Below, in pieces: positions 1 through 64,000 of a stretch of 64,000 nucleotides of DNA (positions are counted from its first letter, which is position 1; every line of letters begins with the position of its first letter). The notes below the pieces were generated by a model, which was not told the DNA's origin, ran no database searches, and worked only from the letters and a program-made list of their open reading frames with translations. Origin of the DNA: Thermobifida halotolerans (GTDB lineage: Bacteria; Actinomycetota; Actinomycetes; Streptosporangiales; Streptosporangiaceae); the NCBI RefSeq assembly GCF_003574835.2, contig NZ_CP063196.1, positions 806,001 through 870,000 of the forward strand, written 5' to 3'. The translations under genes were made by a program, and so were the position numbers.

Positions 1-58
1 GCTGGGGCGGCGCGCGGCCGTCTGAAACCGGACCGCCTCCGACCAGGGACACAGGGGA

Positions 59-64
59 TAGACT
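59..64 (+). promoter_or_regulatory. putative -10 element for the Spo0M gene
   Basis: TAGACT lies 34 bases before the ATG of the Spo0M gene and resembles actinobacterial -10 hexamers of the form TAGxxT. I could not find a convincing -35. This is an inference from the hexamer alone. Confidence 0.35.
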
Positions 65-98
65 CTTCGCCCCTCTTGTCCTTTTTGTGGAGGTTGGT

Positions 99-881
99 AT
101 GGCATTCAAGCGGCTGCTGGCCGGACTGGGCTTCGGCGGAGCCTCGGTGGAGACCGTCATGGAGGACGCCGTGGCCGTGCCCGGCGGAGTGCTGCGCGGC
201 CAGGTGCACATCGAGGGCGGAACAGTCGACCAGCAGGTCGAGGAGCTCACCGTGGGCCTGCAGACCCGGGTGGAGGTGGAGTCGGGCGACAACGAGTACT
301 CGCAGGACATGGAGTTCTGCCGCCAGCGGCTCGGCGGCGCGCTGCACCTGCACCCCGGAGCGCGCTACACCGTCCCCTTCGAACTGCGGGTCCCGTTCGA
401 GACCCCGGTGAACTGGTACCGGGGAACCGTCCTGCACCCGATGCGGCTGGGCGTCAACACGCGGTTGAGCGTGGCCGGCGCGATCGACCCCGGAGACCTC
501 GACCCGGTGCGGGTGGGGCCGCTGCCGTCCCAGCAGGCCGTGCTGGACGCGCTGGTCTCCCTGGGCTTCGTCGTCAAGCACACCGACATGGAGCGGGGAC
601 AGTTGCGCGGCACCCGGCAGCGGCTGCCGTTCTACCAGGAGATCGAGTTCCACGCGCCGAGCCGCTACCGCGGGCTCAACGACCTGGAACTGTCGTTCGC
701 GACCGACGAGCGCGGCGCGGACGTGGTGGTGGAACTGGACCGCAGGCCGGGACTGCTGGGCGAGCGGTCCGACTCCTACTTCGCGTTCTCCTTCGACCAC
801 GCCACCGCGGCCCACCAGGACTGGGCCGGCTACCTGCACGCCCAGATCGACGCGATCGCGGGGCGGCGCGGCTGGCTGTGA
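99..881 (+). CDS. Spo0M (SpoOM) family sporulation-control protein
   Basis: The 260-residue product matches the Spo0M family, arrestin-like beta-sandwich cytoplasmic proteins linked to sporulation control in Bacillus and found as orphans in actinomycetes. Visible family features are the N-terminal stretch ending KRLLAGLGFGGASVET, the phrase PGGVLRGQVHIEGG (about residues 28-41), and a long all-beta body with a central PFELRVPFETPVNWYRG segment. There is no signal peptide or membrane segment. I chose ATG at 99 because GGAGG sits at 89-93; an in-frame GTG at 87 overlaps that ribosome site and is unlikely. The gene is monocistronic, with about 115 bases before the next gene. The role in this organism is inferred from the family only. 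Confidence 0.9.
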   Translation: MAFKRLLAGLGFGGASVETVMEDAVAVPGGVLRGQVHIEGGTVDQQVEELTVGLQTRVEVESGDNEYSQDMEFCRQRLGGALHLHPGARYTVPFELRVPFETPVNWYRGTVLHPMRLGVNTRLSVAGAIDPGDLDPVRVGPLPSQQAVLDALVSLGFVVKHTDMERGQLRGTRQRLPFYQEIEFHAPSRYRGLNDLELSFATDERGADVVVELDRRPGLLGERSDSYFAFSFDHATAAHQDWAGYLHAQIDAIAGRRGWL

Positions 882-995
882 CGTACCGTGAGCTTGCCCG
901 CAGGTAACGATCCGGTGCACAGTAGGGCTCGTTCGGATGACCGGGGAGGGCGGGGGGAGGCTCTCCGGCTTCTGTCGTGAGGAGTGGGAAGAGAT

Positions 996-2852
996 ATGCG
1001 CCAGTCACCGACCCCTGTTCCGCCGCCGCCGCGCCCCGAGGTGCTGGGCGAGTTGGCGTACCTGAGCGTCCAGCGCGACGGCGACGGCACGGTCCTCCAC
1101 CGCCCCGCCGAGGGGGGCTGGCGCGACGTGGACGCGACCGAGTTCCTGACCTCGGTCACCAGGCTGGCCAGGGGGCTGATCGCCGCGGGCGTCGGCCTCG
1201 GGGACCGGGTGCTCGTGGCCGCGCCGGGCGGCTACGAACGGACCCTGGTGGTGTTCGCGGTGTGGGCCGCGGGCGGAGTGGTGGTGGAGGTGCCGCCGAA
1301 CTGCTCCCCGGGACTGCTGCGGCGGGCGCTGCGGGACAGCCGTCCGGCCGTGGCGGTGCTGCGCGACCAGCGGCAGACGCGGGTCGCGGCGTCGCTCCAG
1401 CACGAACTGGTGGACCTGGGACGGGTCTGGACGGTGGACGACGCCGGACTGGAGGCGATCGCCAAGCCCGGGGCCTACATGGACGGCACGGCGGTGCGGT
1501 TCCGGGTGGAGGAGAGCACCGCCCAGGACACGGCGCTGATCCACTACACCGTCACGCCGCAGCGGCGGGTGCGGGGAGCGGTACTGACCCACCGCAACCT
1601 GCTGGCCGCGGCGGGAGCGGCGGTCGACCGGCTGGCCCCGGTGCTCGCGTCCATGCCGGCGGGGGCGGCCACCACGCTGCTGGGACCGCGGACGGGCGGG
1701 CTGGCGAGCTGCTCCGCGGTGGTGGCGGGCGTCCTGGCGGGCGTCCGGGTGGGGTTCGCCCACCCCGAGCAGGTCTTCGCCCACCAGGTCAGGGAGTTCG
1801 CGCCGACCCTGCTGGTGACCGACGCGGCTTTTCTGACCCGTGTCTACGAGGTGGAGCGGTCGCGGGCGCGGCAGGGCGGCTGGGACGGCGCCCAGGGGTT
1901 CGAGGCCGCCACCCGGCTGGCGGTGGACCTGGGACGGAAGAAGCGGCGGCCGTGGCAGCGGATGTCGCGCGCCATCTACGACTGGGCCTTCGCCCGGGTC
2001 AGGGATGCCCTGGGCGGCCAGGTGCGTGCGGCGGTGTGCGTTCCGGGCGGCCTGGAGCCGAGGCTGGCGTACTTCTACGAGGGGCTGGGCATCCCCGTGC
2101 TGGAGGGCTTCGGGCTGGCGCAGACCGGCGGGGTGGCGGCGCTGACCGTTCCGGGGCAGCCCCGGCCGGGCACCGTGGGGCCCGCGGTCGACGGTGTGGA
2201 GCTGAAGACCGCCGACGACGGCGAGGTGCTGGTGCGCGGTCCCGGGGTGTTCGCCGGATACCACAACGCCGTTCAGGAGGACACCCAGGTCCTGCCGGAC
2301 GGGTGGCTGGCCACGGGGCGGCTGGGAGAACTGGACGAGCAGGGGTACCTGACCGTGCGGGAGGCCGTGCCGCAGGTGCGGTCCGGCCGGGAGGCGGAGG
2401 TTCCGGCGGTCGGGGTCGTCACGGACGGGACGGCGCGGAGCGCGACGGCCGACTACGTCGACCTGGAGACGCAGTTGCTGGCGCACCCGCTGATCAGCCA
2501 GGTGATCGTGCTGGGCGAGGGACGCCCGTACGCGACCGCGCTGATCACGTTGAAGCGGGACCAGTTGGAGTACTGGCGGCTGATCAACAACCTGCCGCTG
2601 TCGACACCGCTGGAGCAGATCGCGCTGGCGCCGGAGGTGGGGGCCGAGATCCGCCGCGTGGTGGAGGAGGTCAACAACGGGGTGCCGCCGGAGCTGATGA
2701 TCCGTGCCTTCCACGTGCTGCCCGAGGAGTTCAGCCAGGCCAGCGGGCTGCTGCTGCCGTCGGGGCGGCTGCGCCGGGACGCGGTGCTGCGGGCGTTCGC
2801 CGACGAGATCGAGGCGCTGTACGCGCCCCCGTCGATCGAGGAGGGACGCTGA
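996..2852 (+). CDS. AMP-dependent acyl-CoA ligase-like protein, probably inactive
   Basis: The 618-residue protein has the overall layout of FadD15-type long-chain acyl-CoA ligases (ANL superfamily), including EGFGLAQTGG at the A5 position. The nucleotide-binding signatures are eroded. The A3 loop, normally TSGTTGxPKG, reads TVTPQRRVRGAV (about residues 185-196). The A7 motif, normally TGD, reads TGRLGELDEQGYL (about 439), losing the ribose-binding aspartate. The GRxKE hinge is absent, and the A10 catalytic lysine region reads SGRLRRD. This suggests a pseudoenzyme or an enzyme that no longer adenylates. The start is ATG at 996, with AGGAG at 980-984; GTG at 984 is the alternative. It may be co-transcribed with the SRPBCC gene 110 bases downstream, which could point to lipid binding or handling. 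Confidence 0.85.
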   Translation: MRQSPTPVPPPPRPEVLGELAYLSVQRDGDGTVLHRPAEGGWRDVDATEFLTSVTRLARGLIAAGVGLGDRVLVAAPGGYERTLVVFAVWAAGGVVVEVPPNCSPGLLRRALRDSRPAVAVLRDQRQTRVAASLQHELVDLGRVWTVDDAGLEAIAKPGAYMDGTAVRFRVEESTAQDTALIHYTVTPQRRVRGAVLTHRNLLAAAGAAVDRLAPVLASMPAGAATTLLGPRTGGLASCSAVVAGVLAGVRVGFAHPEQVFAHQVREFAPTLLVTDAAFLTRVYEVERSRARQGGWDGAQGFEAATRLAVDLGRKKRRPWQRMSRAIYDWAFARVRDALGGQVRAAVCVPGGLEPRLAYFYEGLGIPVLEGFGLAQTGGVAALTVPGQPRPGTVGPAVDGVELKTADDGEVLVRGPGVFAGYHNAVQEDTQVLPDGWLATGRLGELDEQGYLTVREAVPQVRSGREAEVPAVGVVTDGTARSATADYVDLETQLLAHPLISQVIVLGEGRPYATALITLKRDQLEYWRLINNLPLSTPLEQIALAPEVGAEIRRVVEEVNNGVPPELMIRAFHVLPEEFSQASGLLLPSGRLRRDAVLRAFADEIEALYAPPSIEEGR

Positions 2853-2962
2853 CGGCGCGACGCCGTGTGTGGACGCGGACCGCTCGGGTAGCGGCGTGGT
2901 CGGACAGGACCGCCGTCCGGCGGATCCGCGTCAACGCAGTCGATCAGAGAGGACGTCGCAGG

Positions 2963-3469
2963 ATGTCTCAGGTCATCGAAGCCGTCGAGGTCGACGTTCC
3001 GGTCCGGGCCGCCTACGACCAGTGGACCCGATTCGAGACGTTTCCGCGGTTCATGGAGGGTGTGGAACGGGTCGAGCAGCAGGACGACACGCGCACCCAC
3101 TGGGAGATCTCCATCGGGGGGCAGCGCCGCGAGTTCGACGCGGTGATCACCGAGCAGGTCCCGGACGAGCGTGTGGCGTGGAAGAGCGTGGACGGCACCA
3201 CCCACGCGGGCGTGGTGACCTTCCACCGCCTGGACCCGCAGCACACCCGGGTGACGCTGCAGATGGAGACCGCTCCCGAGGGGGTCGTGGAGCAGTTGGG
3301 CGACAAGCTCGGCGTGGTCAAGGCGCGGACCAAGGGCGACCTGAAGCGGTTCAAGCAGTTCATCGAGGACCGGGGCGCTCCCCCCGAGGGCGGCTGGCGC
3401 GGCGAGGTCCGTCCGGGGCAGGGCAAGGTCGCCGGGGACCGGCCCGAGTCTCCGGGGGAGACCAGGTAG
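2963..3469 (+). CDS. SRPBCC (polyketide cyclase/COQ10-like START) family protein
   Basis: The 168-residue cytoplasmic protein begins VIEAVEVDVPVRAAYDQWTR, followed by FPRFMEGVERVEQ and later GGQRREFDAVITEQVPDERVAWKS. This is the pattern of SRPBCC proteins of the Coq10/START type, helix-grip folds that bind hydrophobic ligands. The C-terminal 25 residues are charged and proline/glycine-rich, probably disordered. ATG at 2963 is preceded by a GCAGG ribosome site. The reading frame is open for a long way upstream, but that part is an out-of-frame shadow of the ligase-like gene. The ligand is unknown; the neighbouring ligase-like protein makes a fatty acyl or polyketide ligand conceivable, but that is speculation. 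Confidence 0.88.
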   Translation: MSQVIEAVEVDVPVRAAYDQWTRFETFPRFMEGVERVEQQDDTRTHWEISIGGQRREFDAVITEQVPDERVAWKSVDGTTHAGVVTFHRLDPQHTRVTLQMETAPEGVVEQLGDKLGVVKARTKGDLKRFKQFIEDRGAPPEGGWRGEVRPGQGKVAGDRPESPGETR

Positions 3470-3489
3470 CGGATCGCGCACCGATCGCG

Positions 3490-3529
3490 ACGGGGCCGGA
3501 AGGCGGTCGAGGACCGTACCCGGCCCCGT
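3490..3529 (+). terminator. hairpin terminator after the SRPBCC gene
   Basis: ACGGGGCCGG (3490-3499) pairs with CCGGCCCCGT (3520-3529), and the enclosed bases contain a further CGGTC/GACCG stem. The position 20 bases after the stop fits a Rho-independent-like actinobacterial terminator without a T tract. Confidence 0.6.
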
Positions 3530-3777
3530 GCCGTGCGTGCCGCGGGGCGTCGTTGCCGCCCCCCGGGCACGGGCGCGCCGGGCCCCCGTGGCACGGTGGC
3601 ACCGGCGATAAGAACAGCGTGTTTTCGGAAAGACTGCAAAGAGTAGGAAAGTGTGTGCGCTGCGATGTCATCCGTTGGCCACACATCGGCGACGCGCCGG
3701 AAAAAATCGGACGCTATAACGAATCGCCGGGGCGCGGCACTCCTGCCGCGTCGCAGAGCTGATTCAGGGGAGGCACC
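3530..3777. other. intergenic leader before the first GpgS gene
   Basis: After the hairpin ending at 3529 this 248-base stretch holds no gene. It is locally A+T-richer around 3600-3720, with runs such as GGAAAAAATC and TATAAC at 3714-3719. The latter could be a -10 hexamer for the GpgS gene, but I see no matching -35, so I make no firm promoter call. Confidence 0.4.
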
Positions 3778-4743
3778 GTGCTGCCAGAGGTAGAGGCATG
3801 GCTCGACCGGCGCACCAGCCGTGCGCAGGACTGGGACGCCGGCGTCCTTGCCGAGAACAAGCAGGGCCAGCGGATCACCGTGGTTCTTCCGGCCCGTAAC
3901 GAGAGCGCGACCGTCGGGACGATCGTGACCCGCATTCGTACCGCCCTGTGCGAGCAGGTCCCCCTGGTGGACGAAATCGTGGTCATCGACTCGCGCAGTA
4001 CCGACAACACCGCCGAAGTGGCAGCGCGGGCGGGCGCGACTGTGTACCACCAGGACGCGATCCGCCCCGATCTCCCGCCCGGAGAGGGCAAGGGCGAGGC
4101 CCTGTGGAAGTCGCTGTTCGTGGCGACCGGGGACATCCTCGTCTTCGTCGACGCCGACCTGCTGAGCTTCACCCCCGACTACGTGACGGGGCTGCTCGGC
4201 CCGCTGATCACCGACCCGGACGTGGCCTACGTCAAGGCCTGCTACGACCGCCCGCTCAAGGGCACCCCGGGACAGACGTACAACGGCGGACGGGTCACCG
4301 AACTGGTGGCGCGCCCGCTGCTCAACCAGTACTGGCCGCAGTTGGCGGGGTTCGTCCAACCCCTGTCGGGGGAGTACGCGGGCCGCGCCGACGTGCTGCG
4401 CCGCATGCCGTTCGTGTCCCACTACGGCGTGGAACTGGGGCTGCTCGTCGACCTGCTGGAGTCCGAGGGACTGGACGCGCTCGCCCAGGTGGACCTGGGG
4501 GTGCGCGAGCACACCAACCAGACCACCCCGGACCTGGGGGTGATGGCCGCGCAGATCCAGCACACCGCCCGCAGCCGCCTGCTGCGGTCGGGGCGCCTGG
4601 TGGAGACCGCTGGCGCCGCCACCACGCTCGTGCAGTACGTGCGCAGCGAGGCCGTCGACGGCGCGTACGTGCCGTACGCGCGGGAGACCGCCATCACCGA
4701 GCGGCCTCCGGCGGACAGCCTGGCCGAACCCGTGCTGATCTGA
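3778..4743 (+). CDS. gpgS: glucosyl-3-phosphoglycerate synthase (GT-A glycosyltransferase)
   Basis: The 321-residue protein is a GT-A fold, GT81-type enzyme that moves glucose from an NDP-glucose donor to 3-phosphoglycerate. This is the first step to glucosylglycerate and, in mycobacteria, to methylglucose lipopolysaccharides. Visible signatures are ITVVLPARNESATVG (donor-side loop), EIVVIDSRSTDNTAEVA, the phrase GKGEALWKSL, and the metal-binding DAD motif at residues 125-127. The C-terminal half carries GRVTELVARPLLN, QPLSGEYAGR and the catalytic-region YGVELGLLVD. The GTG start at 3778 is preceded by GGGGAGG. A second, diverged copy lies on the opposite strand at 5372-6361. The two-gene arrangement and specific acceptor are discussed in the findings. 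Confidence 0.9.
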   Translation: MLPEVEAWLDRRTSRAQDWDAGVLAENKQGQRITVVLPARNESATVGTIVTRIRTALCEQVPLVDEIVVIDSRSTDNTAEVAARAGATVYHQDAIRPDLPPGEGKGEALWKSLFVATGDILVFVDADLLSFTPDYVTGLLGPLITDPDVAYVKACYDRPLKGTPGQTYNGGRVTELVARPLLNQYWPQLAGFVQPLSGEYAGRADVLRRMPFVSHYGVELGLLVDLLESEGLDALAQVDLGVREHTNQTTPDLGVMAAQIQHTARSRLLRSGRLVETAGAATTLVQYVRSEAVDGAYVPYARETAITERPPADSLAEPVLI

Positions 4744-4778
4744 GAGGAGGCGCCCCGCGAGCCGGGGGCGCCGACCGC

Positions 4779-4813
4779 GTCGGGCCGTCTCCCCTTCCGG
4801 GAGGCGGCCCGAC
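4779..4813 (+). terminator. hairpin terminator after the first GpgS gene
   Basis: GTCGGGCCGTCTCCC (4779-4793) pairs with GGGAGGCGGCCCGAC (4799-4813), with one mismatch and a five-base loop, 36 bases after the stop codon of the upstream gene. Confidence 0.7.
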
Positions 4814-4921
4814 ACGCCTGCGGGGCGCCCCGCGGTCACCGCGGGTGAGATCCGGCACGGATCCGCCCGCGGCGGGCCCGTCGATTTCCGGTGTCAGGGG
4901 CGTAGCTGTGATGATTCAACG

Positions 4922-5353
4922 GTGTGGCGTTTACTGATCGGTGAACTGTACCCGGACGCGGAGTTCTTCGAGCCGGCCAAGGAGGCGCTGTTCTGGCGGA
5001 TCGAGGAGACCCTCGGCCTGCCCGTCCCTCTGGAGCTGGTGGAGCTGCTGCGTGAGACCAACGGGGTGTGGAACGAGTACGGCGACGCCGTGGTGTGGTC
5101 GGCCGAACGCATCGTCGAGGACAATCTCGCGATGCGTTCGGAGGCGGACTACCGGGAGCTGTACGCGCCCTTCGACGACCTGTTGTTCTTCGGGGACAGT
5201 GACATGGGGCCCCAGTTCGCCTACGTCCACACCGGATACGGCCCCGGCATCGTCGTGTGGGACCACGAGACCGACGAGCGCCGGCTCGCCGTGGTGTCCC
5301 TGCGCGACTACCTGGTGCGCTGCCTCACCCAGGGCAACGACTGGTTCCGCTGA
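4922..5353 (+). CDS. SMI1/KNR4-family protein
   Basis: The 143-residue acidic protein has the SMI1/KNR4 (SUKH) pattern: an N-terminal helix pair leading to PLELVELLRETNGVW (about residues 37-51), then FDDLLFFGDSDMGPQFAYV and GIVVWDHETDERRLAVVSLRDYL. In bacteria this fold often serves as an immunity protein to contact-dependent or polymorphic toxins, but many copies are orphans. No toxin gene is adjacent. The GTG at 4922 is the only plausible in-frame start and has no strong ribosome site. The gene sits between the two GpgS copies and converges with the second one, 18 bases separating the two stop codons. Confidence 0.8.
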   Translation: MWRLLIGELYPDAEFFEPAKEALFWRIEETLGLPVPLELVELLRETNGVWNEYGDAVVWSAERIVEDNLAMRSEADYRELYAPFDDLLFFGDSDMGPQFAYVHTGYGPGIVVWDHETDERRLAVVSLRDYLVRCLTQGNDWFR

Positions 5354-5371
5354 GCCGGACGCGGCACCGCC

Positions 5372-6361
5372 TCAGCGCAGCGGCTGCCGGGGCCGGGGCG
5401 CGGCGCCGCGCCCGCCCAGCACCCGGGACATGGGCGGGCGCTCGCTGACCCGCACCTCCCAGTCCAGCGACTCATAGCCGTCGGCGGTCTGGACGAACTG
5501 GGTGATGCCGCTGGAGGGAGGGTGCTCGGAGGTGACGATGCCGTGCCGGTGCATGCGCGACCACGCGGTGTCGAGGATCTGCCCCGACATGCGGCCCAGC
5601 GCCGCGGTGGACTGGTGGGAGTGCTCGCGGCAGCCCAGGTCGGTCTGGGCCATGCGGTCCACGCCCACCAGGTCGGCCAGGTCCACCAGCAGGGCGAACT
5701 CCACGCCGTAGCCGCACACGAAGGGCACCTCCTCCAGGGCCGTGCGCCGCCCGGCGTACTCCCCGGCCAGCGGCTGCACGAACCCCGACAGGTCGGGCCA
5801 GCACATGTTGAGCAGGGGGCGGGCCAGCAGTTCGGTCACCCGGCCGCCGTCGAACGGGTTGAAGGAGTCCTCCTGGCGCAGCGGTCGGCTGTAGCAGCCC
5901 TTGACGTAGGCCAGGTCCGGGTCGGCCAGCAGCGGACCGACGAGGCCGGTGACGAAGTGCGGACCGAAGTTGCGTATGTCGGAGTCGACGAAGACGACCA
6001 CGTCCCCGCTGGTGACGGCCAGCGACTTCCACAGCGCCTCGCCCTTGCCCCACAGCCCCGGCAGGTCGGGCAGGATGTCGTCCTGGGCGTGGACGGTGGC
6101 CCCCGCCCGCGCCGCCACCTTCGCGGTGTTGTCGGTGGAGCGCGAGTCGATCACGACGACCTCGTCGACGAGCGGCACGCGTTCGACGAGTGACTCCCGG
6201 ATGGCGGTGACGATCGACCCCACCGTCTCCTGCTCGTCCTTGGCGGGCAGGACGACGCTGATCGTGGTGTCCCCCTTGAGCGCCAGTGCGCGGGAGGCCG
6301 GCCAGTCCAGATGCGAGTTCATCCGGTGCGACAGCCACTGGCGGGTGCGGGTTGGCATCAT
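5372..6361 (-). CDS. second glucosyl-3-phosphoglycerate synthase-like glycosyltransferase
   Basis: The 329-residue protein is a paralogue of the gene at 3778-4743 and shares TISVVLPAKDEQETVGSIV, EVVVIDSRSTDNTAKVAARAG, GKGEALWKSL, GRVTELLARPLLN and QPLAGEYAGR. The metal-binding motif is DSD, as in mycobacterial GpgS, rather than the DAD of the first copy. I place the start at ATG 6361, preceded by GAGGAG; an open frame extends 28 codons further upstream without a ribosome site. The C-terminal 20 residues are arginine/proline-rich. It could use the same acceptor or a related phosphorylated one; sequence alone does not separate these. Confidence 0.88.
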   Translation of the reverse strand: MMPTRTRQWLSHRMNSHLDWPASRALALKGDTTISVVLPAKDEQETVGSIVTAIRESLVERVPLVDEVVVIDSRSTDNTAKVAARAGATVHAQDDILPDLPGLWGKGEALWKSLAVTSGDVVVFVDSDIRNFGPHFVTGLVGPLLADPDLAYVKGCYSRPLRQEDSFNPFDGGRVTELLARPLLNMCWPDLSGFVQPLAGEYAGRRTALEEVPFVCGYGVEFALLVDLADLVGVDRMAQTDLGCREHSHQSTAALGRMSGQILDTAWSRMHRHGIVTSEHPPSSGITQFVQTADGYESLDWEVRVSERPPMSRVLGGRGAAPRPRQPLR

Positions 6362-6521
6362 GGGCAACTCCTCACGGTTGCGGCAGGAGTCGGGCCGTCC
6401 GGCGGCTCCGGACGGGGGCACGAGAAGCCCCGGTGACATGCGCACTCTCCCTATCCAGGATTGCCCGGTATGAACATCGGAGTGCTGGTTTATCGTGGTC
6501 TGCTCCGCCGTTGCGCGGCGA

Positions 6522-6561
6522 CACGCCCGCCCGGGACCGGATCCGGTCCCGGGCGGGCGTG
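6522..6561 (-). terminator. 40-base perfect palindrome, terminator of the efflux gene
   Basis: The two 20-base arms (6522-6541 and 6542-6561) are perfectly complementary, with GGATCC at the centre. It lies 27 bases beyond the stop of the MFS gene on the minus strand, so it most likely forms its transcription terminator. A zero-base formal loop means the central bases stay unpaired in RNA. Confidence 0.7.
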
Positions 6562-6588
6562 GGTCGTCTCCGCTGCCGCGACGCGCGG

Positions 6589-7905
6589 TCAGGCGGTCCG
6601 CGGCGCCGCGGAGCGGTGGGCGTGTACCGCCCAGCCGACGAAGACCGCCGTGGCCGCGGCCGCGGTGGCCAGCATCACCGTAGACATGGACAGCAGGCTC
6701 GCCTCGCCGCCCTCGCCCATGCCGGTGGTCGCGGCCAGACCGCCGCCGATGGCGAACTGCAGCGCGCCCAGCAGAGCCGATCCGGTTCCGGCCACCGAGG
6801 CGGGCTGGCCCGCGATGGCCAGGGTCGTGGCGTTGGGGGAGATCAGGCCGGTGAAGAACATCATCGCGATCAGTGCGGCGGTGACCGAGACCAGGCCCGC
6901 CTGCCCGGAGACGGCCAGGCAGACCAGGGCCGCGACCGAGACCAGCGCGCCCAGCAGCCCCGCCAGCAGCCGCCGGGGGCCGTCCACCCGGCCGATCAGC
7001 ATCGCGTTGACCTGGTTGCCCACCACCATGCTCAGGGAGTTGACCCCGAAGATGACGCCGAACTGCTGGGGGGTGGCGCCGAACTCGCTCTCGGAGACGA
7101 AGGAGAACGCGGAGATGTAGGTGAAGGTCATCGCGAAGCTCAACGCCATGACCAGGGTCGGCCCCATGAAACGCGGGTCGAGCTGCAGGCGCAGCAGGAC
7201 GTTCGCCACCGAGCCGCGACGCCCCCCGGCGCGCTCGACGCGCCGCTCACGCGGCCGGGTCTCCGGCAGCGCGAAGTGGACGAGGGCCAGGTTCACCAGA
7301 CCGATGAGCGCCAGCACGCCGAACAGCAGCCGCCACGAACCCAGCAGCAGCAACTGGCTGCCCAGCATCGGGGCGAGCATCGGGGCCAGCCCGGTCAGCA
7401 TCGACAGGCGGGAGAAGAACCGGGCGCCGTCGTCGCCGTCGAAGACGTCGCGCACCACCGCGCGGGAGATCACCGCTCCCGCGGCACCGGACAGGCCCTG
7501 CAGCAGGCGCAGCACGCTCAGCGCCTCGACGCTGGGGGCCACGGCGCTCGCCAGCGAGGAGAGTGTGAACACGCCCACGCCGACCAGCAGCGGGACGCGC
7601 CGCCCCCAGCGGTCACTCAGGGGACCGATCACCAGTTGGCCCGCGGCCAGGCCGACCATGATCGCGGTCAGGGTCAGCTGCACCTGGGCCTCGGTGGCGC
7701 GCAGGTCGGCGGCGATGTCCGGGAACGCCGGCAGGTACAGGTCGGTGGCCAGCGAACTGGTGGCGGTCAGCAGGCCGAGTACGAAGACCAGCAGCGCCAC
7801 GGACCGCCGGGGACGGCCTCCGGGCGCGCGATCCGTGGCGGGACGGCGCGCGGCGGCGGGAGCGGCGGACTGGCGGGGACGCAGAAGAGTCAGGGACAAC
7901 TGCAT
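6589..7905 (-). CDS. Bcr/CflA-family MFS drug:H+ efflux transporter
   Basis: The 438-residue inner-membrane protein has 12 predicted hydrophobic segments. It shows Bcr/CflA signatures: LLTATSSLATDLYLPAFPDI in the first segment, the loop motif GQLVIGPLSDRWGRRVPLL, and LQGLSGAAGAVISRAVVRD (motif C region). Family members export chloramphenicol, bicyclomycin, sulfonamides and dipeptides; the substrate here cannot be read. The start is uncertain: ATG 7905 gives a 40-residue basic cytoplasmic tail before the first membrane helix, ATG 7953 adds 16 residues, and neither has a well-spaced ribosome site. It is divergent from the HAD-ATPase gene. An arginine-rich, polar linker precedes helix 7. Confidence 0.9.
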   Translation of the reverse strand: MQLSLTLLRPRQSAAPAAARRPATDRAPGGRPRRSVALLVFVLGLLTATSSLATDLYLPAFPDIAADLRATEAQVQLTLTAIMVGLAAGQLVIGPLSDRWGRRVPLLVGVGVFTLSSLASAVAPSVEALSVLRLLQGLSGAAGAVISRAVVRDVFDGDDGARFFSRLSMLTGLAPMLAPMLGSQLLLLGSWRLLFGVLALIGLVNLALVHFALPETRPRERRVERAGGRRGSVANVLLRLQLDPRFMGPTLVMALSFAMTFTYISAFSFVSESEFGATPQQFGVIFGVNSLSMVVGNQVNAMLIGRVDGPRRLLAGLLGALVSVAALVCLAVSGQAGLVSVTAALIAMMFFTGLISPNATTLAIAGQPASVAGTGSALLGALQFAIGGGLAATTGMGEGGEASLLSMSTVMLATAAAATAVFVGWAVHAHRSAAPRTA

Positions 7906-8360
7906 ACTCCGAGACGCGTCGAAGGCGGTCAGGGACGTGAGAGGGCGCGCCATAACACACGGGGAGGCGCGAGGAGGGGTCCGCTGGGGCTCGCTCGGGG
8001 ACGCCTGCGGCTTCCCCGCCGCCGTGCCCACACGGAGGCGGTTCCGTTGCGGAACCGAGTCCCGAAAGATGCCGGAACACGACCTTCGGGATACGCGCCT
8101 GACAACAACCCGGATCGGCGGCAATAATCCGGCGGAGTCCGCCTGTGCGGGCGTGACCTGACACACGCCGTGCGACCTGCGACAAGGCAGGCGGATTGGC
8201 TCTGTGAGAGGCGCCACTTCCGGGACTGCGAGGATTGACCGCGCCCCGGAGGGGGAACCGGGGCGGCTCCGGACGCCCCACCCCGAACGGGACGGCGCAG
8301 GCATGGCGGGCACGAATCGGGTCAGTGTCCTGCACGAGGCCCGATCCGGAGGAGGTGGGA
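7906..8360. other. divergent intergenic region with three inverted repeats
   Basis: This 455-base region separates the efflux gene (minus) from the HAD-ATPase gene (plus) and holds no convincing gene. Three short inverted repeats cluster in 92 bases: GTTCCG/CGGAAC (8041-8055), CCCGAA/TTCGGG (8061-8090) and CCGGAT/ATCCGG (8110-8132). They could be operator sites or a structured leader of the efflux mRNA. The ribosome site GGAGGAGGTGGG at 8348-8359 belongs to the plus-strand gene. Confidence 0.45.
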
Positions 8361-10148
8361 ATGCGGTACCACGTGCTGGCCTGCGACTACGACGAGACGA
8401 TCGCCCACGGGGGCAGGGTGGACGACGCGACCGTGACCGCCCTGGAGCACCTGTCCCGCTCGGGCCGTCGCCTGGTCATGGTGACCGGGCGTCGACTCGA
8501 CGACCTGTTCGGCGTGTTCGACCACGTCGACCTGTTCGACATGGTCGTGGCCGAGAACGGCGGAGTGCTCTACGATCCCGGCCGACGCGACCGCCGGCCG
8601 CTCGCCGAGCGGCCCCCGGCCGAGTTCGTGGAGCGGCTCCGGCGGCACGGCGTCAGTCCGCTCGCGGTGGGGGAGGTGGTCGTCGCCACACGCGAACCGC
8701 ACGACCGCACGGTCCTCGACGCCATCCGCGAACTGGGCCTGGAACTGCAGGTGATCTACAACAAGGGCGCGGTGATGGTACTGCCGCCCGGGGTGAACAA
8801 GGCGTCGGGGCTGGCCGCCGCGCTGCGCCGCCTGGAGTTCTCCCCGCACTCCACGGTCGCGGTCGGCGACGCCGAGAACGACCACGCGATGCTGCACATG
8901 TGCGAGTGCGCGGTCGCCGTCGCAGGAGCCCTGGAGGCGGTCAAGAGGACCAGCGACCTCGTCCTGGAGCGCCCCGACGGCGAGGGGGTGGCCGAACTGG
9001 TCGACCGGCTCCTGGCCACCGACCTGGCCGAGGTACCGGTCAGCCGCCACGACCTGCACTTCGGCACCGCCGGGGCGGCGCCCACGGCCATCGCCCCGCA
9101 CGGCACGGCGGTGGCCGTGGCGGGCCCCTCGGGCAGCGGCAAGTCCACCGCCGCCACCGCGCTGCTGGAACGGCTCGGCGAGAGCGGCTACCAGTACTGC
9201 GTGATCGACCCCGAGGGCGACTACGCCGACTTCGAGGGGGTGACCGCGTTCGGCGACGCCACCCGCGCGCCGTCGATCGACGAGGTGCTGACCGCGCTGC
9301 GCGACCCCGACCACAACGTGGCCGTCAACATGCTCGCCGTCCCGCTGCGCGACCGGCCCGCCTTCTTCGCGGGACTGCTGCCCCGCCTGGTCGGCCTGCG
9401 TGCCGAACTGGGGCACCCCGCGTGGCTGGTGGTGGACGAGGCCCACCACCTGATGCCCGTGGAACTGGCACAACTGCCGCTGCGCGTGCCCGCCGACGTC
9501 GGCGGCCTGATGCTGGTCACCGTCCACCCCGAAACACTCAGCCCGCTGGTGCTGCGCCTGGTCGACACCGTCGTCGCGGTCGGCGACGACCCCGGACAGA
9601 CCCTGGACGCGTTCGCCGCGGCCACGGGACACAGGCCGCCCGCCCTGGAACCGGCGCCCGCCGAACCCGACAGGCAGCAGGAGTCGGTCGTCTCCGACAT
9701 CGCCGTGTGGCGGGTCGCGGAGACCGCGGCGCAGCGGGTCAAGCTCGCCCCCGGCGAGACGCACCGCACCCGGCACCGCCGCAAGTACGCCGCGGGCACC
9801 CTCGCCCCGGACAAGAGCTTCTACTTCACCGGACCGCAGGGGAGGCTACGGCTGCGCGCCCGCAACCTGCACTCGTTCGTGGAACTGGCCGAGGGGGTGG
9901 ACGACGACACCTGGACCCACCACCTGCGCCGCCACGACTACTCGCGGTGGCTGCGCGGCTCGGTGCGCGACGGCGAGCTCGCCGACCTGGTGCGGCGGGT
10001 CGAACAGGACACCGGCCGCGCCCCCTCCGACAGCCGCCGCGAGGTCGCGCGCCTCATCGACGAGCGCTACACCCTGCCCGCCGAACCCACCAGCTACGAC
10101 CCCGACCGGGGCCGGGAGACCGGCCCGTCGGGACGGCGGCGGCCGTGA
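8361..10148 (+). CDS. HAD-family phosphatase fused to a HerA/DUF87-like P-loop ATPase
   Basis: The 595-residue protein joins two enzymes. Residues 1-225 are a Cof-type HAD hydrolase: CDYDETIAHGG supplies the D9/D11 nucleophile pair and VGDAENDHAM the metal-binding motif IV. Residues 240-480 are a P-loop ATPase with Walker A GPSGSGKST (255-263) and Walker B WLVVDEAHH (D359, E360), resembling DUF87/HerA or VirB4 ATPases. Residues 500-595 form a basic, helical tail (FYFTGPQGRLRLRARNL onward). The strong GGAGGAGG site fixes ATG 8361. The substrate of either half is unknown. It is monocistronic, just upstream of peptide deformylase. Similar fusions occur in other actinobacteria to my knowledge, without a settled function. 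Confidence 0.85.
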   Translation: MRYHVLACDYDETIAHGGRVDDATVTALEHLSRSGRRLVMVTGRRLDDLFGVFDHVDLFDMVVAENGGVLYDPGRRDRRPLAERPPAEFVERLRRHGVSPLAVGEVVVATREPHDRTVLDAIRELGLELQVIYNKGAVMVLPPGVNKASGLAAALRRLEFSPHSTVAVGDAENDHAMLHMCECAVAVAGALEAVKRTSDLVLERPDGEGVAELVDRLLATDLAEVPVSRHDLHFGTAGAAPTAIAPHGTAVAVAGPSGSGKSTAATALLERLGESGYQYCVIDPEGDYADFEGVTAFGDATRAPSIDEVLTALRDPDHNVAVNMLAVPLRDRPAFFAGLLPRLVGLRAELGHPAWLVVDEAHHLMPVELAQLPLRVPADVGGLMLVTVHPETLSPLVLRLVDTVVAVGDDPGQTLDAFAAATGHRPPALEPAPAEPDRQQESVVSDIAVWRVAETAAQRVKLAPGETHRTRHRRKYAAGTLAPDKSFYFTGPQGRLRLRARNLHSFVELAEGVDDDTWTHHLRRHDYSRWLRGSVRDGELADLVRRVEQDTGRAPSDSRREVARLIDERYTLPAEPTSYDPDRGRETGPSGRRRP

Positions 10149-10204
10149 ACACCGCTCACGGACGTCCGTTATCGTCGGGGGCACCGGGGCGGGCGGCCCG
10201 CTGG

Positions 10205-10210
10205 TAGCGT
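10205..10210 (+). promoter_or_regulatory. putative -10 element for peptide deformylase
   Basis: TAGCGT at 10205-10210 is a good actinobacterial -10 hexamer and would give a leader of about 60 bases before ATG 10279. No clear -35 is visible in the G+C-rich bases before it. Confidence 0.4.
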
Positions 10211-10278
10211 GCAGGAGCCGCCCCAGCCACGGAGTCCCCGGTGCGGCCACCCGACCATCTGGAAAGACGAGTCAAGCG

Positions 10279-10944
10279 ATGTCTGAGCAGCACGTGTCCG
10301 AAACCCCCGTCGACACTCGGGTGCGGGTCCAGGGACAGCCCGTGGACTCCTACCCCGAATGGGCGCCCGAGGCCGTCCGCGGAAGGGTGCTGCGGGTCAC
10401 CGTCGTCGGCGAGGACGTCCTGCACCGGCGCAACGCCGAGGTCACCGAGTTCGGCACCCCCGAGCTGCACACGCTCGTCGACGACATGTTCCGCACCATG
10501 TACGTCGCCGAGGGCGTCGGCCTGGCCGCCAACCAGGTGGGCGTGGACCTGCGCCTGTTCGTCTACGACTGCCCCGACGACGACGGGGTGCGGCACGTGG
10601 GCCACGTCCTCAACCCGGTCCTGGAGACCGAGGGCGTGGAGGAGGAGGGGCTGGCCGTGGAGAACGAGGGCTGTCTGTCGGTACCCGGCCCCCACGCCGA
10701 GCTGCCGCGCGCCCCCCGCGCCCGGGTCACCGGCTTCGACCGGGACGGCAACCCGGTGACCGTGGAGGGCACCGGGTACTTCGCGCGCTGCCTGCAGCAC
10801 GAGACCGACCACACCATGGGCCGCCTCTACATCGACCGGCTGCCCAAGCGGGAGCGCAAGAAGGTCCTCAAGACCATGAACGACATGAAGGACCAGGTCT
10901 TCGCCCGCCGCGCCGAGAACGCCGAGACGATGCGCTTCGAGTGA
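10279..10944 (+). CDS. def: peptide deformylase
   Basis: The 221-residue metalloenzyme removes the N-formyl group from nascent proteins. All three catalytic motifs are intact: GVGLAANQVG (residues 79-88), EGCLSV with the metal-ligand C132, and QHETDH with H174, E175 and H178. The N-terminal 35 residues and the C-terminal KDMKDQVF-type helix are longer than in the E. coli enzyme, as is usual in actinobacteria. ATG 10279 follows AAAGACGAG at a poor distance. The gene has its own probable promoter and is followed by 33 bases and a separate promoter for the next gene. Confidence 0.95.
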   Translation: MSEQHVSETPVDTRVRVQGQPVDSYPEWAPEAVRGRVLRVTVVGEDVLHRRNAEVTEFGTPELHTLVDDMFRTMYVAEGVGLAANQVGVDLRLFVYDCPDDDGVRHVGHVLNPVLETEGVEEEGLAVENEGCLSVPGPHAELPRAPRARVTGFDRDGNPVTVEGTGYFARCLQHETDHTMGRLYIDRLPKRERKKVLKTMNDMKDQVFARRAENAETMRFE

Positions 10945-10965
10945 CGCCCCGCCCCCGCGGCGGGT

Positions 10966-10971
10966 TAGGAT
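10966..10971 (+). promoter_or_regulatory. -10 element of a probable leaderless promoter (VOC gene)
   Basis: TAGGAT ends seven bases before the first base of ATG 10978, the spacing at which transcription would begin at or next to the start codon. No ribosome site exists between them, consistent with a leaderless mRNA. Confidence 0.6.
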
Positions 10972-10977
10972 CGCGCC

Positions 10978-11367
10978 ATGGTCCACGTCCTCGGCAGCCG
11001 TGTCCTGCTGCGCCCCACCGACCTGGAACGCAGCCGCGCCTTCTACAGGGACGTGCTGGGGCTGGCGATCTACCGCGAGTTCGGTCCCCACGAGCAGCGG
11101 GGGACCGTGTTCTTCCTGGGCGGCGGCTTCCTGGAGCTGTCCGGGGGCTGCGAGCGCCCTCCGGACCCCGAGGCCGTCCGGTTGTGGTTGCAGGTGCCCG
11201 ACGCGGCCGCCGCGCACGCCGAACTCGCCGAGCGCGGCGCCACCGTCCTGCGGGAACCCCGCCGCGAACCGTGGGGACTGGTCGAGATGTGGATCGCCGA
11301 CCCCGACGGGCTGCGCATCTGCGTCGTCGAGGTCCCCGAGGACCACCCGCTGCGCTACCGCCCCTGA
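10978..11367 (+). CDS. VOC (glyoxalase/bleomycin-resistance/dioxygenase) family protein
   Basis: The 129-residue protein shows the paired beta-alpha-beta-beta-beta modules of the vicinal oxygen chelate superfamily. Module one begins VLLRPTDLERSRAFYRDVLGL, and module two contains LWLQVPDAAAAHAELAERGA and EPWGLVEMWIADPDGLRICVVE. The C-terminal metal-site glutamate is in the last strand (VVEVPE). Family roles range from glyoxalase to antibiotic binding; the activity here is unknown. It is probably expressed from its own leaderless promoter (TAGGAT at 10966-10971) rather than with peptide deformylase. Confidence 0.88.
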   Translation: MVHVLGSRVLLRPTDLERSRAFYRDVLGLAIYREFGPHEQRGTVFFLGGGFLELSGGCERPPDPEAVRLWLQVPDAAAAHAELAERGATVLREPRREPWGLVEMWIADPDGLRICVVEVPEDHPLRYRP

Positions 11368-11383
11368 GGCGGCGGGACGGCAC

Positions 11384-11389
11384 TAGGCT
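11384..11389 (+). promoter_or_regulatory. -10 element of a second probable leaderless promoter
   Basis: TAGGCT ends seven bases before the first base of GTG 11396, exactly the same spacing as the TAGGAT upstream of the VOC gene. It implies a transcript starting at the GTG. Confidence 0.55.
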
Positions 11390-11395
11390 GCAGGG

Positions 11396-11917
11396 GTGAG
11401 TGGTGAACCCGTCGCCGCGGCCGCACTGGTCGCCGCCGTCCCCGTCCTCGCGCCGGTCGGCCGGGCCGAGCGCGGCCGCGTCAGCGCCGCCACGGTCCGC
11501 CCCGGACACGCGCTGCCCGACAAGGTGGTGGTCGACTTCGGGTGGCGCGCGGTCGACGCCCACCTCGACCTGGAGATCACCGTCCGCCGCCGGGAGTCCG
11601 GCACCCCGCCCGAGCAGCGGTGGCTGCGCGCCTTCTGCGCCGAACGCGATGTCATGCAGCGCTGCACCGCCGGCGCGGCCGACTGGGCCGCGCCCGCACC
11701 CGCCGCGGACGCCGCCTGGTCGGAGCGCTCCCTCACCGTCGACGGCACGGCACACCCGTTCACCGTGCTGCGCACCGCGCACTCCTGGGTCGCCGCGGCC
11801 GTCCTCGACGCCGACTGGCTCGTCCGCCTGTTCGCGCCCGCCGAACCCGCCGGACTCACCGCCCTGCGTCGCGTCACCGACCCCGCCGACCTGGAACCCC
11901 TGCGCGGCAGGGGCTGA
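11396..11917 (+). CDS. hypothetical protein, unrecognised
   Basis: I do not recognise this 173-residue protein. It is soluble and alanine-rich, with no signal peptide or membrane helix. It has alternating strand-like stretches (VVVDFGWRAVDAHLDLEITV, RSLTVDGTAHPFTVLRTAH) and a central CAERDVMQRC segment with two cysteines. The third-position GC bias supports coding. The GTG start sits 7 bases after a TAGGCT hexamer, suggesting a leaderless mRNA. The 3' end overlaps the convergent gene at 11874-12353 by 44 bases. Confidence 0.7.
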   Translation: MSGEPVAAAALVAAVPVLAPVGRAERGRVSAATVRPGHALPDKVVVDFGWRAVDAHLDLEITVRRRESGTPPEQRWLRAFCAERDVMQRCTAGAADWAAPAPAADAAWSERSLTVDGTAHPFTVLRTAHSWVAAAVLDADWLVRLFAPAEPAGLTALRRVTDPADLEPLRGRG

Positions 11918-12353
11918 GGGGTACATCCGGCAGGGCGCGGGCCGCAGAACGGATGTCCGCGAGGAGCCGGTCGCGGGTCGAGGGGGGACACTCCAGGGAG
12001 AAGCAGAAGTCAAGCCAGCGTTCGTGTCCCGTGCGCGCGTGGCACAGGTGGAGGTAGACGGTCTCGGCGAGTTCGCGGACGGTGTCGCCGTCCTCTTCGG
12101 CGAGGATCGCGGACGCCGCCTCACGCGCCAGGAGAAGATGGGCGGTCGGCTCGTCGGGCCAGTCGGCACCCAGTTCGCGCAACGCCTCGGCGAACACCTC
12201 CCGGGCGGGATCGGTGGGGCCCAGACCGGCGACCTCCCGCAGCGCCGGGGAGTCGAGCCCGCGCGCGAGGGCGTGGGCGGCGTGCGTCGGCAGGTCGGTG
12301 TGGCCACGGAACCCGATCACCGCCCGCGCGGCCACCAGAAGCAACCGTTCCAT
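11874..12353 (-). CDS. hypothetical protein, alpha-helical
   Basis: This 159-residue product is not recognised. It is almost entirely helical, with a histidine/glutamate-rich middle (LAETVYLHLCHARTGHERWLDF), and ends in a proline/arginine-rich tail that is read through the region overlapping the convergent gene. The start is ATG 12353; an upstream in-frame extension of 57 codons is arginine/proline-rich noise antisense to nothing known and is rejected. It lies 29 bases after the stop of the YbdK-type ligase gene on the same strand and may be co-transcribed with it. Confidence 0.65.
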   Translation of the reverse strand: MERLLLVAARAVIGFRGHTDLPTHAAHALARGLDSPALREVAGLGPTDPAREVFAEALRELGADWPDEPTAHLLLAREAASAILAEEDGDTVRELAETVYLHLCHARTGHERWLDFCFSLECPPSTRDRLLADIRSAARALPDVPLSPCRAGVPGRRGR

Positions 12354-12382
12354 GTGTGGTGACCCTACGGGACCGCGCGGAC

Positions 12383-13528
12383 TCACGTGACGAGTTCGCT
12401 GCCGTGCGCGGCGCGGAACGGGCCGCCCACCGTGGTCTCGGCGACGCGGTCGACGAACTCCGCCGTACCCGAGCAGCGGGCGCGCAGGTCGCGCTGGCGC
12501 TGGGCGCCGCAGCCCACCGCGCACAGCACCCGCGTCATCGTCCGCGCGAAACGCGCGTCACCGGAGCGCTCCAGCACCGGAGCGATCCGCTCCAGCAGCG
12601 CCTCCAGCACCTCGCGCACCGGACGCAGCCGCCCGGCGACCGGGTGCAGGCAGTGGCCGCCCACCCCGTCGCGGGCGGCACGCCACATGTGCGCGCGCAG
12701 CACCTCCGGCGGCAGGCGCGGCGCGGGGGAGTCCGCGTCCTCGGTGAGGAACACCGCGACGAGCCCGCGCACCAGCACGGCCAGCAGCACCGCCTCCTCC
12801 GCGGTGGCGGCCACGTCGCCGACCCGCACCTCCAGGGTCGGGTGCCGGGAGGAGGGGCGGGCGTCCCAGTAGAGCATCCCCGGATCCAGCGCCGCCTGCG
12901 AGTCGAGCAGCCCGTCGACGGTGTCGGTGTAGTCCTGCTCGCCGGAGAGGAACGGCGGTGGGCACGCCGAGGGAAGCTGCGACCAGCGGACGTAGCGCCA
13001 ACTGGCGTATCCGGTGTCGACGCCGGAGAAGAACGGCGAGTTCGCGGTGAGCGCCAGCAGCGCGGGCAGCCACGGTCGCAGGTGGTTGAGGGCCCGCAGC
13101 GCCGAGGCCAGATCGGGGACGGCGACGTGCACGTGGCAGCCCGCGCTGCCTCCGGCGTCCAGCAGCGGACCCAACTCCTCGCGCATGCGCGCGTACCGCG
13201 GGTCCGGGCTCAGCGCGGGCGGTCTTTCCGTGGGCAGCGGCGGCGCGCCGACCGCCACCAGGCGCAGCCCCCGGTCGGCGGCGGCCCGCGACAGGTGCCT
13301 CCGGGCGTGGCGCAGCTCCTCCAGCAGCGACCAGGAGTCGCAGTGGACACCACTGGCCGCCTCCACCTGGGCGAGGGTCAACTCCGGATGCAGTTCCGCC
13401 GGGTCGGGGTCCGCGGCGGCGAGAATCTCGGAGGCCGCCTCGGCCAGTCGCCCCTCGGCGTCCACGAGCAGGAACTCCTCCTCCACTCCCATCGTGGGGA
13501 GGCCGGGCACCCCTCGCGGGTCCGCCAT
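12383..13528 (-). CDS. YbdK-type carboxylate-amine ligase (glutamate-cysteine ligase 2 family)
   Basis: The 381-residue protein belongs to the GCS2/YbdK family of ATP-grasp-like glutamine-synthetase-fold ligases that show weak gamma-glutamylcysteine synthetase activity. Signatures are TMGVEEEFLLVD (residues 12-23), the GCHVHVAVPD histidine motif, ALLALTANSPFFSGVDTGYASWRY and PTLEVRVGDVAAT. ATG 13528 is preceded by GAGGGAAGAACGAGG. Actinobacteria usually make mycothiol rather than glutathione, so the product may be another gamma-glutamyl or amide compound. The gene is divergent from the deaminase gene 234 bases away. Confidence 0.88.
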   Translation of the reverse strand: MADPRGVPGLPTMGVEEEFLLVDAEGRLAEAASEILAAADPDPAELHPELTLAQVEAASGVHCDSWSLLEELRHARRHLSRAAADRGLRLVAVGAPPLPTERPPALSPDPRYARMREELGPLLDAGGSAGCHVHVAVPDLASALRALNHLRPWLPALLALTANSPFFSGVDTGYASWRYVRWSQLPSACPPPFLSGEQDYTDTVDGLLDSQAALDPGMLYWDARPSSRHPTLEVRVGDVAATAEEAVLLAVLVRGLVAVFLTEDADSPAPRLPPEVLRAHMWRAARDGVGGHCLHPVAGRLRPVREVLEALLERIAPVLERSGDARFARTMTRVLCAVGCGAQRQRDLRARCSGTAEFVDRVAETTVGGPFRAAHGSELVT

Positions 13529-13696
13529 CCTCGTTCTTCCCTCACCTGTGTGTCGGCGCGCAGCCCTCGAACGCATCGACAACGCGGCTACCCGGCCCGA
13601 GTCCTCGGAAACAGTCCGTGTGATCTTGACGCCGGAAGCACCGCGAGCGCGGGACGGAATTCCCGGGATCAGGGACCTCCTCCTGGCTCCTGCCGC

Positions 13697-13702
13697 TAGG
13701 GT
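13697..13702 (+). promoter_or_regulatory. putative -10 element for the deaminase gene
   Basis: TAGGGT lies about 60 bases before GTG 13763, giving a normal leader with the CGGGAGGA ribosome site. No -35 is clear. Confidence 0.35.
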
Positions 13703-13762
13703 CACTCCTGACGGCACGGACGCGGGACCGCCGCCAGGAGCATCGCCTTTCGGGAGGACACC

Positions 13763-14254
13763 GTGGTCAGCGACACCGACCTGCGGCATCTGCGCCGCTG
13801 CGTGGAACTGGCGGCCCGCGCCCTGGAGGCGGGCGACGAGCCGTTCGGCTCCGTGCTCGTCGCCGGGGACGGCACCGTCCTCGGCGAGGACCACAACCGG
13901 GTGGCCTCCGGTGACCGCACCCGCCACCCCGAGTTCGCGTTGGCGCGCTGGGCGGCGGAGCACCTGAGCCCCGGGGAGCGGGCGGCGGCGACCGTCTACA
14001 CCTCCGGCGAGCACTGCCCGATGTGCGCCGCCGCGCACGGCTGGGTCGGGTTGGGCCGCATCGTGTACGCGAGCTCGTCCGCGCAGTTGACCGAGTGGCT
14101 CACCGAGCTCGGGGTCCCCGCCCCTCCGGTGCGTCCCCTGCCCGTCCGCGAGGTCGTCCCCGGCGTCGCGGTGGAGGGCCCGGTGCCCGAACTCGCCGAA
14201 CAGGTGCGCGACCTGCACCGCCGCTTCCACCGCGGAGCGGCGGGGCCGCGCTGA
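13763..14254 (+). CDS. cytidine/guanine-deaminase-like nucleoside deaminase
   Basis: The 163-residue protein has the zinc site of the CDA/guanine deaminase superfamily: H55-P56-E57 (histidine ligand and catalytic glutamate, in HPEFAL) and C85-P-M-C88 (EHCPMC). The N-terminal EPFGSVLVAGDGTVLGEDHNRV strand pair is typical of guanine deaminases and GuaD-like enzymes. The proline between H and E is a known variant in this group. The C-terminal part (PVREVVPGVAVEGPVPELAEQVRDLH) forms the final helix over the active site. The GTG start at 13763 follows CGGGAGGA. The substrate base cannot be assigned from sequence. The next gene follows after 76 bases. Confidence 0.88.
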   Translation: MVSDTDLRHLRRCVELAARALEAGDEPFGSVLVAGDGTVLGEDHNRVASGDRTRHPEFALARWAAEHLSPGERAAATVYTSGEHCPMCAAAHGWVGLGRIVYASSSAQLTEWLTELGVPAPPVRPLPVREVVPGVAVEGPVPELAEQVRDLHRRFHRGAAGPR

Positions 14255-14330
14255 CCTCCGCCGTCCGCGGTCGCACCGGCCCGCCCGCAACGACCGCGGC
14301 GGCAAGATCCCGGAAACGGAGGGCTGGACA

Positions 14331-14939
14331 GTGTTGGTGGACCTGTCGGTGCTCGTCACCGAACGGACACCGGTCTATCCGGGCGACCCGGAGGTCCGGA
14401 TCGAACCCGCGGCCGACCTGGCCGACGACGGCTACCGCTGCCAGCGCGTCTCGCTGGGCACGCACGCGGGCACCCACGTGGACGCGCCCCGGCACATGCT
14501 GGCCGACGGGGCCCACCTGGACCACTACCCCGTCGACCGCTTCGTCGGCCGGGGACGCTACGTCGACGCGCGCGGCGGCTTCGACCTCGACGCGGTACGG
14601 CGTGCCGGGGTGGCCGAGGGCGACATCGTGCTGTTCCACACCGGGATGGGCGACGTCTACCACGAGCCGTCCTACTTCACCGACCACCCGGAGGTCCCGC
14701 TGGAGGTCGCCGAGTACCTGGTGGAGCGCCGGACGAGCATGGTGGGCGTCGACATGTGCAGCGTCGACCACGAGCCGTTCGAGGTGCACCACACGCTGCT
14801 GGCCGGCGACGTGCTCATCATCGAGAACCTGACCGGTCTGCGGCGGTTGCGTGACGCGGCGGAGTTCCGGGTCTACGCGCTGCCGCTGCGCCTGGAGTCG
14901 GACGGCGCGCCCGTGCGGGTGGTGGCCGAGGTGGCCTGA
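14331..14939 (+). CDS. cyclase-family / kynurenine-formamidase-like metal hydrolase
   Basis: The 202-residue protein carries the family signature HAGTHVDAPRH (H45 to H55), in which H45, H49 and D51 bind the metal, plus a second site SVDHEPFEVHHTLL. It opens with the usual LSVLVTERTPVYPGDPEV strand. Family members hydrolyse N-formylkynurenine, isatin or related cyclic amides, and some act on polyketide-like substrates; none can be chosen here. The start is GTG 14331, with AACGGAGGG about ten bases ahead. It may be co-transcribed with the deaminase gene. About 230 bases without a gene follow, with nothing recognisable. Confidence 0.87.
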   Translation: MLVDLSVLVTERTPVYPGDPEVRIEPAADLADDGYRCQRVSLGTHAGTHVDAPRHMLADGAHLDHYPVDRFVGRGRYVDARGGFDLDAVRRAGVAEGDIVLFHTGMGDVYHEPSYFTDHPEVPLEVAEYLVERRTSMVGVDMCSVDHEPFEVHHTLLAGDVLIIENLTGLRRLRDAAEFRVYALPLRLESDGAPVRVVAEVA

Positions 14940-15168
14940 GGGGCGCTCACCGGACCTTCCGGCGTTCGACGAACCCCCCGGCGCAGTCGGGTACGCGCGC
15001 CGGACCGGACTCGAAGGCGTGGTCGGGGCCGTGGACGGCGTTGTGCGCCTGGCCTGCGGCAGTGCTCCCGAACTTTCCGGACAAGTCCCGCACCACGGAC
15101 TCCAGCCCCGGAGGAGGGGCAGGTGGCCTTGGCCTGAGGCCGCCTGGAAACCACTCACCGGGTTGAGG

Positions 15169-15663
15169 TCACACGACCCCTTCGGGGCGAGGTTCCACGA
15201 CCCCTGGGGGACTGGAAGCGCGGGGTGCGGCCCGCGCTTCTGACACGGTGGTTCGGTGGAACAGCTCCTCGGCGGTCCTCGCGGTGGCGGCGCGGCGGAT
15301 CCGGACGGCGAACTGGTCGAGGTCGGTGCAGGAGGTGACCCGCTCGCGTACGGCGCCGGAAACCCCGATGCCCCGGGCGTCCGGGACCGTCAGCACGGCC
15401 TCGGCCTCTCCCCCGGCGAGTCCTTCCGCTCTGCCCTGACGGTGGGGACGGCCGACGAAGTCGCTCCTGAATCCGTGGATTCCGGCGTTCATGGCATCCT
15501 CCAGGTGTTTCCTGGCCGTGGCGGGCAGCGCCGCGAACACGTAGCCGGAGTACAAATCGCTCCTCGACCGGCCGAGCGCGTCGAACGCCGGGAGCAGCGC
15601 GTCGAGGACCGCCAGTTCCGGTTCGGCCCCGGCCTGCTCGGAGAGGGCGGGCAGATCGGCCAC
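15169..15663 (-). pseudogene. 3' remnant of an Rpn/PD-(D/E)XK-type nuclease-family gene
   Basis: The readable product matches the C-terminal half of a large actinobacterial family of about 300 residues related to Rpn recombination-promoting nucleases/PD-(D/E)XK transposase-like proteins. Matches are LDALLPAFDALGRSRSDLYS, ATARKHLEDAMNAGIHGFRS and a GRAEGLAGGEAEAVLTVPDARGI hinge, then VTSCTDLDQFAVRIRRAATA. The N-terminal catalytic domain is missing. The frame stays open upstream to about 15870 with no start codon and no recognisable domain. GTG 15663 has no ribosome site. I read it as a truncated, probably non-functional relic. The family match is from memory of family patterns. Confidence 0.55.
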
Positions 15664-15981
15664 GTGGGCGGTCCAGGTGAGCGCGGTAGCGGTGCGTGGG
15701 ACGCGCGCTCCGGCAGGCAGGCCGCCGGATCGGGGGAACGGCGGATGAAATCGGGGGAGTTCACGCTCAAAAGACGGCGTGGAGGTGACGTCAGGGGAGA
15801 TCCGGAAACGGAAGGGACCGGATTCTCCTGCGTTCCCGCATGTTCTTCGGGCCTTCTCCGCATTTGCGGGGCCGACCGGACTCCCCTTTCGACGGGGCCT
15901 CTTTTCCGCACTCGCTTGAGCGGTTCTGCGCCCCGGTGCCCGCGTCGGCGGCCTCTCCGGCGCACCGGGGCGGGGCGGCGG
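15664..15981. other. non-coding or decayed interval
   Basis: This 318-base interval holds no intact gene. On the minus strand the frame of the nuclease remnant continues without a start or recognisable motif up to about 15870, so part of it may be degraded coding sequence. It is slightly A+T-richer than its neighbours (for example around 15740-15800 and 15890-15930). I see no strong terminator or promoter. Confidence 0.45.
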
Positions 15982-17002
15982 TCAGGGCCGCTGGCCGACC
16001 TCCTCGACCCACGCGCTGGCGACCAGGACGGCGTAGTGGTTGACCTGCGGCAGCCGACCGGTCGGGACGGGGTCGTCGCTCTCCACCACCACGGTCTCGT
16101 GGTAGAGCGGCATCCCGGTGTCGGGGGCGAACATGATCCGCCGTTGCAGGATTTGCCCCTCGGCGCTCTCGGTGTCCTCGGTGAGGAAGAGCAGTCCCGA
16201 GCGGCCCTCCCGGTCGGTGGCGGTCCCGGCGGACCGCACGTCGCCGTGCTCGGCCAGGAGACGCAGGATCGCGCCCTGCTCGGCGGGGGCGACCGGCCGC
16301 TCCCCGTAGAGTTCCTGGAGCGAGACGAACAGGTCCGCGGTGCTGGTGCCGTCCCACAGCGTCAGCAGTTGGGCCTCCAACCGCTCGGGGTCGGTGGACA
16401 GCTCACCCGGTTCCCAGGTGAGCGCCATGCCCTCGTCCATGCCGTCGCTCTCCTCAGGGCCCTCCTCGAACAGGAACCGGAGGGGGGACTCGTCCCCCTC
16501 CAGGTGCTCGGGGGGGCAGGGGGTGCTCGATCCAGTAGCCCGCGTCCTCCTCGACCGAGCGCCAGACCTGGTGGTCGACCGGTGCGATGCCCCAGCCGGA
16601 CTCGCCGGTGTCCGCGTCCTGCGCCAGGGTCAGCCTCCACTGCGAGGTGCGCACGTAGGCGACGTCCCCGGGCGCGGACGCGGACCGGACCTCGGCCGTC
16701 TCCGCCAGGGCCAGCAGTTCCTCCCGGGCGTCGCCCAGTTCGGAGGGGACCACCGCCAGGGGGCAGGAGGGGGACCCGCGTAGGCCGTCTCCGAGGAGTC
16801 GAGGGCGAACTCCCCGACCGTGGCGAGGGCGGCCACCGCGGCGGCGGCGCCGAGGGCGGCCAGGCGCCCCCGGGGCGCGGGAGGCGCCGCGGGCCACGGC
16901 GTCGACGCGGGCCCGGGCGAGCTGTTCGGCGTCGACCCGGACGGCCGAGGCGGGATCGTGTGGTGCGAGCAGGTCGCGCACGGCGCGTTCGTCGGTGTTC
17001 AA
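15982..17002 (-). pseudogene. CU044_5270-like sigma-associated protein with three frameshifts
   Basis: The coding sense starts at TTG 17002 (overlapping the sigma stop as TTGA, with AAGGAG upstream) and reads LNTDERAVRDLLAPHDPASA. It then needs three one-base corrections. In the CCCCC run at 16867-16871 an extra base must be removed to reach AALGAAAAVAALATVGEFAL (a membrane helix). In the GGGGG run at 16759-16763 one base is missing before LAVVPSELGDAREELLALAE. In the seven-G run at 16510-16516 one base is extra before EHLEGDESPLRFLFEEGPEE. The last part ends at 15982. Such proteins are membrane-anchored, probable anti-sigma-like partners of ECF factors. As written the gene is broken. Confidence 0.75.
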
Positions 17003-17581
17003 CGCTTCTCCTTCGCGGTGTCGAGCGGGACGGTGGCGGGGTGGGCGGCGTCCGCCGCGGCGTCGGCCAGGAGCCGTTCGATGCGCCTGCGCGCCCGGTG
17101 CCACGGACGCGGGCGGTGGCGACCGTGCAGCCCAGCACCCGGGCGGCGGCGGGCACGTCCAGGCCCTCCCAGGCCAGGAGCATCACCAGTTCGCGGTCGT
17201 CGGGTCTGAGCCGGTGCAGCACCGAGAGCGCGGTGCGCCGCTCCGTGACCAGGTCGGCGTTGTCGGTCTCGGCGGCGGGGGAGGTCCACTGGTTCGCGAA
17301 CCTGCTGAACACCTCCCCGCGCCTGCGCATCTGGCGGGACCTGGCCCGTACGACGTTGCGCGCCACGCCGTACAGCCACGGCAGGGGATCGGTTCCGGGA
17401 ACCCTGTCGAAGTGCTCCCAGACCAGGCCGGAGGTCTCGGCCGCCACCGTCGTCGGCGTGGTCGGGCCCCAGCCGACGCCAGGCGTAGCGGTGGACGGCC
17501 TCGTAGTGCCGCTCGAACAGACGGGTGAACCCACCCCTGCCGGGTGCCCCGTCCTCGTCGTCTTTCCGTACGACTGCACAC
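16999..17581 (-). pseudogene. ECF sigma-70 factor gene with frameshifts
   Basis: Pieces of a sigma-70 family ECF factor are clear: GGFTRLFERHYEAVHRYAWR (region 2.1) in one frame, then after a one-base shift near 17446-17450 VAAETSGLVWEHFDRVPG and LPWLYGVARNVVRARSRQMR (regions 2.3-2.4). RPDDRELVMLLAWEGLDVPA and ARVLGCTVATARVR (region 4) follow, and after a missing base near 17100-17108 HRARRRIERLLADAA to the stop at 16999. The GTG codons at 17579 and 17581, preceded by GGAG, are out of frame with region 2.1, so a further indel may exist. It overlaps its partner gene by TTGA, the usual sigma/anti-sigma layout. Confidence 0.75.
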
Positions 17582-17650
17582 TCCTGTGTCGCGGGGAAGG
17601 GATCCGTTGCAGCGGTGCCGCGATATTTCTCCGAGGCCGGGAAACAACGC

Positions 17651-17689
17651 GGACGGGCGCTTTCCCGTGAAGGGGGAGAGCGCCCGTCC
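17651..17689 (-). terminator. hairpin terminator downstream of the proline-rich membrane protein
   Basis: GGACGGGCGCT (17651-17661) pairs with AGCGCCCGTCC (17679-17689), and the inner TTTCCC/GGGGAG extends the stem. It lies 28 bases beyond the stop of the minus-strand gene at 17717. Confidence 0.65.
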
Positions 17690-17716
17690 GCTCTCTCGCC
17701 GGGGCCGCGCGCCGCG

Positions 17717-18166
17717 TCAGGGGTGCGCGGGCGGATACGGTCCCCACTGCTGGGGCGGGTACGGCGGGGGGAGCTGCTGCCCCGGCATCGGAGGCGGCGG
17801 CCGGGGCGGCGGATACGGGGCCTTCGGGTGCGGGTACGGCGGGGCCTGGGGCGGCTGCGCGTAGGGCGAGGGGGGAGGAGCGCCGTACGGCTGCGGTCCC
17901 TGCGGGAGCGGGTGGGAAGCCTCCTTGGCGGAGCCTCCCCGAAACATCGCCACCACGTTGCCGACTGCCGGGGCTGCCGGCAGCACGACCACGTAGAAGC
18001 TGATCAGGTACCAGCCGCCGAAGAGGAAGACCCAGCCGCCCCACACGGGCAGGGCGAGACCGAGCAGGGCGGACAGCACCCGTCGTCCCGTGCCGAACCT
18101 GGGCAGCGGAGCGGTCAGCAGCAGGAGGCCGCCGAGCACGGAGAGGATGAGTACCAGGTCGTCCAC
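17717..18166 (-). CDS. small membrane protein with proline-rich cytoplasmic tail
   Basis: The 149-residue protein starts with two hydrophobic helices: DDLVLILSVLGGLLLLTAPL (residues 2-21) and LLGLALPVWGGWVFLFGGWY running into YLISFYVVVLPAAPAVGNVV. It ends in about 65 residues made largely of P, Y, Q, G and A with repeated PPxPYPxP-type units, probably a disordered interaction tail. GTG 18166 has GAGG eight bases ahead. There is no known family. It may have a scaffold or cell-envelope role like other proline-rich actinobacterial membrane proteins, but that is only an analogy. It is divergent from the sugar operon that begins at 18368. Confidence 0.75.
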   Translation of the reverse strand: MDDLVLILSVLGGLLLLTAPLPRFGTGRRVLSALLGLALPVWGGWVFLFGGWYLISFYVVVLPAAPAVGNVVAMFRGGSAKEASHPLPQGPQPYGAPPPSPYAQPPQAPPYPHPKAPYPPPRPPPPMPGQQLPPPYPPQQWGPYPPAHP

Positions 18167-18332
18167 GGTATCGACCTCGGGGTGGGAGGGAGGCGCGGGA
18201 GCGAGTGGGGGGGCGGCCGGGCCGGGACACTGTACCGCCGCCGCTCCACGGCATCTCCCGGTTGTGCCTCCGCCCCGGTGAGACGGGCTTCTCCCAGGTG
18301 CCACTGGCGTTCGGCGCGGGTTTGGCGTACTT

Positions 18333-18348
18333 TGGAAAGCGCTTTCAC
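18333..18348. promoter_or_regulatory. LacI-type operator upstream of the 18.4 kb sugar operon
   Basis: TGGAAAGCGCTTTCAC is a near-perfect palindrome of the LacI/GalR class with a central CG step, 20 bases before ATG 18368. It matches the sites at 49736, 52870 and 53185 at most positions. A bound repressor here would block transcription of the operon. Confidence 0.75.
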
Positions 18349-18367
18349 AAGAAAGGTGGGACGACAC

Positions 18368-19522
18368 ATGGGTGATCACGTGCTGGGTGTCGCCATGAAC
18401 GGCGTCACCGGACGCATGGGATACCGCCAACACCTGACCAGATCGATCCTGGCCATCCGCCAGGACGGCGGGGTGGAGCTGCCCGACGGCTCCAGGGTCA
18501 TCCCCGAACCCGTCCTCGTCGGGCGTTCGGCGGAGAAACTGCGCGCGATCGCCGAGCGGCACGGGATCGAGCGGTGGAGCACCGACCTCGACGCGGTGCT
18601 CTCCGACGACTCGGTCGAGGTGTACTTCGACGCCCAGATCACACACGCCCGCGAGGCCGCGGTGCGCGCCGCCATCGCCGCGGGAAAGCACGTCTACGTC
18701 GAAAAACCGACCGCCGACAGCCTGAGCGCGGCCCTGGAACTGGCCAAGCTGGCCCGCGACGCGGGAATCCGCAACGGCGTCGTGCAGGACAAGCTGTTCC
18801 TGCCCGGCCTGCTCAAACTGCGCCGCCTCGTCGACAGCGGGTTCTTCGGTCGCATCCTGTCGATCCGCGGCGAGTTCGGCTACTGGGTGTTCGAGGGCGA
18901 CTGGCAGCCCGCGCAGCGCCCCAGCTGGAACTACCGCGCCGAGGACGGCGGCGGCATCGTGCTGGACATGTTCCCGCACTGGCACTACATCCTGGAGCAA
19001 CTGTTCGCCCCGGTACGCGCCGTCACCGCGCGCGTCGCCACCCACATCCCCGAACGCTGGGACGAGGGCGGGCGGCGCTACACCGCCACCGCCGACGACG
19101 CCGCCTACGCCGTCTTCGAGCTGGAGGGCGGCACCGTCGCGCAGATCAACTCCTCCTGGTCGGTGCGGGTGGACCGCGACGAACTGGTGGAGTTCCAGGT
19201 GGACGGCACGCACGGCAGCGCGGTCGCGGGGCTGCGCAGCTGCCGCGTGCAGCACCGCTCGGTCACGCCGAAGGCCGTGTGGGACCCCGACGCCGTCGAC
19301 CCGGGCCGCTACCGCGAGCAGTGGGACACCGTGCCCGACAACACCGAGTTCCCCAACGGCTTCCGCGCCCAGTGGGAGCTGTTCTTCAAGCACCTGCGCG
19401 CCGACGCGCCCTTCCCGCACGACCTGCTGTCGGGGGCGCGCGGACTGCAACTGGCCGAGGCGGGGCTGCGGTCGGCGCAGTCGGGCCGCACCGTGGAACT
19501 GGAGGAGGTCGCACTGCCGTGA
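18368..19522 (+). CDS. Gfo/Idh/MocA-family oxidoreductase
   Basis: The 384-residue protein is an NAD(P)-dependent sugar or cyclitol dehydrogenase-like enzyme. It has an N-terminal Rossmann domain (LGVAMNGVTGRMGYRQHL, with a less usual nucleotide loop), the EKP motif in HVYVEKPTADS (around residue 116), and a C-terminal mixed-sheet domain with GGIVLDMFPHWHY supplying the likely catalytic region. AAGGTGGG precedes ATG 18368. It is the first gene of a five-gene operon and overlaps the next gene by GTGA. Its role is presumed to be oxidation or reduction of a sugar-derived ring; the exact substrate cannot be read. Confidence 0.9.
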   Translation: MGDHVLGVAMNGVTGRMGYRQHLTRSILAIRQDGGVELPDGSRVIPEPVLVGRSAEKLRAIAERHGIERWSTDLDAVLSDDSVEVYFDAQITHAREAAVRAAIAAGKHVYVEKPTADSLSAALELAKLARDAGIRNGVVQDKLFLPGLLKLRRLVDSGFFGRILSIRGEFGYWVFEGDWQPAQRPSWNYRAEDGGGIVLDMFPHWHYILEQLFAPVRAVTARVATHIPERWDEGGRRYTATADDAAYAVFELEGGTVAQINSSWSVRVDRDELVEFQVDGTHGSAVAGLRSCRVQHRSVTPKAVWDPDAVDPGRYREQWDTVPDNTEFPNGFRAQWELFFKHLRADAPFPHDLLSGARGLQLAEAGLRSAQSGRTVELEEVALP

Positions 19523-20685
19523 CGTCGCTGACCCTGCGGCTGCCCGACGCGACGGGAGCCCTGGAGACCTACACCGTGCTCGGCGCGCCCGTCACCCCCG
19601 GGAGCACCGCTCCCGCGCGTTCGCGCACCGCCTACGCCGCCGCCCACGTGGTGGCCGACCCGCTGGGCGGCAACGGACCCGGACGGCCCGCCCGGCTCGA
19701 CTGGGACGCCACGATGGCCTTCCGCCACCACCTGTGGGACCTGGGACTGGGCGTGGCCGACGCGATGGACACCGCCCAGCGCGGAATGGGGCTGGACTGG
19801 GAGGCCACCGCCGAACTGATCCGACGCAGCGCAGCCGAGGCCGCCACGCGGGGCGCGGCCCTGGTCTGCGGGGTCGGAACCGACCAGCTGGAGCCCGGGC
19901 AGGCCAGTCTGGAAAGCGTTATCAGGGCCTACGGGGAGCAGTTGGCCGTCGTCCAGGAGGCGGGCGCCCAACCGGTCGTCATGGCCAGTCGCGCGCTCGC
20001 GGCCGTCGCCGAGGGCCCCGACGACTACACCAAGGTGTACGGGCGGCTGCTGGCCGAGGCCGACCGGCCCGTCGTCCTGCACTGGCTGGGCGAGGTCTTC
20101 GACCCCGCGCTCGCCGGGTACTGGGGTCACGCCGACCCCGCCGACGCGATCGAGGGCGTGGCCGCCCTCATCGCCGACCACGCCGACGCCGTGGACGGCA
20201 TCAAGGTGTCGCTGCTGGACGCCTCCCTGGAGGTGCGGCTGCGCAACCTGCTGCCCGAGGGCGTGCGGCTGTACACCGGGGACGACTTCAACTACCCCGA
20301 ACTGATCCTGGGCGACGCCGACGGCCACTCGCACGCGCTGCTGGGCGTGTTCGCGGCCATCGCCCCGGCCGCCGCCGAGGCCCTGCACGCCCTGGACTCC
20401 GGCGACGTCGACCGCTACCGCGCGCTGCTGGAGCCCACGGTTCCGCTGGCCCGGCACCTCTTCGCCGAGCCGACCTACTACTACAAGACCGGGATCACCT
20501 TCCTGGCCTGGCTCAACGGACACCAGAAAGGCTTTTCCATGGTGGGGGGACTGCACAGCGCCCGCGACCTGACACACCTGGCGACCGCGTTCCGGCTCGC
20601 CGACGCCGCCGGGGTGCTCACCGACCCGGAGACGGCCGTGGCCCGCATGCGCTCCCTGCTCGCCGTGGCCGGGGTGGACCAGTGA
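19519..20685 (+). CDS. DUF993 (DapA-related TIM-barrel) protein
   Basis: The 388-residue protein matches the DUF993 family, TIM-barrel proteins distantly related to dihydrodipicolinate synthase. Typical segments are LDWDATMAFRHHLWDLGLGV with VADAMDTAQRGMGLDW, ALVCGVGTDQLEPG, VVLHWLGEVFDPALAGYWG, DGIKVSLLDASLEVRLR (presumed Schiff-base lysine region) and YTGDDFNYPELILGD. No reaction is established for the family to my knowledge; an aldolase or dehydratase-like step on a sugar acid is a reasonable inference. The GTG start at 19519 overlaps the previous stop (GTGA). The next gene is coupled the same way. Confidence 0.85.
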   Translation: MTSLTLRLPDATGALETYTVLGAPVTPGSTAPARSRTAYAAAHVVADPLGGNGPGRPARLDWDATMAFRHHLWDLGLGVADAMDTAQRGMGLDWEATAELIRRSAAEAATRGAALVCGVGTDQLEPGQASLESVIRAYGEQLAVVQEAGAQPVVMASRALAAVAEGPDDYTKVYGRLLAEADRPVVLHWLGEVFDPALAGYWGHADPADAIEGVAALIADHADAVDGIKVSLLDASLEVRLRNLLPEGVRLYTGDDFNYPELILGDADGHSHALLGVFAAIAPAAAEALHALDSGDVDRYRALLEPTVPLARHLFAEPTYYYKTGITFLAWLNGHQKGFSMVGGLHSARDLTHLATAFRLADAAGVLTDPETAVARMRSLLAVAGVDQ

Positions 20686-21572
20686 CCGAGACCATCGAGA
20701 CGACCGTCGACGTCCCCTCCGGCCTTCCCGCCGCGGTGCCCACCCCCCGGCCGGGCGACCCGCGGCTGGCACGGCTCTCCCTCAACCAGGCCACGGTCAA
20801 GCGGTGGAGCCTGGCCGAGGCCGTCGAGGGCTGCCTGCGCGCCGGAGTGCCCGCGATCGGCCCGTGGCGTGAACCGGTGGCCGAGATGGGACTGGCCGCC
20901 GCGGCCCGGCTGCTCCGCGACTCCGGACTGCGCGTCTCCTCCTACTGCCGGGCCGGGTTCCTCACCGGAACCGACCGGGCGGCCGCCCTGGACGACAACC
21001 GGCGCGCCATCGACGAGGCCGCCGAGCTGGGCGCCCCCTCCCTGGTGATGGTCGTCGGCGGACTCCAGGAGGGCGACCGCGACCTGGCGGGCGCCCGCGG
21101 GCGGGTGGTCGACGCCCTCGCCGAACTCGTCCCCTACGCCGCCGAGCGCGGCGTCCGCCTCGGCCTGGAACCGCTGCACCCCATGTTCTGCGCCGACCGC
21201 GCGGTGCTGTCCACCCTGGGGCAGGCCCTGGACATCGCCGAGCGCTTCGCCTCCGAGGCGGTGGGCGTGGTCGTGGACTCCTACCACGTGTGGTGGGACC
21301 CGCAGGTGCGGGCGCAGATCGCCCGCGCGGGCGAGCGCATCGTCATCTACCAGGCGTGCGACTGGGTGCTGCCGATCCCGGCCGACCCGCTGCTGGGGCG
21401 CGGGATGGTCGGCGACGGCTACGCCGACGTCGGCGGGCTGCGCCGCGCCGTCGACGCGGCCGGCTACACCGGGGACATCGAGGTCGAGATCTTCAACGCC
21501 GACGTCTGGGCCGCCGACGGCGACGCGGTGATCGCCACCGTGGCCCGCCGCCACGTGCAGTACGTCGTCTGA
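20682..21572 (+). CDS. sugar phosphate isomerase/epimerase-like TIM barrel
   Basis: The 296-residue protein belongs to the AP-endonuclease-2/xylose-isomerase-like TIM-barrel group that includes IolE, IolH and hydroxypyruvate isomerase. Metal-site patterns are visible: RLGLEPLHPMFCADRAV (glutamate and histidine), VVVDSYHVWWDPQV (aspartate and histidine) and DIEVEIFNADVW (C-terminal glutamate). An N-terminal tail of about 27 residues precedes the barrel. The GTG start at 20682 overlaps the previous stop (GTGA). It likely isomerises or epimerises a keto-sugar made by the first enzyme of the operon. Confidence 0.87.
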   Translation: MTETIETTVDVPSGLPAAVPTPRPGDPRLARLSLNQATVKRWSLAEAVEGCLRAGVPAIGPWREPVAEMGLAAAARLLRDSGLRVSSYCRAGFLTGTDRAAALDDNRRAIDEAAELGAPSLVMVVGGLQEGDRDLAGARGRVVDALAELVPYAAERGVRLGLEPLHPMFCADRAVLSTLGQALDIAERFASEAVGVVVDSYHVWWDPQVRAQIARAGERIVIYQACDWVLPIPADPLLGRGMVGDGYADVGGLRRAVDAAGYTGDIEVEIFNADVWAADGDAVIATVARRHVQYVV

Positions 21573-21590
21573 CCACCGCCAACGCCCACG

Positions 21591-21613
21591 GTCCGGGCCA
21601 AGCGCTCCCGGAC
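21591..21613. promoter_or_regulatory. hairpin/half-operator before the KdgD-like gene
   Basis: GTCCGGG (21591-21597) and CCCGGAC (21607-21613) form a perfect inverted repeat around CCAAGCGCT. The enclosed AGCGCT core resembles half of the LacI sites elsewhere in the window. It may be an intercistronic RNA hairpin or a weak secondary operator. Confidence 0.4.
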
Positions 21614-21631
21614 TTCGACCAAGGAGCCCTC

Positions 21632-22537
21632 ATGGACTTCGACGGAATCCTGTTCTTCCCGCTCACCCCCTTCGACGAGCGGGGGGACCTCAACGAGGCC
21701 GCGTTCGAGCGGCACGTGGCGTCCGGCCTCGACCACGGGGCGGGCGGCGTGTTCGCGGCGTGCGGCACGGGCGAGATCCACGCCCTGTCCGCCGAGGAGC
21801 ACGCCCGCGTGGTGGAGCGCGCGGTCGCCGTCACCGCGGGCCGGGTGCCGGTCGTCGCCGGTGCGGGCGGCAGCGTGCGCACCGCGGTGGAGCAGGCCGC
21901 AGCGGCCCGCGACCTCGGCGCCGACGGCGTCCTGCTGCTGCCGCCCTACCTGGTGGGCGCGCCCCAGCGCGGCCTGGTGGACTACGTCCGCACCGTCACC
22001 TCCGCCGTGGACATCCCGGTGGTGGTCTACCAGCGCGGCACCATGGTGTTCACCCCCGACAGCGCCGCCGAGATCGCCCGGATCCCCTCCGTGGTCGGCA
22101 TCAAGGACGGCGTGGGCGACCTGGGGCGGATGCACCAGATCGTGCTGGCGGTGCGGGAGCGGCGCGGGGACGACTTCGTCTTCTTCAACGGCCTGCCCAC
22201 CGCCGAACTGACCTTCCGGGCCTACCGGGGGGTGGGGGTGCCGCTGTACTCCTCGGCGGCGTTCGCGTTCGTGCCCGAGGTGGCCACCGCGTTCTACGAG
22301 GCGGCCCACGCGGGCGACCCGCTGGCCGACACCCTGGTCCGGGTGTTCTACGACCCGCTGGTCCGGCTGCGCGACCGGGTCCCCGGCTACGCGGTCTCCC
22401 TGGTCAAGGCCGGGGCGCGGCTGCGCGGCGCCGACGTGGGCGGGGTGCGGCCGCCGTTCGTCGACCCCACCGAGGACGAACTCGCCGAGCTGCGCGCGAT
22501 CGTCGACGCCGGGCTGGCCGCGGTCGGAAAGAGCTGA
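21632..22537 (+). CDS. kdgD: 5-dehydro-4-deoxyglucarate dehydratase-like (DapA superfamily)
   Basis: The 301-residue TIM-barrel enzyme matches KdgD, which decarboxylates and dehydrates 5-dehydro-4-deoxy-D-glucarate to 2,5-dioxopentanoate (2-oxoglutarate semialdehyde). Family marks are FPLTPFDERGDLN at the N-terminus, ACGTGEIHALSAEEH, IPVVVYQRGTMVFTP (catalytic tyrosine) and SVVGIKDGVGDLGRMH (Schiff-base lysine). AAGGAG lies five bases before ATG 21632. Together with the enolase-superfamily gene that follows it forms the core of an aldarate pathway. A 2-keto-3-deoxypentonate dehydratase is the close alternative. Confidence 0.82.
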   Translation: MDFDGILFFPLTPFDERGDLNEAAFERHVASGLDHGAGGVFAACGTGEIHALSAEEHARVVERAVAVTAGRVPVVAGAGGSVRTAVEQAAAARDLGADGVLLLPPYLVGAPQRGLVDYVRTVTSAVDIPVVVYQRGTMVFTPDSAAEIARIPSVVGIKDGVGDLGRMHQIVLAVRERRGDDFVFFNGLPTAELTFRAYRGVGVPLYSSAAFAFVPEVATAFYEAAHAGDPLADTLVRVFYDPLVRLRDRVPGYAVSLVKAGARLRGADVGGVRPPFVDPTEDELAELRAIVDAGLAAVGKS

Positions 22538-22543
22538 CCGGGC

Positions 22544-23623
22544 ATGCGGATCAGCGAGATCACCGCCCAGGCCCACCGGCTGCCGCTGCACCGGGCCTGG
22601 GACGGCGGAGTGGACCGCAACGACGTCGTGGTGGTCCGGGTGGTCGCCGACACCGGACAGGTCGGCACCGGGTTCGCCTGGACGCCGCTCATCGGCGCGG
22701 GCGCGGTGCTGGCGCTGCTGCGCGACGACTGCCCGGCCGCGCTGCTGGGCCGCGAGGTGAACCCCGGGCCGCGCTGGGACGAGCTGCGCTGGCACCTGCG
22801 CGAGGCGGGCACCAGCGGACTGACCCTGATGGCCGCCGCGGCGGTGGACATCGCGCTGTGGGACCTCACCGCGCGCGCCGCCGGGGTGAGCCTGGTCGAC
22901 CTCATCGGGCGGCGGCGCGCGCACGTGGCGGCCTACGGCAGCGGGGTGAACCTCGACCACACCCTGGAGGAGCTGCTGGAGCAGGTGCGCGGCTGGCTGG
23001 CGGCCGGACACCGGGCGGTCAAGATCAAGGTGGGCTCGCCGGAGCTGGACCGCGACGTGGAGCGGGTGGCGGCGGTGCGGGAGCTGATCGGAGACGACCG
23101 GCTGCTCATGCTCGACGCCAACCAGCGCTGGGACCTGCCCGCGGCGGTGCGGGCGCTGGCCGCCCTGGAACGGTTCGACCCCTACTTCGTCGAGGAGCCG
23201 CTGCCCGCCGACGACCTCGACGCGCACGCGCGGCTGCGCTCGCGCACCGCGGTCCCGTTCGCGATCGGGGAGAACCTGCGCACCGTCGCCGAGTTCGAGG
23301 CGGCCCTGGCCGCGGGGGTGTGCGACGTCGCCCAGCCCAACGCGGTGCGGGTGGGCGGCATCACCCCGTTCCTGCGCGTCGCGGAACTGGCCGCGCGCCA
23401 CAGCGTGCCCGTCGCCCCGCACCTGCTGCCGGAGTTGTCGACGCAGTTGGCGCTGTGCGTGCCGCGGGCGGCGATGGTCGAGGACATCGACCGCGCCTCC
23501 TTCGCCGCCCTGGGTGCGCTCGCCCGCCCCAGCGGGGTGGAGATCACCGGCGGGCGGGCCACCGCGCAGACCGGCCCGGGCCACGGCCTGGAGTTCGCCC
23601 CCGACCTCGCCCCGATCGCCTGA
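22544..23623 (+). CDS. mandelate racemase/enolase-superfamily sugar-acid dehydratase
   Basis: The 359-residue protein is an enolase-superfamily enzyme of the mandelate racemase/muconate-lactonising subgroup. Visible are the catalytic KIKVG pair at the end of strand 2, metal ligands in LMLDANQRWD and PYFVEEPLPADDLDAH, then AIGENLRT, and the general-base histidine region VAPHLLPELSTQL. It probably dehydrates a hexarate, hexonate or pentonate to the 2-keto-3-deoxy (or 5-keto-4-deoxy) acid used by the preceding KdgD-like enzyme. ATG 22544 is six bases after the previous stop, so translation is probably coupled. It is the last gene of the operon. Confidence 0.88.
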   Translation: MRISEITAQAHRLPLHRAWDGGVDRNDVVVVRVVADTGQVGTGFAWTPLIGAGAVLALLRDDCPAALLGREVNPGPRWDELRWHLREAGTSGLTLMAAAAVDIALWDLTARAAGVSLVDLIGRRRAHVAAYGSGVNLDHTLEELLEQVRGWLAAGHRAVKIKVGSPELDRDVERVAAVRELIGDDRLLMLDANQRWDLPAAVRALAALERFDPYFVEEPLPADDLDAHARLRSRTAVPFAIGENLRTVAEFEAALAAGVCDVAQPNAVRVGGITPFLRVAELAARHSVPVAPHLLPELSTQLALCVPRAAMVEDIDRASFAALGALARPSGVEITGGRATAQTGPGHGLEFAPDLAPIA

Positions 23624-23640
23624 CCCCGCGGAGTCCGGGC

Positions 23641-23670
23641 CCCCTGGGCCGAGCCCTCTCGGCCCAGGGG
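23641..23670. terminator. bidirectional hairpin terminator
   Basis: CCCCTGGGCCGAG (23641-23653) pairs perfectly with CTCGGCCCAGGGG (23658-23670) around a four-base loop. It separates the convergent sugar-acid operon (plus) from the FAD/Rieske gene (minus). Confidence 0.8.
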
Positions 23671-23753
23671 AGTCCCAGGCGGCCTCGGGCCGAGGCTTCC
23701 GGAGTCCCGGCAGCGGGTCCGGGACCCGATCGGGGCCGGAGACGGCCCGGACC

Positions 23754-25283
23754 TCACTCCCGGGACACGTCGACGCGGTCCAGCGGGTGGGTGGCCGGGC
23801 CGTGCAGGACCTCGCCGTCGAGGCCGAAGCGCGAGCCGTGGCAGGGGCACTCCCACGCCTCCTCGGCGGCGTTGAAGGCGACGATGCAGCCCAGGTGGGT
23901 GCAGCGCGCCGACACCGCGTGCGCCGTGCCCGACCCGTCGCGGTAGACGGCGCAGCGCTGCCCGTTCACCCGCACCACGGCCCCCGACCCCGGCGGGATC
24001 TCCTCGACCGAGTCGACGTGCGTGGTGGTCAGCCGGTCCCCGATGAAGTGCCGGGCCACCGACGCCTGGAGCCTGAAGAACGCGGGGGCCTCGCGCAGTC
24101 CCCGCAGCCGCCGCGGATCGTACAGCTCGGCCCAGGGAGAGGCGCCGCCGGTGATGAGCGCGGCGAGCAGCCTGCCCGACATGACGCCGTTGCTCATGCC
24201 CCAGGCGCCGTAGCCGGTGGCGACCCAGACGTGCTCGGTGCCGGGGTGGAACAGGCCGACGTAGGGCACGCGGTCGGTGGTGTGGTTGTCCTGGGCGGCC
24301 CAGCGGTGGGTGATCTCGGTGACGTCGAACCGCTCCCGGGTCCACTCGGCCAGCCGCAGGTACATCTCCTCGGTGTCGCCGGTGCCGGGCTTGAACGTCT
24401 CCCCGGTGACGATGAGCAGCCGCCGCCCGTCGCCGTAGGGGGTGGTGCGCACCGAGCGGGTGTTCTGCTCGGTGGTGAGGTAGGCGCCGCCGGGGGCCCG
24501 GTCGGCGGGCAGCGGCGCGGCCACGACGAGTTCGCGGCGCGGTTCCAGCCGGGAGAACAGCAGCGCCCGGTCGAAGACGGGGTAGTGGGTGGCCACGACG
24601 ACGTCGCGGGCGGTCACCGTCGCCCCGTTCTCGGTGGTCAGCCGGCACGGGTCGCCCTCGTCCAGGTCGAGCACGCGGGTGCGCTCGTAGACGCTGCCGC
24701 CGTGGTCCAGCAGGTCGGCGACCAGCGCCGTCAGGTACTTGCGGGGGTGGAACTGGGCCTGGCCGGTCACCCGGACCGCGCCCGCCACGTCGAACGGCAG
24801 GCCGGTGTCGGTGGTGAACGACGCGGGCAGCCCGGCCTCGCGCGCGGCGTCGGCCTCGGCGCGGATCTGGTCGACGCCGTCGGCGGACTCGACGTAGGAG
24901 TAGGCGGGCACGCGCTCCAGGTCGCAGTCGGCGCCGAGTTCGTCGGCGACCTCGGCGACGTGCTCGACCGCGTCCTGCTGGGAGCGCGCGTACAGGCGCG
25001 CGCCCTCCGCGCCGTGCGCCCTGGCCAGTTGGGAGTAGACCAGGCCGTGCAGTGCCGACAGCTTCGCCGTGGTGTAGCCGGTGGTGCCCGCGGCGACGCG
25101 GTCGGCCTCCAGGATCGCCACGGAACGCCCCGCGCGGGCCAGTTCCCAGGCGGTGCAGATCCCGGCGATGCCGCCGCCGACCACGGCGACGTCGACCTCG
25201 ACGTCGCCGTCGAGCGCGGGGTGCGGAGTGGGCGGGACCGAGTCCATCCAGTAGGACTCGTGGGTTCCGGGCAGCGTCGTCAT
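23754..25283 (-). CDS. FAD-dependent oxidoreductase with C-terminal Rieske [2Fe-2S] domain
   Basis: The 509-residue protein is a DadA-like FAD enzyme fused to a Rieske domain, the YhfW-type layout. The N-terminal dinucleotide fold is VDVAVVGGGIAGICTAWELA (about residues 30-49). YTTAKLSALHGLVYSQLA and the ATGYGAWGMSNGVMSG flavin-binding segment follow. The Rieske ligands are CTHLGC and CPCHGS (about residues 460-483). It probably oxidises an amine or amino acid and passes electrons to the iron-sulfur centre. The start overlaps the stop of the LacI gene (ATGA), so the two are one operon under that repressor. Its substrate is not evident, although the imino-acid operon on the other side of the operator is suggestive. 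Confidence 0.88.
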   Translation of the reverse strand: MTTLPGTHESYWMDSVPPTPHPALDGDVEVDVAVVGGGIAGICTAWELARAGRSVAILEADRVAAGTTGYTTAKLSALHGLVYSQLARAHGAEGARLYARSQQDAVEHVAEVADELGADCDLERVPAYSYVESADGVDQIRAEADAAREAGLPASFTTDTGLPFDVAGAVRVTGQAQFHPRKYLTALVADLLDHGGSVYERTRVLDLDEGDPCRLTTENGATVTARDVVVATHYPVFDRALLFSRLEPRRELVVAAPLPADRAPGGAYLTTEQNTRSVRTTPYGDGRRLLIVTGETFKPGTGDTEEMYLRLAEWTRERFDVTEITHRWAAQDNHTTDRVPYVGLFHPGTEHVWVATGYGAWGMSNGVMSGRLLAALITGGASPWAELYDPRRLRGLREAPAFFRLQASVARHFIGDRLTTTHVDSVEEIPPGSGAVVRVNGQRCAVYRDGSGTAHAVSARCTHLGCIVAFNAAEEAWECPCHGSRFGLDGEVLHGPATHPLDRVDVSRE

Positions 25284-26368
25284 GGGGAGCCCACTTCCCC
25301 TGTTCCCGCCGTGTGACACATGGCGTGGGGCGGTTCCGTGCCGGGGGCCGGCCACGTGGGGGGAGCGCAGGAGGCGCGGGTGATCAGGCGTGCGCCGATC
25401 CGGTAGGTGAGGCCGGGGGAGTCGGCTGTGCTCAGGGTGCCGCGGATCTGCTGCATGAGCAGGTCGAAGGCGAGTCGGCCCAGTTCGGCGGCGCCGTTGT
25501 CGACGACCGTGATGGGTGGTTGCCAGTTCGCCAGCCAGTGGATGTCCTCGTGGCAGACGAGGGAGAGCCGGTCGGGAACACGGATTCCGGCGCTGGCCAG
25601 GGTGGGCAGGACCCCGAAGACCGCCTCGTGGTTGGCGCCGAACAGCGCCGTCATGTCGGGTGCCCGCTCCAGCAGGCGGCGGGTGGCCTCGGCGCCGAAC
25701 GCGGGGGAGAAGGGGCCGCGCTCCAGCAGGACCGGGTCGGCTTCCAGGCCGTGTTCGCGCAGTGCCTCCTCGTAGCCCGCGTAGCGCTCCCGTCCCGAGT
25801 TGGCCGAGGGCAGACCGCCCAGGTAGCCGATCCGCCGGTGGCCCAGTTCCAGCAGGTGGCGGGTGGCGGCGTAGGCGCCCTCGCGGTCGGAGGCCAGCAC
25901 AGAGGGCGCGCGGCCGTCGTCGGGGGCCCGGATCACGTTGACCACCGCGGTGCCCGCGTCCAGCATCTCGTCGCACGTCGCGGCGTTCTTTCCGGTGCCG
26001 ATGACGAGCACGCCGTCCACGTTGTGCTCGGCGAGCATGCGCAGCACCGACTCCTCCCGGGCCTCCTCGGCGTCGGTGATGCACAGGATCACCTGGTAGC
26101 CCTCGTCGGCGGCGCAGCGCTGCACGACTCCGGCGATGGTGTGGAAGGAGGCGTTGATCAGGTTGTTCATGACCAGGCCGATGAGCTTCGAACGGCGGGA
26201 GCGCAGGGCGCTGGCCGCCCGGTTGGGCCGGTAGCCCAGGCGTCTGGCCGCGTTCTCCACCGCGGTGCGGGTCTCGGGCGCGATGAGCGGCGATCCGCTC
26301 AGCGCCCGCGACGCCGTGCTGCGCGACACTCCGGCCGCGGCAGCCACATCCTTGAGTGTGACCGCCAT
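25280..26368 (-). CDS. LacI-family transcriptional repressor
   Basis: The 362-residue protein has an N-terminal LacI helix-turn-helix (TLKDVAAAAGVSRSTASRAL, then hinge helix YRPNRAASALRSRRSKLIG) and a periplasmic-binding-protein-like core (residues 60-340). The core carries DGVLVIGTGKNAATCDEML, HRRIGYLGGLPS and LSLVCHEDIHWLANW. The last 30 residues are proline/threonine-rich. ATG 26368 follows GGAGGAGG. A perfect palindrome TGCAAACGTTTGCA sits 27 bases upstream, so it very likely represses itself, the coupled FAD/Rieske gene and possibly the divergent imino-acid operon. The effector is unknown. Confidence 0.92.
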   Translation of the reverse strand: MAVTLKDVAAAAGVSRSTASRALSGSPLIAPETRTAVENAARRLGYRPNRAASALRSRRSKLIGLVMNNLINASFHTIAGVVQRCAADEGYQVILCITDAEEAREESVLRMLAEHNVDGVLVIGTGKNAATCDEMLDAGTAVVNVIRAPDDGRAPSVLASDREGAYAATRHLLELGHRRIGYLGGLPSANSGRERYAGYEEALREHGLEADPVLLERGPFSPAFGAEATRRLLERAPDMTALFGANHEAVFGVLPTLASAGIRVPDRLSLVCHEDIHWLANWQPPITVVDNGAAELGRLAFDLLMQQIRGTLSTADSPGLTYRIGARLITRASCAPPTWPAPGTEPPHAMCHTAGTGEVGSP

Positions 26369-26395
26369 GCCCCTCCTCCGGGAGACTGGACCCTC

Positions 26396-26409
26396 TGCAA
26401 ACGTTTGCA
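26396..26409. promoter_or_regulatory. LacI operator between the regulator and the divergent operon
   Basis: TGCAAACGTTTGCA is a perfect 14-base palindrome with the central CG typical of LacI/GalR operators. It lies 28 bases from the LacI start and 176 bases before the operon that starts at 26585. Confidence 0.85.
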
Positions 26410-26494
26410 CGATGAGGTCCCCATAATGCCACAGGGTTTGGCGGCTGGGCCGTGCTACCGGCAAGTTTCTCCAGGTTAACTCTGTATTACGCGC

Positions 26495-26524
26495 TTGACT
26501 TCTCGTATTTCCCCTGGTGAACAT
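26495..26524 (+). promoter_or_regulatory. putative sigma-70 promoter of the imino-acid/hydantoin operon
   Basis: TTGACT (26495-26500) is a good -35. GAACAT (26519-26524) sits 18 bases downstream as a weak -10. Transcription would start near 26531, with about 54 bases of leader containing a CCCAC/GTGGG hairpin at 26537-26550. Confidence 0.5.
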
Positions 26525-26536
26525 GATGCAACCGAT

Positions 26537-26550
26537 CCCACAAACGTGGG
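26537..26550. promoter_or_regulatory. inverted repeat in the operon leader
   Basis: CCCACAAACGTGGG has five-base arms around AAAC. It shares CAAACGT with the palindrome at 26396-26409, so it could be a second, weaker LacI site or an RNA hairpin just after the presumed transcription start. Confidence 0.4.
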
Positions 26551-26584
26551 TGGGCATCGGTTCGGACGAGTGGGAAGAAGAACC

Positions 26585-27535
26585 ATGGACCGCGGTGACG
26601 TGACCTGGCGGGGCTACTGGCCCGCAGCGCCCACCCCCTTCGACACCGAAGGCCGCCTCGACGAGGACGCCTGGCGTGCGCTGCTCCGCCTCTACCTGGC
26701 GCAGGGCGTGCACGGAGTGCTGGTCAACGGCAGTACCGGCGAGTGGTTCAGCCAGACCCCCGACGAACGCCGCAGCGTGGCCCGGATCGCGGTCGAGGAG
26801 ATCGGCGGCCGGATCCCGGTGGTCGTCGGCGTCACCGCCTACACCCCCGGCGAGGCGGCACGGCTGGCCCGCCACGCGGCCGACATCGGCGCCGACGGGG
26901 CGCTGGCCACCCCGCCGCCCTACGTCCACCCCTCCCCGGCGGAGACCCTCGCCTTCTACACCGAGGTCTGCGCCGCCACCGACCTGCCGTTCATGGTCTA
27001 CAACTGGCCCCGGGGCGTGGCCGTGGACATGGCCGCCGACCAGGACCTGATCCGCCGTCTGTGCGACATCGACACCGTGGTCGCGGTCAAGGACAGCACC
27101 GGCGACTGGCTGCGCATGCTCACCACCGTCGAGTCCGTCGGCGACCGCGTCCGGGTCTTCGGCAGCTTCCTGCACCGCCGCGGACTGGCCGTCCTGCTCG
27201 GGATCGGCGGCGACGGCAACATCGACGGCGGGGCGCTGGGGGCGCCCTTCGCGGTCCCCTACTACGAGGCCGTCCGCGCCGGGGACCGCGAGACCGCCCG
27301 GCACTGGGCGGACCGCTACACCGCACTGTCGTCGGCGCTGGTCAACCCCGACTACAGCGGACGTTTCGCCTCCCCCGTCCCGCAGCTCAAGGCGGCCATG
27401 GCCCTGCTGGGCCAGCCGGGCGGCACGGTGCGGCCCCCGCTGCTGCCCGTCACCGACCCCGACGCGCTCGCCGCGATCGAACGCGCCGTCAAGGCGGCCG
27501 GACTGCCCGAGGCACCCACCGCGGAGGCCCGGTGA
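26585..27535 (+). CDS. DapA-family lyase, possibly 1-pyrroline-4-hydroxy-2-carboxylate deaminase
   Basis: The 316-residue TIM-barrel protein is of the dihydrodipicolinate synthase/N-acetylneuraminate lyase family. It has PAAPTPFDTEGRLDEDAW, the GSTGEW substrate loop, PFMVYNWPRG (catalytic tyrosine) and TVVAVKDSTGDWLRM (Schiff-base lysine). Because the next three genes encode an HcnABC/LhpBEF-like dehydrogenase, the best guess is the LhpC role: deaminating 1-pyrroline-4-hydroxy-2-carboxylate to 2-oxoglutarate semialdehyde. A KdgD-like or other aldolase role remains possible. ATG 26585 follows GGGAAGAAG. It overlaps the next gene by GTGA and heads a 14-gene co-directional run. Confidence 0.8.
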   Translation: MDRGDVTWRGYWPAAPTPFDTEGRLDEDAWRALLRLYLAQGVHGVLVNGSTGEWFSQTPDERRSVARIAVEEIGGRIPVVVGVTAYTPGEAARLARHAADIGADGALATPPPYVHPSPAETLAFYTEVCAATDLPFMVYNWPRGVAVDMAADQDLIRRLCDIDTVVAVKDSTGDWLRMLTTVESVGDRVRVFGSFLHRRGLAVLLGIGGDGNIDGGALGAPFAVPYYEAVRAGDRETARHWADRYTALSSALVNPDYSGRFASPVPQLKAAMALLGQPGGTVRPPLLPVTDPDALAAIERAVKAAGLPEAPTAEAR

Positions 27536-27837
27536 GCGCCCGCAGGCCGGCGTCCGCCGCCCCCGGTCCGTGGATCGTGCTCCACCTGGACGGGGAGGCG
27601 GTCCGCACACCGGCGGGAACCAGCGTCGCCGCCGCGCTCATCGCGCACGGCCGCTGGGACTTCCGACGCGACGCGGTCACCGGCCAACCGCGCGGACCCT
27701 TCTGCGGGATGGGGGTCTGCATGGAATGCGAGGTCACCGTGGACGGCACCCCCGGACGACGGGCCTGCCTGGAACGGGTGCGCCCCGGAATGCGGATCGA
27801 CACCGGCCGCACCGCCCCCGACAGGGAGGACTCATGA
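27532..27837 (+). CDS. small [2Fe-2S] subunit of an HcnABC-type amino/imino-acid dehydrogenase
   Basis: This 101-residue ferredoxin-like protein has the compact cluster motif CGMGVCMEC followed by a distal cysteine in RRACLERVRPGM, as in HcnA, SoxA-N-terminal and LhpF proteins. The strand VLHLDGEAVRTPAGTSVAAALIA is the usual beta-grasp start. It would carry electrons between the two flavin subunits encoded next. It starts at GTG 27532 inside the previous stop and ends in an ATGA overlap with the next gene, so the three subunits should be made in matched amounts. Confidence 0.88.
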   Translation: MSARRPASAAPGPWIVLHLDGEAVRTPAGTSVAAALIAHGRWDFRRDAVTGQPRGPFCGMGVCMECEVTVDGTPGRRACLERVRPGMRIDTGRTAPDREDS

Positions 27838-29285
27838 GCACCCAGCCGACGGCCGCACCGGCCGGCGCGCGCGGCGGAGACCACCGCGCCGACGCGGCCG
27901 TGGTCGGTGCCGGACCCGCCGGACTGTCGGCCGCGCTCACCCTGGCCCGCGGCGGACTGTCGGTCGTCCTCCTCGACGAGCAACCCGAACCCGGCGGCCA
28001 GTACTACCGCCGCCCCGGACCGGAGGTGACCGAGCGCCTCGGCGACCACCGTCCCGAGGGCGCCCGCCTCGTCGCCGAGGTCCGCGCCGCCGGGGTGCGC
28101 GTGCTCACCGGGCACACCGTCTGGGGCGTCAGCGACGACCGCGCCGCGCTGCTGGCCGTCGCCCCCGACGGCACGACCACGCGCGTCCACGCCGCCCACA
28201 CCGTCATCGCCACCGGGGCCTTCGAGCGCGCCATCCCGTTCGCCGGATGGCACCTGCCCGGCGTCGTCACCCCCGGACTGGCCCAGCACATGGCCGAGGA
28301 GGGGGTCGCCGTGGGCTCCCGGGTGCTGGTCGCCGGATCGGGGCCGTTCCTGCTGCCGGTCGCCCGCTCCCTGCTGGAGCGGGGCGCCCGCGTCCTCGCC
28401 GTGGTCGAGGCCGGAACCCCCTACCGGATGGGCGTACGCGCGCTCGGCGCCGCCCGCTTCCCCGGCCGCCTGGCGGAACTCTCCTCCCACCTGCTGGGCC
28501 TGGCCCGCCACCGTGTCCCCCTGCTGCAGGGAGCGGTCGTCACCGAGGCTCGCGGCCGGAGCCGGGTGGAGTCGGCGACCGTGGCCCCGCTGCGGGACCC
28601 GCACCGGGTCCTGCACCGCTACGACGTGGACGCGTTGTGCGTGGGATACGGCTTCCGCCCGCAGACCGACCTCGCCCAACTGCTGGGCTGCGCGATGCGC
28701 CGCGACCCCGCCACCGGCGACCAGACCCCCGTGGTGACCGGCCCCGGCCGCACCTCCCGCGCGGGCGTGTACGTCGTGGGGGAGGCCGCCGGGGTGGCCG
28801 GGGCCCCGAGCGCCCTCGCCCGGGGGGAGGCCGCCGCCCTGGACGTGCTGGCCCGCGCGGGGGGACCCGCGACCCGGGCCGCCCGGCGGAGCGTCGCCGT
28901 CCGCCTGGCCCGCGCACGCCGGTTCGCCGACCTCACCGCCGCGCTCTACCCCGCGCCGGGCGTCCTGGCCGACGCCCTCGTCTCCGCGCTTCCCGACCAC
29001 GCCCTGGTCTGCCGGTGCGAGTCGGTCACCGCGGGAGCCGTGCGCGCGGCCGCCGCCGAACCCGGCGGCGCCGAGGTGCCCGGGATCAAAGGCGCCACCC
29101 GCGCCGGGATGGGCCCCTGCCAGGCACGGGAGTGCGGGCCGGCGCTGGCCGCGCTGCGCGACCGCACCGGGGCGCCCGGCCAGGCCGCCGTCCCCGCCCG
29201 GATGCCGGTGCGCCCCCTGCCGCTGACCGCCGTGCCCGCCCCCGAGCACACGACCGACCGGAGGAAGCCGCATGGGCACCGCTGA
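27834..29285 (+). CDS. FAD subunit with Bfd-like cluster motif (HcnB/LhpE-like)
   Basis: The 483-residue protein opens with AAVVGAGPAGLSAALTLARG and QPEPGGQYYRR, then a second nucleotide-binding loop VLVAGSGPFLLPVARSLLERG (NAD or FAD). It ends with a Bfd-like iron-sulfur motif (VCRCESVTAG, then GMGPCQARECG). This is the HcnB/D-hydroxyproline dehydrogenase alpha-type subunit. It should accept electrons from the other flavin subunit through the small 2Fe-2S protein. The last 40 residues are proline-rich and overlap the next gene by 14 bases. Amine or cyanide-forming glycine oxidation (HcnB) is the alternative role for this architecture; no other cyanide context is present. Confidence 0.88.
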   Translation: MSTQPTAAPAGARGGDHRADAAVVGAGPAGLSAALTLARGGLSVVLLDEQPEPGGQYYRRPGPEVTERLGDHRPEGARLVAEVRAAGVRVLTGHTVWGVSDDRAALLAVAPDGTTTRVHAAHTVIATGAFERAIPFAGWHLPGVVTPGLAQHMAEEGVAVGSRVLVAGSGPFLLPVARSLLERGARVLAVVEAGTPYRMGVRALGAARFPGRLAELSSHLLGLARHRVPLLQGAVVTEARGRSRVESATVAPLRDPHRVLHRYDVDALCVGYGFRPQTDLAQLLGCAMRRDPATGDQTPVVTGPGRTSRAGVYVVGEAAGVAGAPSALARGEAAALDVLARAGGPATRAARRSVAVRLARARRFADLTAALYPAPGVLADALVSALPDHALVCRCESVTAGAVRAAAAEPGGAEVPGIKGATRAGMGPCQARECGPALAALRDRTGAPGQAAVPARMPVRPLPLTAVPAPEHTTDRRKPHGHR

Positions 29286-30459
29286 CGCCGTCATCGTCGG
29301 AGCGGGCGTGCTCGGTTGCGCGACCGCCTTCGAACTCGCCCGGTCCGGCCTGCGCGTGGTCGTGCTGGAGCGCGGGGCGCCCAACCGGGAGGGCTCCGGA
29401 ACCACCGCGGGCAACCTGCACATCCAGGCCATCCACACCCGCCGCCCCGGCCAGGAGGTCCCCGTCGACAGCGCCCGGCTGCTGCCCGTGCAGCACGCCG
29501 CCGGACTTCTGTGGGAGGACGTCGAGACCCGACTGGACGCAGACCTGGAGGTCCGGCGCAACGGCGGGTTCATGGTCGCCGAGACCCCCGAGCAGTACGC
29601 GGAGCTGCGGACCAAGCACCGCTGGGAGACCGGGATCGGTCTGCGCACCGAGGTACTGGATGGCGACACCGCCCGCCGGGAACTGCCGCTGCTGGGCCCC
29701 TCCGTGACCGCCGCCACCTGGTGCCCCCACGACGGCTACGCCAACCCGCTGAAGACCGGCCCCGCCTACCTGGCAGCGGCCCGCCGCCACGGCGCACGCG
29801 TTCACGCCTTCACCCCGGTGACCGGCCTGACCCGGCACACCGGCGCCTGGCGGGTCCACACCGCCCACGACCACTACGACACCCCCGTCGTCGTCAACGC
29901 CGCCGGACCGTGGATCGCCCAGGTCTGCGCCCTGGCCGGAGCGGACGTGCGCATGGCCCCGGTCGCCATCCAGATGCACGCCACCGTGCGTGTCCCACCG
30001 GTCCTGCGCCACCTGGTGCAGCACATCGGGGAAGGGCTGTCGGTCAAGCAGGTCGCCGCGGGCAACGTCCTCATCGGCGGCGGCTGGCCGGCCCGCCGCC
30101 TCGACCTGGCGGGGCGCAGTGAGGTCAGCGTGGAAAGCCTCGTCGGCAACGTCGACCAGGCCGGACGGGTCCTGCCGTTCCTCGCCGGGCTGCGGCTGCT
30201 GCGCACCTGGGCCGGGCCACTGGCCGCCACCCCCGACGAGATGCCCCTCATCGGGGAGGTCCCCGGCCACACCGGCCTCTACGTGGTCGGCGGCACCTAC
30301 GCCTTCACCTTCGCCCCGCTGTGGGCGGAGACGCTCCGCCGACTCGTCACGGGCGGGCGCCCCCGCGTCGACGTCACCGACTTCTCCCCCCGACGACTGA
30401 TGGGGACCGACCGGACCGCCCCCAAGTCCCGACTGCCGGAAGGAAAGACCCAGTGCTGA
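29272..30459 (+). CDS. DadA/sarcosine-oxidase-like FAD dehydrogenase subunit (HcnC/LhpB-like)
   Basis: The 395-residue protein is the catalytic D-amino-acid or imino-acid oxidising subunit type. It starts AVIVGAGVLGCATAFELARSG, has GTTAGNLHIQAIHTRRPGQE and VVNAAGPWIAQVCALAGADV, and ends with GLYVVGGTYAFTFAPLWAE closing the flavin site. With the two preceding genes it forms a three-part dehydrogenase like D-hydroxyproline dehydrogenase LhpB/E/F. ATG 29272 lies inside the end of the previous gene. The substrate (D-Pro, cis-4-hydroxy-D-proline, sarcosine-like) is inferred from context only. Confidence 0.87.
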   Translation: MGTADAVIVGAGVLGCATAFELARSGLRVVVLERGAPNREGSGTTAGNLHIQAIHTRRPGQEVPVDSARLLPVQHAAGLLWEDVETRLDADLEVRRNGGFMVAETPEQYAELRTKHRWETGIGLRTEVLDGDTARRELPLLGPSVTAATWCPHDGYANPLKTGPAYLAAARRHGARVHAFTPVTGLTRHTGAWRVHTAHDHYDTPVVVNAAGPWIAQVCALAGADVRMAPVAIQMHATVRVPPVLRHLVQHIGEGLSVKQVAAGNVLIGGGWPARRLDLAGRSEVSVESLVGNVDQAGRVLPFLAGLRLLRTWAGPLAATPDEMPLIGEVPGHTGLYVVGGTYAFTFAPLWAETLRRLVTGGRPRVDVTDFSPRRLMGTDRTAPKSRLPEGKTQC

Positions 30460-31748
30460 ACCACAACCGCCCACGGCCCGAGCCCGGAGAGGCGTCCGCG
30501 CCCGGATCGCTGTGGTTGACCAACGCCCACGTGGTGGACGTGCGCACCGGCGATTTGCGCCGCGACCGCAACGTGGAGATCACCGGCGGACGCGTCGCGC
30601 GGATCACCGCCGAGGCGCCCGCCCCCGGCGAACGCACCGTCGACCTGGGCGGACGCTACCTGGTGCCGGGACTGATCTCGGTGCACACCCACCTGTCGGT
30701 CCTCTACCCCTTCAGCGACGCCGACGACGACGAGGACTCCGCGACCACGGTGCTGCGCGCCGCGGCACGCGCCCGCGACGCCCTGAACGCCGGAGTCACC
30801 ACGGTGCGCACACTCGGCGAGCAGAACCGCGCCGACCTCATGCTGCGCGCGGCGGCCGCCGAGGGCTGGGCCCCGGCGCCCCGCATCGTGGGCGCCGGAC
30901 TGGCGGTCTCCACCACCGGCGGACACGGCAAGGGCGGCCTCAGCGTCTTCGCCGACGGCCACGACGCCTTCCTGCGCGCCGCACGCGCCGAACTGGACGC
31001 CGGGGCCGACCACATCAAGATCTTCATCACCGGAGGCATCGCCCACCTGGGCGAGACCTTCAACAGCTCCCAGACCTCCCCCGAGGAGATGCGCGCCGCG
31101 GTACGCGCCGCCCGGGAGCACGGCACCTACGTCGTGGCGCACGCCGGGGGCTCCGGCGCGATCAGGGAGGCGCTGGCCTGCGGGGTGCGCGGCTTCGAGC
31201 ACGGATACGACCTCGACGGGGAGACCATCGCGCAGATGGCGCGCCACCGGGCGTTCCTCACCCCCACCCTGACCGTGACCCGCTGCCCCGACTGGATGCG
31301 CGCCCACGACTTCACCGAATGGCAGATCGAACTGGCCATGGAGGTCGGTCCCAGGCACCTGGACAGCATCCGGCGCGCCGTCGCCCAGGGCCTCAACACC
31401 ACGGGCGACCCCGAGGCACCGGGCATCACCATCGTCACCGGCACCGACTACCCGCCCGGTGAACCCATGGACGGCACCGTCACCCAGGTCCGCGAGATGC
31501 AGTTCCTCACCGACGCGGGACTCTCCCCGCTCCAGTCGCTGCAGGCCGCCACCGTCAACGCCGCGCGCCTGGTCATGCTCGACCACGAGATCGGGCTGGT
31601 GGAGGAGGGATACGTCGCCGACCTCATCGCGGTGGGCTCCGACCCCACCTCCGACATCGCCGCCCTCCACGACATCCCCCTGGTGGTCCAGGGAGGCCGC
31701 GTCGTGCGCGACGACCTGCCCGCAGCTCCCACCGGAGGACAGCAGTGA
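30453..31748 (+). CDS. amidohydrolase, prolidase-like (Xaa-Pro/N-acyl amino acid type)
   Basis: The 431-residue metal-dependent hydrolase has the amidohydrolase signatures VPGLISVHTHLSVL (HxH), DHIKIFITGGI (bridging lysine), YVVAHAGG, GFEHGYDLDGE and VTGTDYPPG (metal aspartate). Related proteins cleave Xaa-Pro or Xaa-Arg dipeptides and N-acyl amino acids. In this operon, with a dipeptide transporter and an imino-acid dehydrogenase, release of (hydroxy)proline from a dipeptide is a reasonable inference. GTG 30453 overlaps the end of the previous gene by 7 bases, and GGAAAG is upstream. The stop overlaps the HyuA start (GTGA). Confidence 0.85.
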   Translation: MLNHNRPRPEPGEASAPGSLWLTNAHVVDVRTGDLRRDRNVEITGGRVARITAEAPAPGERTVDLGGRYLVPGLISVHTHLSVLYPFSDADDDEDSATTVLRAAARARDALNAGVTTVRTLGEQNRADLMLRAAAAEGWAPAPRIVGAGLAVSTTGGHGKGGLSVFADGHDAFLRAARAELDAGADHIKIFITGGIAHLGETFNSSQTSPEEMRAAVRAAREHGTYVVAHAGGSGAIREALACGVRGFEHGYDLDGETIAQMARHRAFLTPTLTVTRCPDWMRAHDFTEWQIELAMEVGPRHLDSIRRAVAQGLNTTGDPEAPGITIVTGTDYPPGEPMDGTVTQVREMQFLTDAGLSPLQSLQAATVNAARLVMLDHEIGLVEEGYVADLIAVGSDPTSDIAALHDIPLVVQGGRVVRDDLPAAPTGGQQ

Positions 31749-33823
31749 CCCACTCCCACGACCGCCCCCTGCGCCTGGCCGTGGACATCGGCGGCACGTT
31801 CGTCGACGCCATCGCCTACGACGAACGCACCGGCCTGATGCGGCTCAACAAGGCGTCCACCACCCCGGACGACCCCGCGGCGGGCGTGCTCGACGCGGTC
31901 GGCGGCCTCATCGCCGACCTGGGCGACGTCGAGGCGTTCGTGCACGGCACCACCCTCGGGCTCAACGCGATCCTGCAACGCAGGGGAGCCGACGTCGGCA
32001 TCCTCACCAACGAGGGATTCCGCGACATCTTCGAGATCGCGCGCGCGGCGATCCCCGCCGACCACATGTACGACTTCTCCTACAGCGGCCCGCCCCCGCT
32101 GGTGCCGCGCCGCCACCGCCTGGGCGTGCCCGGACGGATCGACGCACAGGGCGGGGTCGCCACCGAACTCGACGAGGACGCCGTCGTCGCCGCCGGACGC
32201 CTCCTCGTGGAGGAGGGAATCACCTCCGTCGCGGTGTGCTTCCTGCACTCCTACGCCAACCCCGAGCACGAGCGGCGCGCCGCCGCCCTGCTGCGCGAGG
32301 CGTTCCCCGGCCTGTCGGTGTCGGTTTCCACCGACACCACCCGCGAGTACCGCGAGTACGAACGCACCAGCACCGCCGTCATGGACGCCTACATCCGCCC
32401 CGTCCTCAACGACTACATCAGCGTCCTCGACCGGGGCCTGCGGGAGCGGGGGCTGGCCGACCCGATGCACATCATGCGCTCGGGAGGCGGCGCGATGACC
32501 GCCGACCTGGCCCGGCGCGCCCCCCTGGCCACCGTGCTGTCCGGACCGGCCGGAGGAGTGGTGGGCGCGTCCTACCTGGCACGCGAACTCGGCCACCCGC
32601 GCATCCTCTCCTTCGACGTGGGCGGCACCAGCATCGACTCGTGCGTGATCGTCGACGGCGAGCCCGGCGAGGTCCACGAGGCCGCCATCGACGGCTTCCC
32701 GCTGCTCATCCCCATCTTCGACCTGCGCACCATCGGGGCGGGCGGCGGTTCGATCGCCTGGATCGACGACGGCCTGCTCAAGGTCGGTCCGCGCAGCGCC
32801 GGAGCGGTCCCCGGCCCCGTCGCCTACGGCAACGGCGGCACCGAACCCACCGTCACCGACGCCGCCCTGGTCCTGGGCTACCTGGACGCCGCCGAATTCC
32901 TCGGCGGGCGGATGCGCGTCGACACCGCCGCGGCCGCCGAAGCCGTCGCCGACCGCCTCGCCCGCCCCCTGGGTGTCGGCGTCGACGAGGCCGCGGCCAG
33001 CGTGTTCCGCGTGATGCTGGCCCGGTCCGTGGGCGCGCTGCGGGAGATCACCGTGGAACGCGGTCTGGACCCGCGCGAGTTCGCGCTGCTGGCCTTCGGC
33101 GGCGCGGGCCCCCTCATCGGCCCGATGCTGGCCCGCGACATGGACATCGGCACCGTGGTCATCCCCCGGGTGCCCGCCGCGTTCTCCGCGTTCGGCATGC
33201 TCATGTCGGACCTGGAGTACGAGTTCTCCACCACCGTGCTGCGCCCCCTGGACGACACCGGGGTGGCGGCCCTGGAACCGCTGTTCGAGGAACTGGAGGC
33301 CCAGGCCCGCGACATGCTCGCCGCCCAGGGGGTGCGGGACGCGCAGAGCACGCTGACCCGGCGCCTCGACGTGCGCTACCGGGGCCAGGAGCACACCTTG
33401 GGCATCGACCTGGTCGAAGGCGACACCGCGGCGTCCGTCCTCGGCAGGTTCCACGAACTGCACCGCTCCCGTCACGGCCACGCCATGGACGAGCCGGGAG
33501 AGGTCATGACGCTGCGCGTGCGCGCCGTGGGCCACCTGCCCAAACCGGGACTGGTCGAGGCCCCCGCCGCCACCGGCGCCGCCGAGCCCGTCGCCAAACG
33601 CGACGCCTACGACCTGGCCACCGGCCGGACCACGCCCTTCGCCGTCTACCGGCGCGACCACCTGGCCCCGGGACAGCGCCTGGACGGTCCCGCCGTCGTC
33701 GAGGAGGGCACCTCCACCACGGTCATCTTCGGCGACCAGCGCCTGACCGTCGACCCCTACGGACACCTGTTGGTCACCGCGGCCGACCCCGCGGCCGACC
33801 CGGAACGGGAGGACCGCCCATGA
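31745..33823 (+). CDS. hyuA: hydantoinase/oxoprolinase subunit A (HyuA)
   Basis: The 692-residue protein has the actin-like ATPase core of HyuA/OplA proteins: RLAVDIGGTFVDAIAYDE at the N-terminus, FVHGTTLGLNAILQRRGA, and the second phosphate-binding segment ILSFDVGGTSIDSCVIVDG. FAFGGAGPLIG-type and C-terminal RYRGQEHTLGI strands follow. With subunit B it performs ATP-dependent opening of 5-membered lactams such as N-methylhydantoin or 5-oxoproline; acetone carboxylase-like alternatives are less likely by length and context. GTG 31745 and the ATGA overlap with HyuB show tight coupling. Confidence 0.9.
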   Translation: MTHSHDRPLRLAVDIGGTFVDAIAYDERTGLMRLNKASTTPDDPAAGVLDAVGGLIADLGDVEAFVHGTTLGLNAILQRRGADVGILTNEGFRDIFEIARAAIPADHMYDFSYSGPPPLVPRRHRLGVPGRIDAQGGVATELDEDAVVAAGRLLVEEGITSVAVCFLHSYANPEHERRAAALLREAFPGLSVSVSTDTTREYREYERTSTAVMDAYIRPVLNDYISVLDRGLRERGLADPMHIMRSGGGAMTADLARRAPLATVLSGPAGGVVGASYLARELGHPRILSFDVGGTSIDSCVIVDGEPGEVHEAAIDGFPLLIPIFDLRTIGAGGGSIAWIDDGLLKVGPRSAGAVPGPVAYGNGGTEPTVTDAALVLGYLDAAEFLGGRMRVDTAAAAEAVADRLARPLGVGVDEAAASVFRVMLARSVGALREITVERGLDPREFALLAFGGAGPLIGPMLARDMDIGTVVIPRVPAAFSAFGMLMSDLEYEFSTTVLRPLDDTGVAALEPLFEELEAQARDMLAAQGVRDAQSTLTRRLDVRYRGQEHTLGIDLVEGDTAASVLGRFHELHRSRHGHAMDEPGEVMTLRVRAVGHLPKPGLVEAPAATGAAEPVAKRDAYDLATGRTTPFAVYRRDHLAPGQRLDGPAVVEEGTSTTVIFGDQRLTVDPYGHLLVTAADPAADPEREDRP

Positions 33824-35562
33824 GCACCCCGACCCCGCCCCTGGACGGCGCCACCGTCGAGGTCATCCGCAACTACGTGGTGTCGGTCGCCGAGCAGATG
33901 CGCCGCACCCTGGTCAGGTCGGCCTTCAACCCGGTCATCTACGACGTCCTGGACTTCGGGATCTCGCTGTACGACTCCAGACTCCAACTGATGGCGGAGG
34001 CCGCGGGCATCACGCACTTCCTCGGCGCCAACGACCACGCCGTGGTCAAACTGGTGGAGTACGTCGGCGTCGAGAACATGGGTCCCGGCGACGTGTTCAT
34101 CATGAACTACCCGTACTGGAGCGGCGCCCACGCCTACGACGCGATGCTGTGCGCTCCCGTCCACCGCGACGACCACGACGGGCCCGCCGCGTTCCTCGCG
34201 GTGCGCGCGCACTGGATGGACCTGGGCGCCAAGGAGCCCGGCTACGTGCTGGACTCCACCGACATGCACCAGGAGGGGCTGATCTTCCCCGGCACCCGGA
34301 TCGTGGCCGCAGGCGAGACAGTGCGCGACATCGTCGAACTGATCCGGTTCAACTCGCGGCTGCCCGAGGCGACCATCGGCGACTTCCACGCCCAACTGGC
34401 CGCCCTGCGCACCGGAGAGGCGCGGCTGCGCCAGGTGTGGGACAAGTTCGGCGGCGACCGGGTGGAACGCGCCATCGACCAGGTCATCGAGCACGGCGAA
34501 CGGATGGCGCGGCGTGCCGTGGCCGCGCTGCCCGACGGCACCTGGACGGCCGTCGACTACGTCGACGACGACTACGTCACCGACGACCTCATCCGGATGG
34601 AGGTGAGGGTGACCATCGACGGCGAGGAGATGACCGTCGACTTCAACGGCTCCGACGGCGCCGTGGCCGGGCCCGTCAACCTGCCCATCGGCTCCACCCT
34701 GGGTCTGGCCAAGGCCGCGTTCAAGGGACTGACCACCTCCACCGAACCCACCAACGCGGGCCACTTCCGCCCGCTGAGGGTCGAGGCCGACCCCGGCAAC
34801 TTCTTCCACGCCGTCTACCCGGCCGCGACGTTCACCCAGTGGAGCGCCATCGTCGCCTTCGAACTTATCTACAAGGCGCTGTCGCAGGTCCTGGACTCCC
34901 TGCCCGCCTCCAGCGGTGGCGACGAACCCGGCTTCATGGCCCTGGGCCGCGACCCGCGCACCGGACGGGACTACGTGGTCAGCAACAACGAGGGCATCGG
35001 CTGGGGCGCGGCCCGCGACCACGACGGCGGCACCGCCCAGCAGCACCCCTCCCAGACCACCGTGCGCAACACCCCCGTCGAGGTGCTGGAGCACAGGGCC
35101 GCGCTCTTCCACGAGCGGCTGGAGCTCATCCCGGACTCCGGCGGGGCCGGACGCCGCCGCGGCGGACTCGGCGTGGAACGGCAGGTGCGCTTCACCGCCG
35201 ACGGCGAGGTGCTGTCCATGAAGAAGAAGAGCAAGACCCGCCCGTGGGCGCTGCACGGCGGGCACGAGCCCGAGCCCAGCGAGATGGTGCTGTGGCCGGA
35301 CACCGACCGCGCCAAGCGCGTGGGCATGTACCGCACCGCGATGGCCGCGGGCGAACGCTTCGTCAACCGCACCGCGGGCGGGGGCGGATACGGCGACCCG
35401 CTGGACCGCGACCCGGCCGCCGTCGTCGCCGACGTCAGCGACGGCTACGTCAGCGTCGACGCGGCCCGGGAGCTCTACGGCGTCGTCGTCGCCGACGACG
35501 GGACCTGGCACCCCACCCCCGCGCGGTCGGCCCGCCAGGCCGCGCGGGACGCGGCCGGATAA
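33820..35562 (+). CDS. hyuB: hydantoinase/oxoprolinase subunit B (HyuB)
   Basis: The 580-residue protein is the partner of HyuA. Typical HyuB segments are TVEVIRNYVVSVAEQMRRTL, MGPGDVFIMNYPYWSGAHAYD, HWMDLGAKEPG, the strand VDFNGSDGAVAGPVN, AGHFRPLRVEADPGN and the glycine-rich end VNRTAGGGGYGDPLDRDP. The family subunit normally ends near 580-600 residues, so it is full length. ATG 33820 overlaps the HyuA stop. The weak hairpin after the gene (35621-35640) and 233 non-coding bases separate it from the transporter genes, which may be partly independent in expression. Confidence 0.9.
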   Translation: MSTPTPPLDGATVEVIRNYVVSVAEQMRRTLVRSAFNPVIYDVLDFGISLYDSRLQLMAEAAGITHFLGANDHAVVKLVEYVGVENMGPGDVFIMNYPYWSGAHAYDAMLCAPVHRDDHDGPAAFLAVRAHWMDLGAKEPGYVLDSTDMHQEGLIFPGTRIVAAGETVRDIVELIRFNSRLPEATIGDFHAQLAALRTGEARLRQVWDKFGGDRVERAIDQVIEHGERMARRAVAALPDGTWTAVDYVDDDYVTDDLIRMEVRVTIDGEEMTVDFNGSDGAVAGPVNLPIGSTLGLAKAAFKGLTTSTEPTNAGHFRPLRVEADPGNFFHAVYPAATFTQWSAIVAFELIYKALSQVLDSLPASSGGDEPGFMALGRDPRTGRDYVVSNNEGIGWGAARDHDGGTAQQHPSQTTVRNTPVEVLEHRAALFHERLELIPDSGGAGRRRGGLGVERQVRFTADGEVLSMKKKSKTRPWALHGGHEPEPSEMVLWPDTDRAKRVGMYRTAMAAGERFVNRTAGGGGYGDPLDRDPAAVVADVSDGYVSVDAARELYGVVVADDGTWHPTPARSARQAARDAAG

Positions 35563-35620
35563 CCCCCGCCGGCCGCCCTCCCCGCACGCTCCGACCACCA
35601 CCCGCCCCGAACCGGCCCGC

Positions 35621-35640
35621 GCCCCCGACACGTCGGGGGC
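35621..35640 (+). terminator. hairpin between HyuB and the transporter genes
   Basis: GCCCCCGA (35621-35628) pairs with TCGGGGGC (35633-35640) around CACG. It may be a partial terminator or mRNA-stabilising stem dividing the catabolic and transport halves of the operon. Confidence 0.5.
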
Positions 35641-35795
35641 CGGCCGCCGAGGGGAGCGGCCCACCGCACGCGCCGGGCCGTCCCCCGCGTCACCCACCCC
35701 ACCGTCCGTCCCGGTGTCGGCCAACGGCGACCGATCCGGTCAGCAGTCCGGCGGCGTCCTCGCGGACGCCGCGGAACCGAAGGGCAGAAGAACCA

Positions 35796-37397
35796 GTGCG
35801 ACCGAACAACACCCACAAGGCGTCCCCCCGATCCCACCGCCGTCCCCGGCTCGCCGCCGGCGCGCTCACCGCGGCAGCCGCGCTGGCCCTCACCGCCTGC
35901 GGCGGAGGCGGCGGCGCCGGAGCCGGCACGGCCCGCGCCGAAACGCTCATCATCGCCGAGAACGAGCCCCCGGCGACCTTCGACCCGGTACAGGCCAACA
36001 ACTCCACCGTGGACGAGGTGGTCCGCCCCGCCTACGACACCCTCGTGCGGTTCGAGGACGGCGAGATCGTGGGATCGCTGGCCACCGAGTGGACGGTCTC
36101 CGACGACGGGACCGTCATCGAGATGACCCTGCGCGACGACGTCACCTTCCACGACGGCGCCGCGCTCACCGCACACGACGTCGTCTACACCCTGGACCGG
36201 GCCAAGCGGCTGCAACTCGGCGTGGCCTCCTTCATCGCCGCCTACGACTCCGCCGAGGCGGTCGACGACACGCACCTGACCATCCGGCTCAGCAGGTCCC
36301 ACGCGCCCTTCCTCGCCGCGCTCAGCCGCGTCTACGTCCTCAACTCCGCACTGGTGGAGGAGAACGCCGGGTCCGACGACGGCCAGCAGTGGCTGGCCAC
36401 CAACGACGCGGGGTCCGGCCCCTACCGGATCACCGGCTACACCCCCAACCAGGAGGCGGCCTTCGAACGCCACGACGAGTACTGGGGCGGCTTCGACGGC
36501 CAGCCGCAGAAGGTGGTCTTCCGCTACCTGTCCGAAGCGTCCACCCAGGCCACCGCCCTGCGTCAGGGCGACATCGACATCGCGATGGACATCGCCCCCA
36601 ACGACTGGGCCTCCTTCGAGTCGACCGGGGGGTTCGTCGTGGACCGGGCCGACACCAACGTCGTGCTGTACGGGCTGTTCAAGATGAGCGGCGAGACCCC
36701 GATGGAGGACGCGGCCCTGCGGGAGGCCGTCTCCTACGCCTACGACTACGACCAGCACCTGGAGAACATCCTCCACGGGGCGGGCAACCGGGCCCGGGGG
36801 GTGCTGCCCGGCGGCATGCCCTGCCACGACGCCGAGGTGCTCCAGCCCGGGTACGACCCGGACAGGGCACGCGAGATCCTGGAGGAGGCCGGGATCGAGA
36901 ACGTCTCCATCACCATGACCTACCTGGAGGCCACCGCGGAGATGGAGCAGGCCGCGACCCTGCTGCAGTCCAACCTCGCCGAGATCGGCGTCGACCTGAA
37001 GCTGCAGGCCGTCACCTACCCGCAGTACGTGGAGCTGACCGCCGCCGTCGACGACATCCCCGACCTGGGGATGATCTACACCTTCCCCGCCTTCCCCGAC
37101 CCTGACGCCGTGCTCTACCAGAGCTTCCACTCCCAGTTCGTCGGGGCCGGGATGAACTACGGCGGCTACGCCAACCCCGAGGTGGACGAGCTGGTCGAGC
37201 GCGCCCAGAGCGCCACCGACGAGGAGCGGCGCTGCGCCGACTACACCGAGGCGCAGTCGATCATCGCCGAGGACCACGCGGCACTGGCCCTGTCCAACCC
37301 CCAGTACGTCACGGTCCTCTCCGACGGCGTCGAGGGCTACGCCTACGACGCCGCGCACCACCAGACCGTGGACGTCTACCGGATCAGCAAGGGCTGA
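35796..37397 (+). CDS. peptide/solute-binding lipoprotein, DppA/OppA type (SBP_bac_5)
   Basis: The 533-residue extracellular lipoprotein begins with a basic region, a hydrophobic stretch and the lipobox LTAC (C35 is the lipidated residue), then a glycine-rich linker. The mature part shows the family 5 pattern: EPPATFDPVQANNSTVDEVV, TEWTVSDDGTVIEMTLRDDV, FHDGAALTAHDVVYTL, NDAGSGPYRITGYTPNQEAA and YDYDQHLENILHGAG. The GTG start 35796 follows GAAGGGCAG. The ligand is probably a di- or oligopeptide or a cyclic peptide-like compound, given the downstream permeases and catabolic genes. A strong hairpin directly after the gene may favour its higher expression. Confidence 0.9.
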   Translation: MRPNNTHKASPRSHRRPRLAAGALTAAAALALTACGGGGGAGAGTARAETLIIAENEPPATFDPVQANNSTVDEVVRPAYDTLVRFEDGEIVGSLATEWTVSDDGTVIEMTLRDDVTFHDGAALTAHDVVYTLDRAKRLQLGVASFIAAYDSAEAVDDTHLTIRLSRSHAPFLAALSRVYVLNSALVEENAGSDDGQQWLATNDAGSGPYRITGYTPNQEAAFERHDEYWGGFDGQPQKVVFRYLSEASTQATALRQGDIDIAMDIAPNDWASFESTGGFVVDRADTNVVLYGLFKMSGETPMEDAALREAVSYAYDYDQHLENILHGAGNRARGVLPGGMPCHDAEVLQPGYDPDRAREILEEAGIENVSITMTYLEATAEMEQAATLLQSNLAEIGVDLKLQAVTYPQYVELTAAVDDIPDLGMIYTFPAFPDPDAVLYQSFHSQFVGAGMNYGGYANPEVDELVERAQSATDEERRCADYTEAQSIIAEDHAALALSNPQYVTVLSDGVEGYAYDAAHHQTVDVYRISKG

Positions 37398-37406
37398 CCG
37401 CGTCCG

Positions 37407-37441
37407 CCGGTGCGGCGGTCCCGTCCGGACCGCCGCACCGG
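37407..37441 (+). terminator. intercistronic hairpin after the binding-protein gene
   Basis: CCGGTGCGGCGGTCC (37407-37421) pairs perfectly with GGACCGCCGCACCGG (37427-37441). It lies between the binding protein and permease genes, where a partial terminator or 3' stabiliser commonly raises binding-protein levels over permease levels. Confidence 0.75.
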
Positions 37442-37482
37442 TCCCGGACCCCGAACACTCCGACACCACGAGGGGAGGCCCG

Positions 37483-38544
37483 GTGATCGCGTTCCTCGCC
37501 CGGCGACTGGGCATGATGGTCCTCGTCCTGACCGGTCTCGTCACGGTCACGTTCCTCATGACCCAGGTGCTGCCCGGAGACCCGGCCCGCGCGGCCGCCG
37601 GACGCAACGCCACCGCCGAACAGGTCGAGGCGGTACGGCGGCGCCTGGGCCTCGACGAGCCGGTACCCGCGCAGTTCGCCGACTACGTCGGCCGCGTCCT
37701 CCACGGCGACCTGGGCACCTCGGTGTTCACCCAGCGCCCCGTCGTCGACGACATCGCCCAGACCCTGCCGTCATCGATCGAACTCGTCCTGGCCGCCATG
37801 GCGGTCAACATCGTTGTCGCCGTCCCACTCGGCGTGCTCTCCGCCTACCGGCGCGGCAGGGCCGCCGACCTCGCCGCCCGACTCGTCGCGCTGCTGGGGG
37901 CCGCCGTCCCCGTGTTCTGGCTGGGGCTGATCCTGCAACTGCTGCTGTCCGCGCAGTGGAACCTGCTGCCGCTGACCGGCCACCTCGGCTTCGACTCGGA
38001 GGTCCTGCGAAGGACCGGGATGACCACGGTGGACGCCCTGCTCGCGGGAGACCTCGCGGCGTTCGGCGACGCGCTGCGCCACCTGGTGCTGCCCGCCGTG
38101 ACACTGGCGGCCTCCTACATCGCGGTCGTGACCCGCACCCTGCGCTCCACCATGATCAGCGCGCTCGACGCCGACTACATCACGCTGGCCCGCGCCACCG
38201 GGGCCTCGGAGTGGCGGGTGGTGGTCTCGCACGGACTGCGTAACGCGCTCGTGCCCACCAGCACCATCCTCGGCATGCAACTGGGCTGGATGCTCGGCTC
38301 CACCGTCCTGGTGGAGTCCATCTTCGGACGCACCGGCATCGGCGCCTACTCGGTGACCGCGGTGCTGCAGAACGACCTCTACGCCGTCATCGGCGCGGTC
38401 CTGGTGATCGGGGTGGTCTTCGTGGCCGCCAACTTCGCCGTGGACCTGGTCCAACTGTGGCTCAACCCGCGATTGCGCGGTGAGGGCCGCCGCGCCCGCC
38501 GCGGCGGGGCGCCCGCCACCGCGGACGCGGGGGGACCGGCATGA
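37483..38544 (+). CDS. ABC transporter permease, DppB type
   Basis: The 353-residue inner-membrane protein has about six transmembrane helices. It starts FLARRLGMMVLVLTGLVTVTF, has the DppB hallmark MTQVLPGDPARA and GLDEPVPAQFADYVGRVLHG, and carries the EAA loop around SALDADYITLARATGASEWR, where it contacts the ATPases. The C-terminus is arginine-rich. GTG 37483 follows GAGGGGAGG. It overlaps the next permease gene by ATGA. It forms the membrane channel with DppC. Confidence 0.92.
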   Translation: MIAFLARRLGMMVLVLTGLVTVTFLMTQVLPGDPARAAAGRNATAEQVEAVRRRLGLDEPVPAQFADYVGRVLHGDLGTSVFTQRPVVDDIAQTLPSSIELVLAAMAVNIVVAVPLGVLSAYRRGRAADLAARLVALLGAAVPVFWLGLILQLLLSAQWNLLPLTGHLGFDSEVLRRTGMTTVDALLAGDLAAFGDALRHLVLPAVTLAASYIAVVTRTLRSTMISALDADYITLARATGASEWRVVVSHGLRNALVPTSTILGMQLGWMLGSTVLVESIFGRTGIGAYSVTAVLQNDLYAVIGAVLVIGVVFVAANFAVDLVQLWLNPRLRGEGRRARRGGAPATADAGGPA

Positions 38545-39536
38545 CCGCCCCCGCCGCACCGACCCGAAGACCCCGAAGACGAGGACAGAGGAAGGACCCG
38601 CCCATGCCCGACACCGGGGGACCACCCGCCGCACGTCCCGAGGCCGGCGCCGCGCCGCCGGCCCTCTCCGGTCCGCGCCGCCTGCTCGGACTCCCCGCCC
38701 GCCCGTCCGCGCGGCGGCGCGTCGGAGTCGTCGACCGGATCGCCGTGGCCGTGGCCGTCCTCATGGTCCTGGTCGCGGTGTTCGGCCCCCACCTGGCCCC
38801 CGCGGACCCCTACGCGGTGGACCTGACCAGGGCACTGCGACCGCCCGGCGGCGAGCACTGGCTGGGCACCGACGCCAACGGCCGCGACATCCTCAGCCGC
38901 ATCCTCACCGGCGGCCGGATCACCCTGATCGCCACGATCGCGGTGATCGCCGCCGCGGCCGTCATCGGCACCGTCGTGGGCACCCTGGCCGCGCTCGGCG
39001 GACGGGTCGTCGACGAGATCCTCATGCGCCTGTGCGACATCGGGCTCTCCCTGCCCGCGATCGTCGTGGCACTGGGACTGGCCGCCGCGATGGGACCGAG
39101 CCTGAGCTCGGCGGTCGTCGCGCTGGCCGCCACCTGGTGGCCCGGTTACGCCCGCCTGGTGCGCACCCTGGTGCGGGAGGTCCGCGACGCCGAGTACGTG
39201 GAGGCCGCGCGGGTGCTCGGTGTCCCCCGACGCCGCCTGGTGTTCAGGCACATCCTGCCCAACGCCCTGGACACCCTCTACGTGCAGGTCACGTTGGACG
39301 TCTCCGCCGTGATGCTGGTCATCTCCGGACTGTCCTTCGTCGGGGTCGGCGCTCAGGTGCCCTCCGCCGAGTGGGGGGCGATGATCGCGGCCTCCCGCGA
39401 CACCGCCGTCAGCGCCTGGTGGGCGGTGGTCTTCCCCGGCCTGGCCATCGCCGTCACCGCGATCAGCGCCAACCTGGTCGGCGACTGGCTGCGGGTCCGC
39501 AACGACCCCACCCTCAGGACGGGAGAGAACGCATGA
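38541..39536 (+). CDS. ABC transporter permease, DppC type
   Basis: The 331-residue inner-membrane protein has a long, proline/arginine-rich cytoplasmic N-terminus (about 65 residues) and then the DppC core. The core has HWLGTDANGRDILSRILTGG, six helices, and the EAA loop VRDAEYVEAARVLGVPRRRL with FRHILPNALDTLYVQ. ATG 38541 overlaps the DppB stop; an internal ATG at 38604 is a possible alternative with GGAAGG upstream. It overlaps the next ATPase gene by ATGA. Confidence 0.92.
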   Translation: MTAPAAPTRRPRRRGQRKDPPMPDTGGPPAARPEAGAAPPALSGPRRLLGLPARPSARRRVGVVDRIAVAVAVLMVLVAVFGPHLAPADPYAVDLTRALRPPGGEHWLGTDANGRDILSRILTGGRITLIATIAVIAAAAVIGTVVGTLAALGGRVVDEILMRLCDIGLSLPAIVVALGLAAAMGPSLSSAVVALAATWWPGYARLVRTLVREVRDAEYVEAARVLGVPRRRLVFRHILPNALDTLYVQVTLDVSAVMLVISGLSFVGVGAQVPSAEWGAMIAASRDTAVSAWWAVVFPGLAIAVTAISANLVGDWLRVRNDPTLRTGENA

Positions 39537-40408
39537 GCGCGTCGCACGGCCCCGCCCCGCTGCTGGACGTGCGCTCCCTGCGGGTGGGCTTCCCCGCCCC
39601 CGGCGGGACGCGCGACGTCGTCCACGGTGTGGATCTCCGGGTGGCCGCCGGTGAGCGCGTCGCCCTGGTCGGGGAGTCGGGCTCCGGCAAGTCGGTGACC
39701 GCCCGCTCCGTCCTCGGCCTGGACCCCGACGCCCGCCTGTCCGGCCAGATCCGCGTCCGCGGCCGTGACGTGCTCACCCTGCCCTCCCGGGAGGTGCGCC
39801 GGATCCGGGGAGCCGAGGTCGGCCTGGTCTTCCAGGACCCGCTCGCCGCCCTCAACCCGGTCAGGACCGTCGGTTGGCAGATCACCCAGCCGCTGCGCAT
39901 CCGCGGTGTCGGCCGCCGCGAGGCGCGGCGCCGCGCGGTCGAACTGCTCGCCCGACTCGGCGTCTCCGACCCCGACCGCCGGTTCGACGACTACCCCCAC
40001 CAGTTCTCCGGCGGCATGCGCCAGCGCGTGGTCATCGCCATCGCCGTCATCGCCGAACCCGCGCTGCTCATCGCGGACGAACCCACGACCGCGCTGGACG
40101 TGCGCGTGCAGGACCAGGTTCTGCGGCTGCTGGACGAACTCGCCCGGGAACGCGGTATGGCCGTGCTCCTCATCACCCACGACCTGGGCATCGTCGCCGG
40201 GTTCGCCGACCGTGTGGTGGTGATGCGCACGGGACGCGTGGTGGAGGAGGGGGCGGTGGACGACGTCTACGCCGCCCCCTCCCACCCCTACACCCGCGGC
40301 CTGCTCAACGCGGTGCCGCGCATCGACCGCGGACCGGACCAGCGGCTCAGCACCGTCGCCGAGTACCTGGACGTCCACGACACGCCCGCCGAGAGGAGCC
40401 GAACGTGA
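39533..40408 (+). CDS. ABC transporter ATP-binding protein, DppD type
   Basis: The 291-residue cytoplasmic ATPase has Walker [13 protein letters not shown], the Q-loop in [12 protein letters not shown], signature FSGGMRQR, Walker [13 protein letters not shown] and the switch histidine in LLITHDLGI. The C-terminal oligopeptide-transporter tail is shortened, lacking the usual cysteine cluster for an iron-sulfur site. It couples ATP hydrolysis to peptide uptake with the DppF-type partner. ATG 39533 overlaps the DppC stop, and its own stop overlaps the GTG of the next gene. Confidence 0.93.
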
Positions 40409-41232
40409 CCCCGGACGCCGCCGAACCGCTGCTCGCCGTGCGACACCTGGTCAAGACCTTCCCCGGCCGCCTCGGTGAACCGGGCAGGCGCGCCGTCGAC
40501 GACGTGTCCTTCACCGTCGCGCCGGGCGAGGCGCTGGGCCTGGTGGGCGAGTCGGGATCGGGCAAGTCCACGACCGCGCGCTGCGTGGCCCGGCTGCTGC
40601 GCCCCGACTCCGGCCGGGTGGTCGTGGCCGGACGCGACATCACCCGCGCCGGGCACCGGGAGCTCACCCCGGTACGCCGCGACATGCAGATGATCTTCCA
40701 GGACCCCTACTCCTCGCTCAGTCCGCGCATGACCGCGGCCGAACTGGTGGGGGAGGGGCTGCTCGTCCACGGAATCGAACCCGATCCCGCCCGGCGCCGC
40801 GACCGCGTGGTGGAACTGCTGGAACTGGTGGGACTGGAGGCCGCCCACCTGGACCGGTACCCCAGGTCCTTCTCCGGCGGGCAGCGCCAGCGCATCGCCA
40901 TCGCCCGGGCGCTGGCGGTCGGTCCCCGGCTGCTGATCTGTGACGAGCCGGTGTCGTCGCTGGACGTCTCGGTGCAGGCCCAGATCCTCAACCTGCTGCG
41001 GGACCTGCGCGCCCGCCTGGGACTGTCCCTGCTGTTCATCGCACACGACCTGGCCGTCGTGCACTACCTGTGCGACCGCGTCGCCGTGATGAGCGCCGGG
41101 ACGGTCGTGGAGATCGGCGACCGGGAACACGTCTACCGCGACCCCCGGCACCCCTACACGCGTTCCCTGCTGGACGCGGTTCCCCTCCCCGACCCGGCCG
41201 CCGAGCGCGCCCGCGCCGCGGCCCGGTCCTGA
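40405..41232 (+). CDS. ABC transporter ATP-binding protein, DppF type
   Basis: The 275-residue cytoplasmic ATPase has Walker [14 protein letters not shown]-loop [14 protein letters not shown], signature [13 protein letters not shown], Walker [13 protein letters not shown] and [12 protein letters not shown]. It is the second nucleotide-binding subunit of the peptide importer. GTG 40405 overlaps the DppD stop. The next gene begins 28 bases later after a clear AAAGGAG ribosome site, so the hydantoinase genes are most likely on the same transcript. Confidence 0.93.
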
Positions 41233-41260
41233 GTCCCGAACCCCCGAAAGGAGACCCGTC

Positions 41261-41662
41261 GTGGCGACGGTCCGCATGTTCGTCAACGGCCAGGCCATGT
41301 CCGGAGGCGAGATCAACCACGCGCTGTCCGGCGCGGTGTTCCTCGGCCCCGCCGAGACCGCCCCGCTGTACCGCTTCTACTCGGTGCGTGACGAGTTCCC
41401 CGGGCTGCATCCCGTGGGGCCCGGGGGCTTCGGTGTGCCCGGGGAACTCTACGAGGTCGACTACGCCCGGCTCCGCGACCGGCTGCTGCCCGAGGAGCCC
41501 CCGGAACTGGAGCTGGGAGTGATCGAACTGTCCGACGGCACCGGCTCCCTGGCCATGCGCATGCGCGCCGAGGCCCTGGACGCGCCGGGCGTCACCGACA
41601 TCAGCGGCGCGGGCGGCTGGCGCGCCTACCTCGCCGCCCCGGCCCGGAAGGAGCGGATGTGA
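41261..41662 (+). CDS. stand-alone protein like the allophanate hydrolase C-terminal domain
   Basis: The 133-residue protein resembles the C-terminal domain of allophanate hydrolase (AtzF), a gamma-glutamylcyclotransferase-like fold. It opens RMFVNGQAMSGGEINHALSG, then AVFLGPAETAPLYRFYSVRDE, FGVPGELYEVDYARLRDRLL and PGVTDISGAGGWRAYLAAP. In AtzF this domain decarboxylates the intermediate or supports the amidase; free-standing copies near hydantoinases have no settled role. GTG 41261 follows AAAGGAG. The stop overlaps the hydantoinase start (GTGA), so the two are likely partners. Confidence 0.8.
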   Translation: MATVRMFVNGQAMSGGEINHALSGAVFLGPAETAPLYRFYSVRDEFPGLHPVGPGGFGVPGELYEVDYARLRDRLLPEEPPELELGVIELSDGTGSLAMRMRAEALDAPGVTDISGAGGWRAYLAAPARKERM

Positions 41663-43062
41663 GCGGTACGGAACCGGTGACCCTGGTCGTCCGGGGCGCA
41701 ACGGTGGTCAACGCCGACTGGCAGGGCAGGGCCGACGTGTTCGTGTCCGGGGAAACGGTCGCCGCGCTCGCCGCCCCCGGAACCCCCGTGCCCGGCGGCG
41801 CGGGCGCGGCCGAGATCGACGCGTCCGGTCTGCTGGTGCTGCCGGGAGGCGTGGACCCGCACTGCCACGTCGGCTTCACCTCCGGTGACTACACCTCGCT
41901 GGACGACTACCGGCAGTGCACCACCGCCGCGGTGTTCGGCGGTACCACCACCATCGTGGACTTCGCCATTCCCCGCCCCGGGGAGCGCCCCGCCGATGCC
42001 GCCCGGAAGCAGCGGGACAAGGCGGCGCGGGGGGTGTGCGACAGCGCCCTGCACGGCTGCGTCGTCGAGTGGGACGACACGACCGCCGACCAGCTCGCGG
42101 AGATGAGCGCCGCGGGGGTGCGCACCGTCAAGATGTTCACCACCTACCGCGGCGAGAGCATGGCTGACGAGGACACCATCCTGCGCACCATGAAGACGCT
42201 GCGCGACCTGGGCGGCATGGTGGTCATCCACTGCGAGGCCGACCACATCGTCAGCGACACCCAGACCCGCTGCGCCGCCGAGGGCCGCATCGGCGCCGGA
42301 CACATGGCCGCCACCCGCCCCGAGCTGGCCGAGACGGCCTCGGTGGCCGAGATCCTGGCCATCGCCGAGTCGGTGGGCGCGCCCGTGTACTTCGTGCACC
42401 AGTCCACCGCCGAGGCCGTGGAGCTGGTGGCCGCGGCCCGGCGGCGCGGTGTCCGCGCCTACACCGAGGCGGTGGCCCACCATCTGGTCCTCGACGACAG
42501 TGTCTACGCGGGCGAGCACCCCGAGCGGTTCGTGTGCTGCCCGCCGCTGCGGCCGCGCGCGGCGGTCGAGGCGCTGGGGCGGCACCTGTTCACCGGCGAG
42601 GTGTCCACCATCGGCAGCGACCACTGCTGCTACGACACCGCGCAGAAGGAGGAGCGCCACCACGACGTGCGGGTCATGCCCAACGGCCTGCCGGGGGTGG
42701 AGACGCGGCTTCCGGTGGTCTTCTCCGAGTACGTGGTGGGCCACGGGCTGGAGCCGACCCGGTTCGTGGAGCTGACCGCGGCCAACCCGGCGCGGGCCAA
42801 CGGGATCTACCCCCGCAAGGGGGCGGTGCTGCCGGGTTCGGACGCCGACATCGCGCTGTGGGACCCGGGTGCGCGCTGGCGGGTGCGCGCGGAGGAGCTG
42901 CACATGGCCACCGACTACACGCCCTACGAGGGCAGGGAGCTGACCGGCCGCCCCGTGACCGTCCTGGTGCGGGGGCGGGTGGTGGTCCGCGACGGCGTCC
43001 TGGTCGACGGCACCCCGCGCGGTCGGCACGTCCCCTCCGGCCCCATCCCCGCCCGGCTGTAG
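41659..43062 (+). CDS. D-hydantoinase/dihydropyrimidinase
   Basis: The 467-residue amidohydrolase has the binuclear metal site of cyclic-amide hydrolases: H68 and H70 in DPHCHVG, carboxylated lysine K158 in RTVKMFTT, the histidine of VVIHCEADH and that of YFVHQSTAEA, and aspartate in TIGSDHCCYD. It opens hydantoin, dihydropyrimidine or similar rings to N-carbamoyl acids. Its length and motifs are normal. GTG 41659 overlaps the previous stop. It ends the 14-gene run, just before a strong terminator. With HyuAB it means that two mechanistically different ring-opening enzymes are encoded in one operon. Confidence 0.9.
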   Translation: MSGTEPVTLVVRGATVVNADWQGRADVFVSGETVAALAAPGTPVPGGAGAAEIDASGLLVLPGGVDPHCHVGFTSGDYTSLDDYRQCTTAAVFGGTTTIVDFAIPRPGERPADAARKQRDKAARGVCDSALHGCVVEWDDTTADQLAEMSAAGVRTVKMFTTYRGESMADEDTILRTMKTLRDLGGMVVIHCEADHIVSDTQTRCAAEGRIGAGHMAATRPELAETASVAEILAIAESVGAPVYFVHQSTAEAVELVAAARRRGVRAYTEAVAHHLVLDDSVYAGEHPERFVCCPPLRPRAAVEALGRHLFTGEVSTIGSDHCCYDTAQKEERHHDVRVMPNGLPGVETRLPVVFSEYVVGHGLEPTRFVELTAANPARANGIYPRKGAVLPGSDADIALWDPGARWRVRAEELHMATDYTPYEGRELTGRPVTVLVRGRVVVRDGVLVDGTPRGRHVPSGPIPARL

Positions 43063-43089
43063 CGCACGCGCCGCCCCGAAGGGACGGGA

Positions 43090-43115
43090 AAGGCCCCGAC
43101 GCGCGTCGGGGCCTT
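43090..43115. terminator. terminator of the imino-acid/hydantoin operon
   Basis: AAGGCCCCGACGC (43090-43102) and GCGTCGGGGCCTT (43103-43115) are a perfect inverted repeat with zero formal loop. It ends the plus-strand operon and can also serve the convergent TerD-domain gene. Confidence 0.85.
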
Positions 43116-43212
43116 CCGGAAAGAAGAGGAGAGCGGGAGGGCTGGACATCTTGGAAATGTGGTTGAGCAGGAAGCCCTCTCATGGCCTCGTCCGGGTGAT
43201 TGTACCCCACGG

Positions 43213-45375
43213 TCACTCGGGGACGAGAGCACTCCACCGGTCGGGGGTGAAGACGTCCACCCCGTCGGGCAGGTCCTCGGGGCGCTCCAGGCCGACGTAG
43301 GCGGTCCGTCCCCGGGGCCCGCGCCCGGCGGGGGAGGCGACCTCCGCGCCGTTGCGGCGCATCAGGTCCGCGAGGTGGCCGACGGTCAGGTACTCGCGCT
43401 CCAGGATCGACCGGGCCAGCAGGGCGGTGCTGACGCGGTTGCCCTCCACCCGGTTGAAGCGGGGCTCTCCGCTCAGGACCAGGTGCGTCCACCGGGCCGT
43501 CCACACGCCGGAGGCGTCGCGGGCGAACACCAGCGGCAGGACCACCTGCCCGCTGCCGCGCAGGTCGGACCTGACCCGGACGGTGCGCGGTTCGAAGGGC
43601 AGGCCCTCCTGCTCCCCGTCGCGGGTCATGTACCCGAAGAAGGACTCGGCGACCTGGTCGAACCCCTCTCCGGAGTAGACGTTGACCTGCGGTACGACGT
43701 ACCGGGCAGGCACCCTGGACAGGTCGAGGTCGATCATCTCCGTGGCGCCCTCGGGCGCGGGGGCCTCGACGATGTCGCCGGAGTGGACCGCGCCGTACCC
43801 GCTGAGGCTGGTCCAGGACACCTGCCCGCCGTACTGGAAGTCGTCGTTGAGCAGCAGCACCGACAGGTCGAAGTCGGTGTCGCTCCGCTGCTGCGTCCAG
43901 TGGACGAAGAACCGCAGGTGCCGACCGTCCACGGACGTCACCGACCCCCGGGGCAGGACGCCGAACCCGCCCGGGACGGCCTTGCCCGAGCGGGGCAGGG
44001 CCGCCGTGCGGACCGCCGGGTCGACCAGGACCAGGTCGTAGGCGGGCAGCCGGCGCGCGATCTCGTCGTCGAGCACGCGGTTGACCCGGTCGACGACCGC
44101 CCGGTCCAGCGGCGGCCTGCCGTCGGGGACCGTCCAGGCCCGGCCGGTCCGGTTGACGAAGAGGCGGGCCGTGCCGGGCAGGGCGCGGTTGGTCAGGTGC
44201 TCGCGCGCGGCCAGCAGCACCCGCCCCGACACCTGCCCGACGGTGTCGGCCAGGGCGGCCACGACGGCGTCGGCCCGCTCGGGGGCGGAGAGGCGCAGCA
44301 GCCGGTCGAGGGCGCGGACGAGCATGCCGGGAGCCTGGACGAGGAGGGGAAGCGCCCGGTCCGGGCCGCCGTCGGCCAGGGCGAGTTCGACGCGGGCGGC
44401 CAGGGAGCGGACCCGCCGGTCGCCGCGCGCCACGGCGAACACCTCCTGGGCGTGGGGCAGGCGGGGATGCTCGTGCGGATGCAGGCTCTCGCCCAGGCGC
44501 TTCCACCGGTCGGCGAACCGGTTGACGTCGGCGAGCTTGGCCGGGGCGGCGCCGACCACCCGGTCGAGCGCGGCCAGCAGCGCGCGCCGGTCGCGGCGGG
44601 CCAGGGACCGGAACCGGGTGGGCTCGGCCAGGGTGACGTCGCCGCCCGACAGCGCGCAGGCCAACCGCAGCACGTCGGTGACGGTGTCCACCAGCAGGGG
44701 CCTGTCGTGCGTCAGGCGGACGCGGTTGACCAGCGCCCGGTTCTCCCGCACCGGGACGGTCCGCGGCTGTTCGGCGTCGACGCAGTAGGCGGCCAGGGTC
44801 TCCAGCAGGCGCAGGTCCTCGTCGTTCAACGGAACCGGGCTGGCGGCCAGGGCGAGGTAGCGGGCGTGCGCCTCCTCCGGCAGCGGCCGTCCCAGGTGCA
44901 GGACGCTGACCCGGTCCTTCACCGAGGGGACGAGGTCGTCGTGGGCGGCCAGCAGGTCGGACCACGAGTGCTGGTAGCGGCCGTAGGAGGGCAGCGCGAG
45001 CAGGTCGATCCCCCCGGCGGTCAGCAGGCGCCGACCGTCGACGCCCTCGTCGGCGGGGTCGGTCAGCGCCCGGGACAGGCAGTCCAGCCAGAACTCCACG
45101 GTGTCGGGAACGTTGGCGGGAAAGTCCCTGAAGTAGACGTTGTGCGCGACGTGGTCGCCCACCGCCTCACGCACCGCGGCCAGGACCCGCACGGCGGTGT
45201 CGATCACGGTCTCGGGCCGCAGCCCCGACAGGTGCTCCAGCAGTTCCCGTGAGCACTTGAAACCGATCCGCAGGAGCGCGGCGTCCAGTTGCCGGGCCGC
45301 CGCCGCGCCGTCGCCCGGCTCCCCCTCGGGGGCGGGCACGCGCAGTGTCGTGCGGATGATCTGGGTCGTCAGCAT
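43213..45375 (-). CDS. large protein with C-terminal TerD-like domain
   Basis: The 720-residue cytoplasmic protein ends with a TerD/tellurium-resistance-like region (about 470-640): DLSVLLLNDDFQYGGQVSWT, YGAVHSGDIVEAPAPEGATE, IDLDLSRVPARYVVPQVNVY and ESFFGYMTRDGE. These acidic loops resemble the calcium-binding sites of TerD. The N-terminal 450 residues are helical with no domain I recognise, resembling the SCO0854/MXAN_6230-like group but without a visible RING motif. ATG 45375 is the likely start; GTG 45381 is an alternative and no ribosome site is evident. Ter-type proteins act in stress, metal or phage responses; the role here is unknown. No other ter gene is nearby. Confidence 0.75.
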   Translation of the reverse strand: MLTTQIIRTTLRVPAPEGEPGDGAAAARQLDAALLRIGFKCSRELLEHLSGLRPETVIDTAVRVLAAVREAVGDHVAHNVYFRDFPANVPDTVEFWLDCLSRALTDPADEGVDGRRLLTAGGIDLLALPSYGRYQHSWSDLLAAHDDLVPSVKDRVSVLHLGRPLPEEAHARYLALAASPVPLNDEDLRLLETLAAYCVDAEQPRTVPVRENRALVNRVRLTHDRPLLVDTVTDVLRLACALSGGDVTLAEPTRFRSLARRDRRALLAALDRVVGAAPAKLADVNRFADRWKRLGESLHPHEHPRLPHAQEVFAVARGDRRVRSLAARVELALADGGPDRALPLLVQAPGMLVRALDRLLRLSAPERADAVVAALADTVGQVSGRVLLAAREHLTNRALPGTARLFVNRTGRAWTVPDGRPPLDRAVVDRVNRVLDDEIARRLPAYDLVLVDPAVRTAALPRSGKAVPGGFGVLPRGSVTSVDGRHLRFFVHWTQQRSDTDFDLSVLLLNDDFQYGGQVSWTSLSGYGAVHSGDIVEAPAPEGATEMIDLDLSRVPARYVVPQVNVYSGEGFDQVAESFFGYMTRDGEQEGLPFEPRTVRVRSDLRGSGQVVLPLVFARDASGVWTARWTHLVLSGEPRFNRVEGNRVSTALLARSILEREYLTVGHLADLMRRNGAEVASPAGRGPRGRTAYVGLERPEDLPDGVDVFTPDRWSALVPE

Positions 45376-45571
45376 GGGCACAGTCTTGCGGGCGGAGTCG
45401 GCGGGGGGAAGCGATTAACGGGAGCGGGCACGCCCGCCACGGTCGCCTCCGACGGCGCGGTTCTCCCGGATGCGGGTCCGGAGAGGAGCGGGAGACGCCG
45501 GGAGGTCGGAAGGACCCGTGACACCGCCGCGGCCGTCCCCCGCGCCCGCCGCGAACCGGCCGGGGCGGGGG

Positions 45572-46639
45572 TCAGCGCCGTGTGGGCGGGGCGGTGCTCT
45601 CGCGGGCGATGACCTCGCCGCTGACCGCGACCACGCGGGACTCCTGGGCGGACTCCCCGTTGTCGTCCAGGGCCAGGCGGGCCGCCTCCTCGCCCATCCG
45701 CTCCAGGGGCAGGCGCACCGTGGTCAGGGCCGGGGTGAGGTCGCGCAGCGTGGGAATGTCGTCGAACCCCGCCACCGACAGGTCCTCGGGCACCCGCAGC
45801 CCCAGGTCGCGCAGGGCGGCCATCGCCCCGGTGGCCATGACGTCGTTGACCGCGAACAGGCAGGTCGCGTCCGTTCCCGCGGCCATCAGGCGGCGGGTGG
45901 ACTCGTAGCCGCCGTCGCGGGTGAACGCGCCGTGCACCACGTTGTGGTAGGCGAGGTCGATGCCCGCGCTCGACAGCGCGGAGTGGAACCCGTCCAACCG
46001 GTCGCGCGCGGCGCGCAGGTCGGTGGGACCGGCCAGGATCGCGAACCTGCGGTGGCCCTGATCGACGAGGTGCCGGGCCAGCGCGGCGGCGCCGTTGCGG
46101 TTGTCGGGGACCACCGTGTCGGCGGGCAGCCCCTCCTGCGACACGCAGGCGACCCGCCCGCCCTGCTTGGTGAAGGTCCTGATCTCACCGGCCAGTCTGC
46201 GGGTGCTCTCCTCGTCGATCGTGCGGCTGCCCACCAGGACCACGGCGCGGGCGCGGTGCGCGCGCAGGGTCGCCAGCAGTTGGGTCTCGCGCTGGGGAGC
46301 CCGACCGGTGGTGCCCAGCACCACCACCAGCCCCTCGTCCTCGGCGCGGCGGGTCACCCCCGCGGCGATGCTGGAGAAGTAGGGGTCGGCGATGTCGTGC
46401 ACGATGAGCCCCACCAGGGAACTGGTGTTGCGGGCCAGTGTCTGCGCCGACGCGTTGGCGAGGTAGCCGAGTTCGCGGGCGCTGGCGGTGACCCGTTCGC
46501 GCAGCTTCTCACCGACCTGCCGGGTGCTGCCGTTGATCACGCGCGACGCGGTCGCCAGGGACACCCCGGCATGCTTGGCCACCTGCTCCAGTGTCACGTA
46601 TCCGGACCCCACCCCGTCGCCCTTTCCGCTGCGTGCCAC
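45572..46639 (-). CDS. LacI-family transcriptional regulator
   Basis: The protein of about 355 residues has a LacI helix-turn-helix (TLEQVAKHAGVSLATASRVI, then LGYLANASAQTLARNTSSL) and an effector-binding core (LVGLIVHDIADPYFSSIAAG, HRRFAILAGPTD, LSVAGFDDIPTLRDLTPALT). The start is ambiguous: GTG 46639 with GGGAAAG upstream, or GTG 46597 directly before the DNA-binding domain. It follows the epimerase gene by 44 bases on the same strand, so it may be the last gene of that operon. It is the best local candidate to bind the TGGWAARCGCTTDCCA sites at 18.3, 49.7, 52.9 and 53.2 kb. Confidence 0.9.
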   Translation of the reverse strand: MARSGKGDGVGSGYVTLEQVAKHAGVSLATASRVINGSTRQVGEKLRERVTASARELGYLANASAQTLARNTSSLVGLIVHDIADPYFSSIAAGVTRRAEDEGLVVVLGTTGRAPQRETQLLATLRAHRARAVVLVGSRTIDEESTRRLAGEIRTFTKQGGRVACVSQEGLPADTVVPDNRNGAAALARHLVDQGHRRFAILAGPTDLRAARDRLDGFHSALSSAGIDLAYHNVVHGAFTRDGGYESTRRLMAAGTDATCLFAVNDVMATGAMAALRDLGLRVPEDLSVAGFDDIPTLRDLTPALTTVRLPLERMGEEAARLALDDNGESAQESRVVAVSGEVIARESTAPPTRR

Positions 46640-46641
46640 CA

Positions 46642-46655
46642 GGAAAACTCTTTCC
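46642..46655. promoter_or_regulatory. imperfect LacI-like site at the start of the second LacI gene
   Basis: GGAAAACTCTTTCC has five-base complementary ends (GGAAA/TTTCC) like the outer parts of the other LacI operators but lacks the central GCGC. It overlaps the ribosome-binding region of the LacI gene and could mediate weak autoregulation. Confidence 0.35.
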
Positions 46656-46683
46656 CTTCCGATCGTAGAGCAGCGGCGACGTG

Positions 46684-47598
46684 TCAGGAATCCGCGCCGC
46701 TGATCCCGCCCTGTGCATTCTGTCGCAGTTCGGAGCGCCAGGTCCTCCTGGGACGCCATCCCAGGGCCCTGCGCGCCGCCTCTGAGCTGAAGGCGGCGCG
46801 GCCGTCGGCCAGGGCGCCGGCCGCCTCCGCGGTGGTGGGGTGGAACCGCGGCAGCAGTTCGTCGAGCGGGCGCGCGGCCAGCGGGTCCTCGGCGACCGCG
46901 TGGAGGACCTGGCCGTTGGCCACCCGCTCGGGGTGCTCGACGACCAGCGCGAACAGTTCGGCGGCGTCGCGGGCGTCGATGTAGTTGAACAGCGACCCGG
47001 CCGCCAGTTCCGGGTCGGCCAGGCGCTCGGCGACGGTGTGCCCCTGCTGGGTGGGAGCGCCCGCCCACTCCTCGGGGGCGATCACGTAGCCGGGGCGCAC
47101 GACCGACAGCACGCAGTCGCCGCTGGTGCGGGCCACCGCGCGCACCGTCTCCTCGATGATGAGCTTGCTCAGCCCGTAGGCGTGCCACGGCGCGACCGGG
47201 TGCTCCTCGTCCAGCGGCAGGTAGCGGGGGCGCCAGGAGGGGGTGTTGTACCCGAAGACGGTCGGGCTGGAGGCGGCCACGGCCGCCCGCGCGCCGCAGG
47301 CGACCGCATCGGTGAGCACCGCCCAGGCCAGGCGGGTGTTGACGTCCAGGGTCTCCAGGTCGGGGCGGGCGAACGGAACCGCGATGCCCGCCAGGTGGAC
47401 CACCCCCTCGGGGCGGGCGTCGGCGAAGACCCCGGCGCGGGCGCGCTCGTCGAGCAGGTCGGCGACCACGCCGCGCACACCGGGGATCTGCGGGCCGGGC
47501 GCGATGTCGACGGAGGTGACGTCGTGTCCGCGTTCGGCCAGGACGGCGACGACGCTGCGGCCGAGCCGCCCCGAGCCGCCGGTGACGAGGACGCGCAT
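46684..47598 (-). CDS. NAD-dependent epimerase/dehydratase (extended SDR)
   Basis: The 304-residue protein has an N-terminal Rossmann motif VLVTGGSGRLGRSVVAVLAE, the strand GVVHLAGIAVPF, serine/tyrosine/lysine catalytic elements in AASSPTVFGYN and WHAYGLSKLIIEE (YxxxK), and FNYIDARDAAELFALVVE near the C-terminus. It resembles GalE-like epimerases and also uronate dehydrogenases in length. In this setting, with sugar oxidoreductases and the semialdehyde dehydrogenase, oxidation of a uronate or epimerisation of a free sugar is possible. ATG 47598 follows AAAGGCGG. It lies 26 bases after the PmoA-like gene on the same strand. Confidence 0.85.
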   Translation of the reverse strand: MRVLVTGGSGRLGRSVVAVLAERGHDVTSVDIAPGPQIPGVRGVVADLLDERARAGVFADARPEGVVHLAGIAVPFARPDLETLDVNTRLAWAVLTDAVACGARAAVAASSPTVFGYNTPSWRPRYLPLDEEHPVAPWHAYGLSKLIIEETVRAVARTSGDCVLSVVRPGYVIAPEEWAGAPTQQGHTVAERLADPELAAGSLFNYIDARDAAELFALVVEHPERVANGQVLHAVAEDPLAARPLDELLPRFHPTTAEAAGALADGRAAFSSEAARRALGWRPRRTWRSELRQNAQGGISGADS

Positions 47599-47623
47599 GG
47601 GTACCGCCTTTCTGATCGGGGGG

Positions 47624-48487
47624 TTACGGACGCCGACGGGCGGCGGCGGCCAGGGCGGCCGGGTCGGGGCGGCCGTCGGCGACGACGGTGACCACGCGGC
47701 GTTCCAGGCCGCCGCCCTCGGGCAGCGGCAGCCGCTCCGCCCAGGCCAGGGCCGCGCCGACACCGGGGTACTCCGCGGCGCGCAGGAACCACGGGTCGCG
47801 GTCGGGGCCGTCCTGGACGAACACCAGCGTCCACTCCCGGCCTTCGGGGGAGCGCCCGGCCAGCGCCAGCCAGTCGGCGCGCGAGCCGTGCAGCGCGTCC
47901 TCGCCCTCGACGCCGGGGCCGAGGCAGCGCGGCGGCTCGGCGGCGATGGGCGCCCGCCAGAAGAAGCCGCCGTAGCCCGCGCGGGGACGTCCGTTGGTGG
48001 CCGGGCTGCCGATGCTCAGGGGCCGTCCGCTGGTGTTGCGCAGCCGCACGGCGACCTCCAGCGCCCACGCGTCCGCGCCGACCCGCCGCGCGGCCCAGGT
48101 GCGCTCCTCGCGCACCAGTTCCGCGCCGTCCGGGTCGGTCCACGACAGGGCCTCCACGCGCCGCGAGTCCTCTTCGACCAGCCACTCCAGGTGCTCCTGG
48201 CGGCCGTGGTTGTCCAGCAGCACCGAGCCGCGGTCGCGGGTGAAGGTGCGCCCGCCCCAGAAGCTCACCCCCGAGACGTCGGGGACGGCGACGCTCACCC
48301 CCAGGTGGTGCCGGTGGTCGTCGGGGCAGACCTCGGTGACGACCGTCCCACCGAGGGTGCGCACCGGGTGCAGGTAGGGGCGGGGCGACAGCACCGGTTC
48401 GACGTCCGCGCCGTCGCGGTGACGGGCGACGGCCACGCCGTCCACCGACAGCGTCGCCGCGGAGGGGGAGGAGGGGAGCGAGGTCAT
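47624..48487 (-). CDS. PmoA/DUF6807-family protein
   Basis: The 287-residue protein matches the family annotated as PmoA or DUF6807. Features are YLHPVRTLGGTVVTEVCPDD followed by HRHHLGVSVAVPDVSGVSFWGG, DRGSVLLDNHGRQEHLEWL and SPATNGRPRAGYGGFFWRAP. Despite the name, these are not methane monooxygenase subunits but beta-sandwich proteins usually beside Gfo/Idh/MocA oxidoreductases in sugar loci. The HHxxG-type histidines could bind metal or a sugar. ATG 48487 overlaps the stop of the preceding oxidoreductase gene (ATGA), so the two should be functionally linked. Confidence 0.83.
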   Translation of the reverse strand: MTSLPSSPSAATLSVDGVAVARHRDGADVEPVLSPRPYLHPVRTLGGTVVTEVCPDDHRHHLGVSVAVPDVSGVSFWGGRTFTRDRGSVLLDNHGRQEHLEWLVEEDSRRVEALSWTDPDGAELVREERTWAARRVGADAWALEVAVRLRNTSGRPLSIGSPATNGRPRAGYGGFFWRAPIAAEPPRCLGPGVEGEDALHGSRADWLALAGRSPEGREWTLVFVQDGPDRDPWFLRAAEYPGVGAALAWAERLPLPEGGGLERRVVTVVADGRPDPAALAAAARRRP

Positions 48488-49641
48488 GAGGCCGCCTTGG
48501 CTGCGGGCGTCCACGGGACGCCGATCTCGGAGAACAGGGCCACGCGCTCGGCGCTGCGGAGCACGAGTCCGTCGACGCCGGGCACCACGCGCCGGGTGCC
48601 CTCGGCCTCGACCGACACCTGCTGGGCCGACTCGGGGATGGGGGTGGGGTCGGGGGCGCGCCGCACCGCCTCCAGCACGGTCATGAAGCCGCGCGTGGCG
48701 GCGGGGGGCACGAGGAGCGGTTCGCCCCGTCCGATGTGCGCCACCAGGTTCTCCAGCAGGTCGGTGCGCGGGTGCTCGGTGGTGACGGGCTCCTCGCCGG
48801 GGCGGTGGAGGGTGACGCGGTCCAGGGTGTACTCGAAGACGATCCGTCCGGCGTCGCCGTGCACGACGAGGTGGGGCGGGCGGTGCTCGGCGGCGCACAG
48901 GGTGACGGCCACCGAGATCGGGGTGCCGTCGGGGGCGTGCAGGCGCACGCAGGAGGTGTCGTCGCTCTCGATGTCGTGGGCGTGGAACAGTTCCAGTTCG
49001 ACGGGGCCGGACACCGCCTGGTCGGCGCCCGCGACGGCCAGGGCGGTGGCGATGGCGTGCGCGAAGGGGTTGGTCAGTGCTCCGTCGACCACGTCGCGGC
49101 CGTCCAGGCGGCGGCGTCCCGCCCACGCGGCGCGCTCGTAGTAGGCCGAGGTGCGGATCCAGGTGCCCGCGCCGCCGATGCCGCGCACCGCGCCGATCGC
49201 GCCGTCGGCGACGAGCGCGCGCACCGCCGCCACGGCGGAGGAGCCCAGGCTCTGGAAGCCCACCTGGCAGGCCAGACCGGAGGCGGCCACGGCCGTGCAC
49301 AACTCGTCGAACTCGGCCAGCGTGGCGGTGGGGGGCTTTTCCAGCAGCAGGTGGGAGCCGTGGTCGAGCGCGATCCGGGCCAGCGGCAGGTGGGTGTGGA
49401 TGGGGGTGACCAGGACGGTGATCGCCGCACCGGTGAGTTCCAGCAGTCCGGAAAGGTCGGAGGAGTGGTGCACCGGGCCCAGCCCCTCCAGGAGGGAGTC
49501 GGGGACGGGGCGCCGGTCGCACACCCCGACCAGCCGGACCAGCCCGGCGTCGCTGAGTCTGCGCAGGTTCCTCAGGTGGGAGCGGCCGTGGCCGTGCACG
49601 CCGACCAGCACCACCGGGACGGGGCCGCTGAGGGGGGTCAT
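48484..49641 (-). CDS. Gfo/Idh/MocA-family oxidoreductase
   Basis: The 385-residue protein has a Rossmann start (VVLVGVHGHGRSHLRNL), the EKPP motif in GSHLLLEKPPTATLAEFDEL, and the second-domain segments GTWIRTSAYYERAAW and DVVDGALTNPFAHAIATAL, with the probable catalytic histidine. It is the first gene of a minus-strand operon with PmoA/DUF6807, epimerase and LacI, and is divergent from the aldehyde dehydrogenase gene across a LacI operator (49736-49751). It presumably oxidises or reduces a sugar carbon; the substrate is unknown. Confidence 0.88.
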   Translation of the reverse strand: MTPLSGPVPVVLVGVHGHGRSHLRNLRRLSDAGLVRLVGVCDRRPVPDSLLEGLGPVHHSSDLSGLLELTGAAITVLVTPIHTHLPLARIALDHGSHLLLEKPPTATLAEFDELCTAVAASGLACQVGFQSLGSSAVAAVRALVADGAIGAVRGIGGAGTWIRTSAYYERAAWAGRRRLDGRDVVDGALTNPFAHAIATALAVAGADQAVSGPVELELFHAHDIESDDTSCVRLHAPDGTPISVAVTLCAAEHRPPHLVVHGDAGRIVFEYTLDRVTLHRPGEEPVTTEHPRTDLLENLVAHIGRGEPLLVPPAATRGFMTVLEAVRRAPDPTPIPESAQQVSVEAEGTRRVVPGVDGLVLRSAERVALFSEIGVPWTPAAKAAS

Positions 49642-49735
49642 CGCGACATCCTCCGAGGCGGACGTCGGGTTGCTGAACTGCGGTGTCCTGCGGCGGCGGT
49701 GTTCACGACATCGACCCCTTCGGCTGCTATCGTCA

Positions 49736-49751
49736 TGGAAAGCGCTTGCCC
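49736..49751. promoter_or_regulatory. LacI-type operator in a divergent promoter region
   Basis: TGGAAAGCGCTTGCCC sits between the oxidoreductase operon (start 49641, minus) and the aldehyde dehydrogenase gene (start 49803, plus). It shares the AAAGCGCTT core with 18333-18348 and could control both directions. Confidence 0.75.
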
Positions 49752-49802
49752 AATGTAGGCGGCGCCGGAACGCCATGTCAACGAGAGGACGTGCAACCGC
49801 TC

Positions 49803-51317
49803 ATGGCAGACGTCGTCAGCATCGACCCGCGCACCGGCACGCCGGTGGAGACCGTCGCCCGGACCACCGGCGACGCCGAGGTGGACGCCCTGTGCCGGGC
49901 CGCGGCCCAGGCCGCCCCGGGCCTCGCCGCCGCCTCCCGCTTCGAACGGGCCGCGCTGCTGCGCGCCGCGGCCCGCGCCCTGGAGGCCGAGCGCGCCGCC
50001 GTCGTCGCGCTGGCCGACCGCGAGACCGCGCTGGGCGAGACCCGCCTCAACGGAGAACTCACCCGCACCTGCTTCCAGTTCGAGCAGTTCGCCCTGATGC
50101 TGGAGGAGGGCTCCTACCTGGAGGCCGTCATCGACCACGCGGGCGACACCCCCATGGGCCCCCGCCCCGACCTGCGGCGCATGCTCGTCCCGCTCGGCCC
50201 GGTCGCGGTCTTCGGCTCCAGCAACTTCCCGCTCGCCTTCTCCGTCCCCGGCGGCGACACCGCCTCGGCCCTGGCCGCCGGATGCCCGGTCGTGGTCAAG
50301 GCGCACTCCTCGCACCCGGCCACCTCGAAGCTGTGCCACGCCGTCATGGCCCGCGCCCTGGAGGAGGCCGGAGCGCCCGAGGGCGTGCTCGGCATCGTCT
50401 ACGGCCAGCAGGCCGGGGCCGCGCTCGTGCGCCACCCCGCGATCCAGGCCGTCGGCTTCACCGGGTCGGTCGGCGGCGGGCGGACGCTGTTCGACATCGC
50501 CTCCTCGCGCCCCGACCCCATCCCCTTCTACGGAGAACTCGGCAGCGTCAACCCGCTCGTGGTGACCCCCGCCGCCGCGGCGGCCCGCGCCGAGGAGGTC
50601 GCCGAGGGAGTGGTGGGCTCCTTCACCCTGGGCGCGGGGCAGTTCTGCACCAAGCCGGGCCTGGTCTTCGTGCCCGACGACGAGGCCGGGAAGCGGCTGG
50701 GGGAGGACATCGCCGCGGCCGTGGCCGAACGCGGACCCGCCGTGCTGCTCAACGAGGGCATCCAGCGCAGCTACCTGGAACGCTGGGAGCAGGCCGCCGA
50801 CGACCAGGCGGTGCGGCGCCGCGCCGAGGGCGCCCCGGCCGCCCCCGAGGGGTGGAGCGTTCCGGTGCGGCTGCTGGCCACCAGCGCGGACGCGTTCACC
50901 GCCGAGGCCGCCGAGGAGTGCTTCGGTCCGCTGGCGGTCCTGGTGACCTACCGCGACGCCGACGACCTCGCCCGCGCCCTGGCGAAGGTGCCCAACTCCC
51001 TGGCGGCCACCCTCATCGCCGAGGACGACGAGGAGTTCGCCGACGCGGTGGCGCCGCTGCTGCGCGCCAAGGCCGGACGCCTGGTCTACAACGGCTACCC
51101 CACGGGTGTGGCCGTGGCCTGGGGCATGACGCACGGCGGGGCGTGGCCCTCGACCACCAACGCGCTGCACACCTCGGTGGGCATGACCGCGGCACGCCGC
51201 TTCCTCAAGCCGGTGACCTGGCAGAACACCCCGCAGCGGCTGCTGCCCGACGAACTGCGCGACCACCCGGAGCACCCGCTGCCCCGCAGGGTGGACGGCC
51301 GCCCGGAGCTTCCGTAG
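49803..51317 (+). CDS. 2-oxoglutarate semialdehyde dehydrogenase-type aldehyde dehydrogenase
   Basis: The 504-residue NAD(P)-dependent enzyme matches the ketoglutarate semialdehyde dehydrogenase/VhFALDH branch. It has LVPLGPVAVFGSSNFPLAFS, VVVKAHSSHPATS, GFTGSVGGGRTLFDIA, the glutamate in FYGELGSVNPLVV and the catalytic cysteine in LGAGQFCTKPGLVF. It would convert 2-oxoglutarate semialdehyde, the expected product of the KdgD-like enzyme (and of the DapA-family enzyme at 26.6 kb), into 2-oxoglutarate. ATG 49803 is used, with AGAGGA some distance upstream; GTG 49791 is an alternative. It is transcribed away from the LacI operator. Confidence 0.88.
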   Translation: MADVVSIDPRTGTPVETVARTTGDAEVDALCRAAAQAAPGLAAASRFERAALLRAAARALEAERAAVVALADRETALGETRLNGELTRTCFQFEQFALMLEEGSYLEAVIDHAGDTPMGPRPDLRRMLVPLGPVAVFGSSNFPLAFSVPGGDTASALAAGCPVVVKAHSSHPATSKLCHAVMARALEEAGAPEGVLGIVYGQQAGAALVRHPAIQAVGFTGSVGGGRTLFDIASSRPDPIPFYGELGSVNPLVVTPAAAAARAEEVAEGVVGSFTLGAGQFCTKPGLVFVPDDEAGKRLGEDIAAAVAERGPAVLLNEGIQRSYLERWEQAADDQAVRRRAEGAPAAPEGWSVPVRLLATSADAFTAEAAEECFGPLAVLVTYRDADDLARALAKVPNSLAATLIAEDDEEFADAVAPLLRAKAGRLVYNGYPTGVAVAWGMTHGGAWPSTTNALHTSVGMTAARRFLKPVTWQNTPQRLLPDELRDHPEHPLPRRVDGRPELP

Positions 51318-51464
51318 CGACCGCCTCGGCCCGGGGCGTCGACCCCGCGGGGGTGGAGGCGGCCCCGCCCCCGCGGGCCGGGGCCGCCCGGAACCTCCTC
51401 CCGGGACCGGGCCGCCCCGGAGACGCTTCCTCCTCCGCGTCCCGGCACGGCCTCACCCCTGTAC

Positions 51465-51519
51465 GGCCCGCGGTCCCCGCCGGTTCCCCAGGGGGAGGAA
51501 CCGGCGGGGACCGCGGGCC
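51465..51519. terminator. strong bidirectional terminator hairpin
   Basis: Two perfectly complementary 23-base arms (51465-51487 and 51497-51519) flank a nine-base loop. It separates the convergent aldehyde dehydrogenase (plus) and oxidoreductase (minus) genes; the minus-strand stop is 11 bases away. Confidence 0.85.
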
Positions 51520-51529
51520 GGCCGCGCTC

Positions 51530-52870
51530 TCAGCCGCGCAGCAGTCGGTCCACGACCACCGGCGCTCCCGACTCCATCGATGCGTTGGCGGCCAGGCCGG
51601 TCAGCAGCGCGTAGGCGCCGTCGTTGTGGTCGGGGCGGATACCGTCGTCGCCGCCGCCGAACAGCGAGTCGAGCATGCGGACGTCGCCGCCGCCGTGCGA
51701 ACCCTCGCCCACCGCGACGGGGATGTCCTCGGGCGGCGCCCAGTGGCGGCGCAGCCGCAGTTCGGCGGTGGTGCTCTCCTTCGGGGCGGGCATGCCGCGC
51801 ACCGGGGTCGTCTCGTCTTTGCCGGGGGAGGTGTAGGGGAACTCGGTGACGTCGAGTTCCAGGCGGCCCCGGCTGCCGGTGATCGCGATCCGGTAGCCCT
51901 CCCACGGCGCGTAGGCCACCAGGTGGTAGGTGAGCTTGGCGCCCGACGCGTAGCGCACCATCACCGACATGTCGTCCTCGATGGTGATGCCGGAACCGAA
52001 GACGTTCAGGTCGCGCCGGTAGCCGTCCTCGTGCTCGGCGTCCAGGTACAGCCGGGTCAGGTCCGGGCTGTCGCTCATGTGCAGCGCGAACGGGTCGTTC
52101 TCGGCCGCGGGGTTGCCGTGGCCGCGCTCGTAGTCGGCGGCCAGGCCGTGGCGGCGGCCGCCCTCGTCGCCGTAGAAGAACAGGTCGCCCCAGGCGAAGA
52201 CCTCGGTGGGGCGCGAGCCGATCCACCAGTTGACCAGGTCGAAGTGGTGGCTGGCCTTGTGCACCAGCAGGCCGCCGGAGTTGCGCTTGTCGCGGTGCCA
52301 GCGGCGGAAGTAGTCCGCGCCGTGGCGCAGGTCGAGCAGCCACTCGAAGTGCACCGATCCGATCTCCCCGATGACGCCCGAGCGCAGCAGGTCGCGCAGC
52401 TGGCCGTGGACGGGGTTGTACCGGTAGTTGAAGCCGACGGTGACCCGGCCGCCGGTGCGCTCCTGGGCGGCGTGGATGCGGCGGCAGCCCTCCAGGTCGG
52501 CGGTCATCGGCTTCTCGGTGATGACGTCGCGGCCCGCCTCCAGGGCGGCCACGATGTAGTCGGCGTGCAGCCGGTCGACGGTGCACACGATGACCTCGTC
52601 GACCGCCTCGGCGTCGAGCATCCGGACGAAGTCGTCGGGGGAGTAGGTGGGCACGGGATCGTGCCCGGCGTCGGTGACGATCCCGTTGTGGACGGCCATG
52701 CGGGTGCGGTTGGTGTCGCACAGGGCGACCAGGCGGCCCCGGTCGGCGTGCGTGGTGACCAGGGCACGGGTGTACATCCGGGCACGCGATCCGGTGCCCA
52801 CGATCGCGTAGCGGCGTGGAGTGGCGGGGTCCGGTGCTGGGTGTGGAGTACGCTCATTCACACTCAGCAT
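51530..52870 (-). CDS. Gfo/Idh/MocA-family oxidoreductase (long form)
   Basis: The 446-residue protein starts its Rossmann fold at RRYAIVGTGSRARMYTRAL, has the EKPM motif (RDVITEKPMTADLEGCRRI), then GFNYRYNPVHGQLRDLL, RRWHRDKRNSGGLLVHKASH (catalytic region) and a long second domain with an extra 60-residue insert. It is longer than the two other family members here. The first ATG (52870) lies inside a LacI operator; in-frame GTG 52861 is an alternative. It is divergent from the sugar ABC transporter and likely acts on the imported sugar. Confidence 0.86.
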   Translation of the reverse strand: MLSVNERTPHPAPDPATPRRYAIVGTGSRARMYTRALVTTHADRGRLVALCDTNRTRMAVHNGIVTDAGHDPVPTYSPDDFVRMLDAEAVDEVIVCTVDRLHADYIVAALEAGRDVITEKPMTADLEGCRRIHAAQERTGGRVTVGFNYRYNPVHGQLRDLLRSGVIGEIGSVHFEWLLDLRHGADYFRRWHRDKRNSGGLLVHKASHHFDLVNWWIGSRPTEVFAWGDLFFYGDEGGRRHGLAADYERGHGNPAAENDPFALHMSDSPDLTRLYLDAEHEDGYRRDLNVFGSGITIEDDMSVMVRYASGAKLTYHLVAYAPWEGYRIAITGSRGRLELDVTEFPYTSPGKDETTPVRGMPAPKESTTAELRLRRHWAPPEDIPVAVGEGSHGGGDVRMLDSLFGGGDDGIRPDHNDGAYALLTGLAANASMESGAPVVVDRLLRG

Positions 52871-52885
52871 GGTAAACGCTTTCCA
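52870..52885. promoter_or_regulatory. LacI-type operator overlapping the oxidoreductase start
   Basis: TGGTAAACGCTTTCCA matches the other sites, with outer TGG/CCA and AACGCTT core. Its first base on the plus strand is also the first base of the minus-strand ATG start codon, so a bound repressor would cover the translation start and the promoter. Confidence 0.75.
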
Positions 52886-53138
52886 AAGTTCTGTGCAGGG
52901 GTGGTCTCCGAGAACGCTCGGACACGGGCCCTCCGGACGGGGGTGCCGCTCGCGGTCGGGGGCCCGACCTTCCTGGTCAGGGATACCGCTTACCCCGCCT
53001 GTGGCCGCCCCTTCCCTCCGCGGCCCCGGGGTCTCCCGGCGGGGGCCGACGGTTCGGTCGGTTTCTCCTTTTAAGTCCTGATCAGGGCTTTTGCGGGGAA
53101 GGACGGGACTTGGAGGGGATTTTCTGCCCGTGAAGTCG

Positions 53139-53167
53139 TTGACACCCCTGGAACCCGGTGCTAGAAA
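53139..53167 (+). promoter_or_regulatory. sigma-70 promoter of the sugar ABC transporter
   Basis: TTGACA (53139-53144) and TAGAAA (53162-53167) are separated by 17 bases, the best promoter match in the window. Transcription would start near 53174, 11 bases before the LacI operator. Confidence 0.7.
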
Positions 53168-53184
53168 CTGAACACCATACCTTA

Positions 53185-53200
53185 TGGATAGCGCTTACCA
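53185..53200. promoter_or_regulatory. LacI-type operator just downstream of the transporter promoter
   Basis: TGGATAGCGCTTACCA is an interrupted palindrome with AGCGCT core and TGG/CCA ends. Its position at about +12 to +27 would let a repressor block RNA polymerase escape. Confidence 0.75.
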
Positions 53201-53353
53201 AGCTTTCTGTCGCACGTTCCCAGAGTGGTCTTCTGCACTTTTCCACCAGAGCCCTCCCAGCCAAGCAGATTGGCGGTCCCACGTCATGAACTCAGACCTG
53301 GTCACCGGACCCGTCGCCGTGCCGGGGGCGGGTCGGGAGGACGGTGAGGCGAC

Positions 53354-54322
53354 ATGAGCGCGCTCCTGCAGCGACGCCGAACCGCCCCTCCGCCCTCCGC
53401 TTCCACGCTCCCGGCCGCGACGCCGAAGCCGAAGCGTTCTCCCAACCGCAGACGCCGGGAGACGCTCGCCGCCTACGGCTTCCTGCTGCCCTGGTTCGTC
53501 GGTCTGGTCTGCATCACCATCGGTCCGATCCTGGCCTCGCTGTACTTCTCCTTCACCGACTACAGCCTCATCGGCGACCCGCACTGGGTTGGCCTGGAGA
53601 ACTACCAGCGGATGCTCACCGACGACCGCCTGCACACCTCGCTGGGCGTCACCTTCGTCTACGTCTTCGTCTCGGTGCCGCTCCAGTTGGCCCTGGCGCT
53701 GGCCCTGGCGATGGTCCTGGACCGGGGAGTGCGCGGCCTGCCGATCTACCGCTCGGTGTACTACCTGCCCTCCCTGCTGGGCGGCAGCGTCGCCATCGCG
53801 ATCCTGTGGCGGCAGATCTTCGGCGCCAACGGCCTGATCAACCAGGTGCTCGCCGTCTTCGGCATCCAGGGCGAGGGCTGGGTCTCCCACCCCGACTACG
53901 CGCTGGGCACCCTGATCGTGCTGAACGTGTGGACGTTCGGCGCCCCGATGGTGATCTTCCTGGCCGGACTGCGGCAGGTCCCCGCGATGTACTACGAGGC
54001 CGCGGCCGTGGACGGCGCCGGCCCGGTGCGCCGGTTCTTCACGATCACGGTCCCCCTGCTGACGCCGATCATCTTCTTCAACCTGGTGCTGCAGATGATC
54101 AACGCCTTCCAGACCTTCACCCAGGCGTTCATCGTCAGCGGCGGCACCGGAGGACCGAGCGACTCCACGCTCTTCTACACGCTCTACCTGTACCAGAAGG
54201 GCTTCGGCGCCTTCGACATGGGCTACGCCTCGGCGATGGCCTGGCTGCTGCTGATGATCATCGGTGGGTTCACCGCGGTGAACTTCCTCGCCTCCAAGTA
54301 CTGGGTCTTCTATGGTGACTAA
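53354..54322 (+). CDS. CUT1 sugar ABC transporter permease (MalF-like)
   Basis: The 322-residue inner-membrane protein has a basic N-terminus and about six helices, with LAAYGFLLPWFVGLVCITIG at the start, YRSVYYLPSLLGGSVAIAI and the EAA loop AMYYEAAAVDGAGPVRRFF that contacts the ATPase. This is the CUT1 (oligosaccharide) type. It is the first gene of a three-gene transporter operon and overlaps the next permease gene by 11 bases. No ATPase gene is present, so a shared MsiK-type ATPase elsewhere is likely. Confidence 0.92.
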   Translation: MSALLQRRRTAPPPSASTLPAATPKPKRSPNRRRRETLAAYGFLLPWFVGLVCITIGPILASLYFSFTDYSLIGDPHWVGLENYQRMLTDDRLHTSLGVTFVYVFVSVPLQLALALALAMVLDRGVRGLPIYRSVYYLPSLLGGSVAIAILWRQIFGANGLINQVLAVFGIQGEGWVSHPDYALGTLIVLNVWTFGAPMVIFLAGLRQVPAMYYEAAAVDGAGPVRRFFTITVPLLTPIIFFNLVLQMINAFQTFTQAFIVSGGTGGPSDSTLFYTLYLYQKGFGAFDMGYASAMAWLLLMIIGGFTAVNFLASKYWVFYGD

Positions 54323-55190
54323 GACTTCCGCACCCGCCAGCGAGCGGAGGGGCACGCGCGCCGAGCACGTCCGCCGCCTGCTCATCCACACCGGGCTGAT
54401 CGTCTTCGGGCTGATCATGCTCTACCCGCTGCTGTGGATGCTCTCCAGCTCCTTCAAACCGACCGAGGAGATCTTCCGAGACCCCAGCCTGCTGCCCGGA
54501 AGCAGCGTCATGCCGGGCAACTACACCGAGGGCTGGACCGCGCTCCAGCACCCCTTCCACCACTACCTGCTCAACTCCGCGGTCGTGGTCGCCGGGGCCA
54601 TCGTCGGCAACCTCATCGGATGCTCGATGGCGGCCTACGCCTTCGCCCGGCTGGAGTTCTTCGGCAAGAAGCTGTTCTTCGCCGTCATGCTGATGACGAT
54701 CATGCTCCCCATCCACGTCGTGATCGTCCCGCAGTACATCCTGTTCGCCAACCTGGGGTGGATCAACACCTTCTACCCGCTGATCGTCCCCAAGCTGCTG
54801 GCCACCGACGGCTTCTTCGTCTTCCTCATGGTGCAGTTCATCCGCGGACTGCCCAAGGACCTCGACGAGGCGGCGCGCATCGACGGCTGCGGACACGTGC
54901 GGATCTTCCTCCGGGTGATCCTGCCGCTGTCGATGCCGGCCCTGGCCACCACGGCGATCTTCACCTTCATCTGGACCTGGAACGACTTCTTCAGCCAGCT
55001 GATCTTCCTCACCGACCCGAACATGTACACCGTCCCCGTGGCGCTGCGCACGTTCGTGGACTCCACCAGCCAGACCTCCTGGGGCCCCCTGTTCGCGATG
55101 TCGATCGTCGCTCTCGGCCCGGTCTTCGGATTCTTCCTCGCCGGTCAGCGATACCTCGTCAAGGGCATCGCCACCACCGGAATCAAATAG
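54312..55190 (+). CDS. CUT1 sugar ABC transporter permease (MalG-like)
   Basis: The 292-residue inner-membrane protein has about six helices. Typical segments are IVFGLIMLYPLLWMLSSSFK, SVVVAGAIVG-type helix 2, and the EAA loop GLPKDLDEAARIDGCGHVRI with FLRVILPLSMPALATTAIF. It forms the channel with the MalF-like protein. ATG 54312 lies inside the end of the previous gene. It is followed after 16 bases by the binding-protein gene, an order (permease, permease, binding protein) that is the reverse of most actinobacterial CUT1 operons. Confidence 0.92.
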   Translation: MVTKTSAPASERRGTRAEHVRRLLIHTGLIVFGLIMLYPLLWMLSSSFKPTEEIFRDPSLLPGSSVMPGNYTEGWTALQHPFHHYLLNSAVVVAGAIVGNLIGCSMAAYAFARLEFFGKKLFFAVMLMTIMLPIHVVIVPQYILFANLGWINTFYPLIVPKLLATDGFFVFLMVQFIRGLPKDLDEAARIDGCGHVRIFLRVILPLSMPALATTAIFTFIWTWNDFFSQLIFLTDPNMYTVPVALRTFVDSTSQTSWGPLFAMSIVALGPVFGFFLAGQRYLVKGIATTGIK

Positions 55191-55206
55191 TGAAGGGAAC
55201 ACAAAG

Positions 55207-56532
55207 ATGAGAGCAGACTCCCGCAGCGGACGACCCCCGGTCCGCAGCCGATCCCGCGCACTCTCCCTGACCGCGGGACTGGCCGCGGTGGTCATGGCCG
55301 TGACCGCCTGCGGCGGCGGCGGTGACAACGCCGACGGGGTCGTGGAACTGCGGTTCTCCTGGTGGGGCTCTGACGAGCGCCACACGATGACCCAGGAGGT
55401 CATCGACCTCTTCGAGCAGCAGAACCCCGGTATCAGGATCGTCGGCGAGTACACCGACTGGGCCTCCTACTGGGACAAGCTGGCCACCACCACCGCTGCG
55501 GGGGACGCTCCCGACATCATCACCCAGGAGGAACGCTACCTGCGCGAGTACGGGGAGCGCGGCGCGCTCGCCGACCTCTCCGAGCTCGGCGGACTGGACC
55601 TCTCCCAGATCGACCCGCTGGTCGCCGACAGCGGTGACCTCGACGGCGCCACCTACGGCGTGGCCACCGGCGTCAACGCCTACGCCATCCTCGCCGACCC
55701 GCAGGCGTTCGCCGACGCGGGCGTGGAGATGCCCGACGACGACACCTGGACCTGGGACGACTACGTCGACATCGCCGCCGAGATCAGCGAGAAGAGCGAC
55801 GGGGAGATCGTCGGCACCCAGTCCATGGGCTACAACGAGAGCGGCTTTGCGATCTTCGCCCGCCAGCGCGGCGAGTCCCTCTACAACGAGGACGGCAGCC
55901 TGGGCTTCTCCAAGGAGACCCTGGAGGCGTGGTTCCAGTACACGCTGGACCTCATGGAGAGCGGAGGCCAGCCGGGCGCCTCGGAGAGCGTGGAGATCGA
56001 GGCGGGCGGCCCCGACCAGTCGGTGCTGTCCACCAACACCGGCGCCATGGCGCACTTCTGGACCAACCAGCTCGGCGCGATCAGCTCCGCGTCGGGGCGG
56101 GACATCCAACTGCTGCGCTACCCCGGTGAGACCGAGCACGACCGCACCGGCATGTACTTCAAGCCGGCGATGTTCTACTCCGTCTCCGCCGACACCGAGC
56201 ACCCGGAGGAGGCCGCCAAGTTCGTCGACTTCCTGCTCAACAGCGAGGAGGCCGCCGCGATCCTGCTGGCCGACCGCGGGCTGCCCGCCAACGTCAGCGT
56301 CCGGGAGTCCATCGTGGACTCCCTGCCCGAGGCCGACGCGCGCAGCGCGGAGTTCCTCTCCGAGATCGAGGACACCATCGTCGACGGCAACCCGCCGCCG
56401 CCCATCGGCGCGGGCCAGGTCGTCGACATCATCAAGCGCATCAACGACGACCTGATGTTCGGTGAGATCACCCCGTCGGAGGCCGCCGACCGCTTCATCG
56501 AGGAGGTCGAGGCCGCCACCGGATCCGCCTGA
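55207..56532 (+). CDS. extracellular sugar-binding lipoprotein (SBP family 1)
   Basis: The 441-residue lipoprotein begins with an arginine-rich start and a hydrophobic segment ending in lipobox VTAC (C35 lipidated), then a glycine linker. The mature domain has LRFSWWGSDERHTMTQEVID, DLFEQQNPGIRIVGEYTDWA, SYWDKLATTTAAGDAPDIIT and an aromatic-rich ligand cleft. It delivers an oligosaccharide or polyol to the two permeases. ATG 55207 follows GAAGGGAAC. It ends just before a strong hairpin terminator. Confidence 0.92.
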   Translation: MRADSRSGRPPVRSRSRALSLTAGLAAVVMAVTACGGGGDNADGVVELRFSWWGSDERHTMTQEVIDLFEQQNPGIRIVGEYTDWASYWDKLATTTAAGDAPDIITQEERYLREYGERGALADLSELGGLDLSQIDPLVADSGDLDGATYGVATGVNAYAILADPQAFADAGVEMPDDDTWTWDDYVDIAAEISEKSDGEIVGTQSMGYNESGFAIFARQRGESLYNEDGSLGFSKETLEAWFQYTLDLMESGGQPGASESVEIEAGGPDQSVLSTNTGAMAHFWTNQLGAISSASGRDIQLLRYPGETEHDRTGMYFKPAMFYSVSADTEHPEEAAKFVDFLLNSEEAAAILLADRGLPANVSVRESIVDSLPEADARSAEFLSEIEDTIVDGNPPPPIGAGQVVDIIKRINDDLMFGEITPSEAADRFIEEVEAATGSA

Positions 56533-56563
56533 TCCCCCTCTTCGTCCTTCCTCCCTCTCCCAG

Positions 56564-56607
56564 AACGGGCCCGCCGCGTCCTTCCCCTCCCACGCGGCGG
56601 GCCCGTT
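56564..56607. terminator. hairpin terminator after the sugar transporter operon
   Basis: AACGGGCCCGCCGCGT (56564-56579) pairs perfectly with ACGCGGCGGGCCCGTT (56592-56607) around a 12-base pyrimidine loop, between convergent genes. Confidence 0.8.
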
Positions 56608-56656
56608 CCCTGTTCCCGCCGGTCGCGTCGCGTTCCTCGGCGCGACCGGCGCGGGA

Positions 56657-58786
56657 TCACAGCGCGGCGTCGATCCGCTCGCCCAGGTCCTCGGAGAGCA
56701 GCCGCGAGTAGGTGGCCGTGATGTGGTGGCTGTCGCGGTAGACGATGACGTTGCCGATCACCGCCGGGCAGTTGTTGTCGAGGCAGAAGCGGTCGTTCAT
56801 GTCGACGATGTGGACGTCGCCGACCCTGCCCTCCTCGGCCGCGATGACCTGGGGATCCTCCCCCCGCAACGCGGTGTCGCGCTCGCGGGTGCACGGGTCG
56901 ACGTCCGGGGAGTGCAGGTCGACGCACTCCACGACGCGGCTGCGGGTGGTGGGGGTGTCGCGCAGCGCCACGACGGTGATCCCCGCCTCCTCCAGCCGGT
57001 TCCACAGCAGGGCCATGCCCTCGGCCAGCTCCTCGCGCGCCGAATCCTCGTCGACCCCGTAGGGCCTGGCCTGTGCCCGGGAGCTGGTGAACACGATCTG
57101 CGGGTCCAGCTTGTGCAGCTCGGCCACCACGTTGGTGTTCCACTCCTGGCACTGGGTGTAGGGCTCGTCCTCGCCGGGGCGGACGAGCAGTGTCGCGGTG
57201 AAGGCGCACGAGGACTTGGTGAACGTGTACAACCGCCACCCGCGTTCGTCGGCGACCTCCTGGAGCGCGGGGGACCAGTGCGCGGCGTGGGAGTCGCCCA
57301 CGATCGCCACCGCGGTCTCGGCGTCGGCGGGGCCGTAGACGCACGGGGAGGGATAGGTGTCGGCCTCCGTGGACTGGCAGCCGTCGTCGTAGAGGTCGGG
57401 CAGGTCGTCCTCGGCGGTCAGGACCGACGGGTAGGGGGGAGCGGTGAGCTCGTCGGGTTCGGCCTCGAAGGCGTCCAGGGCCTGCGGTCCGACGTGCACC
57501 TCCGGGTCGAACTCGGTGGCGCGCACCTGCTGGACGTGGGCCTGGAGGCCCCAGCCCGCGCCCGCCACCACCAGCACGCCCGACAGCGCGAACGCCAGGG
57601 CCGAGCGTCCGGTGTTGAGCAGTCCGCGCTCCCGGACCGGGTCCTCCAGCACGATCTTGGTGGCCCAGGCCAGCAGCAGGGACAGCGCGGCCACCAGTGT
57701 GGCCGCCAGGGGGGACAGCTCGGTCGTGTTGGACATCCCGAGCGTGATGACGATGATCGGCCAGTGCCACAGGTACAGGGCGTAGGAGATGTCGCCGACG
57801 AACCGTGCGGGCCCGGTGCTCAGCAGGCGGCCCGCGCTGTAGCGGCCGGTTCCCTCGCCCGCGGCGATCACCGCGGCGGCACCCAGGACCGGCAGGGCGG
57901 CGGTGTGGCCGGGGAACGCGGTGTGCTCGCCGTAGCAGACCGCGGCCGTGACGACGGCCGTCAGACCGGCCCAGCCGAGTGCGCCGCGCAGCCGGTCGGG
58001 GACGCTCCAGCGGTTCAGCACGACTGCCAGCAGGCCGCCCACGGCCAGCTCCCACATCCGGGTGAAGGGCAGGTAGTAGGCGGCCGTGGGATCGGCCGCG
58101 GTCATCAGCACCGAGCAGGTGAACGAGGCGGCGATGACCGCGACCACGGCGCCCCCCAGCGCGGCGGCGGCCCGACCGGCGCCCAGCCGGGGGCGCAGCG
58201 CCGCCCAGCCCAGGAACAGCAGCGGCCACACCAGGTAGAACTGCTCCTCCACCGCCAGCGACCAGAAGTGCTGGACCGGGCTGGGCGCCTCCTCGGCGGC
58301 CAGGTAGTCCACGGTCTGTCCGGCCAGGACGAAGTTCTCGACGTAGGCGGCGCTGGCGACCAGCTCGACCGCGGTCTGCTCCAGGCGCGTCGAGGGCAGC
58401 AGGACCACGGCGGCCACGGCGGTCGCGGCCAGCACCAGGGTCGCGGCGGGCAGGATGCGGCGCACCCGCCGGACGTAGAACCGGCCGATCGAGATCCTGC
58501 CGTGGGAACGGGCCTCACGTAGCAGCAGCGACGTGATGAGGAAGCCGGAGATCACGAAGAAGACGTCGACTCCGACGTAGCCGCCGGGCAGGTAGGCGGC
58601 GTTGAGATGGTAGACGAGCACCAGAAGCACGGCCACGGCGCGCAGCCCCTGGACCTCGGGAAGGAAGCGCCGGGGTGCGGGACGGCGCGGGAGGGCGCGC
58701 GCGGTCGGGACAGGCGGTGATGCGGGGGCGTCCACTGACACGAGGTATCGCTCCAAGCGTCGGTCGCAGGCGGGGGCAGTACCCAT
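56657..58786 (-). CDS. OafA/YrhL-type acyltransferase with C-terminal SGNH domain
   Basis: The 709-residue membrane protein has an N-terminal acyltransferase-3 domain of about ten helices (residues 30-400): LPEVQGLRAVAVLLVLVYHL, GYVGVDVFFVISGFLITSLL, RFYVRRVRRILPAATLV and QHFWSLAVEEQFYLVWPLLF. After a linker comes an extracellular SGNH-like domain with the serine motif VAIVGDSHAAHWSPAL and the DxxH motif YRDSHHIT near the C-terminus. Such enzymes O-acetylate peptidoglycan, lipooligosaccharides or surface glycans. ATG 58786 is preceded by GGGGG at nine bases. It is convergent with the sugar transporter operon and has no glycan genes beside it. Confidence 0.9.
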   Translation of the reverse strand: MGTAPACDRRLERYLVSVDAPASPPVPTARALPRRPAPRRFLPEVQGLRAVAVLLVLVYHLNAAYLPGGYVGVDVFFVISGFLITSLLLREARSHGRISIGRFYVRRVRRILPAATLVLAATAVAAVVLLPSTRLEQTAVELVASAAYVENFVLAGQTVDYLAAEEAPSPVQHFWSLAVEEQFYLVWPLLFLGWAALRPRLGAGRAAAALGGAVVAVIAASFTCSVLMTAADPTAAYYLPFTRMWELAVGGLLAVVLNRWSVPDRLRGALGWAGLTAVVTAAVCYGEHTAFPGHTAALPVLGAAAVIAAGEGTGRYSAGRLLSTGPARFVGDISYALYLWHWPIIVITLGMSNTTELSPLAATLVAALSLLLAWATKIVLEDPVRERGLLNTGRSALAFALSGVLVVAGAGWGLQAHVQQVRATEFDPEVHVGPQALDAFEAEPDELTAPPYPSVLTAEDDLPDLYDDGCQSTEADTYPSPCVYGPADAETAVAIVGDSHAAHWSPALQEVADERGWRLYTFTKSSCAFTATLLVRPGEDEPYTQCQEWNTNVVAELHKLDPQIVFTSSRAQARPYGVDEDSAREELAEGMALLWNRLEEAGITVVALRDTPTTRSRVVECVDLHSPDVDPCTRERDTALRGEDPQVIAAEEGRVGDVHIVDMNDRFCLDNNCPAVIGNVIVYRDSHHITATYSRLLSEDLGERIDAAL

Positions 58787-58922
58787 CACGATGATCCCCC
58801 GACATCGTCACGGAGTGTGCAGGGGATGACAGATTCTCTCAGGGTCTGTTCAGAAAAATCTCATAACTCGCCCAGAAAAGCACACTCGGGGGTCGGTGTG
58901 CCCCGACGGTTGCGCGACACGC

Positions 58923-58965
58923 CACGCAGACGCGCCCCCGGACGGGCCGGGGACGCGTCTGCGTG
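58923..58965 (-). terminator. terminator of the monooxygenase operon
   Basis: CACGCAGACGCG (58923-58934) pairs with CGCGTCTGCGTG (58954-58965), with further inner CCCCGG/CCGGGG pairing. It lies 21 bases after the stop of the last minus-strand gene. Confidence 0.8.
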
Positions 58966-58985
58966 ACGGGGAGGGCCTGTGCCGG

Positions 58986-59894
58986 TCAGTCGGACGGCGG
59001 CGGCCCGGCCGTGCCGGTGCGCGCGGCGTCGGCCGCGCCGCCCCGACCCACCGGTCGGGTGCGCCGGTCGCGGCCCGCCTCCAGTCGCGGCTCCAGGCGG
59101 GCCACCTCCCGGGAGCCCATCCGCGCGACGATCCCGGGCAGCAGGCCCCGCACCAGTTGCATGACGGGCAGCCACCGCTGCCCGTACACGTGCGCCGAAC
59201 GCCGGGCGATCCCCGCCACGATGTTGTCCACCGCGGGCGGCAGCGGGTGGGTGCGGTTGGCGGGCCAGGGCAGCCGGGAGCGCAGTTCCCGCAGCACCTC
59301 GTCGTGGTCGGCGCCGCGCACCATGTCGGTGTCGGTCCAACTGAGGTAGGCCACGCCGACGTCGACGCCCCTGTGGGCGACCTCGGCCCGCAGGGCGTGC
59401 GCGAACGCCTCCACCCCGGACTTGCTGGCGCAGTAGGCGGCCATCATCGGGGCGGGGGTCAGCGCCGCCAGCGAGGCGATCTGCAGCAGGTAGCCCCGGC
59501 TGCGCAGCAGCGCGGGCAGGAACGCGCGGGCGGTGGCCACGCTGCCCAGCAGGTTCACCTCGATGACGCGGTCGAAGAAGACCGGGTCGGAGTCGACGAA
59601 CGGGCCGCCCACGGCGATTCCGGCGTTGGCGACCACGATGTCGACGCGCCCGTACCGGTCCTCGACGCCGCGCGCCGCGTCGCCGATCGCGGTGCGGTCG
59701 GTGACGTCGGCGCGCCAGGCGCTGGCGTGGGGGCCGCACGCGGCGGCGGTGGCGGTCAGCTCCTCGGGCTCCAGCCCGACCAGTGCGACCTTCGCCCCGC
59801 GTGCGGCGAGCCGCCTCGCCAGCAGGGCGCCCACGCCGCGCGCGGCGCCGGTGACCACCGCGACCTTTCCGTCCAGGAGGCGCCGCCCGCTCAA
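58986..59894 (-). CDS. short-chain dehydrogenase/reductase
   Basis: The 302-residue classical SDR has the cofactor motif VAVVTGAARGVGALLARRLA (residues 10-29), VDIVVANAGIAV, and catalytic Y-x-x-x-K in MMAAYCASKSGVEAFA. The C-terminal 50 residues are arginine-rich. It starts at TTG 59894 within the stop of the hydrolase gene (TTGA), with GGAGGAGG ahead. It is the third gene of a monooxygenase, alpha/beta hydrolase and SDR operon resembling Rv3083-Rv3085 of the mycobacterial mymA cluster. It probably oxidises or reduces an alcohol or ketone handled by that pathway. Confidence 0.88.
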   Translation of the reverse strand: MSGRRLLDGKVAVVTGAARGVGALLARRLAARGAKVALVGLEPEELTATAAACGPHASAWRADVTDRTAIGDAARGVEDRYGRVDIVVANAGIAVGGPFVDSDPVFFDRVIEVNLLGSVATARAFLPALLRSRGYLLQIASLAALTPAPMMAAYCASKSGVEAFAHALRAEVAHRGVDVGVAYLSWTDTDMVRGADHDEVLRELRSRLPWPANRTHPLPPAVDNIVAGIARRSAHVYGQRWLPVMQLVRGLLPGIVARMGSREVARLEPRLEAGRDRRTRPVGRGGAADAARTGTAGPPPSD

Positions 59895-60838
59895 CTCGCC
59901 TCCTCCAGGGCCGTGGCGGCGTCGGCCCCGGCCGGCGCGCCCAGGTGGTCGCGGACGAGTTCCCGCAGGACCTCGCAGACGCGGTCGGGGGCCTCCAGCG
60001 GGGTCATGTGTCCCGTGCCGGGCAGCAGGACCAGGTCCTCGCAGGCGGGCAGCGCCTCGGCGAGCCGCTGGGCGTGCACCGGAGGGGTGAGCCGGTCGGC
60101 GGTTCCGGCCAGGACCCGGCTGGGCATGTCGAGGTGGCGCAGCGACTCCCGCAGATCGAGGTTGAGCAGCACCGACCCCCATCGGGCGCGCGGAACCGAC
60201 CCGCAGGCGTGCACGACGCGCACGCACAGGTCCACCATGTCGGCCGGGGAGTTCGCGGCCATGGTCATGTACCGCAGGCCCGCGCGGGTGAGCGGGGTGA
60301 CCGGCCCCAGCGGCAGCGGCACGGTGAGCAGGAGCCGGTGGAACACCGAGCGCAGCCGGACGAGGCGGCCGGGGGAGCCGCCGAAGACGCGGGCGGAGGG
60401 CACCAGCCGGTCGCTGCCGGTGCTGGCCAGCAGCACCGCGGCGGCCCGTTCCCGGAACTCGGGACGGTCGGCGGCGGCCATGATCGTCATGCCGCCCATG
60501 CTGTGGCCCGCGACGACGGCTCCGGTGCCGCGGCGCACCGTCGCCTGGAGCACCGCGCACAGGTCGTCGGCCAGGGCGGTGGCGCTGTAGCCGCCGCGGC
60601 GGGGGGTCTCGCTGCGGCCGTGTCCGCGCTGGTCGTACAGCACGACCCGGAAGCGCGGTCCCAGGGCGCGCAGGACGGGCGCCCAGAACAGGGTGGAGCA
60701 GGTCCAGCCGTGGCTGAGCACCACGGTCGGGGCGTCGTCGGGGCCGTGGACCTCGGCGTGCAGCATGGTTCCGTCGGCGGAGCGCACGCGCAGCACACCG
60801 GCGGGTTCGGGGGGCCTCAGCGCTTCGGGGAGTCTCAA
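59891..60838 (-). CDS. alpha/beta-hydrolase (esterase/lipase-like)
   Basis: The 315-residue protein has the alpha/beta-hydrolase fold: oxyanion strand TVVLSHGWTCSTLFWAPVL, nucleophile elbow GHSMGGMT, acid in AGTADRLTPP and histidine in LPGTGHMTPLEAP. It would cleave an ester, fitting the product of a Baeyer-Villiger oxidation by the upstream enzyme. TTG 60838 overlaps the stop of the monooxygenase gene and is preceded by GGAGG, so translation is coupled. There is no signal peptide, so it acts in the cytoplasm. Confidence 0.88.
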   Translation of the reverse strand: MRLPEALRPPEPAGVLRVRSADGTMLHAEVHGPDDAPTVVLSHGWTCSTLFWAPVLRALGPRFRVVLYDQRGHGRSETPRRGGYSATALADDLCAVLQATVRRGTGAVVAGHSMGGMTIMAAADRPEFRERAAAVLLASTGSDRLVPSARVFGGSPGRLVRLRSVFHRLLLTVPLPLGPVTPLTRAGLRYMTMAANSPADMVDLCVRVVHACGSVPRARWGSVLLNLDLRESLRHLDMPSRVLAGTADRLTPPVHAQRLAEALPACEDLVLLPGTGHMTPLEAPDRVCEVLRELVRDHLGAPAGADAATALEEAS

Positions 60839-62364
60839 CGCACTGCCTCCGGTGCGGTCGTGGCGGACTGGGGAGCGGCCTCCCGGGCGGGGAGCACCGT
60901 GTACTCGGCCGGGTCGATCCTGCGGGTGGCGGAGCGGAAGCTGAGGGTGGAGCCGGGCCACAGCGTGGTGTTGCGGCCCCGGGAGTCCAGGTACCAGCTG
61001 GCGCAGCCGCCCTGGGCCCACACGGTGCGGCGCATGCGCCGCTGGAGCCGGTCGTTCCAGGCGTCCTGGGCCTCGCGGCGGGGCTCGATCGCGGCGATGC
61101 GCCGGGAGTCCATGTGGCGCAGCGCGTCCATGATGTAGTTCACCTGGGACTCGATCATGTAGATCATCGAGGTGTGGCCCAGTCCGGTGTTGGGGCCGAC
61201 GATGAGGAAGAGATTGGGGAAGCCGGCGACCGTGGTGCCGCGCAGGGCCCGCATGCCGTCCTTCCAGTGCTCGGAGAGGGACACGCCCGCGGCGTCGCGG
61301 ATGCGTGCGCCGACCGGCATGTCGGTGACGTGGAACCCGGTGGCGAAGACCACCGCGTCGGCCTCGTGCTCGGTGCCGTCGGAGGCGACGAGCGTGCTGC
61401 CGCGCACCTCGGCCAGGCCGGAGGCGACCACGTCGACGTTGGGGCGGGTCAGCGCCGGATAGTAGTCGTTGGACAGCAGGATGCGCTTGCAGCCCATGAC
61501 GTAGTCGGGGGTGAGCTTGGCGCGCAGTTCGGGGTCCCTGACGGCGCGGCGCAGGTGCCTGCGGGCGACGGCGGTGGCCGCCTTCAGCAGGGCGGGGTGG
61601 CGCACGAACGCGCCGACGCTGGATTCGCGGGTGAGGTAGACGCCCGCGCGGGCGAGTTTCTGGGCGGCCGGGACCGTGCGGAACAGCCACCGCTCCAGTC
61701 CGGTGATGGCGCGGTCGGCGCGGGGAACGACCCAGGCGGGGGTGCGCTGGAACAGCACGAGCCGGTCCACCCGGGGCTGGACGGCCGGGACGATCTGGAC
61801 GGCCGAGGCGCCGGTGCCGACGACCGCCACGCGCCTGCCGGTGAGGTCGTAGTCGTGGTTCCAGCGTCCGGAGTGGAACACCGTGCCGGGGAAGTCGGCC
61901 AGTCCGGGGATGTCGGGGATCGCGGGGTCGGCGAGCGCCCCGGCGGCGCTGACCAGGACGTCGCAGGTGAGGGTGGCGCCGGTGGTGCGCACCGTCCAGC
62001 GCAGGCGTTCGGCGTCCCAGCGGGCCTCCAGCACCTCGCTGCGGGTGCGGACGTGGGGGCGCAGACCGAAGCGGTCGGTCACGTCCTCCAGGTAGGCGCG
62101 GATGTGCGGCTGCCCGGAGAAGCTGCGCGGCCAGTGCGGGTTGGGGGCGAAGGAGAAGGAGTACAGGTGGGAGGGGACGTCGCAGGCGCACCCGGGGTAG
62201 GTGTTGTCGCGCCAGGTTCCACCGACGTCGTCGGCGCGTTCGAGGATGACGAAGTCGTTCTCGCCCGCCTGGCGCAGTCGGACGCCCAGCCCGATCCCAC
62301 CGAACCCCGATCCGATGATCGCGATCCGCACGTGGGGCGCTGCGGGCGTTGCTGTGGAGCCCAT
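60835..62364 (-). CDS. Baeyer-Villiger-type flavin monooxygenase
   Basis: The 509-residue enzyme has FAD-binding IAIIGSGFGGIGLGVRLR (residues 14-31), ADDVGGTWRDNTYPGCACDV, the Baeyer-Villiger fingerprint FPGTVFHSGRW (about 155-165) and NADPH-binding VAVVGTGASAVQIVP. It inserts oxygen next to ketones or oxidises sulfur or nitrogen using NADPH. ATG 62364 is preceded by GAGAGGTGG. Its operon partners, an esterase and an SDR, suggest degradation or modification of a fatty or cyclic ketone. The Rv3083 (mymA) similarity is by architecture and neighbours. The upstream palindrome (62382-62397) may bind its regulator. Confidence 0.9.
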   Translation of the reverse strand: MGSTATPAAPHVRIAIIGSGFGGIGLGVRLRQAGENDFVILERADDVGGTWRDNTYPGCACDVPSHLYSFSFAPNPHWPRSFSGQPHIRAYLEDVTDRFGLRPHVRTRSEVLEARWDAERLRWTVRTTGATLTCDVLVSAAGALADPAIPDIPGLADFPGTVFHSGRWNHDYDLTGRRVAVVGTGASAVQIVPAVQPRVDRLVLFQRTPAWVVPRADRAITGLERWLFRTVPAAQKLARAGVYLTRESSVGAFVRHPALLKAATAVARRHLRRAVRDPELRAKLTPDYVMGCKRILLSNDYYPALTRPNVDVVASGLAEVRGSTLVASDGTEHEADAVVFATGFHVTDMPVGARIRDAAGVSLSEHWKDGMRALRGTTVAGFPNLFLIVGPNTGLGHTSMIYMIESQVNYIMDALRHMDSRRIAAIEPRREAQDAWNDRLQRRMRRTVWAQGGCASWYLDSRGRNTTLWPGSTLSFRSATRRIDPAEYTVLPAREAAPQSATTAPEAVR

Positions 62365-62381
62365 AGCACCACCTCTCGTCG

Positions 62382-62397
62382 TTGGTTATTGAACCAA
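62382..62397. promoter_or_regulatory. inverted repeat upstream of the monooxygenase operon
   Basis: TTGGTTATTGAACCAA has six-base perfect arms around ATTG and lies 18 bases upstream of ATG 62364. It looks like an operator (TetR/MarR or AraC class). A second repeat CAATGGACATTG is at 62431-62442. Confidence 0.5.
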
Positions 62398-62430
62398 TGA
62401 GTGTTGGCAATGTTTGAGCGTAAACCATGA

Positions 62431-62442
62431 CAATGGACATTG
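62431..62442. promoter_or_regulatory. second inverted repeat near the monooxygenase promoter
   Basis: CAATGGACATTG has five-base arms around GA and shares the CATTG element with the nearby repeat CATTGGTT seen on the minus strand at 62391-62399. It may be a second half of a spaced operator. Confidence 0.35.
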
Positions 62443-62475
62443 GAAGATTTGGGTCACTCTTCCCGGAGGCACGGG

Positions 62476-63354
62476 TCACAGCCGGTCGAGGAGTTCGGTC
62501 TTCTTCGCCCGGAACTCCTCCTCGGTGAGCAGCCCCTCGTCGCGCAACCGCCCCAGTTCGCGGATGCGGTCGTAGACGGTCCGCTCGTCGGCGGTGTACG
62601 CGTCGGTCGGCCGCGCCGGACCGGAGGTGTCCCGCGCCCACAGGTGCGCCGTCACGGTCGCCGCCAGCAGCAGCGTACGGGCCTCCTCCCTGCGAGAGGA
62701 GTTGGTCAGCAGGCACGACAGGTCCTTGCCGGGCTTGGCGGCGGCGGGGGAGGTCCCGGCCTCGTGCGTGACGATCCGCAGGTAGCCCTCGTTCCACCCG
62801 TCGGTGGGCACCCACTCGGCCCGGCGGATCTCGGAGAGCGGGAACTCCCGGCGCTGCTCCCTCCGCTTGCGGGAGCCCGCCTCGCCCGACCACACCAGGC
62901 GCACCGCCTCACCGTCGAAGAAGGCCGTGCCCTCGGAGGTCTGGACGTGCAGCGGAAGCGGCGGGACCAGACCGGTGGCGAGCTGCTCGGGGGGTGCGGG
63001 GTCGCCGTCGTCCCGTGCGGCCTCGGCGGCCGCGGCGAACTGGTCGGCGTAGTACTCGGCGAGCAGTTCGGTGGCGGGCCTCCCGGTCAGCAGGAACGGC
63101 TGGCTCTTCTCCGCCAGGCCCGCCCCGACCGCGGTGAAGGGGTCGGCGCGCTCGTGCAGCCGCAGCCGCAGCCGCCAGTCCTTGCCCCGCACCCCGCGGG
63201 GCGTGAACTCCACCAGGGAGACGGCCGCCACGGGCAGCCGGCACCGGCCGAGAGCCACCAGCAGCGGGTCGGCGCGCCAGCCCGTGCGGTAGTGGATGGA
63301 GACCGTCTCCCCGTCGAACCGCCAGATCCCCTGCTTTCCCCGCAATTCGTCCAC
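62476..63354 (-). CDS. DUF4429 and SHOCT-domain protein
   Basis: The 292-residue cytoplasmic protein has two DUF4429-like beta-rich repeats (about residues 5-95 and 130-230: GKQGIWRFDGETVSIHYRTG; then AFFDGEAVRLVWSGEAG with EGYLRIVTHEAG). It ends with a SHOCT motif (DRIRELGRLRDEGLLTEEEF, with EFRAKKTELLDRL). SHOCT tails are oligomerisation/partner modules. The function of DUF4429 is unknown; it is common in actinobacteria. The start is GTG 63354. A linker rich in D/P (residues 110-125) joins the repeats. Confidence 0.88.
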   Translation of the reverse strand: MDELRGKQGIWRFDGETVSIHYRTGWRADPLLVALGRCRLPVAAVSLVEFTPRGVRGKDWRLRLRLHERADPFTAVGAGLAEKSQPFLLTGRPATELLAEYYADQFAAAAEAARDDGDPAPPEQLATGLVPPLPLHVQTSEGTAFFDGEAVRLVWSGEAGSRKRREQRREFPLSEIRRAEWVPTDGWNEGYLRIVTHEAGTSPAAAKPGKDLSCLLTNSSRREEARTLLLAATVTAHLWARDTSGPARPTDAYTADERTVYDRIRELGRLRDEGLLTEEEFRAKKTELLDRL

Positions 63355-63444
63355 CCGGCAATTCTAGGGAGACCGGCCGCCGCGCACACCGCGCCGAGAG
63401 CGCCCCGACCCGTCACGCGGGGCTCCCGCGCTGCGCGGGCCGGG

Positions 63445-64000
63445 TCAGGCCCCGGCCACGAGGTCGCCCGGAGCCTGCTCGAACTGGGTCCGGTACAGCC
63501 GCGCGTACCGGCCGTCCCGGGCCAGCAGTTCGGTGTGCGTGCCGCGCTCCACGATCCGCCCCGCCTCGACCACCAGGATGAGGTCGGCGGCCTGGACCGT
63601 GGACAGCCGGTGCGCGATCACCAGGGCGGTGCGCCCCTCCAGCGCCTCGGTGAGCGCCTCCTGCACCTGCACCTCCGACGTGGAGTCCAGGTGCGCGGTG
63701 GCCTCGTCCAGGATCACCACCCGGGGCTGCGCCAGCAGCAGTCGCGCGATGGTCAGCCGCTGGCGCTCGCCGCCGGAGAAGCGGTAGCCGCGCTCGCCCA
63801 CGACCGTGTCCAGCCCGTCGGGCAGCCCCTCGATCAGGTCGGCGATCCTGGCCCGGCGCAGCGCCTCCCACATCTCCTCCTCGGTCGCCTCGGGCCGCGC
63901 CAGCAGCAGGTTGCCCCGGACCGTGTCGTGGAACAGGTGCCCGTCCTGCGTCACCATGCCCAGCGTGGTGCGCAGCGAGGCGAACGACAGGTCCCGCACG
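63445..64000 (-). CDS. ABC exporter ATP-binding domain (partial, cut by window edge)
   Basis: Only the C-terminal 184 residues are in the window; the gene continues past 64000 (frame open to the edge). Visible are the Q-loop TTLGMVTQDGHLFHDTVRGN, the signature FSGGERQRLTIARLLL, Walker B VVILDEATAHLD and the switch histidine in ALVIAHRLSTVQAADLI. The pattern, including the end HTELLARDGRYARLY, is that of a type IV multidrug or lipid exporter with a fused transmembrane domain upstream. Walker A lies outside the window. Substrate is unknown. Confidence 0.9.
   Translation of the reverse strand, partial: VRDLSFASLRTTLGMVTQDGHLFHDTVRGNLLLARPEATEEEMWEALRRARIADLIEGLPDGLDTVVGERGYRFSGGERQRLTIARLLLAQPRVVILDEATAHLDSTSEVQVQEALTEALEGRTALVIAHRLSTVQAADLILVVEAGRIVERGTHTELLARDGRYARLYRTQFEQAPGDLVAGA

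Follow-up and report, generated by a model that had tools for sequence, protein, structure and literature searches.

The gene at positions 996 to 2852 of the window, the 64,000-nucleotide stretch of DNA that was analysed (C1:806001-870000 of a 5.5 Mb genome), encodes a protein that is predicted to retain the fold of the acyl-CoA ligases and that has lost most of their catalytic motifs, a loss shared by its whole clade. It is probably (at about 70%) a conserved non-adenylating pseudoenzyme that derives from a long-chain acyl-CoA ligase of the AMP-binding_C_3 type and acts by binding. The ANL proteins make up one of the largest enzyme superfamilies, and their activity is routinely annotated from a Pfam hit. 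The features of this gene and its protein are:

996-2852, forward strand: catalytically eroded ANL (acyl-CoA-ligase-fold) protein of 618 aa (Pfam PF00501 and PF23562, motif census, AlphaFold model)
1545-1583, forward strand: degenerate A3 (P-loop) segment YTVTPQRRVRGAV (alignment against 25 intact ligases, all with YTSGTTGxPKG or PRG)
2109-2126, forward strand: degenerate A5 segment FGLAQT, with Q here (intact form YGLTET; alignment with intact ligases)
2313-2327, forward strand: degenerate A7 segment TGRLG, Asp lost
2355-2444, forward strand: variable linker in place of the A8 hinge (GRKKE) and the GGKN loop (model confidence, dN/dS, entropy)
2445-2849, forward strand: C-terminal domain with the EYWRL signature, the most conserved part (dN/dS, entropy, own model, fold match)
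2751-2786, forward strand: lysine-free A10 region LLPSGRLRR, within the C-terminal domain

The open reading frame is unbroken, from an ATG at 996, which has GGAGTGGGAAGAG as its ribosome-binding site, to a stop codon that ends at 2852, and its GC3 of 0.95 agrees with the earlier note, which had described a well-biased ANL-fold gene. Two Pfam matches exceed their cut-offs: PF00501 (AMP-binding) over residues 26-423, with 119.7 bits against 29.9, and PF23562 (AMP-binding_C_3) over residues 488-610, with 35.1 bits against 20.8. Both parts that define the ANL superfamily are present, the N-domain by PF00501 and by its fold, and the C-terminal subdomain. The AMP-binding_C_3 match begins at profile position 15, and at position 2 in the intact relatives, because the A8/GGKN segment is missing. 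The closest proteins by sequence are the AMP-binding_C_3-type long-chain acyl-CoA ligases of Actinomycetota, of the FadD11/FadD15 sort, which have the same two Pfam domains and are 30-38% identical over the full length. The window protein differs from these ligases in lacking the A3 P-loop, the A7 aspartate, the A8 hinge with GGKN and the A10 lysine, and its best NCBIfam match, FadD11 (NF038343), reaches 125.3 bits against a curated cut-off of 950. An intact paralogue is found in the same genome (C1:567551-569287).

Both ANL domains are kept in the full AlphaFold model (pLDDT 78.5, pTM 0.68), in which the linker at residues 461-483 is unstructured and of low confidence. The nearest solved N-domains are those of FadD13 from Mycobacterium tuberculosis (3r44) and MatB (4fut), with Z scores of about 38 over some 380 residues (for 3r44, Z 38.8, 383 aligned, 2.7 A); both are active ligases with a full ATP site, and their sequence identity to the window protein is about 20%. 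Modelled alone, the C-domain has a pLDDT of 85.8. No relative of it was found in the PDB by sequence profile, although the fold comparison did match one: the nearest solved C-subdomains are those of carboxylic acid reductase adenylation domains (6oz1, 5mss; Z 13-14 over 114-120 residues), the match to 6oz1 having a Z of 13.9 with 114 aligned residues at 2.5 A. Unlike the carboxylic acid reductases, the window protein matches only PF00501 and PF23562, ends at the C-subdomain after 618 aa without a carrier or reductase domain, and has no ATP site.

The motif census was made on an alignment of 25 intact ligases with 58 orthologous sequences drawn from Thermobifida, Actinorugispora, Nocardiopsis, Streptomonospora and their relatives. 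The A3 serine, the A7 aspartate and the GGK lysine are each present in 25/25 intact comparators and in 0/58 orthologues. The A10 lysine is likewise found in 0/58, against 22/25 comparators, the other three having a lysine nearby, and the ten columns on either side of A10 are lysine-free in all 56 clade members counted. No clade member has the A3 P-loop [YF]TSGTTGxPKG, which reads YTVTPQRRVRG in the window protein, and the segment that replaces it follows a pattern of its own within the clade: R stands in place of the lysine in 54/58, and G is present in 56/58. The A4 histidine is lost throughout, its position varying freely between Q, E, D and G. Among the 111 columns conserved to at least 95% in the intact ligases, 39 persist in 90% or more of the clade, and 32 in under 10% of it. 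The earlier note had reported from this one protein the loss of the A3 loop, of the A7 aspartate (TGR instead of TGD), of the hinge motif and of the A10 lysine; all four hold, and the alignment it proposed as a check reveals identical losses in 58/58 orthologous sequences, which makes them a family property and not that of a single protein. Its statement that all nucleotide-binding motifs are eroded goes slightly too far: A3, A7, A8 and A10 are gone, but the A5 motif, FGLAQ in the window protein, keeps its E in 51/58 clade members (and its T in 1/58), and the glycines of A5, A6 and A7 are mostly retained. The known ANL mechanism of adenylation and thioester formation is implausible without the P-loop, the A7 aspartate, the hinge and the A10 lysine, and ligase activity is very probably absent.

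Composition bias was rejected as the cause of the motif loss because the intact paralogues in Nocardiopsidaceae, three of them in genomes that also carry an eroded copy, keep A3, A5 and A8. The window protein has 5 lysines in its 618 aa and its C-domain is almost lysine-free. A composition-driven "lysine desert", with a possible link to pupylation, was considered and set aside: the clade has a median of 0.77% lysine and the genes that flank it in these loci 0.95%, with 39% of the latter poorer, and lysine poverty is ordinary for the genomes that carry the eroded clade.

A tblastn search of 60 relatives, which is free of C-domain seeding bias, recovered orthologues in three genomes of the same genus (73-78%) and in eight further genera (44-48%), and no orthologue with intact motifs above 40% identity. 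A further survey, by profile across 84,980 species, took its seeds from C-domain signatures peculiar to the clade and thus could not exclude intact orthologues by itself; it yielded 52 eroded Nocardiopsidaceae loci, along with two from Streptomyces whose motifs are intact. Of the 52, one record is labelled Glycomyces and one is an actinomycete MAG. The Glycomyces record (L087, Glycomyces fuscus TRM 49117) has a copy nested inside Nocardiopsis, beside N. alborubida, and is probably a mislabelled Nocardiopsis or contaminated. When 200 genomes of the family were scanned, the C-domain was matched in 39, which span 15 genera, always once per genome. In a quick tree, supported by SH-aLRT values and not by bootstrap, a branch with an SH-aLRT of 100 separates the eroded sequences, together with two truncated paralogues, from 25 intact ligases. 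The truncated paralogues that group with the eroded clade (L052:6766-8367 and L057:6497-8053, from two genera) are second eroded ANL copies, 533 and 518 aa long, and in addition lack the entire C-terminal domain. The eroded protein would have arisen in the ancestor of Nocardiopsidaceae, starting from an AMP-binding_C_3-type ligase.

Purifying selection maintains the gene, and the constraint has moved from the hinge to the C-domain. Between Thermobifida pairs, dN/dS is 0.08-0.09 by YN00 (where it converged) and 0.28-0.37 by NG86, and between close Nocardiopsis pairs it is 0.19-0.38 by NG86, a measure that is coarse at this GC content and that gives 0.48 for the intact paralogue. By region, dN/dS is 0.16-0.20 in the C-domain and mostly near or above 1 in the linker that replaces the hinge. 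Column entropy tells the same story: the C-domain is tighter in the clade (0.71) than in the intact ligases (1.34), whereas the linker is far looser (2.01 vs 0.42) and the N-domain is similar in both. Five residues are invariant in the clade and specific to it (Y161, W320, Q523, Y526, G590). The looser A3 (1.12 in the clade vs 0.30 in the intact ligases) and A5 (1.26 vs 0.20) argue against a new active site having been built there.

The surroundings of the gene comprise the following features:

102-881, forward strand: Spo0M homologue, an occasional neighbour (Pfam PF07070, 246.8 bits)
894-926, forward strand: promoter-like TTGCCC-N18-CACAGT followed by AGG, with a putative -35 at 894-899 and a putative -10 at 918-923 (conserved upstream of orthologues)
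2867-2891, forward strand: sigma-B-like promoter-like element GTGT-N15-GGGTAG, upstream of the SRPBCC gene (same position in other loci)
2963-3469, forward strand: SRPBCC/START-like protein (Polyketide_cyc), an occasional neighbour (Pfam PF03364, 75 bits)

The element upstream of the ANL gene resembles a promoter of the sigma-70 type and may act as one, judging from its sequence. The pattern TTGC[C/T]-N17/18-GCACAGTAGG lies 5' of 41 of the 51 orthologues and nowhere else in their loci (1.53 Mb, both strands). When four Thermobifida genomes were scanned in full, the element occurred exactly once per genome; a regulon sharing this element was therefore rejected, since none of these genomes holds another copy.

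The commoner neighbour is an upstream gene for a Bcr/CflA-type MFS transporter (285-290 bits to TIGR00710), which precedes the ANL gene in the same direction in 51/51 loci of the genome scan and within 500 nt in 40 of them, and the pseudoenzyme could be its partner, for example a cytoplasmic regulator of the export of acyl compounds. Nevertheless, the conserved promoter-like element of the ANL gene sits between the two genes, and Spo0M intervenes in most Thermobifida (the window and two others), in Actinorugispora and in the N. chromatogenes group; no MFS gene was seen at the G024 locus, and the linkage could be explained by general synteny within one family, which makes such a partnership rather unlikely. 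Improbable, too, is a lipid-sensing pair with the SRPBCC/START protein. As the earlier note had observed, a START-like gene does follow the ANL gene, in the same direction and 110 bp downstream, and it is also found downstream in six other loci: T. cellulosilytica, another Thermobifida, Actinorugispora, a further genus (G026) and the distant Marinactinospora and Nocardiopsis ansamitocini. The functional association which that note implied is weakly supported, however: adjacency is limited to a minority of loci, the SRPBCC gene is absent genome-wide from T. fusca (G003), which keeps the ANL gene, four further genomes (G009, G011, G013, G021) carry the ANL gene with no SRPBCC nearby, and most Nocardiopsis loci have none beside it. 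Moreover, a separate promoter-like element apparently serves the SRPBCC gene: it occupies the same place in 6/6 of the inspected loci that carry SRPBCC, with GTTT and GTTA as variant forms. Its position is the one argument for this sigma-B-like element, because across the genome such a pattern is no rarity (8 matches over forward and reverse vs 4 in the reversed control). The SRPBCC operon as a defining unit is weakened by these same observations, and the gene is probably not an obligate part.

The other alternatives concern the protein itself. One possibility is that it is a repurposed enzyme, in which the ANL scaffold would carry out another chemistry, such as nucleotide-independent acyl transfer or hydrolysis, or use another co-substrate, with the arginine-containing A3 loop in a new site. 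The conserved pattern of that loop and the A5 glutamate of most orthologues tell against a pseudoenzyme and could mean a different ligand or chemistry, and the clade-specific invariant residues point to a new function. Yet A3 and A5 are less conserved than in the intact ligases, the A4 position varies freely, unlike a new active site, and the hinge for domain alternation is gone, so that a repurposed enzyme appears unlikely. A decaying pseudogene or an annotation artefact would account for the loss of the nucleotide-binding motifs and for the one orthologue seen with a broken frame (L107:7001-8949, Nocardiopsis eucommiae HDS5), which ends at 8620 while its C-domain continues in another frame, a break that could be a sequencing error. 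Against this stand the intact frames of nearly all other orthologous loci, a dN/dS well below 1, a C-domain more conserved than in active ligases and the conserved promoter-like element; decay is thus highly improbable, and recent decay in particular was rejected, as the losses are common to the whole clade and dN/dS is low.

Two arrangements at these loci are mentioned for completeness. One SRPBCC gene (L048:6371-6991) has its first ~19 residues (VSEVIETVEVNVPVRTAYDQ) twice in tandem at the N-terminus. Further along the window lie two paralogous glucosyl-3-phosphoglycerate synthase genes, at 3778-4743 on the forward strand and 5372-6364 on the reverse strand, which are 56% identical and both above the NF010496 cut-off; they flank a SUKH-1 gene (4922-5353, forward strand), an arrangement kept in 4/4 Thermobifida genomes.

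The conserved pseudoenzyme that the earlier note had proposed is well supported by the same losses in all orthologous sequences, by purifying selection, by the grouping in one clade, by the conserved promoter-like element and by the intact predicted fold; the lipid sensor or scaffold which that note also suggested is a possible role. Rather than decaying, the gene probably encodes a functional non-catalytic protein that binds or regulates; since the frame, the fold, the promoter-like element and the C-domain are all conserved, the product is most likely a binding protein. Both ANL domains would have been kept while the protein ceased to bind or use ATP in the manner of a ligase and lost the swing of the C-domain on the usual hinge. 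The C-terminal domain (EYWRL...SGLVLPSGxLRR), attached by a flexible linker to a remodelled N-domain, would then be the likely interaction surface. Modulation of acyl-CoA or lipid metabolism would be the most likely role; the protein might, for instance, hold an acyl ligand or form a pair with a catalytically active ligase paralogue in its own cell. By analogy, the best single guess, although a tentative one, is that it regulates an active acyl-CoA ligase by pairing with it; pairing with the MFS or SRPBCC protein and the holding of a ligand are the alternatives to it. It is equally conjectural that a Nocardiopsidaceae-wide pseudo-ligase whose selection moved from the ATP site and hinge to the C-domain might serve as a regulatory subunit dedicated to an active long-chain acyl-CoA ligase or to an acyl-lipid exporter.

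To our knowledge, degenerate NRPS adenylation domains apart, no regulatory-subunit mode of pseudoenzyme has been described in the ANL superfamily. A narrow search with partial coverage of the literature found no description of an ANL or acyl-CoA-ligase pseudoenzyme family like this one, and likewise nothing relevant on Nocardiopsis, on inactive NRPS A-domains or on FadD15 with Rv2185c. Pseudoenzymes as such are a known kind of protein, and some of them have migrated catalytic residues and do catalyse (PMC10211241); the words acyl, AMP-binding and adenylat are absent from that article. Pseudokinases and prozyme-type proteins likewise conserve a dead paralogue beside an active homologue in the same genome, although they have other folds and belong to families other than ANL (PMC10211241, PMC5201418).

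The gene at 996-2852 would be annotated as an AMP-dependent synthetase or a long-chain fatty-acid-CoA ligase. Metabolic models of Thermobifida and Nocardiopsis should not count such genes towards the capacity for fatty-acid activation. With a conserved promoter-like element of its own and a stable, single-copy presence across the family, this probable pseudoenzyme would offer a clean genetic system for the function of a dead acyl-CoA ligase.
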